A stretch of DNA of 64,000 nucleotides from an uncultured Bacteroidota bacterium. Lineage in GTDB: Bacteria > Bacteroidota > Bacteroidia > Flavobacteriales > Flavobacteriaceae. Below the pieces are notes generated by a model. That model searched no databases. It was not told where the DNA came from and was given only the letters and a program-made list of their open reading frames with translations. The position numbers and the translations under genes were made by a program. Shown here piece after piece: positions 1 through 64,000 of this stretch. The stretch's first letter is position 1; the number at the start of each line of letters is the position of its first letter. The stretch is taken from NCBI GenBank assembly GCA_902618245.1, contig CACMZR010000003.1, positions 124,001-188,000 on the forward strand, written 5' to 3'.

Positions 1-36
1 AAGGTTTCCCCAACGGTAGGATACAAAAAAATAGAA

Positions 37-330
37 ATGGCTAAGAAATCCATTGAAGACAAGGCTGTTAAAAAGACAACAGCAAAGTCAGCTACAGAGA
101 AAAAAGCAACTACTAAAGCGATATCTGTTGAGAAAACAACAGCAAAATCAACTACAGCGAAAAAAACAACTACTAAAGCAGCATCTGCTAATAAGACAAC
201 ATCAAAGTCAAGTTCAGCGAAAAAAACAACTACTAAAGCAGCATCTGCTAAGAAGACAACATCAAAGTCAAGTGCTGCGAAAAAAACAACTACTAAAGTA
301 ACATCTGCTAAGAAGACAACAGCTAAGTAA
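37..330 (+). pseudogene. Lys/Thr/Ala/Ser-rich N-terminal extension of ribosomal protein S1, separated from the S1 body by an in-frame TAA
   Basis: ATG at 37 is in the same frame as the S1 ORF at 544; the only stop between them is TAA 328-330 and the repeat continues in frame after it. Confidence 0.7.
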
Positions 331-456
331 ACTGCTGCGAAAAAAACAACTACTAAAGCAGCATCTGCTAAGAAGACAACGTCAAGGTCAACTACAGCGA
401 AAAAAACAACTACTAAAGCTGCTTCTGCTACAAAGACAACAGTTGAATTATCAAAC
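97..456 (+). repeat. Six tandem 60-bp coding repeat units (about KKTTTKAASAKKTTSKSSxA)
   Basis: gcgaaaaaaacaactactaaagc recurs exactly every 60 bp at 157, 217, 277, 337 and 397, with a diverged copy at 97. Confidence 0.93.
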
Positions 457-543
457 TCGAAAACGAATACTGAGACTGAATTAACCAAAAATGTAGACAG
501 TGAAAAATCTTCAATATCTAGGACAGAAAAAAAATCCGAGTTT

Positions 544-2268
544 TTGGATAACTTTAATTGGAAAAGTTATGCAGAAGGTATCGAGGTTATTGACAATAAA
601 AAACTTGAGGAGTTTGAGAAATTAGTCAAAGATAATTTTGTTGATACATCAGATGAGGATGTTATAGAAGGTACAGTAGTTTATATGACTGACAGGGAGG
701 CAATTATAGATATTAATGCTAAATCTGAGGGAGTAATATCTCTTAATGAATTTAGATATAATCCTGAATTAAAGGTTGGAGACAAAGTAGAGGTTATTGT
801 CGACACACGTGAAGACAGAACAGGTCAATTGGTTCTTTCTCATAGGAAGGCCAGAGTAATAAAAGCTTGGGATAGAGTGAATAATGCCCATGATAATTCT
901 GAAATTGTTAGTGGATTTGTAAAATGTAGGACCAAAGGGGGAATGATTGTTGATGTATTTGGCATTGAAGCTTTTTTACCTGGTTCACAAATTGACGTCA
1001 AACCTATCAGAGATTATGATCAATATGTGAATAAAACAATGGAATTTAAAGTGGTAAAAATTAATCACGAATTCAAAAACGTCGTAGTTTCTCATAAAGC
1101 GCTAATTGAAGCTGATATTGAAGAACAAAAGAAAGAAATTATAGGTCAATTAGAAAAAGGCCAAGTACTCGAGGGAATAGTTAAAAATATAACATCATAC
1201 GGAGTATTTATTGATCTTGGTGGCGTTGACGGATTAATCCATATAACAGATCTTTCGTGGAGCAGAATAAATCACCCAAGTGAAATTTTAGAGCTGGATC
1301 AAAAATTAAATGTAGTAATACTTGATTTTGATGATAATAAATCTCGCATACAATTAGGACTCAAACAATTAAGTGATCACCCATGGGATAAACTTTCAAA
1401 AGATCTAAAAGAGGGAGATAAAGTTAAAGGGAAAGTTGTAATTATTGCAGATTACGGTGCTTTCATCGAAATAGAGGAAGGAGTTGAAGGACTTGTGCAT
1501 GTTTCCGAAATGTCCTGGTCTACTCATTTGCGCTCTGCACAAGATTTTGTTAAAGTGGGAGATGAAGTCGACGCTGTTATTTTATCACTTGATAGGGAAT
1601 CAAGAAAAATGTCTCTTGGAATAAAGCAGATTTCACCAGATCCATGGACAGACATCACATCAAAATATCCACTAGGATCAAAACATACAGGATTAGTAAG
1701 AAACTTTACGAATTTTGGAGTTTTCATTGAACTTGAAGAAGGAATTGACGGGTTGGTATATATTTCAGATTTATCTTGGACTAAAAAAGTAAAACATCCA
1801 TCAGAAGTTTTAACACTGGGAGAAAAAATTGATGTTATTGTTCTTGAATTAGATGTAGACGGGCGTAAACTTAGTTTAGGTCACAAACATACTAAAGAAA
1901 ATCCATGGGATAAGTATGAGAAAGATTTTGCCTTAAACACTACACATGAAGGTGAGATTTTTGAAGTTTTAGACAAAGGAGCTACTATCCAATTTAACGA
2001 AGATATCACTGCTTTTATACCTCTTAGGCATATGGAGAAAGAGGATGGGTCCAAACTCAAAAAAGGTGAAAAAGTAGCGCTAAAAATTATAGAATTTAAT
2101 AAAGATTTTAAAAGAGTTGTCGCTTCACATACTTCAACTTTTAAGGATCAAGAATTAAAAAACACTAAAAGATCTACAGCTAAACTCGCTTCTACAAATC
2201 CTGAGAAAACAACATTAGGGGATCTAGATGCTTTGGCAAATCTGAAGGATAAAATGGATGATAAATAA
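544..2268 (+). CDS. rpsA: 30S ribosomal protein S1 (track start is TTG; native N-terminus probably further upstream)
   Basis: Multiple S1 repeats (e.g. GQVLEGIVKNITSYGVFIDLGGVDGLIHITDLSW) and Bacteroidota-type FLDNFNWKSYAEG start region. Confidence 0.95.
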   Translation: MDNFNWKSYAEGIEVIDNKKLEEFEKLVKDNFVDTSDEDVIEGTVVYMTDREAIIDINAKSEGVISLNEFRYNPELKVGDKVEVIVDTREDRTGQLVLSHRKARVIKAWDRVNNAHDNSEIVSGFVKCRTKGGMIVDVFGIEAFLPGSQIDVKPIRDYDQYVNKTMEFKVVKINHEFKNVVVSHKALIEADIEEQKKEIIGQLEKGQVLEGIVKNITSYGVFIDLGGVDGLIHITDLSWSRINHPSEILELDQKLNVVILDFDDNKSRIQLGLKQLSDHPWDKLSKDLKEGDKVKGKVVIIADYGAFIEIEEGVEGLVHVSEMSWSTHLRSAQDFVKVGDEVDAVILSLDRESRKMSLGIKQISPDPWTDITSKYPLGSKHTGLVRNFTNFGVFIELEEGIDGLVYISDLSWTKKVKHPSEVLTLGEKIDVIVLELDVDGRKLSLGHKHTKENPWDKYEKDFALNTTHEGEIFEVLDKGATIQFNEDITAFIPLRHMEKEDGSKLKKGEKVALKIIEFNKDFKRVVASHTSTFKDQELKNTKRSTAKLASTNPEKTTLGDLDALANLKDKMDDK

Positions 2269-2296
2269 AAATATATGCTTATTGATTTTATTGTTA

Positions 2297-2327
2297 GAAA
2301 ACCCTTAATTAGAAGGGTTTTTTTTAA
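2297..2327 (+). terminator. Rho-independent terminator after rpsA / ahead of pyrR
   Basis: aaaaccctt-aattag-aagggtttttttt hairpin plus T tract. Confidence 0.8.
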
Positions 2328-2362
2328 TTTAAGAAAACAATATTTTTAATAAATAAAAATGA

Positions 2363-2905
2363 ATGGCTTCCAAAATACTAATAAGTGAAAAAAAATTAGA
2401 AATTATTCTAAATAGACTATGTCATCAATTAAAGGAAAAGCATGGTGATTTTTCTAGGACCATACTAGTTGGTCTTCAGCCAAGGGGTACTTTATTATTA
2501 GATCGTCTATCAGAAATACTTAACAGACAGGGTTTTAAAAATTTAAAATTAGGAAAGCTAGACACAACTTTTTTTCGAGATGATTATAGAAGAAGTGAGA
2601 CCCCACTAAGTGCTAATAAAACTGAAATGAACGAAACAGTTGAAGGAATGAATATTGTTTTCATTGATGATGTTCTTTTCACCGGGAGAAGTATTAGATC
2701 AGCACTAACGGCAATTGACACTTATGGAAGACCAAATTCAATTGAATTATTAGTCCTTATTGATAGGCGTTTTAGTCGTCACTTACCAATTCAACCCGAT
2801 TATTTGGGTGTTCAAATTGATGCTTTACAGGGTGATAGAGTTAGAGTAGTCTGGTCAAATAAGTCAGATCAAAATATTGTTTATCTTGAAAAGAGTAATG
2901 AATGA
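2363..2905 (+). CDS. pyrR: Bifunctional pyr operon regulator / uracil phosphoribosyltransferase
   Basis: PRTase motif VFIDDVLFTGRSIRSAL; next to pyrB. Confidence 0.93.
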   Translation: MASKILISEKKLEIILNRLCHQLKEKHGDFSRTILVGLQPRGTLLLDRLSEILNRQGFKNLKLGKLDTTFFRDDYRRSETPLSANKTEMNETVEGMNIVFIDDVLFTGRSIRSALTAIDTYGRPNSIELLVLIDRRFSRHLPIQPDYLGVQIDALQGDRVRVVWSNKSDQNIVYLEKSNE

Positions 2906-3843
2906 AAAAGTTAAGTGTCTCTCATCTACTAGGAATAAAATATTTAAACACTGAGGACTTTAATCTAATATTTGAAACAGCTTCGCAATTTAAAGAAGTT
3001 ATTAATCGTCCCATAAAGAAAGTTCCAAGTCTTAGGGACATTACTATTGCAAATTTATTTTTTGAAAATAGCACTAGAACAAAACTATCTTTTGAGCTTG
3101 CCGAAAAAAGACTTTCTGCCGATATAATTAATTTTTCTGCAAGTCAATCTTCAGTCTCTAAAGGAGAGACTTTATCAGATACAGTAAAAAACATATTAGC
3201 AATGAAAGTTGATATGATCATCTTGAGACACCCTAATCCAGGTGCAGCACATTTTTTATCAAAAAATTTAAACTCGTGTATTATAAATGCGGGAGATGGA
3301 ACTCATGAGCATCCAACTCAGGCTTTACTTGATGTATATTCTCTTATTGAAAAATTTGGTGATTTAAAGGGAAAACGGATTGCAATTGTAGGTGATATTA
3401 AGCATTCTCGAGTGGCTCTATCAAATATTTATGCTTTGAAAATGATGGGTGCAGAAGTGAAACTTTGTGGTCCTAAATCATTGATTCCCAAACATATTGA
3501 ATGTTTAGGAGTTACATCATCTTCAGATTTGAATCAAGTTTTAAATTGGTGCGATGCCGCAAATATACTTCGAATTCAGAACGAAAGGATGGGAACGGTC
3601 TACTTTCCTTCTAATAGAGAATACAGTCAAAATTTTGGATTGAATTTGGATCGATTAAAACAATTAAAAAAGAAAATTATTATTCTACATCCTGGACCAA
3701 TTAATAGAGGTGTTGAAATATCAAGTGATGTAGCCGATTCCAATCAATCAATTATTTTAGATCAGGTTCAAAATGGTGTAGCTATTCGTATGGCTATAAT
3801 TTATCTTTTGGGATCTAAATTGAATATAAAAAACAATGTTTAA
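2902..3843 (+). CDS. pyrB: Aspartate carbamoyltransferase catalytic subunit
   Basis: FFENSTRTKLSFELAEKRL, DGTHEHPTQALLD, HPGPINRGVEI. Confidence 0.96.
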   Translation: MKKLSVSHLLGIKYLNTEDFNLIFETASQFKEVINRPIKKVPSLRDITIANLFFENSTRTKLSFELAEKRLSADIINFSASQSSVSKGETLSDTVKNILAMKVDMIILRHPNPGAAHFLSKNLNSCIINAGDGTHEHPTQALLDVYSLIEKFGDLKGKRIAIVGDIKHSRVALSNIYALKMMGAEVKLCGPKSLIPKHIECLGVTSSSDLNQVLNWCDAANILRIQNERMGTVYFPSNREYSQNFGLNLDRLKQLKKKIIILHPGPINRGVEISSDVADSNQSIILDQVQNGVAIRMAIIYLLGSKLNIKNNV

Positions 3844-4144
3844 TAATCAAAACAAAGAAATAAATTACGTAGACTTTAGTAGTTTTAATAATGAACAAAA
3901 CAAACTTTTAGAAGAATTAATGATTGCAAAATTAGATCTTATAATTGATTGTTCTAAAATTATTCCAAAAGAATCGTTTCTTATTAAATTGGCTGAACAC
4001 CAAAAAAAAATAACTAAATGTTTTGTTGTTATAATTTCATCCAGCATACAGGACAAGTTCATCAACAATTTCAATTTTGTACCAACAAAAAAAGAAGCAT
4101 TTGATTTTGTTTACTTTGAGCAGATACAACGTGACTTAGACTAA
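3836..4144 (+). CDS. Small conserved-looking hypothetical protein between pyrB and rnz
   Basis: 102-aa ORF overlapping the pyrB stop and 5 bp before rnz. Confidence 0.7.
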   Translation: MFNNQNKEINYVDFSSFNNEQNKLLEELMIAKLDLIIDCSKIIPKESFLIKLAEHQKKITKCFVVIISSSIQDKFINNFNFVPTKKEAFDFVYFEQIQRDLD

Positions 4145-4149
4145 ATATT

Positions 4150-5055
4150 ATGCAATTAACTATTTTAGGTTGTCATTCCGCAACACCTAGAGAGAATTAT
4201 CATACTAGTTCTCAATTATTAAAAATTAATGGAAATCTTTTTCTTATCGACTGTGGTGAAGGAACACAAATTCAATTACGCAAGGCAAAAGTAAAATTTT
4301 CTAAGATAAAGCATATTTTTATTTCCCATTTACATGGAGATCATTTTTATGGCTTAATTGGTCTGATAAGTACTTTCAGATTACTTGGGAGAGAAGATGA
4401 GCTAAACATCTATGGTCCTAGGGGTATTAAAGAAATTATTACCCTTCAACTCAAATCAGCTAAATCATGGACTGAATATCCTCTTTTTTTCCACGAATTA
4501 GCGTCTTCAAAAAGTGAAATTATATACAAAGATGATTTTTTGACTGTAAAAACAATTCCTCTCGATCATCGAGTTTATACTAACGGTTTCCTTTTCATAA
4601 CTAGTTCAAATAGACGAAAAGTTAATTTAAATGCAATCAAAGGAATCAAATTAGAACATTATCATTATCGTCAAATCCAAGAGGGCAAATCAATAAAACT
4701 AAATGATGGTAAAGTCTTAAATAATGAGGATATTTCCTTAAAACCTGATCCTCCAAAAAAATATGCTTATTGCAGTGATACTGCGTTTAATCCTAATTTG
4801 ATCCCATTAATTAAGGGTGTAGATTTGCTTTATCATGAATCAACTTTTCTTGAAAAACACTCTGAACTTGCAAAAATCACAAAACATAGTACCGCACTTC
4901 AAGCAGCAATAATTGCAAGGGATGCTTGTGTGAAAAAACTTATGCTTGGACATTATTCAAATCGTTATAGTGATAAAGAGGACTTTTATTTAGAGGCTAC
5001 TAAAACTTTTAAATCCGTAATTTTATCTGAAGATCTTAAAAGTTTTTCAATTTAG
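4150..5055 (+). CDS. rnz: Ribonuclease Z
   Basis: Metallo-beta-lactamase motif HLHGDHFYGL; YHESTF; HSTALQAA; LGHYSNRY. Confidence 0.95.
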   Translation: MQLTILGCHSATPRENYHTSSQLLKINGNLFLIDCGEGTQIQLRKAKVKFSKIKHIFISHLHGDHFYGLIGLISTFRLLGREDELNIYGPRGIKEIITLQLKSAKSWTEYPLFFHELASSKSEIIYKDDFLTVKTIPLDHRVYTNGFLFITSSNRRKVNLNAIKGIKLEHYHYRQIQEGKSIKLNDGKVLNNEDISLKPDPPKKYAYCSDTAFNPNLIPLIKGVDLLYHESTFLEKHSELAKITKHSTALQAAIIARDACVKKLMLGHYSNRYSDKEDFYLEATKTFKSVILSEDLKSFSI

Positions 5056-5081
5056 TCAAATGGATTGTAAATTGCGTTTAA

Positions 5082-5729
5082 ATGGAAAATGAGGATATAG
5101 GTTACTTAAGGAAATCATATGATAAAAGTAAATTAAGTCTTGCAGATGTTAATTTTCAACCTATGGATTTTTTTAAGTTATGGTTTGATGATGCACTTAA
5201 TAATAAAAATATTGAAGAAGCAAACGCTATGACATTAACAACCCTTGGTTTAGATAATTATCCAAAAGGAAGAGTGGTTTTACTTAAGTCCTTTACAAAA
5301 GAAGGGTTTATTTTTTATACTAATTATAAAAGTGAAAAGGGAGTATCAATCGCTAACCATTCAAAAGTTGGATTATCTTTTTTTTGGCCTGCGTTGGAGA
5401 GACAAGTCATAATCAAAGGTGAAATAGATAAAATTTCTCCTGAAGATTCTGATAATTATTTTTCATCCCGTCCTAAGGGAAGTCAAATTGGTGCTTTAGT
5501 ATCAGAGCAAAGTAAAGTAATAAAGAGTAGAGAAATTCTTGAGAAAAAAATGGACATGATGAAAAAAAAATATGTTAGAAAAGATATTAAGAGACCTACT
5601 AACTGGGGAGGATATGTTGTTAGGCCAAAATCTATTGAGTTTTGGCAAGGAAGACCTAATAGATTGCATGACAGGATATTGTGCACTTTGATTAAGAATT
5701 CTTGGGATATTAAAAGACTAGCTCCTTAA
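5082..5729 (+). CDS. pdxH: Pyridoxamine 5'-phosphate oxidase
   Basis: GRVVLLKSFTKEGFIFYTNYKSEKG; PTNWGGYVVRPKSIEFWQGRPNRLHDR. Confidence 0.95.
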   Translation: MENEDIGYLRKSYDKSKLSLADVNFQPMDFFKLWFDDALNNKNIEEANAMTLTTLGLDNYPKGRVVLLKSFTKEGFIFYTNYKSEKGVSIANHSKVGLSFFWPALERQVIIKGEIDKISPEDSDNYFSSRPKGSQIGALVSEQSKVIKSREILEKKMDMMKKKYVRKDIKRPTNWGGYVVRPKSIEFWQGRPNRLHDRILCTLIKNSWDIKRLAP

Positions 5730-5730
5730 G

Positions 5731-6216
5731 ATGAAGAAGTTAATTTTACTTCGTCACGCTAAATCCTCATGGGATTTGAATGTTTCTGATAAAGACAGGC
5801 CATTAACCGAAAAGGGAATTAATCGTATTAAAATGATTTCTGCTCATAGTTCAAACATTTTATCATCAGCAGATTTAATTTTCACAAGCCCAGCTAATCG
5901 TGCGACACATACTTCTTGTATTATGATAAGCTCTTTAGGGTTGGGTTTCGATAAAATTGTTTTAAAAAAAGAGCTTTATACTTTTGAATTGTCCAAATTA
6001 CTAGATTTTATATTTAACATTTCCGAGGATTATAACTCAGTAATTTGCGTAGGTCATAACCCAGCATTTACAGAAGCTATATCATATTTATCAAAAACTG
6101 ATTTTTTACATTTACCAACATCTGCGTGGGCTCAACTAATTTTTTCTCAAACAAAATGGAAAAACATATCAAATGGGAAATTAAAACTTGGAATGCCAAA
6201 AGAAATTTTAAGATAA
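5731..6216 (+). CDS. SixA-like histidine phosphatase
   Basis: N-terminal LLRHAKSSW and VGHNPAF. Confidence 0.88.
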   Translation: MKKLILLRHAKSSWDLNVSDKDRPLTEKGINRIKMISAHSSNILSSADLIFTSPANRATHTSCIMISSLGLGFDKIVLKKELYTFELSKLLDFIFNISEDYNSVICVGHNPAFTEAISYLSKTDFLHLPTSAWAQLIFSQTKWKNISNGKLKLGMPKEILR

Positions 6217-6217
6217 T

Positions 6218-8275
6218 ATGTTTAATAAAACAAGGTATATAAATAGAGAATTAAGCTGGCTAGATTTCAACGCAAGGGTATTACAAGAGGCAGCTGATCA
6301 AGACGTACCTCTTTTGGAAAGATTAAGATTCATTGGAATTTTTTCAAATAATTTGGATGAATTTTTTCAAGTTCGCTTTTCAACTGTCCAAAGAATTGCA
6401 CAATCTGAAAAAACTGGAAAAAAGGTTTTTGGAGGTAAGAGCGCATCAGAGCTCCTAAAAACAATAACTGAAAAAGTTATTTATCAACAGAAGGAGAGTA
6501 TGGAAATACTTTCAGAAATCGAAAGTAAATTAAAAAATGAGCATATTTATTTTATTAATGAAAATCAAGTTTTAGATGAACAAAAATCTTTTTTGAAAGA
6601 GTATTTTATACAGAAAGTTAGTCCTGCACTAATGACTATTATAGTAAGAGAAAATTCTGATCAAGACTTCTCTGATAATTTAGCTTTTTTGGCTGTAAAA
6701 TTAGGCTTTGAATCTAAGGGTATAGAAAAAAAGCAATTTGCACTTATTGAGATACCTAGAGATTTGGAGAGATTCATTGTTTTACCCAAAATAGGGAAAA
6801 AACAATATGTCATGTTTCTTGATGATTTGATACGGTATCATTTTCATCTCATTTTCAATTTTTTTGATTTTATTAAAATTGAGTCACATATGATAAAAGT
6901 TACACGAGATGCCGAATTAGATATGGAAGGTGATGTTTCTAAAAGCTATATTAATAAGATAATTGAAAGTGTTAGAGATCGTTTTTTAGCAGAACCAGTT
7001 AGACTTGTTTACGACAAGGAAATAGCTCCTGACACATTAGAAGTAATTAAAGATCTTTTAGGAGTTGGTACGAATGATAGTTTAATTCCTGGAGGTCGAT
7101 ATCATCATCGCCGTGATTATATGAACTTTCCTAAATTAGATAGAAATGATTTGCAATACGAATATAAAGAACCCTTACCAATTAAAGGCCTTTCTTTAGA
7201 AAAGAGTATATTCAAAGCTATAGAAGCTAAAGATTATTTATTATATACTCCTTATCATAGTTTTTCTTTCCTTGTTAAGTTCCTTCGTGAAGCTGCTTTA
7301 GATCCTGAAGTCTTAACTATAAAAATTACAATATACCGCTTATCCAAAATTTCTAATGTTGCGAGGTCGCTGATCAATGCTGCCAAAAATGGAAAAAAAG
7401 TCTTGGTTCAAATTGAACTCCAAGCACGTTTTGACGAGACAAATAATATTACTTATGCTGAGCAGATGCGAGCTGCTGGTGTAGAGTTAATCTTTGGAAT
7501 TCCGGGACTAAAAGTCCACTCAAAAATATGTATCATAGAAAAAAAGATTAATAATAAAAATAAACGCTACGGCTTTATTAGTACTGGTAATCTTAATGAG
7601 GATACAGCAAAGATTTACACCGATTACACTCTTCTTACGGCAAATCAAAAAGTATTAAGAGAAGTAAATAAAGTTTTTAATTTTCTTCAGGTACATTATA
7701 AACTAAAAAAATATAAACACCTAATAGTCTCACCACATTATACCCATACTGTCATCGTAAAGATGATTGACAATGAGATTGAAAATGCTTTATCCGGATT
7801 GGCGAGTGGCATAAAATTAAAGTTAAATGCGATAACAAACTTCGCAATGATAGAAAAACTCTATGAGGCAAGTAATGCTGGAGTTCCAATTAAAATGATT
7901 ATTCGAGGAATTTGTTGCCTTATACCAGGGGTAAAAGGTATGAGTGAAAATATTGAGGTAATTAGTGTAGTAGATAAGTTTTTGGAGCATCCTAGAGTAT
8001 ATCATTTTACAAATCTTGATAAACCTAAAATCTACATTTCTTCAGCAGATTTCATGACCCGAAACATCGAAAATAGAGTTGAGGTAGCTACACCAATATA
8101 TGACTATAATCTTCAACAACAAATTATTGATGTTTTTGATATTATCTGGAATGATAATGTAAAAGCAAGAAGAATCAATGGCAAGACCCAAAATAAATTT
8201 ATTAAAAATAATAAGCCTCCAGTTCGTTCACAAATTGATATTTACGAGTATTACAGAAAAAATATCAATTTATGA
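6218..8275 (+). CDS. ppk1: Polyphosphate kinase 1
   Basis: RELSWLDFNARVLQEA, KVHSKICIIEKK, GFISTGNLNEDTAKIYTDY. Confidence 0.97.
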   Translation: MFNKTRYINRELSWLDFNARVLQEAADQDVPLLERLRFIGIFSNNLDEFFQVRFSTVQRIAQSEKTGKKVFGGKSASELLKTITEKVIYQQKESMEILSEIESKLKNEHIYFINENQVLDEQKSFLKEYFIQKVSPALMTIIVRENSDQDFSDNLAFLAVKLGFESKGIEKKQFALIEIPRDLERFIVLPKIGKKQYVMFLDDLIRYHFHLIFNFFDFIKIESHMIKVTRDAELDMEGDVSKSYINKIIESVRDRFLAEPVRLVYDKEIAPDTLEVIKDLLGVGTNDSLIPGGRYHHRRDYMNFPKLDRNDLQYEYKEPLPIKGLSLEKSIFKAIEAKDYLLYTPYHSFSFLVKFLREAALDPEVLTIKITIYRLSKISNVARSLINAAKNGKKVLVQIELQARFDETNNITYAEQMRAAGVELIFGIPGLKVHSKICIIEKKINNKNKRYGFISTGNLNEDTAKIYTDYTLLTANQKVLREVNKVFNFLQVHYKLKKYKHLIVSPHYTHTVIVKMIDNEIENALSGLASGIKLKLNAITNFAMIEKLYEASNAGVPIKMIIRGICCLIPGVKGMSENIEVISVVDKFLEHPRVYHFTNLDKPKIYISSADFMTRNIENRVEVATPIYDYNLQQQIIDVFDIIWNDNVKARRINGKTQNKFIKNNKPPVRSQIDIYEYYRKNINL

Positions 8276-9174
8276 AGATTACTAAATACGCCGCAATAGA
8301 TATTGGTTCTAATGCTTTACGTTTATTAATATCGAATGTTATAGAGTATAAGAAAGAAACTATCACACTTAAAAATAGTTTGGTTAGGGTACCAATAAGA
8401 TTGGGTGAAGATGCATTTACGACTGGAATAATTTCGAGAAATAATATTAAGCAAATAATCATAGCGATGAAGGCTTTTCAAAATCTTATGAAAGTTCATA
8501 ATGTTAAAAATTATTTAGCTTTTGCCACTGCCGCACTAAGGGAGGCTAAAAATGGTAAAGATGTAGTTGATAGAGTTAAGAAAAAATCTGGAATAAATAT
8601 TCAAATTATTAATGGTAAAAAAGAAGCTAAAATAATTTCTAATAGTAATGTTTTCGAAGGAATTGATTCAAAAAAAACAATTTTATATATAGACGTAGGG
8701 GGTGGTAGTACTGAATTAAGTATTATAAGAAATAAGAAAGTTTTAAAATCAATTTCATTAAAAATTGGTACTGTACGTTTATTAGAAGATGGAGTTGATA
8801 ACAAAACATGGGTTAAAGCAAAAGAGTGGGTGATAACTTCCACAAAACCTTATAAAAATATTTTTCTTTTAGGAACAGGAGGAAATATTAATAAACTTCA
8901 TAAAATTTCAAAAAATAAAGAGAATCAACCTCTAACCTATAATGAATTAAAAAAAATTTATACAAATCTTAATTCTTTATCATATGAAGAGCGTATAATT
9001 AAATTTGCGCTTAATCAAGATAGATCAGATGTAATAATTCCTGCAACAGAATTATTTCTTAAAATCTTTGACTGGAGTGGAGCAAAAGTGGTTTATGTTC
9101 CAAGAGTTGGACTTTCAGATGGTATGATCAAAGAATTATACAAAAACACCAGACTAATTACTAACCATGAATAG
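8272..9174 (+). CDS. Ppx/GppA family exopolyphosphatase
   Basis: AAIDIGSNALRLLI; YIDVGGGSTELSI; 4-bp overlap with ppk. Confidence 0.93.
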   Translation: MKITKYAAIDIGSNALRLLISNVIEYKKETITLKNSLVRVPIRLGEDAFTTGIISRNNIKQIIIAMKAFQNLMKVHNVKNYLAFATAALREAKNGKDVVDRVKKKSGINIQIINGKKEAKIISNSNVFEGIDSKKTILYIDVGGGSTELSIIRNKKVLKSISLKIGTVRLLEDGVDNKTWVKAKEWVITSTKPYKNIFLLGTGGNINKLHKISKNKENQPLTYNELKKIYTNLNSLSYEERIIKFALNQDRSDVIIPATELFLKIFDWSGAKVVYVPRVGLSDGMIKELYKNTRLITNHE

Positions 9175-9745
9175 ATTTATTATTTTTTAATTCCCTCATG
9201 AGATTTTTTTCGTGTTCTAATAGTGAATTCCATTTTTGATTTACTTCCTCTTTAGTATCGGCATATTTATGAGCTAACTTTAAAAATATTTTATAGTGAT
9301 TAGCTTCACTAATCATTAACTTTTTATAAAATAATTTCAATTTTTTTCCTTCCAATTCTTCAGACAAAATCTTAAATCTTTCACAGCTTCTAGCCTCAAT
9401 TAGTGCACCATATAATAATCTATTCACAAGATGATCATTTCTTTTTCCACCTTTAGGAAAAAATGATTTTAATTTAATAACATATTCGTCCTTTCTTTCT
9501 CTACCAAAGGAAAAACCCATCTCTAAAATTAATTTGTGAACCATTTGAAAATGACTAATTTCCTCTTTAGCAATATCCAGCATTACAGAAACTAATTCTG
9601 ATTTTTCTGGGAATGAAATTACAAGAGAAATCGCAGAGTTTGCTGCTTTCTGTTCGCAATAGGCGTGGTCGGTCAGTATTTCTTGCAAATTATTTTTCGC
9701 AATATTTGCCCAGCGGGGGTCCGAAGGCAACTTTAAACCCAACAT
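9161..9745 (-). CDS. miaE: tRNA-(ms2io6A)-hydroxylase
   Basis: LPSDPRWANIAKNNLQEILTDHAYCEQKAA; diiron E/H motifs. Confidence 0.9.
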   Translation of the reverse strand: MLGLKLPSDPRWANIAKNNLQEILTDHAYCEQKAANSAISLVISFPEKSELVSVMLDIAKEEISHFQMVHKLILEMGFSFGRERKDEYVIKLKSFFPKGGKRNDHLVNRLLYGALIEARSCERFKILSEELEGKKLKLFYKKLMISEANHYKIFLKLAHKYADTKEEVNQKWNSLLEHEKNLMRELKNNKSIHG

Positions 9746-9757
9746 ATAGAAAATAAT

Positions 9758-11506
9758 TTAATATTCAAGGTCAAACTTTTTTCTTAAAATTTCTAACGAA
9801 GGATTAATTTTTAAAAGATGTTGGTATTTTTCTTTTGGTGAAAAAATAATCTCATCCTTTTCCACTTCATCAACATTAACTTTTATGTTAATTTTAAAGT
9901 TATTTAATTTTTTATGAAGAAATGGAAGAAGTTTTTCTTTTTCGATATTTATTTCCACCCTGTTCATTTCGTTTGCTACAGTAAATATTACATTATTGTT
10001 GTCATCTAATTTGACAGGATTCATATTAAGAATCGAGATAATATTTTGTTTCCCCTCTTTTTTTAATTGCTCAATATATTCTCTTAGATTTTTTTCAAGA
10101 TCTTTAAATTCAAATTTATCTTCTGATAGTATATTTTCATTTTCTTTTCTTTTATTAGAATTAGATACTGTCTTTTTCAATTCTACACTTGAAAGTGAAT
10201 AGCTTGAAACTTTAGTATGATTTTCATTTTTTATTAAATTATTATTATGAATTTTTTCTTTTTCATTCTCTAGCAACTCAATTTCCTTTGAGTTTTTGAT
10301 AGAGTACTCATTTTTCTCTTTTTTGACAAAATTTTTGGGAAAATTATTTAAGTTGTTTTTTTTAAAATCAATGTCAGGATGTAACTTTTCAACTTCTTTA
10401 TTTGATGACGAGGGTTTGTGAGATTCTACAATTAAACTATTTTTTTTTTCTCTATCGAAATGGATGGAAGCTAATTGCATTAAGATGAGTTCTACATGAA
10501 CTCTCTTATTTTTTACATTCTTAAAGTTTATTTCACTTTTATTTATTAGTTCTATTGCTTCTAGTAGCTTTGTGTGCAAAAGTTTTTCTGTTATTTGTAT
10601 ATATTCGGATTTTAATTCTTTCCCAACCTCAAGTAATTCTAGAGTTTTGGGATCTTTTGCTAAAATTAAGTTTCTGAAAAAATCTCCAAGACCATTGATA
10701 AATTGAATATTTTCTATTCCTCTTTTTATTAAAAGGTCATAGCTTTTGATTAATTCGGGTATGTTATTATTAAAAATAATTTTTCCTAATCTGCAATATG
10801 TCTCATTATCTAAAAGATTTAAATTGTCAGCTACTGATTTTTCATTTAGATCTCCTTTTGTAAAACTGATCATTCTGTCATAAATTGATAAAGCATCTCT
10901 TAGAGATCCGTCTGCTTTTTGTGCGATAAGGAACAATGCATTTTCTTCAAATTTATATTTGCTTTCAACTGCAATTTTTTTTAAATAAGATTGAATTTCT
11001 ATTACTGTAATACGTTTGAAATCATAAATTTGACATCTCGATAGTATAGTTGGTAGAATTTTATTTTTTTCAGTTGTCGCAAGAATAAAAATAATGTGTT
11101 TCGGTGGTTCTTCGAGTGTTTTTAAAAACGCATTGAATGCTTGGGGTGATAGCATGTGTGCTTCATCAATGATATAAACTTTATATTTTCCTATTTGAGG
11201 GGGTATTCTAACCTGTTCATTAATTTTACGAATATCTTCAACTGAATTATTTGATGCAGCATCTAATTCAAAAATATTAAAAGAAAAATCTTCAGAATTT
11301 TTTGATTCTAAATTATTTATTTGTTTTGCTAGAATTCGTGCACAAGAGGTTTTTCCAACTCCTCTTGGTCCAGAAAAAAGTAATGCCTGTGGAAGTTGGT
11401 TTGTTCTTAAACTATTTTCTAAAGTATGGGTAATACTGTCTTGCCCAATTACCTCCTCAAATGATTTTGGTCTATTTTTTAAAGCTGAAACTATAAATTG
11501 ATCCAT
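9758..11506 (-). CDS. dnaX: DNA polymerase III subunit gamma/tau
   Basis: RPKSFEEVIGQDSITHTL, GPRGVGKTSCARIL, DEAHMLSPQAFNAFLKTLEEPP. Confidence 0.96.
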   Translation of the reverse strand: MDQFIVSALKNRPKSFEEVIGQDSITHTLENSLRTNQLPQALLFSGPRGVGKTSCARILAKQINNLESKNSEDFSFNIFELDAASNNSVEDIRKINEQVRIPPQIGKYKVYIIDEAHMLSPQAFNAFLKTLEEPPKHIIFILATTEKNKILPTILSRCQIYDFKRITVIEIQSYLKKIAVESKYKFEENALFLIAQKADGSLRDALSIYDRMISFTKGDLNEKSVADNLNLLDNETYCRLGKIIFNNNIPELIKSYDLLIKRGIENIQFINGLGDFFRNLILAKDPKTLELLEVGKELKSEYIQITEKLLHTKLLEAIELINKSEINFKNVKNKRVHVELILMQLASIHFDREKKNSLIVESHKPSSSNKEVEKLHPDIDFKKNNLNNFPKNFVKKEKNEYSIKNSKEIELLENEKEKIHNNNLIKNENHTKVSSYSLSSVELKKTVSNSNKRKENENILSEDKFEFKDLEKNLREYIEQLKKEGKQNIISILNMNPVKLDDNNNVIFTVANEMNRVEINIEKEKLLPFLHKKLNNFKINIKVNVDEVEKDEIIFSPKEKYQHLLKINPSLEILRKKFDLEY

Positions 11507-11593
11507 GAAAACAAATATATAAATCTAAAAAAGTTTTTATTAAACACTCTTGACTATATTCATTTATAATTATTAACAAATGATTAAATTTGT

Positions 11594-11880
11594 AGCGCAG
11601 GCTATCTTATCGCTTCTAAAATTTAGAAGAGGAAAGTCCGGACACCAAAGAGCAGCATAACGGGTAATACCCGTCCTTCAGAAGAAGAGGAAAAGTGCAA
11701 CAGAAAGTATGTACAGTCAGGCTGTAGTGAAATCATGTAAACTCTATGTGGTGCAACGCCAAGTAAATCTACATAAGAATGGCTCGTTCAAAGTAGAAGG
11801 GTAGGCGGCTAGAGTGTTGAAGTAATTTTACACCCAGATAAATGATAAGACTAGACAGAATCCGGCTTACAGGCCTGCTT
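11594..11880 (+). ncRNA. rnpB: RNase P RNA (bacterial class A)
   Basis: GAGGAAAGTCCGGAC with distal ACAGAATCCGGCTTACAGGCC; P1 partners GCAGGC (11597-11602) and GCCTGC (11873-11878). Confidence 0.93.
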
Positions 11881-12418
11881 TTTCAAAATTTGAATTAAAA
11901 AAAGAAATAACACTGTCACCGTACTTTCGACTCATATAATAGCCAGGTTCTTTAACTAGATCAATTTTTTTGTTATGTTCAATAATTAACATACCATTAG
12001 TTAAGAGTTTACCAACGCTTAAATCTATAATGATTTTATATATCTTTTGCTGATTTTCGTAGGGTGGATCGGCAAAGATTAAATGAAATTGGCTATTATT
12101 TTTTCTTAGAAAGTTGATACTATCTGACTTAACTACGTTGATTTCAGTGTTTAACAAAAGGGATGTTTTTTTTATAAAATCTGTACATAGTCTATTCTGA
12201 TCTACGGATGTAATATTTAATGCCCCCCTAGAAGCAAGTTCATAGCTTATATTACCAGTGCCCGAATAAAGATCTAAGACTTTGATACTTCTAAAGTCTA
12301 ACCTATTTTGTAAAATATTGAATAGCCCCTCTTTTAAACGGTCCGTTGTTGGTCTTGTCGGTAGATTTTTTGGAGGACAAATTTTTCTTCCCTTATATTT
12401 CCCAGATATAATTCTCAT
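11867..12418 (-). CDS. rsmD: 16S rRNA (guanine(966)-N2)-methyltransferase
   Basis: MRIISGKYKGRKI, RPTTDRLKEGLFNIL, ADPPY. Confidence 0.94.
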   Translation of the reverse strand: MRIISGKYKGRKICPPKNLPTRPTTDRLKEGLFNILQNRLDFRSIKVLDLYSGTGNISYELASRGALNITSVDQNRLCTDFIKKTSLLLNTEINVVKSDSINFLRKNNSQFHLIFADPPYENQQKIYKIIIDLSVGKLLTNGMLIIEHNKKIDLVKEPGYYMSRKYGDSVISFFNSNFEKAGL

Positions 12419-13194
12419 TAGTAAAAATAAGAAGACAGATAAGGTGCGTGATGTTTTGAAAACTCAATTTTTGACGACAGGCCATGAGTTGAAAAAGTAA
12501 TATAATAATGGTAATTTTTTACAATTTCATAATAACTCTCAAAGGCATCTATTCTTCCTAAAAATTGTATCTCAAAATCATTAGGACCAAGATCAAACTG
12601 TTCAACAACAAAAAAAAGATAATACATAAAGTCATTTTGATTTTTAACAACAAAGCGATTGTAAAAAATCAACTTATTATTTTCTACTAGAAATATATCC
12701 ATTGCATCAAAATGTAAATGAATAAAAAGTTGTTTTGAAAATTTTTCAGTTGAGCACAAAGTCAAAACCTTTTTAATGAGTATTGAAGTATAGTGAAAAA
12801 CATTAAAATTTACATCTAGTTTTTCAATTACATTATAAACTTTCTTTGGGATGGAGTAAACATTAGTACTATCCTCTTTTTTCAGTTCATCATACATTAT
12901 AATTTCAGTTTCAGATTTTTTAAAATAAAAACTTAAATAATCATCCAATCTGGTTTCATCAAAAAAAATTGTGGGTATTAGTGTAGAGGGCTGTTGAAAA
13001 AAAATTATACTAAAATATTCAAAGTTTTTCTGGTTGTTGTTTAAAAAATTTTTGATTGAATTTTCAAATTCAGTTGTATCATTAGGGTGAGAAAAATAAT
13101 TGGTATTATCGTCAGTACAAAATGAAAAACCATTTTTAAAAAAGTGAATTGAAAAGCTTTTATTTTGAAGAATATTATTCTCGCTTAGCATCAA
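12418..13194 (-). CDS. DUF3822-like protein
   Basis: Location directly upstream of rsmD and sequence style (LHFDAMDIFLVENNKLIFYNRF). Confidence 0.7.
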   Translation of the reverse strand: MMLSENNILQNKSFSIHFFKNGFSFCTDDNTNYFSHPNDTTEFENSIKNFLNNNQKNFEYFSIIFFQQPSTLIPTIFFDETRLDDYLSFYFKKSETEIIMYDELKKEDSTNVYSIPKKVYNVIEKLDVNFNVFHYTSILIKKVLTLCSTEKFSKQLFIHLHFDAMDIFLVENNKLIFYNRFVVKNQNDFMYYLFFVVEQFDLGPNDFEIQFLGRIDAFESYYEIVKNYHYYITFSTHGLSSKIEFSKHHAPYLSSYFY

Positions 13195-13825
13195 ATATTG
13201 TTGGCCAATTACCGTTTGTACTTACTTTACTTAGCGATCCAAGAATAATCTCTGGGCCATTGACACCGTCAACTGAAATAGTTTCGTTTTCCTGCTTCAC
13301 AAGATCTTTATTCTGATCATACAGCAAAATATCTTTAGAAACTTTAACTTCAAAAACTGGGACTTTATAACCATTTTTATTAATTATTTCAGCTTTTATT
13401 TGAAAAGTGCTATCTTCTAAACCGTTGATTGGCAGGTAAGCCATTTTTTTATAAGAATTATTGTTTTTGAAGAGTGAATCCTTGACTGAAACAAAGCCCA
13501 ATGTGTCCACGACTATCACCTCTTTTAGCATGTCAATCCTATATGTGCGGTCATATTGCAAATATGATGAATCTCGTTTTTCTATTAGTGTAAAAATTCC
13601 TTCATCTATAAACTTAACAAGACTATCGAAATTATTTGAAAATTGACCCTTCACATCTTTATGTGCTATTTGCGCTGTTCTTATATCTTTTAACCTGTCA
13701 ATTACAACTGCAAATCTTTCATTTTTTACTTTATTAAATTTTATCGGACCACTAATGGCATCATATATCTTATAAGCAAAGAAAACCGATAAAATCCATA
13801 AAGCTGCTTGGATACCTAGTTTCAT
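13175..13825 (-). CDS. Hypothetical protein with N-terminal membrane helix
   Basis: Hydrophobic N-terminus (ALWILSVFFAYKIYDAI); ORF overlaps the DUF3822-like start. Confidence 0.75.
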   Translation of the reverse strand: MKLGIQAALWILSVFFAYKIYDAISGPIKFNKVKNERFAVVIDRLKDIRTAQIAHKDVKGQFSNNFDSLVKFIDEGIFTLIEKRDSSYLQYDRTYRIDMLKEVIVVDTLGFVSVKDSLFKNNNSYKKMAYLPINGLEDSTFQIKAEIINKNGYKVPVFEVKVSKDILLYDQNKDLVKQENETISVDGVNGPEIILGSLSKVSTNGNWPTIFDAKRE

Positions 13826-13910
13826 ATTATACTTTCTTTAAAACAAATCTACAATTTTTTTTGTATCACAAAAGTTTTTAAAAAAAATTATATTTAGCGA
13901 ATAGATTGAT

Positions 13911-15338
13911 TTGATGCACCCTAACAGTTTTGCCTTACAACTTAAAAAAAAATTAGATTTTAAACCAACTCAATCGCAGCTTATCTGGTTTTCTGAAATA
14001 TCAAGTTTTTTATTATCTAAGAATTTGAATTCGGTTTTTATATTGAAAGGTTATGCTGGTTCTGGGAAAACGACATTATTAGGATCTTTAGTTGATCAGC
14101 TAAATACAATAAATCATAAAGCTATATTGATTGCACCAACAGGAAGAGCCGCAAAAGTAATGTCAGCATATTCAAATCATCCTGCACACACTATACATAA
14201 GCAAATTTATAATACTAAATCCGAAGAAACAGGTAATATTATTTTTCGTTTAAAAAAAAATACCAATAAAAATACAATCTTTATAGTTGACGAAGCCTCA
14301 ATGATTGGGAACGAAATCATCCAAACTGAATTTTATAAAAATAACTCACTTTTAAATGATTTAGTAAAATATGTTAGAGATGGAAAAAACTGTAAGCTTT
14401 TAATGGTTGGTGACCCGGCACAACTTCCTCCAATTAATTTAAATATAAGTCCAGCATTAGACTCGGAACTATTGAAAGAATTCTATTTTGATAAAGTATT
14501 CATAGTAGAATTAACTATTGTTGTTCGACAAAAACAAAACTCAGGAATTTTAAACAATGCAACTGCAATTAGAAAACAACTTAATCAAAATATTTACGAT
14601 CAGTTTAGATTCAATATAAGTGGATGTAATGATATTCAAAATTTGAATGAAAGAAATAAAATTTTTGAGGTAGTGGAGTCAGCATATAATATTTCTGGAA
14701 TTGATGAAACTGTATTTATAGTAAGATCAAATAAGCGAGCTTATTTATTTAATAAACAAATAAGGCAAGAAATATTGAATCTTGAGGAAGAATTATCAAT
14801 TGGAGATCGACTTATGGTTTTAAAAAATAATTACTTTTGGCTTCATCATGCATCCAAACCAGGTTTTATAGCCAACGGAGATATTATTGAAATAATCAAA
14901 ATAAAATCAAAAAAACAAATTTATGGTTTTTCTTTTGCTGAAGTTCAGGTCATTTTGGTAGATTATCCTGAAGAATTACCATTTGAAACCATTTTATTAA
15001 TTGATACACTTGAAATCAAGACAGCTTCATTGTCATTTGAAGAAGCAAATCGGCTTTACAAAAATATAATGGAAGACTATGTTGATGAAAAGTCTAAGTT
15101 TAAAAGACATATAAAAGTTAAAGAAAATAAATTTTTTAACGCTTTACAGGTAAAGTATTCATATGCAATTACATGCCATAAATCTCAAGGGGGTCAATGG
15201 GAAAATGTTTTTATTGAAAAGCCATTTTTACCTCATGGTTTAAGTAAAGAATATTTGAGATGGCTATATACCGCAATTACACGTGCTACAAAAAAATTAT
15301 ATTTGATGGGCTTTACGGACGAAGATTTCAATATCTAA
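13911..15338 (+). CDS. RecD-like ATP-dependent DNA helicase
   Basis: GYAGSGKTTLLG, VDEASMIG, VGDPAQLPPI, YAITCHKSQGGQWENV. Confidence 0.9.
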   Translation: MMHPNSFALQLKKKLDFKPTQSQLIWFSEISSFLLSKNLNSVFILKGYAGSGKTTLLGSLVDQLNTINHKAILIAPTGRAAKVMSAYSNHPAHTIHKQIYNTKSEETGNIIFRLKKNTNKNTIFIVDEASMIGNEIIQTEFYKNNSLLNDLVKYVRDGKNCKLLMVGDPAQLPPINLNISPALDSELLKEFYFDKVFIVELTIVVRQKQNSGILNNATAIRKQLNQNIYDQFRFNISGCNDIQNLNERNKIFEVVESAYNISGIDETVFIVRSNKRAYLFNKQIRQEILNLEEELSIGDRLMVLKNNYFWLHHASKPGFIANGDIIEIIKIKSKKQIYGFSFAEVQVILVDYPEELPFETILLIDTLEIKTASLSFEEANRLYKNIMEDYVDEKSKFKRHIKVKENKFFNALQVKYSYAITCHKSQGGQWENVFIEKPFLPHGLSKEYLRWLYTAITRATKKLYLMGFTDEDFNI

Positions 15339-15348
15339 AACTATAAGT

Positions 15349-15891
15349 ATGTTTCGTTTATTTTCCAAAGTTATTTTTCTTAGAGTGCTGGGTTGGAATA
15401 TTCAAGGTAGTTTTCCTAAACTATCAAAATACATTATCGCAGTAGTTCCGCATACGAGCTGGATAGATTTTTTCGTCGGTTTAATGGTTAGAAGTATCTC
15501 AGGTGAGCAGATAAATTTTATTGGTAAAAAAGAATTATTTACTCCCTTTTTAGGATGGTTTTTTAGACTTTTAGGAGGTACTCCAATAGATCGTTATGGA
15601 CCTGGTGGTTCAGTTGAATCAATAGTAAAAATTTTTAGAGAAAATAAAAAATTTAGGATTGCTTTAGCACCTGAAGGAACACGCCAAAAAGTCCAAAAGC
15701 TTAAAACCGGTTATTATCACATAGCTAAACAATTGAAAATACCAATTGTACCAGTTAGCTTTGATTATAGAAGTAAAAAAATTATAATACATCCAAGTTT
15801 TTATACAACAAATAATGAATCTAGAGATTTAAAAAAATTAGAAGTTCTATTTAAAGGGTTTGTAGGTTTTTCTAAAGAAAAAAGTTTTTAA
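15349..15891 (+). CDS. 1-acyl-sn-glycerol-3-phosphate acyltransferase family protein
   Basis: PHTSWIDF motif and APEGTR motif. Confidence 0.88.
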   Translation: MFRLFSKVIFLRVLGWNIQGSFPKLSKYIIAVVPHTSWIDFFVGLMVRSISGEQINFIGKKELFTPFLGWFFRLLGGTPIDRYGPGGSVESIVKIFRENKKFRIALAPEGTRQKVQKLKTGYYHIAKQLKIPIVPVSFDYRSKKIIIHPSFYTTNNESRDLKKLEVLFKGFVGFSKEKSF

Positions 15892-16607
15892 ATATTTTTG
15901 ATATCTAGTGTGTGGTATACGTTTTGGACATCATCATCTTCCTCAATTTTTTCAATTAGTTCAAGAACTTCAATTTTTTGTTCATATTCTAAAGTTTTTA
16001 CTATTTGAGGTATTCTTTCAAAGCCAGAGGAAAGAATTTCCAAATTACGATTTTCAAGTTCTTTTTGAATTTTTCCGTAGTGTTCAAACGAAGCATACAA
16101 ATTTATTTCGTTATCAGCAACAAAAACCTCTTCAACTCCAAAATCAATAAATTCTAACTCTATTTTTTCAATATCTAAATTTTTTTGATCAAATCTGAAG
16201 TTACAAAAATGTGTAAACATAAATTCCACTGAACCAGAAGTCCCTAAGCTTCCTCCTGCTTTATTAAAATATGAACGAATATTTGCAACAGTTCGATTGT
16301 TATTGTCTGTTGCTGTTTCAACTAAAATTGCAATTCCATAAGGTGCATAACCTTCAAAAATAATTTCTTTATAGTTTACAGTATTTTTTTCAGTTGCTTT
16401 TTTAATAGCTCTTTCAATATTCTCTTTTGGCATATTAGCTGCCTTTGCATTTTGAATTAGTGCTCTTAATCGTGAGTTATTTTCAGGATCAGATCCTCCT
16501 TCTTTCACACACATAGAAATATCTTTTCCCAAGCGAGTAAATATCTTAGCCATTGTTGACCAACGCTTTAATTTTCTTGCCTTTCTAAATTCAAAAGCCC
16601 TACCCAT
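15888..16607 (-). CDS. YebC/PmpR family protein
   Basis: MGRAFEFRKARKLKRWSTMAKIFTRLGKDI; NMPKENIERAIKKA. Confidence 0.95.
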   Translation of the reverse strand: MGRAFEFRKARKLKRWSTMAKIFTRLGKDISMCVKEGGSDPENNSRLRALIQNAKAANMPKENIERAIKKATEKNTVNYKEIIFEGYAPYGIAILVETATDNNNRTVANIRSYFNKAGGSLGTSGSVEFMFTHFCNFRFDQKNLDIEKIELEFIDFGVEEVFVADNEINLYASFEHYGKIQKELENRNLEILSSGFERIPQIVKTLEYEQKIEVLELIEKIEEDDDVQNVYHTLDIKNI

Positions 16608-16657
16608 TGATTTTTTATTTATAAATATATGTAAACTATAAGTTGATTTTTTAAATT

Positions 16658-17491
16658 TTATTTTTCATTATGCTGGAGTGTTATGTCACTGAGAACATCT
16701 TCGTAAGATGGTTGAATATAATGTGGTAGTTTATTTTTTTTTGGTAGTACTGCTAGATACCTGGTCGTATTGGAAGTAAATACTTGCTTATAAAACCATG
16801 ATTTATTATATCTTTTTTCTACTAGTGCCTTAATAAAATCAAAATGTGAAATTAAATCAGTGCTTCCCAAGTGAAAAATTCCTGTTTTTTTATGGTTTAT
16901 TATGTAATGAATCTGTTGGCTTAGACGAACATCACTATTTACGTTAATAACTGTATTTGGGAATACTTCTATAGGAGAATTATCTTTTAAAGCTCTATCG
17001 ATTTTTACTGTTCTAGGTGAGTTAAGTCCAAAAATCATAGGTAAGCGAAGTATAATATATTTACCTGTTTTTAAATTCAAAAGTTGATTTTCAATTTTAA
17101 TTTTAAAATGTCCATAGAGGCTTTTTGAAAGTGTTTTATCGTATTCATAAGATGGGTAATGTCTAAAGGAATCAAAAACGTTTGCCGAAGAAATAAACAT
17201 TATTCTACAATCGTTTTTTTGAACATGTTCTTTCAGATAAATATGTGTTTCTACTTGAGAATAAATATCCCCTCTTAGAGAGGATATAATTAATTTTGGA
17301 TTAAATTTTTTTAAAATGGTGGATAGTTCATCTTTTTGATGATTAAAACGAATAAAATTAGAATTATTTTTGAAGCCAGTATTACTGTTATAAGTTCCTA
17401 ACGTGTAAAAATAGGCTGAAAGCTCTTTATATATCGCATTGCCAATAAAACCGCTTCCTCCAAGTATAAGAATAGGTCTTGACACTTTCAA
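16658..17491 (-). CDS. NAD(P)-binding SDR / sugar-nucleotide reductase-like protein
   Basis: ILGGSGFIGNAIYKEL Rossmann motif. Confidence 0.8.
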   Translation of the reverse strand: MKVSRPILILGGSGFIGNAIYKELSAYFYTLGTYNSNTGFKNNSNFIRFNHQKDELSTILKKFNPKLIISSLRGDIYSQVETHIYLKEHVQKNDCRIMFISSANVFDSFRHYPSYEYDKTLSKSLYGHFKIKIENQLLNLKTGKYIILRLPMIFGLNSPRTVKIDRALKDNSPIEVFPNTVINVNSDVRLSQQIHYIINHKKTGIFHLGSTDLISHFDFIKALVEKRYNKSWFYKQVFTSNTTRYLAVLPKKNKLPHYIQPSYEDVLSDITLQHNEK

Positions 17492-17492
17492 A

Positions 17493-18572
17493 TTAAATAA
17501 ATGGTGTTTTTACTATTTTCGCAGACCAAAATTTATCTCTAATAATTACTCCAATTTTAGTCTGTGGAGAGGAAAAACTCGTTTTAATATAGCCTAAACC
17601 TATTCCTTTCTCAAGTATAGGTGATCTAGTACCAGAGGTAACTCTGCCAATTTTATTATTATACTTATCAACAAGATTATAACCATTTCTTGGTATGGCT
17701 CTTCCATCAATAATAAAACCAATTAATTTATATTCTGTACCATTCGATTTTTGTCTATGAATGTTTTCAAAATTTATACATTTAGTTTCGGGCTTACTTA
17801 TCCAACCCAAACCTGCGGCTATAGGAGATGTAGTCTCGTTGATTTCATTGCCATACAAACAATATCCCATTTCAGTTCTCAGTGAATCACGTGCACCAAG
17901 CCCTATTGGTTTAATACCTAAAGATGAACCTGCCTCAAGTACCGAATCCCAAATTTTTTCCCCTTGTTCTGATTTAAAATAAATTTCAAGTCCCCCTGCA
18001 CCAGTATATCCTGTAGTTGCAATTATTGTATTTTGAAATCCGGCAAAGGAAGCAAATGTGTGCCCATAGTAGGGTAGAGAATTTAAATTCAAATCAGTAA
18101 GCGATTGCATAGCTTGTAACGCTTTGGGGCCTTGAATCGAAAGTAATGCAATTTGATCTGAATCATCCTTTATTTTAGCACCAAATGATTCATTTTTTTT
18201 CCTTACATGTTCCCAATCTTTCTTTATATTAGAAGCATTAACTACAAGCATATAATCCTTATCATCTAATCTATAAACAATCAAATCATCAATAATTCCT
18301 CCTGTTTCGTTGGGAAAATAGTTGTATTGAGCTTTTCCGACAGGAATTTTAGAAATATCATTACTACAAATATATTGAAGAAGATCGATGGCATTTGATC
18401 CAGATATTTTAAATTCCCCCATGTGAGAAACATCAAAAACACCTAAATTTTTTCGAACTGTAATATGTTCTTCAATCAAGCTATCATATTGAATAGGCAT
18501 CATATAACCTCCAAAAGAGGTCATTTTTGCATTTAAGGATACATGTAAATTGTAAAAAGGTGTTTTTTTCAA
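17493..18572 (-). CDS. gcvT: Glycine cleavage system aminomethyltransferase
   Basis: TPFYNLHVSLNAKMTSFGGYMMPIQYDS; FDVSHMGEF; TGYTGAGGLEIYF. Confidence 0.96.
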   Translation of the reverse strand: MKKTPFYNLHVSLNAKMTSFGGYMMPIQYDSLIEEHITVRKNLGVFDVSHMGEFKISGSNAIDLLQYICSNDISKIPVGKAQYNYFPNETGGIIDDLIVYRLDDKDYMLVVNASNIKKDWEHVRKKNESFGAKIKDDSDQIALLSIQGPKALQAMQSLTDLNLNSLPYYGHTFASFAGFQNTIIATTGYTGAGGLEIYFKSEQGEKIWDSVLEAGSSLGIKPIGLGARDSLRTEMGYCLYGNEINETTSPIAAGLGWISKPETKCINFENIHRQKSNGTEYKLIGFIIDGRAIPRNGYNLVDKYNNKIGRVTSGTRSPILEKGIGLGYIKTSFSSPQTKIGVIIRDKFWSAKIVKTPFI

Positions 18573-18590
18573 ATTGGAGAGTATTTAAGT

Positions 18591-19901
18591 TTATTTTGAA
18601 AATAGTATAGATTTTAAATCATTATAATCCTTTATTGGTGTGCTTTCTTTTTTTCTTTTAAGGATATTTTTGATCTCATTTGGAATTTCAATTTTTTCTT
18701 TAATAATATTTTCAACTGTTTTTGAAAATTTAATAGGGTGAGCAGTTTCTAAAAACAAACCTTGATAATTTTCAGGTTCTTTTTTGGAATTCAAAAAATC
18801 GATTAAACCTAGATATCCAATAGCACCGTGCGGATCGGTAATATAATTTTTAAGCCTATATATTTTATTTATGGCTTTTTCAGTTTGTTTATCTGAATAA
18901 CTATATGCAGTAAATGATTTTTTTAAACCAAACAGATCATTATTAAATAATTTTTGAATTCTTAGAAAATTACTTGGATTTGCAACGTCCATTGCATTAG
19001 AAATAGTTTGTATGGATTTTTTTGGTTTGTATATTCCTGTATTAAGAAACCTTGGTATTGTATCATTAGAATTTGTACTTGCAATAAAATGACTTATTGG
19101 TAGTCCCATCTTTTTTGAAACAAGACCAGCACAGATATTTCCAAAATTTCCACTTGGTACTGAAACTATTAGCTCTTTTTGGGGATTAGGACGGTCTCTA
19201 TAAGCAATAAAATAATAAAACATTTGTGCTAACCATCTTCCTACATTTATAGAATTTGCAGAAGTTAAATTAATTTTTTTGATTAACTCAGGATCAATAA
19301 AAGCGTTCTTAACAAATTTTTGACAGTCGTCAAAGCTACCTTCAACTTCTAATGCTGTAATATTTTTCCCTAAGGTAGTTAATTGATACTCTTGAATTTC
19401 ACTTACTTTACCCTTAGGAAAAAGAATTACAACATCGATATTTTTGGATTTATAAAATCCATTTGCCACTGCACCGCCAGTATCTCCTGAGGTTGCAACC
19501 AATACCGTAATTTTTTTATTTTCTTTCTCTTTTGGATTTGCATAGGAAAGACAATTTGCCATAAATCTTGCACCAACATCTTTAAATGCTAGGGTTGGTC
19601 CGTGAAATAGTTCAAGACTTGCAATATTTTTTGAAATATTTACAATTGGGAAATTAAATATTAATGTTTTTTTTACAATTCCTATAAGGACATCATTAGG
19701 GATTTCGTTTCCAACAAAAGGTTTTATCACTCGAAATGCAATCTCATGGTCAGAATATTTCTTTATATTTTTGATAAAATAATTACTAAGTTCTGGTATT
19801 TCACTTGGAAAATATAGACCTCGGTCTGGAGCTAGCCCCCTTTTTATAGCTTCTATAAAGCCTACATCTTTCGAGTTATTATTTAGGCTGAAATATTTCA
19901 A
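18591..19901 (-). CDS. thrC: Threonine synthase
   Basis: ELFHGPTLAFKDVGARFMA; ATSGDTGGAVANGF. Confidence 0.96.
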   Translation of the reverse strand: MKYFSLNNNSKDVGFIEAIKRGLAPDRGLYFPSEIPELSNYFIKNIKKYSDHEIAFRVIKPFVGNEIPNDVLIGIVKKTLIFNFPIVNISKNIASLELFHGPTLAFKDVGARFMANCLSYANPKEKENKKITVLVATSGDTGGAVANGFYKSKNIDVVILFPKGKVSEIQEYQLTTLGKNITALEVEGSFDDCQKFVKNAFIDPELIKKINLTSANSINVGRWLAQMFYYFIAYRDRPNPQKELIVSVPSGNFGNICAGLVSKKMGLPISHFIASTNSNDTIPRFLNTGIYKPKKSIQTISNAMDVANPSNFLRIQKLFNNDLFGLKKSFTAYSYSDKQTEKAINKIYRLKNYITDPHGAIGYLGLIDFLNSKKEPENYQGLFLETAHPIKFSKTVENIIKEKIEIPNEIKNILKRKKESTPIKDYNDLKSILFSK

Positions 19902-19905
19902 ATTA

Positions 19906-20829
19906 TTATAAAATTTTTATCCCTACTTTGTTTACAGCAGATAAATATATGTCGTATTCTAAACCTAAGCTTTTGTAGATTTTTGCCATTGCATTGCCTA
20001 CTTTTTTTGCAGTTCCCATTCCTTTTGATAATGCAAATATTGATGGTCCTGAACCAGAAATACCGCTACCTAATGCACCATGATTCATAGCTTCATTTTT
20101 AACTTCCTCGAATTTTGGAATTAAAATTGATCTTGCAGGTTCAATCAATTCATCTTTTAAACTTCTTGATAAAAGGTTATAATCATTTGTATAAAGTGCA
20201 CTAATAAGTGCACCTAAATTTCCCCACTGTTTTATTGCTTTTTTTAATGGAACATCATCTTTTAAAATAGCCCTTGAATGGATTGTTTTTAATTCAATTT
20301 TAGGGTGTATTATTGTTACAATTAACTCTGGTGGACAAGGTAAACTAACAATATCTGTTGGATTAATACTTCGAACTAAAGTGAATCCTCCAAAGAGAAC
20401 TGGTGCTAGATTGTCAGCATGCTGCTCACCACTTGCTAATGCCTCACCAAACATTGCAAAATCTAGTAATTTGTTATTTTTGAATGGTCTTCCAAGTAAT
20501 TCATTTACAGCAAATACTGCTCCAGCTGAACTTGCTGCACTACTTCCGATTCCACTACCAGGTTTTATTTTTTTTTCAATATTTATAATAAATCCATTTT
20601 TTGTAGGATGAGATTTTAATAAAGCACTTACTGCAACACTAGCTACGTTCTTTAATGGGTTTTCAGGTATCTTGTAGCCTTTAATATTACCAATGTGAAC
20701 CCCAGGCTTTTCAGTCATTTCAACATGAATCGTGTCGCCAATAGGGTCTAGGCAAAATCCAAGGACATCAAATCCACATGACACATTGGCTACACTTGCA
20801 GGAGCAAAAACTTTGATCTCACTAATCAT
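19906..20829 (-). CDS. thrB: Homoserine kinase
   Basis: GHMP motif KPGSGIGSSAASSAGAVFAVN; in thr operon. Confidence 0.95.
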   Translation of the reverse strand: MISEIKVFAPASVANVSCGFDVLGFCLDPIGDTIHVEMTEKPGVHIGNIKGYKIPENPLKNVASVAVSALLKSHPTKNGFIINIEKKIKPGSGIGSSAASSAGAVFAVNELLGRPFKNNKLLDFAMFGEALASGEQHADNLAPVLFGGFTLVRSINPTDIVSLPCPPELIVTIIHPKIELKTIHSRAILKDDVPLKKAIKQWGNLGALISALYTNDYNLLSRSLKDELIEPARSILIPKFEEVKNEAMNHGALGSGISGSGPSIFALSKGMGTAKKVGNAMAKIYKSLGLEYDIYLSAVNKVGIKIL

Positions 20830-23279
20830 TTTGATTTACCTATTCTTATAATATCTCCAAAAATACCTCCTGCTGTAACATCAGCTCCTGCACCAGCACC
20901 CTTAACTATAAGCGGTTGTTCTTTGTATCTTGAAGTGTAAAAGAGAATTATGTTATCACTTCCTTTTAAATTATAAAAACTATGATTTTCATCAATTTCT
21001 CTCAGGCCAACAGAGGCTTTGCCGTTTTTAAGCTCAGCAACATATTTTAAGCGTTTATTTTTTTTGATAGCACTTTCTAATATTGATCTAAAGTGACTTT
21101 CATATCTATCAATAGATTTGTAAAGTTCATCATTGTTGTCACTTTTTAAGACTTCCTCTGGTATAAAACTATTATTTGTAATATCGTCCAGTTCAAGTTT
21201 AAATCCGCTTTCCCTTCCAAGGATTAATATTTTTCTAGCCACATCAATTCCGCTTAAATCTATCTTAGGATCAGGTTCAGTAAAGCCCTCTTTTTGTGCT
21301 TTTTGAACAATATTTTTAAAACTAGTATTAAGTTTATAATTATTAAATATATAGTTTAGGCTTCCAGATAAAATAGCTTGAATCTCTAAAATTTTATCTC
21401 CAGATGCAATAAGATTGTTAAGAGTATCAATAATTGGAAGAGCAGCGCCAACATTAGTTTCAAAAAGAAAAGGCGTTACAAATCGTCTTGCTGTGTTTTT
21501 TAGATTGTTGTAGTTTTTAAGGCTGCTAGCACATGCAATTTTGTTACACGTAACTACCCCAATACTATTTTTTAGATAACTCACATATTCTTCTGCTATT
21601 TCCTCGCTAGCAGTATTATCAATAAAAATACTGTTGCGTAAATTAAGTTTTTTAATATGATTGAAAAATTTTTCTCTATCTGCCTTAATACCAATTTTTT
21701 CTAAATCATCTTTCCATGTTTCCAAATTTATTGGATTTTCAGAAAGAATCATTTTACTTGAATTAGATATGGATATCACACGAATTTTTAATCTCAAGTT
21801 TTTTAAAAGGTAATCTTGTTGACCAAATAGTTGTTCGAGTAACTTGCCCCCAACGTTTCCTACTCCAGTTACAAACAAATTCAGTTCTTTGATTTGCTCT
21901 TCAAAAAAGCTTTCATGAATTGTGTTTAGTGCTTTTTGAGTATTTATTTTGTCTATCAGTATTGAAATGTTTCTTTCAGAAGCTCCCTGTGCAATTGCTC
22001 TGATATTAATATTGTTTGCTCCTAGACTACTAAATAATTTTCCACTAATACCCTGGTGTTCCTTCATTTTGTCTCCAACGATAGCAATATTAGTCATATT
22101 TTTTTCAATTTTCGCAGGCTCTACTTTCTGGAGATTTATTTCAAGTGCAAAGTTTTCATCAATTAGTTTTTTTGATAAATCGGCATCTTCTAACTTAACC
22201 CCTATACAAATTGAATGTTCAGAAGAGGCTTGAGTAATCATAATTATATTAATCTGCTTATCGGACAAAGTTTGGAATAATCTCTTTGAAAAACCTGGTA
22301 TTCCAATCATTCCACTACCCTCTAAACTTACTAAGGCGACATTTTCAATATGACTAACTCCTTTAACAATTTGACCACCAGACTTTTTTGAACCTTTACT
22401 GTCTATTCTAGTTCCCCGAGCGTTCGAATCAAATGTATTTTTGATATATATAGGTATACCTTTTTTTATAAGTGGCTGAAGAGTTGGTGGATAAATAACT
22501 TTAGCACCAAAATGTGAAAGCTCCATTGCTTCCTGGTAAGAGAGTTTTTTTATAGGTGTTGCTTGAGATACTAGTTTTGGATTCGCTGTGAACATACCAC
22601 TAACATCAGACCATATTTCTAATTGACTTGCATCAGAATAATTAGCTAGTAATGAGGCTGTTAAATCTGATCCCCCCCGGCCTAAGGTCAATGTGTTTCC
22701 TTCAACATCACTTGCTACAAACCCAGGAAATAAGGCAATTTTATATTTATTTTTCTTAAGAAAAGAGATAGTTTTCTTCTTACTTAGAAAATCATCAACA
22801 ACTTCGCGGTTATTAACAGTTTTTTTAAAAATTATTTCACGTGAGTCTTTAAAAGTAATGTCATTTACATTGTGCTTTAGAATTTTAAAAATAATATTAC
22901 TTGACAAAATTTCTCCAAAACTTAAAATTTTAGAATTACTTTTTGATGTAAGTTCATTTAATTTAAAAAGAGAGTCTAAAATCTCCTCAAGTTCATTAAT
23001 CTTTGCTTTTAAAAAACTTATTATTTCACTTTGCTTTGTGACTGGTATAAAATGATTAATTAATACCATGTGTCTTTTTTCTATGATATTTAAGAACTCT
23101 TTATAATTTATTTCTGAATTGCTGGCACTTTTAGCCATAGCAGATAGAAGATCTGTAATGCCACTTAATGCAGATACGACAACTAATTGCTTTTGATCAC
23201 TCCTCTTAATGATGTCAATTACCAAGGAAAGGCTATCTGGATTTGCTACAGAAGTACCTCCAAACTTAACAACTTTCAT
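20826..23279 (-). CDS. thrA: Bifunctional aspartokinase I / homoserine dehydrogenase I
   Basis: MKVVKFGGTSVANPDSL; LGRGGSDLTASLLA; FVTGVGNVGGKLLEQL. Confidence 0.96.
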   Translation of the reverse strand: MKVVKFGGTSVANPDSLSLVIDIIKRSDQKQLVVVSALSGITDLLSAMAKSASNSEINYKEFLNIIEKRHMVLINHFIPVTKQSEIISFLKAKINELEEILDSLFKLNELTSKSNSKILSFGEILSSNIIFKILKHNVNDITFKDSREIIFKKTVNNREVVDDFLSKKKTISFLKKNKYKIALFPGFVASDVEGNTLTLGRGGSDLTASLLANYSDASQLEIWSDVSGMFTANPKLVSQATPIKKLSYQEAMELSHFGAKVIYPPTLQPLIKKGIPIYIKNTFDSNARGTRIDSKGSKKSGGQIVKGVSHIENVALVSLEGSGMIGIPGFSKRLFQTLSDKQINIIMITQASSEHSICIGVKLEDADLSKKLIDENFALEINLQKVEPAKIEKNMTNIAIVGDKMKEHQGISGKLFSSLGANNINIRAIAQGASERNISILIDKINTQKALNTIHESFFEEQIKELNLFVTGVGNVGGKLLEQLFGQQDYLLKNLRLKIRVISISNSSKMILSENPINLETWKDDLEKIGIKADREKFFNHIKKLNLRNSIFIDNTASEEIAEEYVSYLKNSIGVVTCNKIACASSLKNYNNLKNTARRFVTPFLFETNVGAALPIIDTLNNLIASGDKILEIQAILSGSLNYIFNNYKLNTSFKNIVQKAQKEGFTEPDPKIDLSGIDVARKILILGRESGFKLELDDITNNSFIPEEVLKSDNNDELYKSIDRYESHFRSILESAIKKNKRLKYVAELKNGKASVGLREIDENHSFYNLKGSDNIILFYTSRYKEQPLIVKGAGAGADVTAGGIFGDIIRIGKSK

Positions 23280-23404
23280 ACAATAGTTGATATATTTTTA
23301 AACTTACTTTTAACAATAAGCGCAAAAATAACATTTATTGTTTGGCAAAATACAATTTGGTGAAAAACGTTTAGAATTATTAAAAGTTTTAAAAGAATTT
23401 AATA

Positions 23405-25945
23405 TTAGTTTTCGACTTTTTCTTTTACAATTAATTCTAGATTATCTTCTTTTTTATTTTTATCTATAAGAATTTTGTCACCCTCAGCTATTGAATTGTT
23501 TACAACATTTTCAGCAACTAAATCTTCAACATATTTCTGAATCGCCCTGTTAAGTGGTCTTGCACCATATTTGGAATCATACCCTTTTTCAGTTATGTAA
23601 TCCCTAGCTGAATTTGATATTTCAATTTTATAACCTAGCTTAATGATTCTATTAATTAGTTTTATTAGCTCTATATCAACTATTTTTCTAATATGTTTCT
23701 TTTCAAGGTTGTTGAAGATTACAATATCATCTACTCTATTTAAGAATTCAGGTGAAAAAGTTTTCTTTAATTCCTTTTGAATAACCCCTTTTTCAATTTC
23801 ACTTGATTGAGCCCTTTGTGAAGAAGTCTCGAATCCTAAACCATTTCCAAAATCTTTAACTTGGCGAGCACCAATATTTGACGTCATTATAATTATTGTA
23901 TTTTGAAAATTGATTTTTCTTCCAAGACTATCTGTTAAAAATCCATCGTCAAGAACTTGCAAAAGCATATTAAATATATCAGGATGAGCTTTTTCAACTT
24001 CATCAAGCAATATTACAGAATATGGCCTTGTTCGTACCTTTTCAGTTAACTGCCCACCTTCTTCGTATCCAACATAACCAGGAGGTGAACCGATTAACCT
24101 TGATATTGCGAATTTCTCCATATATTCACTCATATCCACACGAACTAAGTTTTCTTCTGAATCAAAAATTTCTGAGGCTAATATTTTAGCCAATTGGGTC
24201 TTTCCAACTCCAGTTTGACCTAAAAAAATAAACGATCCAATTGGTTTATCAGGAGCTTTTAATCCAGCTCTATTACGTTGAATTGCCCTAACAACTTTTT
24301 CAACTGCTTCATCCTGACCGATTAATTTAGACTGTATCAATTTCTTTAGCTTTGAGAGTTTACTTTTTTCAGATTTAACGATTTTGTTTACCGGGACATT
24401 GGTCATCATTGAAACAACATCAGCTATGTCGTTATCGTTAACTGTAATCCTATTTTGTCTAGATTCCTCCTGCCACTTTTCTTGGGCTTCTAAAAGTGAT
24501 TTTTCAACACGCTTTTCATCATCTCGAAGTTTGGCAGCCTCTTCGTATTTTTGTCTCTTTACAACTGTATTTTTCAGATCACGTACCTGATCTAGTTGGC
24601 TTTCAAGTTCAATAATTTCTTTAGGAACACTCATATTGTTGATGTGGACTCTAGAACCAGCTTCATCAAGAGCATCTATTGCTTTATCTGGTAAGTATCG
24701 GTCTGACATGTATCGGTTAGTCAGGTCAACACATGCACTCAAAGCTTCATCAGTATAATTTACATTGTGGTGATTTTCATATCGTTCTTTTATATTTTTA
24801 AGAATTTCAAGTGTTTCTTCAGGTGTAGTTTGTTCTACTAATATTTTCTGAAATCTTCTTTCCAATGCACCATCTTTTTCAATATTCTGACGATATTCAT
24901 CAAGGGTAGTTGCACCAATACACTGTATCTCGCCTCTTGCCAATGCTGGCTTGAACATATTTGAAGCGTCTAAGCTTCCTGTAGCACCACCAGCTCCAAC
25001 TATAGTGTGTATTTCATCTATAAATAGGATTATATCATCATTTTTTTCAAGCTCATTCATGAGTGCTTTCATTCGTTCTTCAAATTGACCTCTGTATTTT
25101 GTTCCAGCAACCAAACTGGCTAAGTCAAGTCCAACTACTCTCTTGTTGTATAAAACTCTAGACACTCTTTTCTGAATTATTCTCAATGCAAGTCCTTCTG
25201 CAATAGCAGATTTTCCAACTCCAGGTTCACCAATAAGTAGTGGATTATTCTTTTTTCTCCTACTTAAAATTTGCGATACTCTTTCTATCTCTTTCTCTCT
25301 TCCAACAACTGGGTCAAGTTTTTCTTGTTCGGCTAACGCAGTTATGTCTCTACCAAAATTATCCAAAACTGGGGTTTTCGATTTTTTATTTGTTTTTGTC
25401 TCAGAAGTTGGTATAAATGGATTTTCTTTACTATCTCCACCATTTTCTTTTTCATCAGGGAAAGAAGAAGATGGAAGTTCTTCATATGTGTCAGAGTCAT
25501 TTGCAAGCATTAACTTGAATTGTTCTTTAACAATGTCGTAGTCGACGTTTAATTGTGAAAGAAGCTTAGTCGTTGGATCGTTCTCATTACGAAGAATGCA
25601 AAGTAATAAGTGAACAGTATTGATTAATTCACTTTGGAATAATTTTGCTTCGAGAAAAGTAGTTTTTAAAGCCCTTTCAGCTTGGCGAGTTAAATGAAGG
25701 TTTTTCTTATCATTTAATTTTTGATTATCATCAATAGTGGCAGGATTTAAGATCTCAACCTTGCGTCTAAGTTCTTCTAAGTTGATTTCAATAGAATTCA
25801 AAATAGCAATAGCTTTTCCTCCCCCATCTCTTAAAATACCGAGCATAAGATGTTCAGTGCCAATAAAGTTGTGCCCAAGTCTTAAAGCCTCTTCTTTACT
25901 GAAAGCAATTACATCCTTTACACGCGGTGAAAAATTATCATCCAT
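23405..25945 (-). CDS. clpC: ATP-dependent Clp protease ATP-binding subunit (ClpC-type)
   Basis: Clp N repeats, Walker [10 protein letters not shown] and [12 protein letters not shown]-like middle region. Confidence 0.95.
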
Positions 25946-26159
25946 AGCATATTGTTTATAAAATATATGTCAAAAAATAGACCAAAAACTCATTACACTG
26001 CTAATTGACAAAAAATTATTAAGAATTCAAAAAAAGGTGGGGTATTATTTACCACCAAAACTGCCTCTAAATATGTTAATAATTTTAGGTATTTACTACA
26101 CACAACAATCCTTTATTGTGCTCTGTTTATGTACTTTTACTATAATAAACATATGGCAA

Positions 26160-28655
26160 ATGAATCAAGAAGATAAATTAATTCCAATCAAGATTGAAGA
26201 TGAGATGAAGTCAGCTTACATTGATTATTCAATGTCTGTCATTGTGTCACGCGCACTTCCTGATGTCAGAGATGGACTTAAACCAGTTCACAGGCGTGTA
26301 CTTTTCGGAATGCATGAACTCGGAATTAGATCTAATACAGCCTACAAAAAATCAGCCCGTATTGTTGGAGAAGTTTTAGGAAAATATCATCCGCATGGAG
26401 ACAGTTCAGTTTATGACACAATGGTTCGTATGGCACAAGATTGGAGCTTGAGATATCTTTTGGTTGATGGACAAGGAAATTTCGGTTCGATTGACGGAGA
26501 TAGTCCTGCTGCAATGCGATATACCGAAGCTCGAATGAAAAAAATGTCGGAGGATCTAATGGCAGATATTGAAAAAGAAACAGTGGACTTGCAATTGAAC
26601 TTTGATGATACTTTAAATGAGCCCACAGTTCTTCCTACAAGAGTTCCAAACCTGCTCATTAATGGTGCATCAGGAATCGCTGTTGGTATGGCAACAAATA
26701 TGCCTCCACATAATTTAAGCGAAGTTGTCGAAGGTACTATACAATACATCGATAACAATGACATTTCTATTGAAGATTTAATTCAAACAATAAAAGCTCC
26801 AGATTTTCCAACAGGAGGAATAATTTATGGATATGATGGGGTAAGGGAAGCTTTTCTTACAGGAAGAGGTCGAGTTGTATTAAGAGGCAAAGCAAATATT
26901 GAACAAATAAAAGGAAGAGAATGCATAATTGTAGATGAAATTCCTTATCAAGTAAATAAAGCTGAAATGATTCGTAAAACAGCCGAATTGGTTAACGATA
27001 AAAAAATTGATGGGATTAGTACAATAAGAGATGAGTCTGACCGCAACGGAATGAGAATTGTTTATGTTCTAAAGAGAGACGCAATTCCCAATATAGTTTT
27101 AAACAAACTTTACAAATATACCTCATTACAATCATCATTCAGTGTAAACAACATAGCTTTAGTAGGTGGTAAACCTCAGATGTTGAATCTAAAAGAAATG
27201 ATTCATTATTTTGTAGAGCACCGTCATGATGTAGTTGTACGTAGAACTAAATTTGAATTAAAAAAAGCTGAAGAAAGAGCTCATATTTTAGAGGGTTTAA
27301 TTAAAGCGTCTGACAATATTGACGAGGTAATTAAAATAGTCAGAGCTTCCCAAAATACAGAGGAAGCAAAGAAAAATTTAGTTAAACGTTTTGAGCTTAC
27401 AGATACTCAAGCCAAAGCCATAGTCGAGATGCGACTCAGACAATTAACTGGACTAGAACAAGATAAACTAAGATCAGAATACGATAGTCTAGTAAAAACA
27501 ATTGCAGACCTTAAAAATATTCTTGAAAAAAAAGACCGACGAATGTCAATTATCAAGGACGAACTTATTGAGGTTAAAGATAAATATGGAGATGAACGTC
27601 GTTCAAAAATTGAATATGCCGGAGGGGATTTTAGCATGGAGGATATGATTCCAAACGAAAAAGTTGTAATTACTATTTCTCATGCAGGTTATATTAAAAG
27701 AACTCCTTTAGTAGAGTATAAGACCCAAAATAGAGGGGGAGTTGGACAAAAAGCCTCTACCACAAGAGATGAAGACTTTCTTCAAGACCTGTTTGTAGGG
27801 ACTAATCACCAGTATATGCTGTTTTTTACCCAAAAGGGAAAATGTTTTTGGATGCGTGTATTTGAGATTCCTGAGGGATCAAAAACTTCTAAAGGTAGAG
27901 CTATACAAAACTTAATCAATATAGAACAAGATGATAAGGTTGAAGCTTTTATTTGTACTCAGGATCTGAAAGATCAAGATTATATTAATAATCATTATGT
28001 AATAATGGCCACTAGAAAAGGCCAAGTGAAAAAAACCTCATTAGAACAATATTCACGTCCAAGAACTAATGGGATTAATGCAATTAACATTAGAGAGGGA
28101 GATGTCCTTTTGGAAGCAAAATTAACTACAGGTAATAGCCACGTGATGTTAGCTGTAAAATCTGGGAAAGCAATTAGGTTTGAGGAGAGTAAAACACGAC
28201 CGATGGGACGTGGTGCCTCGGGTGTTAGAGGAATTACTCTCAATAACGATAATGATGAGGTAGTAGGCATGGTTGCTGTAAATGACATGGATGCAAACAT
28301 CCTAGTAGTTTCAGAAAATGGTTATGGTAAGAGGTCAAGCCTCGACGATTATAGGGTCACAAATAGAGGGGGTAAAGGAGTAAAAACTATATCAGTTACA
28401 GAAAAAACAGGAAAACTTGTTGCTATTAAAAACGTTAACGACCAAGATGACTTAATGATCATAAACAAATCAGGTATCGCTATCAGAATGGAAGTTAGTG
28501 GACTAAGGGTTATGGGTCGAGCAACCCAAGGAGTTAAACTAATAAACTTAAAAGCAGATGATAGAATTGCTGCTGTTGCAAAAGTTATGAAAGACGATGA
28601 TAAAATAGAGGACATAAATGATCTTGAAGTAAACGATGGCACTATTATTGAGTAA
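26160..28655 (+). CDS. gyrA: DNA gyrase subunit A
   Basis: Natural start [47 protein letters not shown]-terminal beta-pinwheel repeats. Confidence 0.96.
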
Positions 28656-28674
28656 AATTAATAAACAAAAAACA

Positions 28675-29895
28675 ATGAATAAATATCTTATACTAACATT
28701 AATCTTATTTATTAATATTATTATTGGTCAAAAAAAGGAAATTAAAAAAGCTGAAAAGCTTTTCGAATCTGGTGATGTCAAAGGTGCTTCTGATTTACTT
28801 ATAAATAACAAAAGTCTATTCGAGTCGGCTGACCAAAAAGTTTTACTACAGAAAATATATCTTGAGGGAAAAATTGATCAGGCAAACGGTAAATTTCAAT
28901 CTGCATATGATAAGTATAAGCAATATGCTTCTTTAGGTGGAAAAGATATTGGATATGACGACCAAATAATCAAACTCACCTCTGACCTGGTAAACAGTGC
29001 CATAGAAGATAATGCCGAAAATCGTTATTCCGATTCTGCGCCTAAACTTTACTTAGCTTATTCTATAAACCCAGAAACCAATCAAGATTATCTCTATTAC
29101 GCGGCAGGAAATTCAATTAGTGGGCAAGATTTTGATACAGCTTTAACATATTACAATCTATTAAAGGAGATGAAGTATGAAGGAATTTCGACTAGATACT
29201 TTGCGAAACCAGCTGGTGAGGAAGAAGAGGTCGAATTTTCAGAGTCCGAGTATAATGTTTACAAAAAGACAAAACAGTATACCGATTTTAGAGAAGAAAC
29301 CTCTGAGTCAAGATATCCTGAGATTATAAAAAATATTGCACTGATTTATGCTCAAAAAGGTGATAATGACAAAGCGATGGAAGCGGTCAAACTAGCAAGG
29401 GAAGCCGATCCTAAAGATTTAAACCTTATTCTTACAGAAGCCAACCTCTATATTCAGCTTAACGAAAACGACCGTTTTGAAGAGCTAATGAAAGAAGCTA
29501 TTGAACAAGATCCTGAAAATGCAGTACTTTATTTTAACATTGGTGTTGTCAATGCACAAAAAGGAAACAAAACAGATGCAATAAAATATTACAAAAAAAC
29601 TATTGAGCTAGATCCAAATTTTGAGTCAGGATACTTAAATCTTGTATCTCTGATTTTACAAGGTGAAAGCTCAATTGTAGAGGAAATGAATGGCTTAGGT
29701 ACCTCAAGAGCTGACAACGCCAGATATGATGAGCTAAAAACTGAAAGAGAAAACCTTTACAAGGAGTGTGTGCCAATCTTAGAAAAGCTTGTAAACATAA
29801 ATCAAAATCAAGAAGCTGTAAAAACACTTATGAATATATATGGTACATTAGGAAATACTGAAGGTTTTAAGAAAATGAAGGATTTAGTAAAGTAG
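28675..29895 (+). CDS. Exported tetratricopeptide repeat protein
   Basis: Signal peptide MNKYLILTLILFINIIIGQ and TPR motifs (AVLYFNIGVVNAQKGNKTDAIKYYKKTIELDPNF). Confidence 0.88.
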   Translation: MNKYLILTLILFINIIIGQKKEIKKAEKLFESGDVKGASDLLINNKSLFESADQKVLLQKIYLEGKIDQANGKFQSAYDKYKQYASLGGKDIGYDDQIIKLTSDLVNSAIEDNAENRYSDSAPKLYLAYSINPETNQDYLYYAAGNSISGQDFDTALTYYNLLKEMKYEGISTRYFAKPAGEEEEVEFSESEYNVYKKTKQYTDFREETSESRYPEIIKNIALIYAQKGDNDKAMEAVKLAREADPKDLNLILTEANLYIQLNENDRFEELMKEAIEQDPENAVLYFNIGVVNAQKGNKTDAIKYYKKTIELDPNFESGYLNLVSLILQGESSIVEEMNGLGTSRADNARYDELKTERENLYKECVPILEKLVNINQNQEAVKTLMNIYGTLGNTEGFKKMKDLVK

Positions 29896-29977
29896 CTACT
29901 ATATACTTTTATATAAAATGTATGTTTAAAAGTTTACCTCGATATAAAAGAGATGACCTAAGAGATGGTATTCTATT

Positions 29978-30727
29978 TCAGAAAATCTTTTTTATAATTC
30001 TTAGTTTGTGGCTATGCTTTTTTGTTTCTAAGTTATATATTCCTGTTTGATCTATTCTGTCAATTCTAACTTTACCGTGTGAGTGTAGAATATAATTGTT
30101 TTCAAGCAAAATTCCAACGTGAATAATCTTTCCTTCATCATCATCAAAGAAAGCGAGATCGCCTGCATGACTTTCGTCAATAAAACTTAGAGTTTCTCCT
30201 ATTTCAGATTGTAGACTGGCATCTCTAGGTATAAAATGACCATTAATTCTGTATGTCATTTGAGTAAGACCAGAACAATCTATACCTATGGGTGTTTTAC
30301 CACCCCATAAATATGGAGAATTTAAATATAGAGAAGCAGTTTTGAGTAGATCTGATTTTTTATTAGATTTTGATTGAAAAGGACCATCAAATTTATGTCC
30401 TAGATATTTACATGCTCCAACATTACTTCCTAACAACAAGCATGCTAATTTATTTTCAGATGTTTCAATATAATTAATTAATCTGTTGCTATAACTATTT
30501 ATGTTAAAGCTAATTTCTTCTGCAATATCTTTTCTAATATCTACAAATTGTTTTTTATCAATCCACCCTGTATATTCATCGCTGAGTGTTATTATTTTAA
30601 TCCAATCTTTTTCTTCTGCTAATAATTTAAAGCAGTCGCCATAAAGGAGTTGAGAAATAAGTTCACTTTTATGTGAATTGTTGCTTCTAATCGGTACTAT
30701 GCTTAAATTACATATTCCGTATTCCAA
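29978..30727 (-). CDS. C40 (NlpC/P60) peptidase with SH3-like N-terminus
   Basis: YLWGGKTPIGIDCSGLTQM; DLAFFDDDEGKIIHVGILL. Confidence 0.93.
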   Translation of the reverse strand: MEYGICNLSIVPIRSNNSHKSELISQLLYGDCFKLLAEEKDWIKIITLSDEYTGWIDKKQFVDIRKDIAEEISFNINSYSNRLINYIETSENKLACLLLGSNVGACKYLGHKFDGPFQSKSNKKSDLLKTASLYLNSPYLWGGKTPIGIDCSGLTQMTYRINGHFIPRDASLQSEIGETLSFIDESHAGDLAFFDDDEGKIIHVGILLENNYILHSHGKVRIDRIDQTGIYNLETKKHSHKLRIIKKIF

Positions 30728-30850
30728 AACTATTTAAAATTGATGTTTACACTGGAGTAAAAATAAAAATTTTAATTTCTTAAATGTCAAGTAGAATCTA
30801 AAATATATATATTCATTACAAGATTATGTAGATTTGAAATAAAAAAATAT

Positions 30851-32896
30851 TTGAAATCTTTCTGGAAATATATTATATCTAAACAAGGCTTATTTTATAA
30901 GTCATTATTAATACTAGCTAGTTCATTACTAATTTTGTACATATTCCCATTTGGAGGACAGTTTAAATATGAATTTCAAAAAGGAAGAGCCTGGCAATAT
31001 TCAGATTTTTATTCACCATTTGATTTTTCAATTTTAAAAACTGATGAAGAAATAAATAATGATAAAGAAGAAGTCTTAAAAAGTTTAAAACCCTATTTAA
31101 GATCGGATATTATTTTAAGAGATCAAGTTTTCAAAAATTACTCCGTAGAATTTTATAATTTTTTTGATAAAGAAAATTTAACGATTCAAGCTGATAGTCT
31201 TTATAATTTTGGAATCCAACAACTAAATGAAATTTACAAGTTTGGAGTTCTACCACCAAATTACACGCACAAGGGGAATCAATCAATTTTTCTTATTCAA
31301 GAACAAACTGAAATCTCGATTAACATAAATCAGTTGTTTCGCTCCGAAGCTATTTTTGATTTTTTAAATAAAAAACTAATTAATTCTCCTTACAACGAAT
31401 ATGAGGATTTATTTAAGGATCTTTTTTTTGAAATCATAACTCCAAACATAACTTTAGAAAATGAATTTTTTGAAAAACAAAAAGAACAATCTCTTCAAAA
31501 TATATCTAAATCTAAAGGATTTATTGCCTCAGGAGATTTTATTGTTGCTGAAGGAGAATTAGTGGACGATGAAACATATAAAATTCTTGACTCACTAAGA
31601 AGTGAATTTATATCAAAACAAGGTGAACAAAACTCGCTTTGGATAATTTTCGGATACAGTATTTTAATTGTACTGACATTTACACTTTTACTATTATTTT
31701 TATATGCATACAGGTTTGGAATTTATGAGGACAATAGAAAGCTAACATTCATTTTCTTTAATATTCTTATTGTCATAGTAGCAGTAACAGCAATTATAAA
31801 TTATGATACAAGTTATGTTTTTGCCGTGCCAATTTGTATTCTTCCATTAATAATTAAGGCTTTTTTTGACGCAAGACTTGGTTTATTTACACACGTTCTT
31901 ACGATCTTACTGATAGGATTTATTGTACCAAATAGTTTTGAATTTGTTTTTTTACAAATAACAGCAGGAGTAATTACAATTCAGTCTGTTGAACAATTAT
32001 ATAGAAGAGCAAATTTATTCATATCTGTTGGGCAGATTGTCCTAGTTTACATAATAGGGTATATAGCGTTTACTAGTATTCAAGAAGGAAGTCTTTTAAA
32101 ATTAAATCTAGCTCCGATAGCATTATTTATGTTAAATGGCTTATTAATGCTCTTTGTTCAGCCACTAATATATATATATGAACGAATTTTTGGTTTAGTT
32201 TCAGATGTATCTCTATTAGAATTGTCAGATACAAATTCAATACTACTGAAAAAGCTTTCGGATAAAGCCCCTGGGACATTTAACCATTCTCTACAAGTTG
32301 CAAATCTAGCTGAAGCTGCTGCATATGAAATTGGAGCAAATACTTTATTAGTTAGAGTTGGCGCCTTGTATCATGATATTGGAAAATTAAAATCACCATC
32401 TTACTTTTCAGAAAACCAGACAGCCAGTGTTTCTCCTCATGATGAGCTCAGCCCTTTGAAAAGTGCTAAAATTATAATTGATCACGTTTTAGAAGGAATC
32501 ACTATCGCTGAAAAATATAAAATTCCTGACAGAATTATCGATTTTATAAGGACGCACCACGGAACTTCTTTGGTTTACTATTTTTACAAAAAGCAACAAG
32601 AAATTACACCTGAAGATATTGATGTTGAAAAATTTAAATACCCGGGACCTAAACCATTTTCCAAGGAGACAGCTATCTTAATGATGGCGGACTCAGTTGA
32701 AGCTGCATCAAAGAGCTTAAAATCCCCAAGTTTGAATGATTTAAAATTTTTTATTGATAAAATAATTGATGGAAAGATGTCTGAAAAGCAATTTAATTCA
32801 TCCAACATTACCTTTTCTGAGATCGAAATTGTTAAAAAAGTTTTGTACAAAAAACTTATTAATGTCTACCAACTTAGAATTGAATATCCAGAATAA
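30851..32896 (+). CDS. 7TM-HD family HDIG-domain protein (PgpH-like)
   Basis: Long extracytoplasmic N-terminus, multiple TM helices, then HD motif GALYHDIGKL. Confidence 0.9.
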   Translation: MKSFWKYIISKQGLFYKSLLILASSLLILYIFPFGGQFKYEFQKGRAWQYSDFYSPFDFSILKTDEEINNDKEEVLKSLKPYLRSDIILRDQVFKNYSVEFYNFFDKENLTIQADSLYNFGIQQLNEIYKFGVLPPNYTHKGNQSIFLIQEQTEISININQLFRSEAIFDFLNKKLINSPYNEYEDLFKDLFFEIITPNITLENEFFEKQKEQSLQNISKSKGFIASGDFIVAEGELVDDETYKILDSLRSEFISKQGEQNSLWIIFGYSILIVLTFTLLLLFLYAYRFGIYEDNRKLTFIFFNILIVIVAVTAIINYDTSYVFAVPICILPLIIKAFFDARLGLFTHVLTILLIGFIVPNSFEFVFLQITAGVITIQSVEQLYRRANLFISVGQIVLVYIIGYIAFTSIQEGSLLKLNLAPIALFMLNGLLMLFVQPLIYIYERIFGLVSDVSLLELSDTNSILLKKLSDKAPGTFNHSLQVANLAEAAAYEIGANTLLVRVGALYHDIGKLKSPSYFSENQTASVSPHDELSPLKSAKIIIDHVLEGITIAEKYKIPDRIIDFIRTHHGTSLVYYFYKKQQEITPEDIDVEKFKYPGPKPFSKETAILMMADSVEAASKSLKSPSLNDLKFFIDKIIDGKMSEKQFNSSNITFSEIEIVKKVLYKKLINVYQLRIEYPE

Positions 32897-32951
32897 TTTT
32901 GATTAAAATATTGATTTGTTTACTGGATCTACTATTTTTGCTTCCTAATTT

Positions 32952-33035
32952 GGAGAGGTGCCAGAGTGGTAATGGAGCAGATTGCTAATCTGTCAACGCG
33001 CAAGTGTTGCCAGGGTTCGAATCCCTGTCTCTCCG
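32952..33035 (+). tRNA. tRNA-Ser(GCU)
   Basis: Acceptor GGAGAGG/TCTCTCC, anticodon loop TTGCTAA, long variable arm, GGTTCGAATCC T-arm. Confidence 0.95.
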
Positions 33036-33047
33036 CATTGCTATCTA

Positions 33048-33076
33048 AAAAACCCTTGCTATTAGTGAGGGTTTTG
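33048..33076 (+). terminator. Terminator-like hairpin after tRNA-Ser
   Basis: aaaaccctt ... gagggtttt. Confidence 0.6.
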
Positions 33077-33284
33077 CTATTTCTATAATTTGTAAAAAAA
33101 TCATTATCTGAAAGGTTACGACCTGATTTTGGTTAAAATCTTAAAAATTGGAAGAGAGAATATTTTTAACAACTCAAGGTTTTATCAATAAGCTAATTAT
33201 AAAGTTATCTGTGCCTAAGGTCACTCAAAATATGATTGCATAGAAACTTCCTAAGCTTAAACTTTTTTCAAAATTACTAACTAA

Positions 33285-33320
33285 CAAAAAACCTCTCTAG
33301 AATTTGCTAAAGAGGTATTT
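33285..33320 (-). terminator. Terminator for the 33343..34053 gene
   Basis: On minus strand: acctcttt-agcaaattct-agagaggttttttg. Confidence 0.75.
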
Positions 33321-33342
33321 AAATATTTAGCTACAAAAATTA

Positions 33343-34053
33343 TTATTTAGGCATATTATATCTTTTAATTATTTTACCGCTAAAATTTCCTACTATATCA
33401 GATACAGGTCTAGTTTTAGAAACATAATTCACAAAAGCCTTTGAATTGATAATTTTTTCTCGTGAAATTAAAAATTCTGACATCTTTGGAGCTCTGGCCA
33501 CAAAATAATGGGTTACTCCGCCTCTCATTCCAGCTATAGCTTCATGGAGACCAAAAACTCCTGTCCCCATTTTTTTAGTATCCTTATCAAATTGAACAAA
33601 TGCTGATGCAACTGTTGCCGGATCTTGAACTGCTAGCTGCCATACAGTGAAATAATCCATATTTAGTGCAATAGAAGGGTCAAAAATAAGTGGGGAACCT
33701 AAAATAGAATCTTCAAAATCGACATATTGCTCAAAAAGCATTTGAATTAACTTACCCTCTGCATTGGGTGGAGGACCACTACCCCAGGAATCCATAACTT
33801 CTGCATTTGGAGCCAAAAAACAAAGTTGGTGTGTCATTTTATTTTCACGACTAGCAAACATTATTTCATTTAGTGTTACTGTGAACGGGAATTGAGAACC
33901 AATTTCAGATTCAAAAACACCATCTAGAGCATCAACAAATGCTTCCTGACCTTCAGGATTAACATTAACATTAAAACATACCCAATATCCTTTATCTTGT
34001 GAATTTGCAAATGATATTGTTAGTAATAAAAAAAGTAGTATTAATTTTCTCAT
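33343..34053 (-). CDS. Secreted protein, member 1 of a three-copy local family
   Basis: Signal peptide MRKLILLFLLLTISFANSQ; C-terminal half aligns by eye with 54312..54998. Confidence 0.85.
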   Translation of the reverse strand: MRKLILLFLLLTISFANSQDKGYWVCFNVNVNPEGQEAFVDALDGVFESEIGSQFPFTVTLNEIMFASRENKMTHQLCFLAPNAEVMDSWGSGPPPNAEGKLIQMLFEQYVDFEDSILGSPLIFDPSIALNMDYFTVWQLAVQDPATVASAFVQFDKDTKKMGTGVFGLHEAIAGMRGGVTHYFVARAPKMSEFLISREKIINSKAFVNYVSKTRPVSDIVGNFSGKIIKRYNMPK

Positions 34054-34248
34054 TTTAAATTGATTTATAATTAACTATCCACTAATATAAAAAACTCTAT
34101 TTCAAGACTAAGTAAAAATGAAAAAAAGTGTTATGTATGGGAAAAAATCTTTTTCAATTTATTATTGATAAAATAATATGTGATTTTTAAAGACCACTAA
34201 ACAAAAAATTATTTATAATTTAAATTTGTCAGAAGCAACAACCATATT

Positions 34249-35523
34249 ATGAAAAATAGTAGAAGAAAATTTGTAAAAAATTTTCCGTCCTTAGCCCTTG
34301 GGATAACAATAATTCCGAGGAATGTAATCGGTAAGGGTTTTATAGCTCCTAGCGACAGATTTAATATAGGAGTTATTGGCTTGGGAGCTCAAAGTGGTGG
34401 TCTTATTGAAAGAATGTCTAAAATTTCTGACGCTAGAATTATCGCAGGATGTGATGTTCATCAAAAAAGATTAAACAGATTTCGTAAACTAATAGATACC
34501 GAATACAGGAAATATAAAATAAAGGGCGTCGCTAAAACATATGAAGATTTCGATAAACTGATTGAAAACTCAGATATTGACGGGATAGTTGTCAGTACAC
34601 CCGATCATTGGCACGCCATACCCTCAATAAATGCAATGAAAGCCGGAAAGCATGTTTATTGTGAAAAACCGATGTCTCATACTATTCAAGAAGGGAGGGC
34701 TATGGAAAAGATAGCTAGAAAATACAATTGCATTCTACAAACGGGTAGTATGCAGCGCTCAAGGGCTGATTTTAGAAAGGCCTGCGAATTAGTTCGAAAT
34801 GGATACATTGGTAAAATTGAAAAAGTTTGGATTGAAGTAGGCAACCCTTCAGCTGAGTGCAATCTTCCATTCCAAGAAACACCAGATTATTTAAATTGGG
34901 ACAGGTGGTTAGGACCCGCACCTTTACGTTCTTACCATGATATAATTGTAGAAAAGGGTTGGTTTCCAAATTGGAGGTGGTATAGAGAGTATGGAGGTGG
35001 TATTCTTTCTGATTGGGGAGCTCACATGTTTGATATAGTTCAATGGGCTCTTGATAAGGATCATACAGGACCTATTAAATATGAAGCTCCAATGGAACCG
35101 ACTGCATCACGTGGTCTAGTTATGCATTATGATGACGGTGTTGAAGTAGAACATAGAAATTTTGGACGTGGATTTGCAGTTCGTTTTTTTGGATCTAAGG
35201 GGACACTTGACATAAGCCGAAGTTTTCTTGAGACTAACCCTAAAGATTTATTGAATGTCAAATTTAAGCCAACTGATACAAAACTTTATGTATCTGAAAG
35301 CCATGAAAATGATTGGGTAACTTCTGCAAAAGAGGACTCAAAACCTATTTGTGATGTTGAAGTTGGTCATAGAACAGCAACGATTTGTCATATCGCAAAT
35401 TTAGCATATGAATTTAGAAGACCTTTAAATTGGGATCCTATCAAAGAGGAATTTATAGATGATTTTGAAGCGAACCTTAGAAGGGGGAAACAATACAGAA
35501 AGCCATACGAATTAAAAATTTAA
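34249..35523 (+). CDS. Gfo/Idh/MocA family oxidoreductase (Tat-like N-terminus)
   Basis: SRRKFVKN..., IGVIGLGAQSGGL, GKHVYCEKPMSHTI. Confidence 0.93.
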   Translation: MKNSRRKFVKNFPSLALGITIIPRNVIGKGFIAPSDRFNIGVIGLGAQSGGLIERMSKISDARIIAGCDVHQKRLNRFRKLIDTEYRKYKIKGVAKTYEDFDKLIENSDIDGIVVSTPDHWHAIPSINAMKAGKHVYCEKPMSHTIQEGRAMEKIARKYNCILQTGSMQRSRADFRKACELVRNGYIGKIEKVWIEVGNPSAECNLPFQETPDYLNWDRWLGPAPLRSYHDIIVEKGWFPNWRWYREYGGGILSDWGAHMFDIVQWALDKDHTGPIKYEAPMEPTASRGLVMHYDDGVEVEHRNFGRGFAVRFFGSKGTLDISRSFLETNPKDLLNVKFKPTDTKLYVSESHENDWVTSAKEDSKPICDVEVGHRTATICHIANLAYEFRRPLNWDPIKEEFIDDFEANLRRGKQYRKPYELKI

Positions 35524-35527
35524 AACA

Positions 35528-36397
35528 ATGAAATATTTTAAATTGATTCCTTTTTCATTGACAATTTTTTTTCTTGTATCAATTTTCTGTTACTCTCAAA
35601 ATAGTCTACCTACATTAAAAGGGAAAAATATCATTTTTGTTTATGGTGGATCAATTCATAGTCCAAAAGAAAGTGCTGATCTTTTCGTACCTATTTTAGA
35701 AGCAGAGGGAGCAAAAGTTCAAGTATTTGACAGTTTCACTGTTTACGAAGATCAAAATTTAATGAATGAAACTGATCTAATTATTCAGGCATTCACAGAT
35801 TTTTTTACACCTGTTGAAAATAGAATGAATGATGAACAATTTAAAGGATTACAGATAGCGATTCTTAATGGTACTGGTTTTTCAGGGTGGCACGGTGGAC
35901 TGGGATCGTCAAATACAGTTAATCAACGATATCAATTTATGGTTGGAGGCCAATTTGTCTCGCATCCAGGGGGTATTACTAATTTTAAAGTTAAAATTAT
36001 TGATTCTACAGATTTAATCACTAAGGATATAGGGGATTTTGAAGTTAAAAACTCAGAACAGTATTATATGCTTATTGATCCTAATATTAGGGTACTCGCT
36101 GTTACTGAATTTACAGATGAGACCTATCAAAAACCAATCAATTTGAAATTGGAACAAATCAATTATTTAGATATCGATTTTGAAAATCAAATTAAAGGAA
36201 GTGTTATGCCTGTTGTTTGGAAAAAAAATTATGGTAAGGGAAGAATATTTTACTCCTCAATTGGGCATAGTCTTAATGATTTTAATTTGCCAGAGGTGAT
36301 GAATATTCAAATGAGAGGATTTAGATGGGCTTCTGAGGGTAAATATGTAAAAAAAGAAAATATTATAACTCCCATTTATAAACTAAAAGCTGAATGA
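35528..36397 (+). CDS. Secreted ThuA-like domain protein
   Basis: Signal peptide; GTGFSGWHGG, MPVVWKKNYGKGRIFYSSIGH. Confidence 0.8.
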   Translation: MKYFKLIPFSLTIFFLVSIFCYSQNSLPTLKGKNIIFVYGGSIHSPKESADLFVPILEAEGAKVQVFDSFTVYEDQNLMNETDLIIQAFTDFFTPVENRMNDEQFKGLQIAILNGTGFSGWHGGLGSSNTVNQRYQFMVGGQFVSHPGGITNFKVKIIDSTDLITKDIGDFEVKNSEQYYMLIDPNIRVLAVTEFTDETYQKPINLKLEQINYLDIDFENQIKGSVMPVVWKKNYGKGRIFYSSIGHSLNDFNLPEVMNIQMRGFRWASEGKYVKKENIITPIYKLKAE

Positions 36398-36451
36398 ACC
36401 AAACTTAGCTTAATATACCTATATTCGAAAAATAATCAACTTGACCCAAAT

Positions 36452-37858
36452 ATGAAAAACGCAAAATTTAATATTCTAAAAGTAATTTTTTTTACTTATT
36501 TATTTATTCATAGTTTCTTTTCTATAAAAGCACAAACAAGCGGACTTAATAAAGAAGATGTAAAAGTCATAAAAGGAATTTATGATGAGTCTTTGACAAG
36601 TCGCGACACCTATAAACTATTGGATCATCTTTGTAACAAAATTGGACATAGATTAAGTGGATCAATAGGTGCATCAAAGGCTGTAGAGTGGACAGAGATG
36701 ATAATGAATAGTTATAGCTTTGATAAAATATATAAACAAGATCTTTTTGTTCCTAATTGGAAACGAGGGGATAAAGAAGAAGTAAAAATTATAGGACAAA
36801 AGGATGAAGAACTAAATGTTCTTGCTCTTGGTATGTCTGTTTCAACTCCAAAAAAGGGTATTTCTGCAAAAGTTGTTGAAGTTCAGGGTATTGAAGATAT
36901 AGAGGTCTTAGGAAGAGATAAAATAAAAGGTAAAATTGTTTTTTTCAATCGACCAACTGATCAACGCTTAATTTCCACTGGATCTGCATATGGTGGTGCG
37001 GTTGATCAAAGAACTGCCGGACCTACTGAGGCAGCAAAATATGGAGCCGTTGCAGTTGTTATTAGGTCTATTGGTACGGCATTTGATGATGTACCTCATA
37101 CCGGTGTTACAAGGTACGTTGAAGGAATAAAGAAAATACCTGCTGCTGCATTAGGAGTTAAATCAGCCGATAAACTAACACTAGCTTTAAAAAACAATCC
37201 AAACGTAAAGCTATTCATTAAAATGAATTGCGAGACTCTAGAAGATGCACCCTCACATAACGTGGTTGGCGAACTAATTGGAAATGAGTTTCCTAATGAA
37301 ATCATAACCATAGGAGGTCATCTTGATTCTTGGGATGTTGGTCAAGGGGCTCATGATGATGGTGCAGGTTGTATGCAATCAATTCAAGTTCTTCGCCTTT
37401 TCCAAAAATTGGGAATTAAACCTAAAAGAACTATACGAGCTGTTATGTTTATGAATGAAGAGAATGGAACTCGTGGTGGATTAAAATATGCTGAATTAGC
37501 AAAGAAAAACAATGAAAATCACCTAATTGCTCTAGAAAGTGACGCAGGTGCTTTTACACCAAGAGGCTTTGGAGTCACAGCTGAAACATCTACTATTAAA
37601 AAGTTCAGATCATGGTTGCCTTATTTTGATCGCAACACTATTAGTTATTTTAAAAAAGGAGGTGGAGGTGTAGATATTAACCCATTAAATAGATTATTAG
37701 GTACTCCCACAATCGGATTTATTCCAGATTCTCAGCGTATGTTTGACATTCATCATTCGGATAATGATTCATTTGATTCTGTACATCCTCGTGAGCTTGA
37801 ATTAGGAACCGCATCCATCGCTAGCTTAATTTATTTAATTGACAAATATGGTTTGTAA
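36452..37858 (+). CDS. Secreted M28 family aminopeptidase with PA-like insert
   Basis: GGHLDSWDVGQGAHDDGAGC and FMNEENGTRGG zinc motifs. Confidence 0.93.
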   Translation: MKNAKFNILKVIFFTYLFIHSFFSIKAQTSGLNKEDVKVIKGIYDESLTSRDTYKLLDHLCNKIGHRLSGSIGASKAVEWTEMIMNSYSFDKIYKQDLFVPNWKRGDKEEVKIIGQKDEELNVLALGMSVSTPKKGISAKVVEVQGIEDIEVLGRDKIKGKIVFFNRPTDQRLISTGSAYGGAVDQRTAGPTEAAKYGAVAVVIRSIGTAFDDVPHTGVTRYVEGIKKIPAAALGVKSADKLTLALKNNPNVKLFIKMNCETLEDAPSHNVVGELIGNEFPNEIITIGGHLDSWDVGQGAHDDGAGCMQSIQVLRLFQKLGIKPKRTIRAVMFMNEENGTRGGLKYAELAKKNNENHLIALESDAGAFTPRGFGVTAETSTIKKFRSWLPYFDRNTISYFKKGGGGVDINPLNRLLGTPTIGFIPDSQRMFDIHHSDNDSFDSVHPRELELGTASIASLIYLIDKYGL

Positions 37859-37869
37859 ATTTTAAAATA

Positions 37870-38391
37870 ATGATATCCAAGATAGCTTTAGTGCTATTAT
37901 CTTCTTTTTTTCTAAAAACCCAAGATGTTAAGCACGACTTTTATGTAAGTGTAACATCAATTCGGCATAATGCAGAAAAACAAAATTTGTCCATTAGGAT
38001 AAAGTTATTTGCTAATGACTTAGAAAAAACATTTGTAGATGAAAATGGGTTTGGTTTAGGGATATTAAAAAAATCACCTAACAAAAATGCAAAACAACAT
38101 ATCGAAAAATATATTTTTTCAAAACTCTCAATAATAGTTAATGAAAAGCTAATTAATATGAGCTTTGTAGAGCAGAAACTCGAAAATACCGAGCGAGTCG
38201 AAGAGGACTTAATAATATGTAAGCTTGAAGCTTCTAATATTCCCAAAATTGATTCAATTAAAATAAAGAATCAATTTTTGACTGAAAGTTTTGATTCTCA
38301 AACAAACATTGTATTTATAATCGCAAATGGGATGAGGAAGACTCTTAATCTTGACAGAAAAATTTCAGAAGGAGAAATAAGTTTTAATTAA
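37870..38391 (+). CDS. DUF6702-like protein
   Basis: KHDFYVSVTSIRHNAEKQNLSIRIKLFANDLE; follows M28 peptidase. Confidence 0.65.
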   Translation: MISKIALVLLSSFFLKTQDVKHDFYVSVTSIRHNAEKQNLSIRIKLFANDLEKTFVDENGFGLGILKKSPNKNAKQHIEKYIFSKLSIIVNEKLINMSFVEQKLENTERVEEDLIICKLEASNIPKIDSIKIKNQFLTESFDSQTNIVFIIANGMRKTLNLDRKISEGEISFN

Positions 38392-38402
38392 ATATTTGAA
38401 AT

Positions 38403-39911
38403 ATGCACACATTTAAGAACATGATATACTTTTTTTTATTTTTTCTTTTGATAATCTCAAAATATTCCATTATCTCATGTAACAGAATATCTAATTCAAA
38501 TAAAATAAGTCAACCTAATATACTTTTAATTTTTACTGATGATCAAAGAGCTGATGCACTAGGTATAGCTCCAAACCCTCACATTAAAACCCCAAACATT
38601 GATAATCTTGCAAAGTCTGGAATTTTTTTCCAAAATTCTTATGTAATGGGGGGTCACCATGGTGCAATTTGTGCACCAAGCAGGGCAATGTTGCTAAGTG
38701 GTAAAAGTCTTTTCCATGTTTACGATCGTTTAGATGGTATTGAAACTCTTCCAAATTATCTAAATGATCGAGGTTATCAAACATTTGCAACCGGGAAATG
38801 GCACAATGGAGCACCAAGCTTTGAAGCAAACTTTGAAGAGGGATCCAATATCATGTTGGGAGGTATGAGTGATCATTTTAAAGTGCCAGTAAAAAGTTTA
38901 GATATAAACGGAAAACTTAATAACTTAAATATTAGTGGATTTTCAACTGATTTATTTGTAGACTCTGCATTAAATTACATTGATAAGTACAACAAATCAG
39001 AAAAACAGAAACCTTTCTTTTGTTATGTTGCATTAACGGCACCTCATGATCCCCGTTCTCCAGCCCCAAATTATTCAAATATTTATAAAGATGATTTGAT
39101 TCCTGTCCCATCAAATTTTAAACCTGTACATCCTTTTAAATTTGACAATATGAATGAAAGAGATGAAACTCTTGCCCCTTGGCCGCGTACTGAAAAAATT
39201 ATTCAATCTTCAATTGCTGAGTATTATTCTTTGATACAGCATATTGATGATAGAGTAGGGGATATTATCAAACGTCTCAAGGAATATGATTTATTCGATA
39301 ATACTCTTATAATATATGCTTCTGATAATGGTTTGGCTCTAGGTAGTCACGGTCTTCTAGGGAAACAAAACTTATATGAACATAGTACTAAGGTTCCATT
39401 AATAATATCAGGTCCAGGTATCCCAAAAGGCCAAACTTCCAAGGCATTAGTTTATTTATTTGATCTTTTTCCAACTGTAACTGAATATTTAAAATTACAA
39501 AAGCCCAACAATATTGACGGTTTATCATTGATGAACATCATCCAAAATAAACAAAAAGATGTAAGGAATTCCCTTTATACCGCATATAGAAATTCAATAA
39601 GAGCGGTTAGAGAAAAGGATTGGAAATTAATTTATTATCCTAAAATTAATTATACTCAATTATATAATCTTAAAAATGATCCCCATGAACTAAATAATCT
39701 AGCTAAAAATTCTGAAAATCAGATCAAAGTTGATAAAATGATGAAACTCTTAAGTTATCACAGAGACGCTACAGATGATACTATAAATCTTAAACCTTTG
39801 AAAATTCAGAGTAAAGAATATGATTATAAAAAGTTAGTTCAAACTTTAGATCAATGGCAGCCAAAATTTATTATAGATAAATATTTTCCAGAAGGGACTA
39901 AAAGAGAATAA
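38403..39911 (+). CDS. Sulfatase (formylglycine type)
   Basis: NILLIFTDDQRADA; CAPSRAMLLSGK; ATGKWH; IYASDNGLALGSHGLLGKQNLYEHSTKVPLI. Confidence 0.94.
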   Translation: MHTFKNMIYFFLFFLLIISKYSIISCNRISNSNKISQPNILLIFTDDQRADALGIAPNPHIKTPNIDNLAKSGIFFQNSYVMGGHHGAICAPSRAMLLSGKSLFHVYDRLDGIETLPNYLNDRGYQTFATGKWHNGAPSFEANFEEGSNIMLGGMSDHFKVPVKSLDINGKLNNLNISGFSTDLFVDSALNYIDKYNKSEKQKPFFCYVALTAPHDPRSPAPNYSNIYKDDLIPVPSNFKPVHPFKFDNMNERDETLAPWPRTEKIIQSSIAEYYSLIQHIDDRVGDIIKRLKEYDLFDNTLIIYASDNGLALGSHGLLGKQNLYEHSTKVPLIISGPGIPKGQTSKALVYLFDLFPTVTEYLKLQKPNNIDGLSLMNIIQNKQKDVRNSLYTAYRNSIRAVREKDWKLIYYPKINYTQLYNLKNDPHELNNLAKNSENQIKVDKMMKLLSYHRDATDDTINLKPLKIQSKEYDYKKLVQTLDQWQPKFIIDKYFPEGTKRE

Positions 39912-39917
39912 TATTTT

Positions 39918-41309
39918 TTATTGTTTTAATGACTCACTTATTGAATATTTCAAATAATTCACACTTTCCTGCCATAATTTAAGATTTGGCTCTTTCTCAC
40001 CAAAAATTTGGTTGGCTCTTTCAACTTCAGTTTCTATTTGAGATGACCATTTGTTTAGAAGTAAATTGATGTTAGACATATTAAACAACTCATTTTTAAA
40101 AATTGTATCTAGTTCATAGTATCTATCTTTAAAGTCTTTGTAAGAACTGATAATTTTATCACAAGCTGCTGACTTTTGTAATAAATTAAATGAACCGTAT
40201 CTGAATCCATTACATTCATTAGAAGTATTATACCATTTATCCCTAATCGGAGTCACTGGATTTAAATTTTGAATCAAATTTTCGAAAGAATTGTCTAAGT
40301 CCCATGGAATTAGCTGTAGATTGTCTTCAGTTGGATCTTCATACCAATAGTAATTGTGATTCTCAAAAATTTCATTTTCCTGGTGATAAAAATGTAAGAA
40401 TCCGTCATCATTAGCAATTCTTCTATCAACAACTAGAGTTTTCAAAAAAAGATCCTGATTAATCCATTGATTAACGATAGCTTTTGAACCGTAAAAATCT
40501 GTTGCACCCAATAAATCTGAAAATCGTTTCATTTTCGACACATCTGATGCTTCTTCATTTGTTTTTAATCCTCCAATAAAATAATCTTCAGTTTGAGAAT
40601 TACCAGAGCTATTAACTGGCCAAACTTCTTTATATAAATTACCATCTGGTTTTTCAAAATGTTTATTTGTGAAAGGACCATCTACATTTTCTGTGTTTGC
40701 AAAAATTCCGTTGAACTCTCCATTTATATAAATTAAGGCATGATTTGATCTTGGAGCAATAATGCCAAATTTTCTGAACATATAATATCCCAATCTTTCA
40801 TGCATTTTTGATGGATCGAGGTTTTGAGAATGAAATTGCAGTTTTTTTAGATTATAAAACTTTTTATTTCCTCTCCAATTAAATTTAATTTTCATGGAGA
40901 GTTTTGGACATGTTTTATATCCACTGGGGTTAGCCCAATCCTCATTTGACAGACAACCTACCCATGCACCAATAGAACCTTTATATCTAACACCTATATT
41001 TTTAATTATTTTGTTTTCAAAAACTAAATGGCCTTCAACATATTTCTCTGCTGCTGGATTTCTATCAATTTTATCTAAGTTTTTTTCTGTTATATAAATA
41101 TCAAATCTATGCAGTTTATCTTGATCATATATATAGTCAGATAAATGTCTTTCGTCATTGTTATATTCATCAAATGAGTTTATAATTTGATTTATAGGGT
41201 CCTCGTAATTTTCAGTTGTTTCATCAGTTGAAGGTGAAAAAATTTCTTTTTCTGTGGTACAACAAAATATAGTTGAAAGAACTAATATGTTTGCAAAACA
41301 TTTTTTCAT
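39918..41309 (-). CDS. CotH kinase family lipoprotein
   Basis: Lipobox-like N-terminus; RYKGSIG, GEFNGIFANTENVD, LIPWDLDNSF. Confidence 0.85.
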   Translation of the reverse strand: MKKCFANILVLSTIFCCTTEKEIFSPSTDETTENYEDPINQIINSFDEYNNDERHLSDYIYDQDKLHRFDIYITEKNLDKIDRNPAAEKYVEGHLVFENKIIKNIGVRYKGSIGAWVGCLSNEDWANPSGYKTCPKLSMKIKFNWRGNKKFYNLKKLQFHSQNLDPSKMHERLGYYMFRKFGIIAPRSNHALIYINGEFNGIFANTENVDGPFTNKHFEKPDGNLYKEVWPVNSSGNSQTEDYFIGGLKTNEEASDVSKMKRFSDLLGATDFYGSKAIVNQWINQDLFLKTLVVDRRIANDDGFLHFYHQENEIFENHNYYWYEDPTEDNLQLIPWDLDNSFENLIQNLNPVTPIRDKWYNTSNECNGFRYGSFNLLQKSAACDKIISSYKDFKDRYYELDTIFKNELFNMSNINLLLNKWSSQIETEVERANQIFGEKEPNLKLWQESVNYLKYSISESLKQ

Positions 41310-41394
41310 TTTAAATAGATAACACAAAGAGAGTTAAAACAATATCTAATAATGCCTTTAATTTATATGTTTACATAAATTATTTATTGTTGGT

Positions 41395-42549
41395 TCAAGA
41401 AAATTCTTTAATTAAGTTTTGAATCATTCCAACCCCTTTATTTAGTTGATCCTTAGATATAAATTCATCTCCTCTATGGGCTTGGGCAATATCGCCTGGA
41501 CCACAAATTGCTGTATTAAACCCTTGGTTAGCAAAGTGACCTGCTTCGGCAGCAAAGGAAACTGTATCCCAATTTGAATTTCCTGAAATTTTTTTAATAA
41601 GTGACAATATGTCATCGTTTTCTGAAGTATCTAAATGTGGTACTACAGGATGGTTCTCAATGTTTTTTATTCTAAAATCTGGATAAATTCTACGCAATTG
41701 ATCTTCTCTTTCTTTACAATATTCCTCAAATTCAGATATAATTGAAAAAATATTATCTCTCGGAATTGTCCTCAAATCCCAAGAAAAATGCACCTTATCA
41801 GCTATTACATTTGGAGCTATACCTCCATTTATAACTCCTATGTGGATAGAAGAATGAGGTGGATTAAATCTTTTATCGATACGACCTTCTTCTATTAAAG
41901 AGTTCATTTTATTTTCAAGCCATAAAATTAGACGCATGGCCTCATGAATAGCACTGACTTCCTGTTTGATTCTGCTACTATGACCAGCAGAGCCATTAAC
42001 ATAAGTATCCATTATATAGATTGCTTTTTGACCAATAATAGGCTCCATCATTGATGGTTCTCCGATTATTGCAAATTTTGGTGTTTCTTCATAAAAATTT
42101 TTTAATGCTTTTGTAAGATCTGGTGCTGCAAGGCATCCTACTTCCTCATCATAGCTAAATGCAAAATATATAGGCTTTTTTAAATCTGCATCTACCATTT
42201 CTGGTAAAGTAGCCAAACAGCAAGCTAAAAAACCTTTCATATCTGCTGAACCTCTTCCATAAAGTTTTCCATCACCTTTATCAGTTAAAGTAAAAGGATT
42301 TGAAGTCCATTTTTGCCCCTCTACTGGAACAACGTCCATATGTCCAGATAAAATAACCCCCCCCTCTTTGGGTGGTCCAATTCTGCAATGTAATGAAGCT
42401 TTATTTTCATTTTTGTTTGGCAATAAATTAACTTCTACTTTATAAGATTCTAGATATTCTTTTATCCAGTTTAGTATTGTCATATTACTTTCACCACCAA
42501 GAATTGGAAATGAAACTAGTTTTGCTAAAATCTCTTCTACATTCATCAT
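41395..42549 (-). CDS. M20 family deacylase/peptidase (ArgE-like)
   Basis: LSGHMDVVPVEGQKWTSNPF; GRGSADMKGFLA; SYDEEVGCLAA. Confidence 0.9.
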   Translation of the reverse strand: MMNVEEILAKLVSFPILGGESNMTILNWIKEYLESYKVEVNLLPNKNENKASLHCRIGPPKEGGVILSGHMDVVPVEGQKWTSNPFTLTDKGDGKLYGRGSADMKGFLACCLATLPEMVDADLKKPIYFAFSYDEEVGCLAAPDLTKALKNFYEETPKFAIIGEPSMMEPIIGQKAIYIMDTYVNGSAGHSSRIKQEVSAIHEAMRLILWLENKMNSLIEEGRIDKRFNPPHSSIHIGVINGGIAPNVIADKVHFSWDLRTIPRDNIFSIISEFEEYCKEREDQLRRIYPDFRIKNIENHPVVPHLDTSENDDILSLIKKISGNSNWDTVSFAAEAGHFANQGFNTAICGPGDIAQAHRGDEFISKDQLNKGVGMIQNLIKEFS

Positions 42550-42552
42550 AAA

Positions 42553-43956
42553 TTAATTATAGTCTATAGCTACTGCAACAATTAATGCCAAAAAAGCAAT
42601 TATAATTAGTACAATTAAAACCGGAAAAATAAATCTTATCCATCTATCGATGGGTACTCTACTCATACTAAGCATTGCAATTAAACCACCAAGCGTTGGG
42701 TTTATAAGGTTTGTTAGACCGTCTCCAACTTGAAATGCTAAAATAGTAATTTGTCTGTTTAGGCCAAGAGATTCGCCTAATGGAATCATTACTGGGAGTG
42801 TAGCAAGTGCTTGTCCACTTCCAGATGGGATAAAGAAATTAATAAATGATTGAGAGATAGACATGCAGATAGCCGAAAGATAAAGAGGAAGACCTTCCAA
42901 AATAATTGAAAGTTGATATGAAATTGTATCTCCAATATTTCCCATTTCCATTAAAACTTTAATAGTTGTTGCGAAACCAACCATAAATGCTCCAGGAGCT
43001 GCTACAGCAACTGATTCAAGAACAATTTTACTCATTGAATTACCTCCCATTTTTGAGAATAAGCCAGTTAAAAAAGCAATTATCAAAAAAACAGCAGACA
43101 ACTCATTTATATGCCAATCTAAATTAAAAACACCATATACAATTAAAATTAGGCCAAAAATAAAAATTCCAATAATCGACCAATTAGTTACACTCAATGA
43201 ATAATCTTTAATTGGTTTAGATAGAGTTAAATTTTTTGTGTTTAAACCTATTGCTAAACTTTCCTGATCATCTAAAATTATTTTTTTAAAATACCTGACA
43301 TTGTAGAATGCCATTACAAAAAGTCCAATAGAACACAGAACGGTTCTTAAAAATGCTCCAGAAAACATTGGAAGCTCAGCTATTTTGTGACCAGTACCAA
43401 TAGTATATGGATTTATTGGGGATAGTCCAAAGCCGATAGTCATAGCCCCAACTGATATGCCGGCAGCAAGAATTAAATCACCACCTAAAGCTAAACTTAA
43501 AACAGCAGCAACAGGTATTAAAGCGATATTATTTTCAAGTCCAACTGAAACGCCCAAAAGGCCATATGTGAATGTCATAATGACAACAATCAAGTATTTC
43601 CTTTTTAATCCCATTTTTTTTATTAGAGTTCCTATTGCATTTTCTATTGCTTTAGATTTTTCCATAAATCCAAACATAATTCCTCCAGCAAGTACAATAA
43701 AAATTATTTCCGATGCAGACTTAAAACCAAGTGGTATAGCTTTAAACATTTGTAAAACTCCTATCGGGGTTGAATCGATTACTTTGTATGAACCGGGCAC
43801 TACACTACTTCTTCCATCCAAATTTATTCTTTCATATGTGCCAGCAGGAAGTATGTATGTCATCATTGTAACTAAAAGAATTATAGAAAAAACTATTGTT
43901 ATTGCATGTGGTACTCTTTCAAAAAAAGACTTTTCTCTAATATTTTTTTTTGTCAT
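42553..43956 (-). CDS. YfcC family transporter
   Basis: About 12 hydrophobic segments; VPHAITIVFSIILLVTMMTYILPAGTYER; FFIPSGSGQALATLPVMIPL. Confidence 0.88.
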   Translation of the reverse strand: MTKKNIREKSFFERVPHAITIVFSIILLVTMMTYILPAGTYERINLDGRSSVVPGSYKVIDSTPIGVLQMFKAIPLGFKSASEIIFIVLAGGIMFGFMEKSKAIENAIGTLIKKMGLKRKYLIVVIMTFTYGLLGVSVGLENNIALIPVAAVLSLALGGDLILAAGISVGAMTIGFGLSPINPYTIGTGHKIAELPMFSGAFLRTVLCSIGLFVMAFYNVRYFKKIILDDQESLAIGLNTKNLTLSKPIKDYSLSVTNWSIIGIFIFGLILIVYGVFNLDWHINELSAVFLIIAFLTGLFSKMGGNSMSKIVLESVAVAAPGAFMVGFATTIKVLMEMGNIGDTISYQLSIILEGLPLYLSAICMSISQSFINFFIPSGSGQALATLPVMIPLGESLGLNRQITILAFQVGDGLTNLINPTLGGLIAMLSMSRVPIDRWIRFIFPVLIVLIIIAFLALIVAVAIDYN

Positions 43957-44116
43957 CTTTTAAAGATCAGGGTTATTTATAATTACAAGTATGTGTTTTA
44001 TATTAATTTTCAACTCTCTTGAGTATATGACTCACTTTTAAAAACTATATTAATAAAATTACATCAAAACTTTCTTTCTATATTTAATCAAATAATAAAA
44101 CATTAAATATTTTATA

Positions 44117-44665
44117 ATGTCACAGGTTGAGCTTCTAATAAATTCTGTAGAAAAATCACGAGTTAGCTATTTAAATACAGTACAAAGACTGTCTAAGGAT
44201 AATATAGAATTCAAAAAAAATGAATATTCTTGGAATATTATTGAGATAACAGAACACCTTTATTGGGCAGAATTTTTGGGAGTTGCAGTTATGGCAAAAG
44301 TTTTAAATGAAATTTTAGAGGGTAAAAAAGAGCTTAAATATGACTCAAAAAATAAAGGACTGTCAATAGAAAAGGTAATTGATTTAACATGGAAAGAAAA
44401 GGAACAGGTTCCTGACATTGCAGCTCCACGAGTTAGGGGGTCATTTAAATTTTGGATGACTTCATTTAGTAGTCTTGAAAAAATTTTATTTGAATTCGGA
44501 AATAAACTAACTGATGATATGTTACGTGTTATTGCCCACGCACATCCTATTTCTGGAGAATTAGACTTTCATCAAAGGCTTGAATTTCTTCGATATCATA
44601 TTGACAGACATCATTTACAAGCAAAGCGTAATATTAAATACTTTAACGACTCGAAACAAAATTAG
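44117..44665 (+). CDS. DinB family protein
   Basis: Sequence style with conserved His residues (EHLYWAE, HIDRHHLQAKR). Confidence 0.8.
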   Translation: MSQVELLINSVEKSRVSYLNTVQRLSKDNIEFKKNEYSWNIIEITEHLYWAEFLGVAVMAKVLNEILEGKKELKYDSKNKGLSIEKVIDLTWKEKEQVPDIAAPRVRGSFKFWMTSFSSLEKILFEFGNKLTDDMLRVIAHAHPISGELDFHQRLEFLRYHIDRHHLQAKRNIKYFNDSKQN

Positions 44666-44689
44666 TATCCTTTGAGATAAATTAAAAAC

Positions 44690-46894
44690 ATGTCAAAAAA
44701 AATTCTTTTTGTTTTGATTTTTTGCACGTGTTTTGATTTAATATTTGCTCAAAAATTCACTGATTCTACTTACGTCAAACTTACAAATCAAAAAATTGTA
44801 ATCAATGGTATTGATGATGAATCAGACTGGGATAAAGCAGAATCAAGATCCAACTTTTGGCAATGGTTTCCGACAGATACTATAAAGGCTCTAAAACAAA
44901 CGGAAATAAAATTTTTGTATGATTCAAATAATATTTACGCATTTGTTAAGTGCTATGAAAGTAAAGATGAAAGTATTATATCGAGTCTTAGAAGAGACAT
45001 GGGCAGGTTCTCCGATTTTTTTCTTTTTACATTGGACACTTTCAATGATTTAACAAATGCTTATGCTTTTGGAGGAAATTCTGTTGGTGTAAAAAAAGAT
45101 GAAATCTTATTTAATGGTGGAAGAACACTTGGAGAAGACTCAAATTGGGATTGGGATGCAAAATTTGATTTAGAAACTCAGGTTTACGAAAATTTTTATA
45201 CTGCTGAAATTAGAATACCATTAAGTTCAATAAGATTTGCAAATAATAGTAGGTCCTGGAGATATAATGTATCGAGAAGAAGAATTATTGCTAATGAATT
45301 TTCTACCCTTTTTAGGGTTCCTCAAGAACAATCATTTATAAACCTTTCATTTACTGAACCACTCGTTTTTGAGAAACCTTTGGGTAAATCTAAAACTCCG
45401 GTAACAATAATTCCTTATGTTAATTTGTTAAAATCAAAGATTTTTGATAATGATGAAAAAACTAATAATCTTGAATATGGCGGAGATGGAAGAGTATTTA
45501 TTGGAACAGGTCTTAATTTAGATTTTACAATCAACCCTGATTTTTCACAAATTGAAGTTGATGACCAAATTATCAACTTAACACGATTTGCTGTTGCTCT
45601 ACCAGAAAAAAGACAGTTTTTTATTCAGAATAATGATCTTTTTAGTGGCTTTGGTGATTTCTATGAGAATAGACCATTTTTCACAAGGCGTATTGGAGTA
45701 ACAAAGGATCTAAACGGAAACACAATTCAAAATAAAATTCACGCTGGTGTAAGATTAAGTGGAAAACTCACCAAACGTCTTAGAGTTGGATTATTGAATA
45801 TGCAAACAGCAAAAGATGAGATGAATCTAATACCATCTAACAACAATACAGTATTGTCATTTCAACAGAATTTTTTCTCTAAATCGAATTTAAAATTTTT
45901 GTTCGTTAATAGAGAAAAAACAGCTCAGGATAGATTTGAATCAGAACAAGAACGTTATAATCGTTTATTAGGTTTTGACTATAATTTTATTTCAAAAAAT
46001 GATAAAATTAGAGGCAAGGTCTTTTTTTATAATACATTTTCGCCTTCAGAAGAAAATGAGGGTTTATCAACTGGTTTCAGATTTAATTACAATGACATAA
46101 AAAATAGATTCAGGACTGTGTTTACAAGAACAACTCCAAATTTTACAAGCGATCTAGGGTTTTCAAGAAGAAAAGGGTTTAAAAAAAATTACACAAAATA
46201 TGATAGATTTTTTTTTCCGAAATCTGAATTAATTCAAAGTATTGCAATAGGTCCTGAGTTGTATTATGTTGACAAACCTGAAGAAAATAACTTAGTTACT
46301 GATAGAAGATTGAATGCTAATCTTTCAGTAAATTTTAAAAACAGATCTAGAATTGATTTAGCAATCGTTAACACTTACATATATTTAGAAAACCCTTTTG
46401 ATCCAACAGGTATAAATGACGATTCTCCAATAACTGAAGGTGCTTATGACACCTCTCAATTTGAATTTGGATATACCTCAACAAATAGAACAAAATTTAG
46501 ATTTAACTCTGAAATTAGTTTTGGAGGATATTTCAGTGGTGAAAAGTTTTCAATTAGCAATAATTTCAATTTTAGGATAGATAAACTTTTGCAAGCAAGT
46601 CTAAAATTAAGCTATGATAAAATCAATCTGCCTGAACCTCAAAAATCTGTAGGTTTAATTTTAGTTAGTCCAAAATTAGATTTCACATTTACTAAAAATA
46701 TTTTTTGGGCCAGTTTTATCCAGTTTTCGAATTTTTCAAATACACTGGGTATTAATTCTAGGCTTCAGTGGCGTTTTGCTCCTTTATCAGACTTATTTTT
46801 GGTATATACTGACAATTCAAATTATCTTGAAAACGGTTTAGTACCTAATTTTAGAACAATAAATTTGAAAATAACTTATTGGATCAATATTTGA
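44690..46894 (+). CDS. Secreted CBM9/DUF5916-type protein with C-terminal beta-barrel-like region
   Basis: INGIDDESDWDKAE; INPDFSQIEVDDQIINLTRFAVALPEKRQFF. Confidence 0.85.
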   Translation: MSKKILFVLIFCTCFDLIFAQKFTDSTYVKLTNQKIVINGIDDESDWDKAESRSNFWQWFPTDTIKALKQTEIKFLYDSNNIYAFVKCYESKDESIISSLRRDMGRFSDFFLFTLDTFNDLTNAYAFGGNSVGVKKDEILFNGGRTLGEDSNWDWDAKFDLETQVYENFYTAEIRIPLSSIRFANNSRSWRYNVSRRRIIANEFSTLFRVPQEQSFINLSFTEPLVFEKPLGKSKTPVTIIPYVNLLKSKIFDNDEKTNNLEYGGDGRVFIGTGLNLDFTINPDFSQIEVDDQIINLTRFAVALPEKRQFFIQNNDLFSGFGDFYENRPFFTRRIGVTKDLNGNTIQNKIHAGVRLSGKLTKRLRVGLLNMQTAKDEMNLIPSNNNTVLSFQQNFFSKSNLKFLFVNREKTAQDRFESEQERYNRLLGFDYNFISKNDKIRGKVFFYNTFSPSEENEGLSTGFRFNYNDIKNRFRTVFTRTTPNFTSDLGFSRRKGFKKNYTKYDRFFFPKSELIQSIAIGPELYYVDKPEENNLVTDRRLNANLSVNFKNRSRIDLAIVNTYIYLENPFDPTGINDDSPITEGAYDTSQFEFGYTSTNRTKFRFNSEISFGGYFSGEKFSISNNFNFRIDKLLQASLKLSYDKINLPEPQKSVGLILVSPKLDFTFTKNIFWASFIQFSNFSNTLGINSRLQWRFAPLSDLFLVYTDNSNYLENGLVPNFRTINLKITYWINI

Positions 46895-46925
46895 ATTTAT
46901 GACGCTTATAACCAATATAAGGATC

Positions 46926-48062
46926 TCAAATATTGTTTAAAATATATATTACAAAAAATCCAAGGTAAGTTCCAATAGCATTTCCTAGTGTGCCCATTAA
47001 AATTGAGGGTAAAATCAGTTCATTTCTTTTGAAAGTCTCTGCAAGTGCAATTGCGGAAGCTCCTCCACCTACATTTGTTTGGCTTGCAATTGCTACCATT
47101 TGCCAATCGCGATAAAATAGACCACCCATAATGATTATTAATATACCATGTATTAACACTGAAACACTTGTGAACAAAAAAAGAGTAATTCCTATCTCTT
47201 TGAGCTCATAGACAGCACTTATTTCACAATATGCTCCTATAACAGCTAAAAATAAATGAACTAGATATAAACCTAAATTATGACCTCCCTTTAATTTACT
47301 AATAAAGTTGGTTTGAGCCAGAAGAATACCTATTGTTGAAAGGATTAAAATGGATGGAATACTATTAAATTTCTTAGCCAAAATTTCAGAAATATAAAAA
47401 GCTGAAATTCCAAGGAAGATCAAACTTGCTAAAGAAAATAAATTCATTTTATCTTCATCAAAATTTTTTTCAATAGAACTAGGTTGTTTTAATAATACTT
47501 TACCCTTCCATATTTTTGATAAGATTAGTGGAAATGTCAAAGTAGCTAATATCCAAATTGTTGTTACAACATTATCAACAGCAACTGTTCCTGCATATAA
47601 AATTCCTTTTTTTTGAAAACCATATTCTAATGCCACTGCATTAAAGTTGACACTGCCTCCTGTGTAGGTCCCAGTCAACATTCCAGCAATTACGTTCGCA
47701 TCTGAGCCTAATACATTTTCAGGAGAAATAATTATCCATGAGATTAGAATTCCTAGTGTTGTTGATAGTGATCCAACTACAAACAATGTGATCATTGGTA
47801 AACCTGCTTTTTTTATTGAAACAAGATTCACATTCAAGAGCAAAAAAAATATTGATATCGGAGCTATATATTCAAAAATTATAGAATACAATTCAATACT
47901 GTTTGAAGCAGACGGAATTAGTTTCAGATTAGCAATTATTGCTGTAAACAATATCACCAAAAGAGCTGAACCTAACTGCTTTCCTAATTTTGTCCTGCCT
48001 ACATATAATGATAAAATTATCATAAGACAAAGCATAAGAAGAACATAAACAGGATTACTCAT
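46926..48062 (-). CDS. DUF819 family membrane protein
   Basis: Polytopic; GTYTGGSVNFNAVALEYG; IASQTNVGGGASAIALAETF. Confidence 0.9.
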   Translation of the reverse strand: MSNPVYVLLMLCLMIILSLYVGRTKLGKQLGSALLVILFTAIIANLKLIPSASNSIELYSIIFEYIAPISIFFLLLNVNLVSIKKAGLPMITLFVVGSLSTTLGILISWIIISPENVLGSDANVIAGMLTGTYTGGSVNFNAVALEYGFQKKGILYAGTVAVDNVVTTIWILATLTFPLILSKIWKGKVLLKQPSSIEKNFDEDKMNLFSLASLIFLGISAFYISEILAKKFNSIPSILILSTIGILLAQTNFISKLKGGHNLGLYLVHLFLAVIGAYCEISAVYELKEIGITLFLFTSVSVLIHGILIIIMGGLFYRDWQMVAIASQTNVGGGASAIALAETFKRNELILPSILMGTLGNAIGTYLGFFVIYILNNI

Positions 48063-48164
48063 AATTAGAACAGTAAATACTTTTATTAGATTAATTTATA
48101 AAAAAGGATAGTATAAATTTTAAGTTTTCATAAATTAACTCTTTAATATTTAAATCTCTCGCAA

Positions 48165-51158
48165 ATGTTTAATCAATTTAAAAATAAATTACTTCTAGCT
48201 GTTTTAACTTTAACTTGCAACCTTTCATATTGCCAAGAAGTTCAAAAAATAAATTTTGAAGACATTAAGTATAGAAATGTAGGACCAACAAGAGGCGGAA
48301 GATCAACTTCTGTGTGTGGTGTTATTAAAAACCAATTCACATTCTATATGGGAACCTCTGGAGGCGGTTTGTGGAAGACTATCGATGGTGGACTAAGTTG
48401 GAATAATATTAGTGATGGGTATTTTGAATCTCCTTCAATTGGGTCAATTGATGTATTTCAATCAAATCCTGATATTATATATGTTGGAACGGGTTCTGAT
48501 GGAATACGTTCAAATGTGATTGTAGGTAAAGGTGTATACAAATCATTAGATGCGGGTAAGAGCTGGAAATTTATAGGACTAAAGAGTGCAGGTCAAATAG
48601 GCGCAATTAAGGTTCATCCTAAAAATCCTGACATAGTTTATGCTGCTGCAATCGGTCAACCATTTAAACAAAATACAGAAAGAGGATTATTTAAATCAAT
48701 AGACGGAGGTAAAAATTGGAAAAAAATTCTTTACATATCTGATAAAATTGGAATTGTAGATATGGAATTTTCTCCTGATGATCCCAACACAATTTACGCT
48801 GCATCATGGGAGGTTAATCGAAAACCATGGACAATAATGAGCGGATCAAAAGATGGAGGTATATACAAATCAGTTGATGGAGGCCAAAGTTGGACTAAGC
48901 TTTTTAAAGGATTACCAAAAGGTAATATTGGGAAAATTGATTTGGCGACTTCACCCGCCGATACAAATAGACTTTACGCACTTATCGAGGCAGGAGAAGG
49001 TCAGGGAGGCGTTTATGTTTCTTATGATAAAGGATCAAGTTTCAAGGTAATGAGTCATAGAAAAGAATTGGTAAATAGACCCTTTTATTATTGCAATATT
49101 TATGCTCACCCAAAAAATGCAGATGTGATTTATTCAAGTGCCAATAAGTTTATGGTTTCTATTGATGCAGGTAAAACTTGGGATATAAGAGAAACACCTC
49201 ATGGGGATAATCATGACATATGGATAAATCCTAATCATGATAACATATGGATTCAATCAAATGATGGAGGGGGAAACGTAACTTTTAATTCTGGAAAAAC
49301 TTGGACTACCCAATTTAATCAGCCTACTGCAGAGATTTATCAAGTTGAAGTAGATCAACAGTTTCCCTATTGGCTATACGGAGGTCAGCAAGATAATTAC
49401 ACCACAGTTTCTGTACCAAGCCAACCTCCGTATCCAATTCAGGCCGGACCAAATGCGTGGATACTTTCAACCGGTGGCTGTGAAACTGGTCCAGCTGTTC
49501 CAAAACCAAGTAATCCGAATATTGTTTACTCAAATTGCAAGGGAAGATTTAGTATATATAACAAAGAGACTGGACAGGAAAAGCAATATTATGTTGGAGC
49601 CCAAAACATGTATGGGCATAATCCAAAAGATTTGAAGTTTAGATTTCAAAGAGTATCTCCGATACATATTTCTCCACATGACGAAAATGTTATATACCAC
49701 GGTTCTCAATTTCTTCATAAAACTATCGATGGAGGGATTAGTTGGGAGATAATTTCACCTGATTTAACAGAATTTGACAAATCAAAACAAGTTATTTCAG
49801 GATCTCCAATAACTAGGGATATTACAGGTGAAGAGTTTTATAGTACAATATACTCTGTTAGAGAGTCAATCTTACAGAAAGATTTAATTTGGGTAGGTTC
49901 GAATGATGGGTTGGTTCATTTAACAGTTGATGGAGGTAAAAACTGGAAAAATGTCACTCCCAAAAATTTATTAAAAGGAGGTCGAGTGGACTCAGTAGAG
50001 CCATCAAGCCATGATCCATCTACAGCCTATATCACAATTTTAAGATATCAATTAGGAGATTGGTCACCTTATATTTATAAAACAAAAAACTATGGAAAAT
50101 CTTGGGAATTAATTGTCGATGGCATACCTGATGACTTTCCAGTGAGAGTTGTTAGGGAAGATCCATTAAAAAAAGGATTACTTTTTGCAGGCACTGAATT
50201 TGGAATTTTTGTTTCACAAAATGATGGAAGGAACTGGGTAAAATTTCAAAAAAATTTACCAATTACTCCAATAACTGATCTTAAAATACATCGAGACGAC
50301 CTTGTCTTATCAACAATGGGAAGATCATTTTGGATTATGGATGATATTAATTTTTTAAGATCTGATTTGGATGGTTCAAAACCCAAAGTTATAAATCCTT
50401 CCGAGGCGATTCGTTATCAATATAACATTCCTGATATAAAAATCAATGACTATTTACAAGCAGGTGTTTTTATTGACTATTATCTGAATAGTGATAAATA
50501 TCAAAATGTTTTGATTTCGATCTTAGATGAAAAAGGGAAAATAATTGACTCTTTTAATTCAATTTCGAGTGAAGCTAAAGAGTCAACTAACTACAATATG
50601 CAACTTAGTGACTTTTCATCTGATGCATCTTATAAAGTAACAACCAAAAAAGGCTTCAATCGTTTTAGATGGAACCTAAGACATCGAGGAATATACGATG
50701 ATGATGAAGAAAAAAATATCGTGGGACCATTTGTTAAACCTGGTAAATATGTAGTTGAAGTAACACTTGACAATACCAATAAAATTTCATCTGAATTTTC
50801 AGTCGAAAAAGATCCAAATACAGAAATTTCCCAGGATGTCTTTGTTGAAGTTGAACAATTTCAATTAAAATTAATCAACAAGATCAGGGAGGCAACAAGA
50901 ATTTTAAATGAGATCAAGTCATTGAAACTATCAAAAAATTTAAAGAAAAATAAGTTACAAGACCTTGAAACAATTTTAGAAAAATTAGAAACTAAAGAAG
51001 GTGATTACATGCAGCCAATGCTAATTGACCAGTTTAAATATCTTTATAATATGGTAACTGAAGCAGACCAAGTTTTAGGTAAAGATGCTTATAATAGATT
51101 TAAAGAGCTAAGTCTGAAATTTGAAAAAATTACACAAAAGCAATTAACATTAAATTGA
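48165..51158 (+). CDS. VPS10/sortilin-like Asp-box protein, secreted
   Basis: Signal peptide; repeated S.DGG.SW Asp-boxes; YRNVGPTRGGRSTSVCGV. Confidence 0.92.
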   Translation: MFNQFKNKLLLAVLTLTCNLSYCQEVQKINFEDIKYRNVGPTRGGRSTSVCGVIKNQFTFYMGTSGGGLWKTIDGGLSWNNISDGYFESPSIGSIDVFQSNPDIIYVGTGSDGIRSNVIVGKGVYKSLDAGKSWKFIGLKSAGQIGAIKVHPKNPDIVYAAAIGQPFKQNTERGLFKSIDGGKNWKKILYISDKIGIVDMEFSPDDPNTIYAASWEVNRKPWTIMSGSKDGGIYKSVDGGQSWTKLFKGLPKGNIGKIDLATSPADTNRLYALIEAGEGQGGVYVSYDKGSSFKVMSHRKELVNRPFYYCNIYAHPKNADVIYSSANKFMVSIDAGKTWDIRETPHGDNHDIWINPNHDNIWIQSNDGGGNVTFNSGKTWTTQFNQPTAEIYQVEVDQQFPYWLYGGQQDNYTTVSVPSQPPYPIQAGPNAWILSTGGCETGPAVPKPSNPNIVYSNCKGRFSIYNKETGQEKQYYVGAQNMYGHNPKDLKFRFQRVSPIHISPHDENVIYHGSQFLHKTIDGGISWEIISPDLTEFDKSKQVISGSPITRDITGEEFYSTIYSVRESILQKDLIWVGSNDGLVHLTVDGGKNWKNVTPKNLLKGGRVDSVEPSSHDPSTAYITILRYQLGDWSPYIYKTKNYGKSWELIVDGIPDDFPVRVVREDPLKKGLLFAGTEFGIFVSQNDGRNWVKFQKNLPITPITDLKIHRDDLVLSTMGRSFWIMDDINFLRSDLDGSKPKVINPSEAIRYQYNIPDIKINDYLQAGVFIDYYLNSDKYQNVLISILDEKGKIIDSFNSISSEAKESTNYNMQLSDFSSDASYKVTTKKGFNRFRWNLRHRGIYDDDEEKNIVGPFVKPGKYVVEVTLDNTNKISSEFSVEKDPNTEISQDVFVEVEQFQLKLINKIREATRILNEIKSLKLSKNLKKNKLQDLETILEKLETKEGDYMQPMLIDQFKYLYNMVTEADQVLGKDAYNRFKELSLKFEKITQKQLTLN

Positions 51159-51228
51159 TATACAAAACATTCTTTATCAATTTTATTTGTACATTGTTTT
51201 TTTGAATTTAACCATAAATATTTTTAAA

Positions 51229-51921
51229 ATGAAAAAATTATTTTTTAGTATACTAACATTTTCAACTATATCAATAAATGCACAATACTGTTTATTTATT
51301 GATATTAAAGCTGAAGAACCTGAAATGGTCGTGTCAGCACTTACAGCAGCGATGAATACTGAGTGGGCAAAAAATATGCAGGCAACAAAATCTCTTTTCG
51401 CCTACCTCCCTAATGGTACTATTGAATCGACTCATTCAATTCAATTCTGTTTTCCTAATGAAGCTGCTTTTGAAGCCGCATTTATGAGCTATGGACAATC
51501 TTTACTGGCGCAATTACTTTTTGAGGGAAAGCTTGCAGACTATTCAGTTGATGTATCTCAATCTCTAAACATGCCTATTTGGTATAATGGGGAAGATTGG
51601 GCTGAGGATAATGTTTTTATGATTTATCAAATGGACGTTTCAAATCCTTCAATGTATCTTAAAGAGTTTAAAAGTTTTTCTCAGAAAATTGCAAAAAAAC
51701 TAGGGTATGAAGAAAATTCATATGGTTTAGCTATACCAATAATTGGTAAAAACGCTGATTTTTCTCATTTTGCATGGATTGGATCTCCTGATATAAAAAC
51801 TGCACTTTCAAATACAAAGAAGATGTATTCTGACCCAGCATTTGCTGAATTTGCAAAGAAAGTCGCCGGCATAAGAAAAGTAGTAAATACTACAATGCTT
51901 GTTAGGGTAGCTGATTTTTAA
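51229..51921 (+). CDS. Secreted protein, member 2 of a three-copy local family
   Basis: Signal peptide MKKLFFSILTFSTISINAQ; same length and domain layout as the other two. Confidence 0.82.
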   Translation: MKKLFFSILTFSTISINAQYCLFIDIKAEEPEMVVSALTAAMNTEWAKNMQATKSLFAYLPNGTIESTHSIQFCFPNEAAFEAAFMSYGQSLLAQLLFEGKLADYSVDVSQSLNMPIWYNGEDWAEDNVFMIYQMDVSNPSMYLKEFKSFSQKIAKKLGYEENSYGLAIPIIGKNADFSHFAWIGSPDIKTALSNTKKMYSDPAFAEFAKKVAGIRKVVNTTMLVRVADF

Positions 51922-51941
51922 TATTACCAAAACTATTAATT

Positions 51942-51968
51942 AACCCTCCACCTTTGGAGGGTTTTTTG
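51942..51968 (+). terminator. Rho-independent terminator
   Basis: aaccctcca-cct-ttggagggtttttt. Confidence 0.85.
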
Positions 51969-51988
51969 TTTATATTCATTTCATCTTT

Positions 51989-54217
51989 TTAAATGCCTAA
52001 CAAGTATTGAAATTTTAAAAACAATTGAGTTTGGTCTACTCTAAAAAGTGAATACATGTCATCATTAAATTCACTTAATGAGTTTTGATTGCCACCTATA
52101 TAAAAAACAGTTGATGGATTTGGATTCCATTGAATTAAGGGTTGAATAAAAAATTTTTCAGAAAATGTATTATACTCAGAAATTATTCTGATATTAAAAA
52201 AATTATTGAACTGATATCGGACAGAAAATCTTGAGATGGATCCATTGTAATAAAAGTTATCATTATCTAAATGTTTTAACCTTGCATATCTAATTGAAGG
52301 CGAAATTCTCAATTTATTACTTAGTTGTATTAATGGAATAAAGTTAAAAGTTAATTCTTTTCCTTTTTCTGGGATAGCTTCATTATAAGTTAAATCTCTA
52401 CCCACGGTTAAATTTAAATTGAGTGAAAGAGATTCACTAGGGCTACTTCGAATTACAAATCGATTGCTTTCCAAATTTCTATAATTTCGACCAAGAAAGT
52501 TTTTAAAAGCATCAAAGTCAAGGGTATAAGTTATTTCAGTATTGAATAAAGTTTTTACACTTAAAATAGCATCTACACTAATTGTTTTTAGGTAGTCTTC
52601 GTAGGTATATACTATATCTGCTTTTGTTCCAAAACTTAAAAATTGGAGAGCAGGTTTATTTGGAAATACTTGGTAAGCATGATAAAGAGTTGCCCATCTC
52701 CTATTATTTTTTACAACAAACCCAACATCTGCTTGGAAATTTGGTGAAAAGTCTCTAAAAGTTAGATAAGATCTCCATTTTTGGGTGTTTCTATAAAGCT
52801 GAAAGTAAAGAGATTTGCCATTAAAATTTTGGCTATCCAATACTACTGACCTGGCGAAAATATTATCTTCAGACTCTATCCAGTCTGCAACCGGCTCTTT
52901 GTTTAAATTGAGAAATAATTCATAAGTAAACCTTAAGTTTTTTGATAATAAAAACCAACCGTCTGTACCAAATAAATTCCCGTAGCCTCCATTTTTATAA
53001 TATCTGTTTGTAGATAAAAAACCAATGCGTGCATTTTTATTAAGAAGACGTTGATATCTTAAAACATTGACAAAAGATTCTTCTCCTTCACCCAAATAAG
53101 ATCGATCTTCACCTGCAATTTGATATATTGAATTTTGATCAAGTGCGGTTAGAAAAAACAAACGTTCTTTTTTTCCCTGACTAATTAGCTTTGTTGATAT
53201 TAATGGATTATTTATTGATCTTGAGTAAAATGCTCCGCTTACGTACTGAACGATATCAGTTCCACGATTAAAATAAGGTCTTCTTTCTGGATATTCTAAG
53301 GCCACCGCAGAATTTACATCAATTTGCGTTACATCGGCCTCTACTTGAGAAAAATCAGGATTCAAAGTCACCTCAAGAGTACTGTTCTTATTTAAATCGA
53401 CATTAAGACCTAGTCCAAAGTTAGGTTTTAGTTTTTGATATTTTATATCATCAAATAAATTGGATTTACTACCAGTGATATTTCCTGCGAGGTAAGGCAA
53501 AAACTCAACTCTTTTGTCAATTTTGATATCGTTTAATATTAGTTTATCAGTAGTTTGACATATTTGACAGGGTGCAGTTCTATCATATGTTTGGCTTCTT
53601 AGCTCTATTGGTATACCGTCTCTAAAAGTATTTCTTCTTAAATTAAAATTCCATTTTTGATTGTTCCCATTTGGAAAAGGTAATGATGCAAATGGTATTT
53701 TAAATTCAACTTGGTAGCCTTCTGATACAATTGTCCCACTTGTTTCGTGATCTACATTAAAATTTATATCATACCTATCTTCATCAGTAAGAGCATTAAT
53801 TGCTCTAGCATCCAATTGACTACCAAAGGGATTTGATACGAGAATATAATTATTTCTGCTATCTCCGTAAGTATCAAAAGCAATCCAAACAACATCGTCG
53901 CTAATCATCCCTAAGTCATCTCTAGATCTTACTGAAGCTCTAATTTCACTTGGCTTTGCATATGCATAAAAACCAATATATAGATGTGTGTCAGAATACA
54001 AAATATATGTCTTGGTTTTTTCTTTCGGGATAATATTATTTCCTGGATTTACTTCGTAATCAAGATCGACATTGATAGCGTTTTTCCATTCTTTTTCAGA
54101 TATAATACCATCTATTATAATTTGACCCTCATCGATTTTATTTGGAATAAATTTTTCCTGAGAATAATTAAATGAACTAAATAGAATTATCGATACTATG
54201 TGTAGTCTATGGAACAA
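51989..54217 (-). CDS. Secreted CBM9/DUF5916-type protein with C-terminal beta-barrel-like region (paralogue of 44690..46894)
   Basis: IDGIISEKEWKNAINVD; LNPDFSQVEADVTQIDVNSAVALEYPERRPYF. Confidence 0.87.
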   Translation of the reverse strand: MFHRLHIVSIILFSSFNYSQEKFIPNKIDEGQIIIDGIISEKEWKNAINVDLDYEVNPGNNIIPKEKTKTYILYSDTHLYIGFYAYAKPSEIRASVRSRDDLGMISDDVVWIAFDTYGDSRNNYILVSNPFGSQLDARAINALTDEDRYDINFNVDHETSGTIVSEGYQVEFKIPFASLPFPNGNNQKWNFNLRRNTFRDGIPIELRSQTYDRTAPCQICQTTDKLILNDIKIDKRVEFLPYLAGNITGSKSNLFDDIKYQKLKPNFGLGLNVDLNKNSTLEVTLNPDFSQVEADVTQIDVNSAVALEYPERRPYFNRGTDIVQYVSGAFYSRSINNPLISTKLISQGKKERLFFLTALDQNSIYQIAGEDRSYLGEGEESFVNVLRYQRLLNKNARIGFLSTNRYYKNGGYGNLFGTDGWFLLSKNLRFTYELFLNLNKEPVADWIESEDNIFARSVVLDSQNFNGKSLYFQLYRNTQKWRSYLTFRDFSPNFQADVGFVVKNNRRWATLYHAYQVFPNKPALQFLSFGTKADIVYTYEDYLKTISVDAILSVKTLFNTEITYTLDFDAFKNFLGRNYRNLESNRFVIRSSPSESLSLNLNLTVGRDLTYNEAIPEKGKELTFNFIPLIQLSNKLRISPSIRYARLKHLDNDNFYYNGSISRFSVRYQFNNFFNIRIISEYNTFSEKFFIQPLIQWNPNPSTVFYIGGNQNSLSEFNDDMYSLFRVDQTQLFLKFQYLLGI

Positions 54218-54311
54218 TTTTTAAAATAAAATAGTGCAAGTTATTGAATAAAAACAAAGTCTATATCTTTTTTCATAATTTAGATAATCAAATAATTATA
54301 AACCAATCAAA

Positions 54312-54998
54312 ATGAAAAAAATAATTTTTTTACTTCTATTTGCCAGTTCAAGTTTAATTTTTTCACAAAACATTGCATTTGAACAGGTGGCTATAAAGGT
54401 TAAGCCAGGGAGCTCTGCTCATGTTCTTAATCTTTTTAACGATTTTTATGGTAATATTGAAAAGCCTGAAGGTGTTAATATTAGGCTTTCATATTTAAAT
54501 TTTAGACCTCAAGATATAGAAGCTACTCACTATTTAACTTTTACGGGATCAATTGAAGGACTTGCAAAACTAAGAGAAATTAGAGGAGGTGATAAATATT
54601 CATTGTACAATTCAAACATGTTAAGGCATGCAGATATAATTTCTACAAGTGGTGGAACAAGTTTAATGAGAATGAATTTAGACAAAGGAAATCAACCTAT
54701 TTCTCAGGTATGGAGGTGGAGAGTTGATGATCCAGCGAGTTTTGCGTCTGAATTTACAACTCTAATAAAAGCTTTCACTCAATTAGGTTATCTTTCGTTA
54801 GGTCAAATTACCCACGGAATTGGACAGGACGGGGAATCACACTATGTATACATGACTCATAAAGATTATTCAGGAGCATTAGGTTGGGGTCCCAAAACCC
54901 AAGCCGAACAACAAGCGTTTTTAAAATTTCAGAAGGCAACTTCAAAATACTCAACATTTTTGGGTTCAGTAACAATGTCAAATATTAAAGTTTGGTAA
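54312..54998 (+). CDS. Secreted protein, member 3 of a three-copy local family
   Basis: Signal peptide MKKIIFLLLFASSSLIFSQ; SQVWRWRVDDPASFASEFTTL vs FTVWQLAVQDPATVASAFVQF in member 1. Confidence 0.85.
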   Translation: MKKIIFLLLFASSSLIFSQNIAFEQVAIKVKPGSSAHVLNLFNDFYGNIEKPEGVNIRLSYLNFRPQDIEATHYLTFTGSIEGLAKLREIRGGDKYSLYNSNMLRHADIISTSGGTSLMRMNLDKGNQPISQVWRWRVDDPASFASEFTTLIKAFTQLGYLSLGQITHGIGQDGESHYVYMTHKDYSGALGWGPKTQAEQQAFLKFQKATSKYSTFLGSVTMSNIKVW

Positions 54999-55015
54999 GT
55001 TAATTTTTAAATCTT

Positions 55016-55042
55016 TAACCCTCCAATTCGGAGGGTTTTTTA
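55016..55042 (+). terminator. Rho-independent terminator
   Basis: aaccctcca-att-cggagggtttttta. Confidence 0.85.
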
Positions 55043-55082
55043 ATATTTGAATTTAGAAAACAAATAATTTCAAATTATAAAT

Positions 55083-56399
55083 ATGCCTTTAGTAATTGTT
55101 TTTATTGGAATTTTATTTTTATTTCTCCTAATAACCCTTTTTAAATTTAACGGATTTATTTCTTTTATATTGGTAGCAATAGGAATTGGAATAGCCCAAG
55201 GAATGCAATTAAATTATATAGTTGATTCCATAGAAAATGGTATTGGAAATACATTAGGATTCCTTGTTATGATTTTAGGATTTGGAGCTATGTTAGGAAA
55301 ACTTGTTGCTGAAAGTGGTGCGGCTCAGCAAATAACTAACGGTTTAATTAAAATTTTTGGAGTTAATTATACTAAAGTAGCAGTAATGTTAACTGGTTTC
55401 ATAGTTGGAATCACAATGTTTTACTCAGTCGGTTTTGTAATTTTAGTTCCCTTAGTTTTTACTGTAGCAAAAGCAACTGGTCTTTCATTGATTGGAGTAG
55501 GATTACCTATGCTAGCATCATTATCGGTTACTCACGGATTTTTACCACCACATCCTGCCCCTTCAGCATTATCAGTAATGTTTGAAGCTGATATTGGAAA
55601 AACTCTTATCTACGGTGTCTTGCTTTCTATACCTGCAATTTTAATTTCAGGACCTTTATTAACTCGTTTCTTACCTAAAGTAGAAGCAAAGCCCCTTAAA
55701 GAGTTTATGACCACAACAGTATTTAAGCAAGACGAACTCCCTAGCTTATTTAATAGTCTATCCACAGCTTTATTGCCAGTATTATTGATTGGTTTTTCTA
55801 CTTTGATCTCACTTTTAATTCAAGAGGAGAGTATTTTATCAAAGTGTATAAACTTTATTGGAAATCCAGTTATTGCTCTACTATTAACACTTCTTTTAGG
55901 GACATACACGTTAGGTATTTCAAGAGGTAAAACAATGAATCAAATAATGAAAACCTATGCAGATGCAGTATCAGGAATTACAATGGTTCTTTTAGTTATA
56001 TCAGGTGCTGGTGCCCTAAAGCAAATTTTAATTGACAGCGGGGTTAGTGATTATATTGGTGGAATACTTGAAATATCTTCAATGTCTCCTTTATTAATAG
56101 GCTGGATAATTGCAACACTTATTCGTTTTTCTGTCGGTTCTGCTACAGTTGCAGGCCTTACAACTGCTGGAATAGTTTTACCTTTAGTTCAAAATACAAA
56201 TGTGAGTCCTGAATTAATGGTATTATCTATTGGATCGGGAAGCCTTATGTTATCGCATGTTAATGATAGTGGGTTTTGGTTATTTAAAGAATATTTTAAT
56301 TTAACCGTTAAAGAAACACTTTCCACTTGGACAATTATGGAAACAAGCATAGGAATTTCAGGACTTATTGGAGTTTTAATTTTAAACCAACTAATATAA
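55083..56399 (+). CDS. GntP family permease
   Basis: TLGFLVMILGFGAMLGKLVAESGAAQQI; THGFLPPHPAPSAL; HVNDSGFWLFKEYF. Confidence 0.94.
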   Translation: MPLVIVFIGILFLFLLITLFKFNGFISFILVAIGIGIAQGMQLNYIVDSIENGIGNTLGFLVMILGFGAMLGKLVAESGAAQQITNGLIKIFGVNYTKVAVMLTGFIVGITMFYSVGFVILVPLVFTVAKATGLSLIGVGLPMLASLSVTHGFLPPHPAPSALSVMFEADIGKTLIYGVLLSIPAILISGPLLTRFLPKVEAKPLKEFMTTTVFKQDELPSLFNSLSTALLPVLLIGFSTLISLLIQEESILSKCINFIGNPVIALLLTLLLGTYTLGISRGKTMNQIMKTYADAVSGITMVLLVISGAGALKQILIDSGVSDYIGGILEISSMSPLLIGWIIATLIRFSVGSATVAGLTTAGIVLPLVQNTNVSPELMVLSIGSGSLMLSHVNDSGFWLFKEYFNLTVKETLSTWTIMETSIGISGLIGVLILNQLI

Positions 56400-56400
56400 A

Positions 56401-56865
56401 ATGAGTATACATTTAAAAGATCGAATCAAAGCTATGAGTCTTGATTTACCTCCCGCACCCGAACCCTCGGGTGTATACCGACCAATTTTAATAGTTGAGA
56501 ATCATTTATATGTTTCTGGTCAAGGACCTGTTTTATCCGACGGGAGTCTTATGTATGGAAAGTTAGGATCTGAGCTGAATAAAGATGAAGGGAAAGTTGC
56601 TGCTAGACAGGTTGGCCTAACAATGCTTTCCACCATTATAACACACACTTCAGAATCCTTAAAGATTAAGCGTGTTATAAAAGTATTAGGAATGGTAAAT
56701 GCAACTCCAGATTTTAAACATCATCCTTTTGTTATAAATGGATTTAGTGAACTTTTTTCAGAAGTTTTTGGAGAAAAAAATGGAATTGGTGTAAGAAGTG
56801 CTGTTGGTATGAATCTTCCAAATAATATACCAGTTGAGGTTGAAGCTGCTTTTTTAATCGAATAA
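56401..56865 (+). CDS. RidA family protein
   Basis: LPPAPEPSGVYRPILIVENHLYVSGQGP; VRSAVGMNLPNNIPVEVEAAFLI. Confidence 0.9.
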   Translation: MSIHLKDRIKAMSLDLPPAPEPSGVYRPILIVENHLYVSGQGPVLSDGSLMYGKLGSELNKDEGKVAARQVGLTMLSTIITHTSESLKIKRVIKVLGMVNATPDFKHHPFVINGFSELFSEVFGEKNGIGVRSAVGMNLPNNIPVEVEAAFLIE

Positions 56866-56870
56866 TATAG

Positions 56871-57980
56871 ATGTCAATAAATAAGTGGTTTAAGGTTAAT
56901 GATGAAAGTAAAATTTTAACTCCTGGATTAATTATTTATCCTGAAAGAATAGAGCATAACATTAAATCTATGATTTCTATTTCTGGTGACGTAAATCGGT
57001 TGATTCCCCATGTTAAAACTTACAAAATGCCCTCAGTTGTTAAACTTCAAATGGACTATGGTATAAAAGAATTTAAATGTGCAACTTTTGGAGAAATAGA
57101 AATGCTAATTTCATGTAAGGTGAATCATATATTACTGGCAATACAGCCTACAAAGGAAAAAGCAATTCGATTTTTGAATCTTCAAAAAAAATATCCAAAA
57201 ATTAAGTTTTCTACACTTGTGGACAATATTGATTCTTTAAAATTGTTTTCAAATCTATCAAAATCTGCTGGTATTAAGATGAATTTATGGTTGGACATAA
57301 ATAATGGAATGAATAGAACAGGAATAATTCCAGATAAGGCGTTAGGTCTTTGTTTAGAATTATTTGAGGATCAAAATCTAAAATTTAATGGTCTCCACGT
57401 CTATGACGGTCACATTCGACATTCCTCCCTAAGTAAAAGATTAAATCAATGTAATTTAGATTTTGAAAAAGTTGAACAATTAGTAGCGCAAATAAAAAAT
57501 AAAATCGGAACGTTGCCACAAATTATTACAGGAGGTACGCCTAGTTTTTACCCTCATTCATTGCGAAAAACAAATTTATTGAGTCCAGGAACAACTCTTC
57601 TTTGGGACTTAGGATATCAGAAAATATGGAAAGAGTCACCATTTCTACATGCTGCTGTTTTGGTAACTCGATTAATTAGCAAGCCAGCTCCAAATATCTA
57701 TTGTTTTGATTTAGGACACAAGGCAGTTTCTTCTGAGATGCCATTACCAAGAATGGAAATTTTTGGTTTGGAGGGAGCATCTCATAAATCTCAGAGTGAA
57801 GAGCATCTTGTAATTGAATATAAATACCATAAAAATTTAAATATTGGTGACCTGTTTTATGCAATTCCATACCATATTTGTCCTACAGTCGCAAAATACA
57901 ATAAATCTTATGTTGTAATCAATGGAGAAATTCAGTCTTTATGGGATATCCAGGCAAGAGATTATCAATTATCTGTTTAG
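56871..57980 (+). CDS. PLP-dependent D-threonine aldolase-like (D-TA) protein
   Basis: LIPHVKTYKMPSVVKLQMDYGIKEFKCATFGEIEML; GGTPSFYPH; alanine-racemase N-fold. Confidence 0.9.
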   Translation: MSINKWFKVNDESKILTPGLIIYPERIEHNIKSMISISGDVNRLIPHVKTYKMPSVVKLQMDYGIKEFKCATFGEIEMLISCKVNHILLAIQPTKEKAIRFLNLQKKYPKIKFSTLVDNIDSLKLFSNLSKSAGIKMNLWLDINNGMNRTGIIPDKALGLCLELFEDQNLKFNGLHVYDGHIRHSSLSKRLNQCNLDFEKVEQLVAQIKNKIGTLPQIITGGTPSFYPHSLRKTNLLSPGTTLLWDLGYQKIWKESPFLHAAVLVTRLISKPAPNIYCFDLGHKAVSSEMPLPRMEIFGLEGASHKSQSEEHLVIEYKYHKNLNIGDLFYAIPYHICPTVAKYNKSYVVINGEIQSLWDIQARDYQLSV

Positions 57981-57986
57981 AGAATT

Positions 57987-59057
57987 ATGGAATTTATTTT
58001 TGACGCCCATCTTGACCTATCAATGAATGCAACTGAATGGAATCGAGATTATCGTTTGAAAACAAATTCAATTCGTAAACTTGAAAAAGGAATGAATGAT
58101 TTGCCAGGCCGAGAACTTTCAACTGTCTCTTTTCCTGATTTACGGAATGGCAACATAGGATTATGTGTTGGCACTCTTATAGCAAGATACGTTAAACCCA
58201 AAAACCCTTTACCAGGTTGGAATTCTCAAGAACAAGCCTGGGCTCACACCCAAGGGCAATTAGCTTGGTACAAGGAAATGGAATCTCAAAAGGAGTTAGT
58301 TCAAATAAATTCAAAATCTAGCTTAAAAAAACATTTAAATCAGTGGAAATCAAACCCAATTAGTACACCTTTAGGTTATGTTTTAAGTCTCGAGGGAGCA
58401 GACTCAATTATATCTATGGATCATTTAGAGCGGATGTATAATGTGGGATTAAGAGCTATAGGGCCAGCACATTATGGACCAGGGATTTATGCTTATGGAA
58501 CTGATTCTAGTGGAGGAATCGGAGAAAAAGGGAAATTATTGTTAAAAAAAATTGAAGAGCTCAAACTTATTTTGGATGTAACACATCTGTGCGATTTAAG
58601 TTTTTGGGAAACTCTTGAATTTTATCAAGGTCCGATTTGGGCAAGTCATAGTAATTGCAGAAAATTAGTTAATAATGAAAGACAGTTCGATGATTCTCAA
58701 ATCAGAATTTTAATTGATCACAATGCAGTTATTGGAATGGCATTTGATGCATGGATGATGACTCCAAATTGGGAAAGAGGAAAAACCAAACCGACTGATA
58801 CAGGGCTCTTAATTGAATCAATTGTAGATCACATTGACCATATTTGCCAAATTTCGGGAAATACAAATCACGTGATGATTGGGTCAGATCTAGATGGTGG
58901 TTTTGGAAAAGAGCAATGCCCAGAAGATTTGGATACAATTGCTGATTTACAAAAACTAGGATATATTTTAAATAGAAAAGGCTATTCAGATAATGATATA
59001 GAGAAAATATTATCCAAAAACGGAATTTTATTTTTGCAAAAAAATTTACCTAACTAG
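57987..59057 (+). CDS. M19 family dipeptidase
   Basis: DAHLDL; LSLEGADSI; ASHSNCRKL; HVMIGSDLDGGFG. Confidence 0.92.
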   Translation: MEFIFDAHLDLSMNATEWNRDYRLKTNSIRKLEKGMNDLPGRELSTVSFPDLRNGNIGLCVGTLIARYVKPKNPLPGWNSQEQAWAHTQGQLAWYKEMESQKELVQINSKSSLKKHLNQWKSNPISTPLGYVLSLEGADSIISMDHLERMYNVGLRAIGPAHYGPGIYAYGTDSSGGIGEKGKLLLKKIEELKLILDVTHLCDLSFWETLEFYQGPIWASHSNCRKLVNNERQFDDSQIRILIDHNAVIGMAFDAWMMTPNWERGKTKPTDTGLLIESIVDHIDHICQISGNTNHVMIGSDLDGGFGKEQCPEDLDTIADLQKLGYILNRKGYSDNDIEKILSKNGILFLQKNLPN

Positions 59058-59391
59058 TTTTTTAAAAAACAAACCAACTTAATTAAAAAAATATTTTGAT
59101 AATCAGTAAGTTAGAAACATTACACACCTAGAATCGAACTACCTTAGACAGTAGAAGTGTTATTCTGGTAGGGTTCATTAATTAGTCAGATTATATATTC
59201 TTTTTTAGAGAAAAATCTTAGTACATAATAAAGGGGATAAGAGAGGGTTATCGATTATGTCCTTTTAATTATATTTGCTTGCCTATTTTAAGGGTTTTTA
59301 GAGTAGCATACTCTTTAGATATTGTGATTTTTAGTCAAGAGAATAAATTTAAATGAGTAAAACCCCTGCAAGCCCTTTTAAAAAGTGCAAT

Positions 59392-59465
59392 GGTCGCGTA
59401 GCTCAGCTGGATAGAGCATCTGCCTTCTAAGCAGACGGTCATAGGTTCGAATCCTATCGCGATCA
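59392..59465 (+). tRNA. tRNA-Arg(UCU)
   Basis: Acceptor GGTCGCG/CGCGATC, anticodon loop CTTCTAA, T-arm ATAGGTTCGAATCCTAT. Confidence 0.95.
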
Positions 59466-59480
59466 CTTTAAAAGAAGTTT

Positions 59481-59507
59481 AAAACCCTTTAAATAAAGGG
59501 TTTTCTT
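59481..59507 (+). terminator. Terminator after tRNA-Arg
   Basis: aaaaccctttaaataaagggttttctt. Confidence 0.7.
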
Positions 59508-59542
59508 TATTGTTTTTAGATGAAATAAGAAAAAATTATAAA

Positions 59543-60133
59543 ATGTCATGTCTGATTAAAAATATTTCAATTTTTTTAATGACAACTTTCTTTCTATTAA
59601 AATGCTCAAGAGATGAATCAAATGAGACGACGGGAGAGATAATGTTACCAGTAATAATAAAAACTGAATCACAACTCAGAGATGAAGAATACAAAGCTGA
59701 CTCCATATATGGTAAGATTAGAAATTTAGATGATTATTGGATTGCATTTAAAACCATCGGTGAAACACAATATGGATATGACTTTGGAGAACAAGAGGTA
59801 GAGATATTTACTGATTTAACAATTGCAAGCTCCGACAGTAACAGGGATGATGCAGCTGGTATTGCTCATGGATCATGTAAAGAAGGAATTATCAAAATAG
59901 CCATTAATGCTGATTATTGGGCTGAATACTCTTTTAATAGAAGATTAATATTAATGTGGCACGAATTTGGGCATGATGTCCTTAATGCAGCACATATTTC
60001 AGATGAAAGAGCAATAATGAATACTCCACTTCCAGATGAGTATGACCTCGAGATTTTTAAAAAAGAAGAAGCTGATTTATTTAGTGGAAAAGATTTAATT
60101 CTATTTGATTGTAATGACCCTTATTTTAATTAA
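59543..60133 (+). CDS. Putative metallopeptidase lipoprotein
   Basis: Lipobox-like FLLKCS after hydrophobic stretch; MWHEFGHDVLN motif. Confidence 0.75.
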   Translation: MSCLIKNISIFLMTTFFLLKCSRDESNETTGEIMLPVIIKTESQLRDEEYKADSIYGKIRNLDDYWIAFKTIGETQYGYDFGEQEVEIFTDLTIASSDSNRDDAAGIAHGSCKEGIIKIAINADYWAEYSFNRRLILMWHEFGHDVLNAAHISDERAIMNTPLPDEYDLEIFKKEEADLFSGKDLILFDCNDPYFN

Positions 60134-60190
60134 TCTTAGTAATTTAAATTTAAAATTTATAATCTTAAAATTCATTCTCCTAAAAGTTAA

Positions 60191-61300
60191 ATGAAAATAG
60201 GTATACCTAAAGAGATCAAACCCCAAGAAGCTAGGGTAGGGCTTACCCCAGCAGGTGCATTACACCTTGTGAGTGAAGGACACCAAGTTTGCATCCAAAA
60301 AAATGCTGGTTTATTAAGTGGATTTGATGACAAGGAATATCATAAAGTAGGTTGTAAAATCGTAAGTAAAATTGAAGACATATACAATTTTGCTGAAATG
60401 ATAGTTAAAGTTAAAGAACCGATTGAACAGGAGTACAATCTAATAATGCCTAATCAATTGATTTTTACCTTTTTTCATTTTGCTTCAAGCAAAAAATTAA
60501 CTGAAGCCATGATAGCTTCAAATTCAGTTTGTTTAGCATATGAGACAGTTGAAGAAAATGGCAAGTTACCATTATTGATTCCAATGTCTGAAGTTGCAGG
60601 AAGAATGGCTACTCAAGAGGGAGCTAAATATCTTGGAAAACCTTTTGGAGGCTTTGGTATCCTTTTGGGCGGAGTTACCGGTGTAAGACCCGCAAACGTA
60701 ATGATTATCGGAGGTGGAGTTGCTGGAACTGAGGCGGCATTAATGGCAGCCGGCTTAGGAGCAAACGTTTCAATATTTGACAATAATTTGGAACGATTAC
60801 GTGATTTAGACAAAATAATGCCTGACAACGTTACTCCTATTTTTTCAAATCAACTTAATATAGAACTTGAAATCCGAAGATCACATTTGATAATAGGTAC
60901 TGTTTTAATACCTGGATCTAAGACTCCAAAATTAATTGACAAAAAAATGTTATCAAAAATGATGCATGGAACAGTTTTAGTTGATGTGGCTATTGATCAA
61001 GGGGGATGCTTTGAAACAAGTGAACCCACAACACACCAAAATCCAATTGTTATAAAAGAAGGAATTATCCATTATGCAGTAACCAATATGCCAGGAGCAG
61101 TTCCAAATACTTCAACTATAGCATTAACTAATTCGACTTTAAATTACATTATTGAACTTGCAAACAAAGGCTGGAAAAAAGCATGTCAAGAAAATTCTTC
61201 CCTTGCTAAAGGCTTAAATATAATGAATGGAAAAGTTGTTTATAAACAAGTGGCTGAGGCATTTGATTTGGATTTCACTGAAGTTGAATCACTAATTTAA
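60191..61300 (+). CDS. ald: Alanine dehydrogenase
   Basis: MKIGIPKEIKPQEARVGLTPAG; ALTNSTLNYI; DVAIDQGGCFETSEPTTH. Confidence 0.97.
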   Translation: MKIGIPKEIKPQEARVGLTPAGALHLVSEGHQVCIQKNAGLLSGFDDKEYHKVGCKIVSKIEDIYNFAEMIVKVKEPIEQEYNLIMPNQLIFTFFHFASSKKLTEAMIASNSVCLAYETVEENGKLPLLIPMSEVAGRMATQEGAKYLGKPFGGFGILLGGVTGVRPANVMIIGGGVAGTEAALMAAGLGANVSIFDNNLERLRDLDKIMPDNVTPIFSNQLNIELEIRRSHLIIGTVLIPGSKTPKLIDKKMLSKMMHGTVLVDVAIDQGGCFETSEPTTHQNPIVIKEGIIHYAVTNMPGAVPNTSTIALTNSTLNYIIELANKGWKKACQENSSLAKGLNIMNGKVVYKQVAEAFDLDFTEVESLI

Positions 61301-61304
61301 GGGT

Positions 61305-61757
61305 ATGGAATTTACTCCGTTTGGCATCAACCTTTACACTTTTTTTAATTTACCTTCTGCATGGTGGTGTGGTGTAAGAGTAAAAAAAATTTCAAGTAAA
61401 CATTGTAGTACAAAAGTAAATTTGAATTGGATTAATAAAAACCCTTTTAAATCAATTTTTTGGGCTATTCAGGGAATGGCCGCAGAGCTTTCTACAGGGG
61501 CTTTGATAATGAAGGCATCAAAAAGTTTTAAATGTGATATTTCAATGCTTGTGATTAATAACAAAGCAACTTTCACAAAAAAAGCGAAAGGACAAATTGT
61601 TTTTTCATGTGATGATGGAGAAGCTGTTGATAAAACATTCACTAAATTGTTAAAAACAAATAAATCTCAAACCTTATGGCTTCAAGCAAAAGGTGTTGAT
61701 AAAGAAGGTGATATTGTATCAACCTTCGATTTTGAATGGACCCTTTTACTAAAATAA
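61305..61757 (+). CDS. DUF4442-like (hotdog-fold) protein
   Basis: LPSAWWCGVRVKKISSKHCSTKV...MAAELSTGALIM. Confidence 0.78.
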   Translation: MEFTPFGINLYTFFNLPSAWWCGVRVKKISSKHCSTKVNLNWINKNPFKSIFWAIQGMAAELSTGALIMKASKSFKCDISMLVINNKATFTKKAKGQIVFSCDDGEAVDKTFTKLLKTNKSQTLWLQAKGVDKEGDIVSTFDFEWTLLLK

Positions 61758-61762
61758 ATTCT

Positions 61763-62737
61763 ATGAGACCATCATTTTTTAAAGACCTATCTATACCTGC
61801 TGTTGCTGCACCTATGTTTTTAATTTCTTGTCCAAAGCTTGTAATTGAATGTTGTAAAAATGGTGTTGTAGGAACACTTCCTGCACTAAACCAAAAAACT
61901 ACTGAGGGTTTTGAAGAATGGATTATTGAAATTAAAGAAGCTTTGAGTGAATATGAAAAAGAAACTGGTAAAAAGACTGCACCCTTCGGAGTAAACCTTA
62001 TCGTTCATCCAACAAATCCAAGAGTAATGCCTGACTTGCAAATTTGTATTAAACACAGAGTTCCTATAGTTATCACTTCTCTTGGGGCAGTATCTGATCT
62101 TGTAGATGCTGTTCACAACTATGGTGGACTTGTATTTCATGATATTATTAAAAGAAGACACGCTGAAAAAGCTACAGAAGCTGGGGTTGATGGGTTGATA
62201 TTAGTTGCAGCTGGAGCTGGTGGACATGGTGGGACAATTAATCCTTTGGCATTAATTAATGAGGTTAAAACTTTTTTCAATAAAACAATTTTACTTTCAG
62301 GTTGTATAAGTAACGGTAATGACATTGCATCTGCCCTACAAATGGGAGCTGATTTAGCTTACATGGGTACACGATTTATAAACGTAAATGAAAGCATGGC
62401 TGATAATTCATATCAAAAAATGATAATGGATAGCAAGGCTGAGGATATAATTTATACAGCTGCTGTTTCAGGAGTTAATGCGAGTTTTTTGAGACCAAGT
62501 TTAGAAGCTATGGGTATCACTGAGGATTTATGGAAGCAAACAAAAAAAATTGATTTTGGAAGTGAATTAGATCATGCTAAAGAAGAGGCAAAGGCATGGA
62601 AGACAATTTGGTCTGCAGGTCAAGGTGTTACTTCAATAAGTGATGTAAAACCCGTGGCTGAGCTGATTAGTCAATTAAAAGTGGAATTTGAAAAAGCTTT
62701 ATTAAAACAAAAAGAAAATTATAAATGCTTTTTTTAA
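61763..62737 (+). CDS. NAD(P)H-dependent flavin oxidoreductase / nitronate monooxygenase family
   Basis: AVAAPMFLISCPKLVIECCKNGVVGTLPALN; GAGGHGGTINPLALI; GADLAYMGTRFI. Confidence 0.92.
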   Translation: MRPSFFKDLSIPAVAAPMFLISCPKLVIECCKNGVVGTLPALNQKTTEGFEEWIIEIKEALSEYEKETGKKTAPFGVNLIVHPTNPRVMPDLQICIKHRVPIVITSLGAVSDLVDAVHNYGGLVFHDIIKRRHAEKATEAGVDGLILVAAGAGGHGGTINPLALINEVKTFFNKTILLSGCISNGNDIASALQMGADLAYMGTRFINVNESMADNSYQKMIMDSKAEDIIYTAAVSGVNASFLRPSLEAMGITEDLWKQTKKIDFGSELDHAKEEAKAWKTIWSAGQGVTSISDVKPVAELISQLKVEFEKALLKQKENYKCFF

Positions 62738-62762
62738 TTTCTTTTACATTAGAATCAGACTT

Positions 62763-63857
62763 TTAAAAATTTTTAGTTAGCGATTTAATAATTTTATTTT
62801 TTGGGAAAAATTCTTGACCTATTACTTTTAAAGAGGTGTAAAGTGGTATTGCAAAGATCATTCCTACAGGACCTGTAAGTGTTCCAGCTGCAAGTATGAG
62901 GATAAAAATTTCCAAAGGATGGGATTTCACACTATTTGAGAAGATAAAAGGTTGGCTAAAAAAATTATCAATTATTTGCCCAATTAAAAACCCAACTAAA
63001 ACAAATAACGTTTTGGGCATAATAATAGTACTAAAATCTGAGCCTATAAAACTACTCATAGTTAAAACTGAAATTAGGAATGCACCTATTATAGGCCCTA
63101 AATATGGAATTAAATTAAGAAGTGCACACAGAAAAGCGATTACAAATGCATTTTGAACATCCAAAATAGCAAGTACTATACTGTAAATGATTAGTAAAAT
63201 ACTAATTTGCATCAAAAGACCTAAAAAATAACGAGATAGTAAGTTTTTGATCTTATTGATAGATTTTTCTACTTTGTCTGATATTTTATCCTCAACTATG
63301 GCTAAAATTATTCTCTTTTGAATAAAACTATCTTTTAAAAAAAAGAATAATATGAATACTATTGAGAATAAACCCACGGTAAAACCACCAAATAGTTCCA
63401 ATGTTTGATTGATTAATTCAGGAAGAAGTCCAAAATTTACATTTTTAAATAAATTATCTACTGAAAGTTGCTGCTTCCAAAAGCTGTTATCAAGCTGAAA
63501 ATAAATACTAATTTCATTTACCAAAGTCTCGATATTTATCTTTAATGTATCGATATTTAGTAAAGCTAGGTTTTCTACTTGTTTGATAAATAAAGGGACA
63601 AAAAGAGAAAAAATACTAATTAAAATACTTAATAAAAATATTATACTTATTGTTGATGCTAAAATTGAATTTAGTTTCACTTTTTCAGATAGGAATTGAC
63701 TTATTGGACGTCCAATTAAACTTACAACTCCCGCAATCAACATATAAATTATAAGTGATTTAAGTTGAAACAGTAACCAAGCAACGATACATAGACCTAA
63801 AAGTCTAATTATGGCCCAAAAAACTCCTGTAGTGATTTCTCTGGAATTCATATGCAA
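62763..63857 (-). CDS. AI-2E/PerM family transporter
   Basis: Polytopic; LLNLIPYLGPIIGAFLISVL; ILAAGTLTGPVGMIFAIPLYTSLKVI. Confidence 0.9.
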   Translation of the reverse strand: MHMNSREITTGVFWAIIRLLGLCIVAWLLFQLKSLIIYMLIAGVVSLIGRPISQFLSEKVKLNSILASTISIIFLLSILISIFSLFVPLFIKQVENLALLNIDTLKINIETLVNEISIYFQLDNSFWKQQLSVDNLFKNVNFGLLPELINQTLELFGGFTVGLFSIVFILFFFLKDSFIQKRIILAIVEDKISDKVEKSINKIKNLLSRYFLGLLMQISILLIIYSIVLAILDVQNAFVIAFLCALLNLIPYLGPIIGAFLISVLTMSSFIGSDFSTIIMPKTLFVLVGFLIGQIIDNFFSQPFIFSNSVKSHPLEIFILILAAGTLTGPVGMIFAIPLYTSLKVIGQEFFPKNKIIKSLTKNF

Positions 63858-63870
63858 AGATAGAAAAGTT

Positions 63871-64000
63871 TCAAATTTTATTTTGTTGTTGTTGAATATG
63901 CAGTAAATGACATCCCAAAACTCCTGCAGTTTCGGTTCTGTATCTTTGATCTCCTAGACTTATAGCTGTGTGCCCTAAAGTAATAACTTTTTCGATTTCC
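63871..64000 (-). CDS. rsmE: Partial (C-terminal end) 16S rRNA (uracil(1498)-N3)-methyltransferase
   Basis: Translated by hand: EIEKVITLGHTAISLGDQRYRTETAGVLGCHLLHIQQQQNKI*, matching the LG..RLRTETAG end typical of RsmE. Confidence 0.72.
   Translation of the reverse strand, partial: EIEKVITLGHTAISLGDQRYRTETAGVLGCHLLHIQQQQNKI

Follow-up and report, generated by a model that had tools for sequence, protein, structure and literature searches.

A private in-frame stop codon in the repetitive N-terminal extension of flavobacterial ribosomal protein S1, probably an isolated single-base event, and a candidate autoregulatory leader upstream

Results

Organization of the rpsA locus

The window, the 64,000-nucleotide stretch of contig C3 analysed here, is part of a flavobacterial genome of 1.83 Mb (86%-complete, 32 contigs) and opens at the 3' end of the rpsA leader, followed by rpsA itself (Table 1). 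From the ATG at 37 to 2268 the gene occupies one frame whose sole interruption is the TAA at 328-330, in agreement with the original prediction that the open reading frames 37-330 and 544-2268 share a frame separated by this codon alone. The downstream frame had been named ribosomal protein S1, and this identification is borne out by a match of the protein to NCBIfam NF004953 over residues 2-573 (918 bits against a cut-off of 720) and by six S1-domain stretches in the core. The locus thus resembles bS1 (NF004953/PRK06299) in its full six-domain core above cut-off and single copy, and the family match spans the whole core; it differs in the long lysine-rich repeat N-terminal extension, where family isolates mostly carry tails of 31-49 residues, and in that the frame from its own start is broken by one TAA, in this assembly only. 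The genome holds one rpsA; a backup copy was sought, and the sole other match is a short S1-domain stretch on contig C4. The dN/dS of the S1 core reflects strong purifying selection, so the lineage was dependent on S1 until very recently.

Table 1. Features of the rpsA leader and gene, in window coordinates
Feature	Positions	Strand	Remarks
Leader loop-loop helix, 3' strand GGTTTCC	3-9	+	5' partner GGAACACC upstream of the window
Leader hairpin P1, 3' strand GGTAGGA	15-21	+	pairs with TTCTACC upstream of the window
rpsA start ATG	37-39	+	conserved genus-wide
S1 N-terminal extension	37-543	+	169 codons, net charge +33
60-bp in-frame tandem repeat	65-442	+	6.3 copies
Longest exact repeat, left copy (44 bp)	217-260	+	pair flanks the stop
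In-frame TAA	328-330	+	TCA in the five other full units
Longest exact repeat, right copy (44 bp)	337-380	+	pair flanks the stop
TTG, first in-frame standard start after the stop	544-546	+	not conserved, weak context
S1 core	544-2268	+	intact; dN/dS about 0.03

The N-terminal extension and its repeats

The extension is rich in lysine, threonine, alanine and serine and contains 60-bp units in frame with S1. The codon equivalent to the TAA is TCA in the units at 88, 148, 208, 268 and 388, as expected if one of six units has undergone a single C-to-A change, which had been proposed; a degenerate seventh unit carries TTA at this position. The longest exact repeat within 37-543 is 44 bp, with its two copies in frame and 120 bp apart, so that a slip between them would delete the TAA in frame.

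Where the extension can be read, in 27 genus members, it begins at a conserved start, MAKK or a near variant, and continues in the S1 frame for 68-186 codons; its lengths among close relatives are 109, 169 and 186 codons. Comparison among these genomes indicates that the extension is normally translated in the genus: about 5% of single substitutions within it would create a stop, and given a synonymous divergence of 0.33-0.41 to the nearest relatives, a tail that was not translated would be expected to have gathered stops. In the wider family S1 always begins at an upstream ATG and in no case at the leucine matching TTG 544. Tails there measure mostly about 30-50 residues in isolates (31-49); a few have 18-19, and that of Flavobacterium sp. 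Sd200 has 10. The length of the tail is thus dispensable. The short tail of most family isolates is acidic-looking, and that of the genus has grown into a repeat extension of 68-186 residues that is often strongly basic. Decay of the tail after the stop was also considered; dN/dS is high in the last 29 tail codons across all three close genomes, the stop-free pair included, making this measure uninformative.

Distribution of the stop among relatives

The extension is open in 25 of the 27 genus members in which it can be read, and none of the other 26 shares the TAA at 328-330. The two genomes whose S1 proteins are 98% (G028) and 97% (G010) identical, with matching DNA about 93-95% identical, are both open at this site. 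Judged from these alignments the TAA is private and isolated, and across related genomes neither it nor TTG 544 is conserved. A search of viral contigs for DNA of the same species returned none.

Three other rpsA genes in the genus contain stops, all elsewhere: in the extension of G029 (locus L027) and in the S1 core of G006 (L022; TAA at core codon 207, where relatives have CAA or CAG) and G026 (L019; TGA at codon 383, glycine in all relatives). Either core stop would remove a large part of S1 and is difficult to accept as genuine, and all three are probably base errors. G006 has a further stop inside PNPase. Together, the core stops and the PNPase stop indicate that nonsense errors occur in genomes of this genus.

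Assembly quality

Comparison with G031, covering about 1.36 Mb of the 1.83 Mb, finds no interior nonsense codon besides that of rpsA in 535 genes (190,945 codons), the seven other listed stop matches falling within the first 9% or last 4% of their alignments. Frameshift candidates number one or two in 541 genes. At contig C3 about 74244, outside the window, a 136-codon gene has a candidate frameshift relative to G031, either real or an assembly error. With about 5% of substitutions giving stops, one nonsense codon would be expected to accompany about 20 random coding substitution errors. A base error in rpsA is still plausible, yet the assembly is not error-ridden. Mixing of units or repeat collapse as the source of the TAA was rejected: no other unit has TAA, and an artefact of this kind is unlikely because the repeats, with 44 bp the longest exact copy, are short enough for reads to span. 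The earlier suggestion of a sequencing or repeat-assembly error is therefore retained in its first part, as one remaining option beside a private recent allele, and abandoned in its second.

Routes past the stop

As predicted, 331-543 has no in-frame ATG, GTG or TTG ahead of TTG 544; the next in-frame start is ATG 685. The leucine aligned to TTG 544 is encoded by TTG in 3 of 30 relatives and otherwise by TTA, CTA, CTT or CTG. Within this genome the TTG stands at the 9th percentile when ranked with 459 conserved starts and at the 60th when ranked with ordinary internal TTGs; the folding energy at the site is -12.7 kcal/mol, where starts average -5.9 and internal TTGs -9.2. Flavobacterial initiation prefers unstructured RNA and A at -3 (PMC6847099), and TTG 544 has neither conservation in relatives nor this unstructured A-rich context. 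These properties speak against the alternative start that the original prediction had placed here. Reinitiation would have to bridge 213 nt from the stop.

Decoding of the stop fares no better. No UUA-anticodon (UAA-reading) tRNA is present among the 30 tRNA loci examined in the 86%-complete genome, which counts against a suppressor tRNA, and TAA is the main stop codon, ending 278 of 459 genes; the suggested readthrough thus gains no support. Slippage at A-runs, including an A7 run before the stop, would lead into stops at 294 and 299 in the other two frames. From the nucleotide sequence no bypass signal for the TAA is visible.

The rpsA 5' leader

The rpsA leader (contig C3 123931-124036) starts just upstream of the window and takes in window positions 1-36. 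A promoter box, TAnnTTTGC, lies 105-110 nt before the rpsA start in 27 of 27 genus members examined. In its genus form the leader contains the hairpins GCTTTT/GAAAGC and TTCTGTnn/nnACAGAA, whose loops are joined to each other by two helices, AATTG/CAATT and GGAAAA(A)CC/GGTTTTCC. The leader is accordingly modelled as a two-hairpin kissing (double) pseudoknot, conserved with strong covariation in three flavobacterial groups. Pairing over the four helices reaches 93.5%, 91.6% and 88.4% in the three group alignments, where 11, 15 and 15 pairs have changed on both sides; drawing the structures from one row per alignment favours the percentage paired and does not explain the double changes. When the partners are slid by 1-3 columns as a control, pairing is 34-58%. 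The loop-loop helices also covary, as with GGAGCAACC and GGTGCTCC in G032.

Neither the leader of this genome nor that of Kriegella matches an Rfam family, and scanning five more loci gave no match that overlaps the leader. A covariance model of the nested part only was searched under strict filters against 119 genomes of the order. Fifteen of them have a single match, and in 3 of the 3 matched genomes with a known rpsA position it lies just upstream of that gene. The model is narrow: it does not include the group of the window's own genome, which falls below threshold.

A covarying structure upstream of a ribosomal-protein gene, conserved in the 5' UTR, is what the leader shares with the r-leaders of PMC7247131; it differs in that no rpsA (S1) leader is among the 20 described there, and in being a two-hairpin kissing pseudoknot, a candidate S1 target, without an Rfam match in the leaders tested. 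Translational autoregulation of gammaproteobacterial rpsA is established (reviewed in PMC10931766), and from this autogenous control we infer that S1 may bind here too, making the element a candidate S1 autoregulatory leader. Both systems have a structured rpsA initiation region that does not depend on a Shine-Dalgarno sequence.

Discussion

The TAA is best explained, with a probability of roughly 0.7, as an isolated, private single-base event, be it a base error or a nonsense allele of very recent origin, and not as a fixed working feature. This reading is favoured because the stop is private, the core intact, the start and leader conserved and no bypass signal apparent, and it is supported by the TAA being one substitution from five sister units. 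The change could be a sequencing, amplification or consensus error in the assembly, or a very recent nonsense mutation in the sequenced cell or strain; in either case it would have placed a TAA in a translated, length-dispensable S1 repeat tail. Functional cells of the lineage would start S1 at ATG 37 and translate the whole extension, as relatives do, and reads or sister cells would be expected to show mostly the open frame. Nonsense base errors in single-cell and metagenome assemblies offer a parallel, in that they too are private single substitutions in genes that must work, as in rpsA of G006 and G026; the present case differs in the lack of any other interior nonsense codon in the 190,945 codons compared. 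That lack weakens a simple error, as does the position of the stop ahead of every S1 domain, since a genuine stop might be tolerated there.

The same two observations lend some weight to a real and tolerated stop, with a tail-less S1 of 574 residues made from TTG 544 by new internal initiation or reinitiation. Tail length is evidently free in the family, down to the 10 residues of Flavobacterium sp. Sd200 and the 18-19 of others, and the product would be like the short-tailed S1 of other flavobacteria. Still, we consider this unlikely: the TTG is rare among relatives and scores like an ordinary internal one, the site is more structured than either starts or internal TTGs, no wider-family member starts there, and reinitiation would have to span the 213 nt given above. 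Equally doubtful is the history it would entail, in which the lineage cut off its lysine-rich tail by nonsense mutation and recruited a new UUG start, and in which slips between repeats could bring the tail back. The exact copies flanking the stop in frame, and the variation in extension length among close relatives, could instead point to a population switch, the TAA unit being one allele of an array of changing unit number, in which slippage between the 44-bp copies reopens the frame. We regard this as improbable, since no second allele is seen and switching off an essential protein should kill the cell unless another start is used; other 60-bp pairs, without a stop, are equally prone to slip.

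Programmed readthrough or recoding at the UAA to give full-length S1 is more improbable again. It has in its favour that the frame stays open beyond the stop, whereas such a system would couple a conserved stop to a decoding factor, and here the stop is private, the 30 tRNA loci examined include no suppressor, TAA is in common use as a terminator and A-run slippage is blocked. Lowest of all we place two genes, a small H1-like protein (37-330) followed by S1 (from 544). Positions 37-327 do weakly match H1-like HC2 families, but at 20.5 against 80, 18.6 against 135 and 25.1 against 40 bits they lie far under the curated cut-offs, and 37-330 does not qualify as a histone H1-like HC2 protein. Two separate features had been predicted to show in relatives as the same stop with a conserved start near 544; instead the relatives lack the stop and encode a single continuous protein.

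If the stop were real, an essential ribosomal protein would have survived an upstream nonsense codon by recruiting a new start, and this in a phylum where Shine-Dalgarno pairing is hardly used. As an isolated single-base event, which is how we judge it, the TAA mainly cautions against accepting nonsense codons in essential genes of such assemblies before reads have been checked. Of greater importance than the stop is the rpsA leader: S1 has been proposed as a substitute for Shine-Dalgarno pairing in these bacteria (PMC6847099), and the covarying structure of the leader provides a testable handle on how the level of S1 may be controlled.
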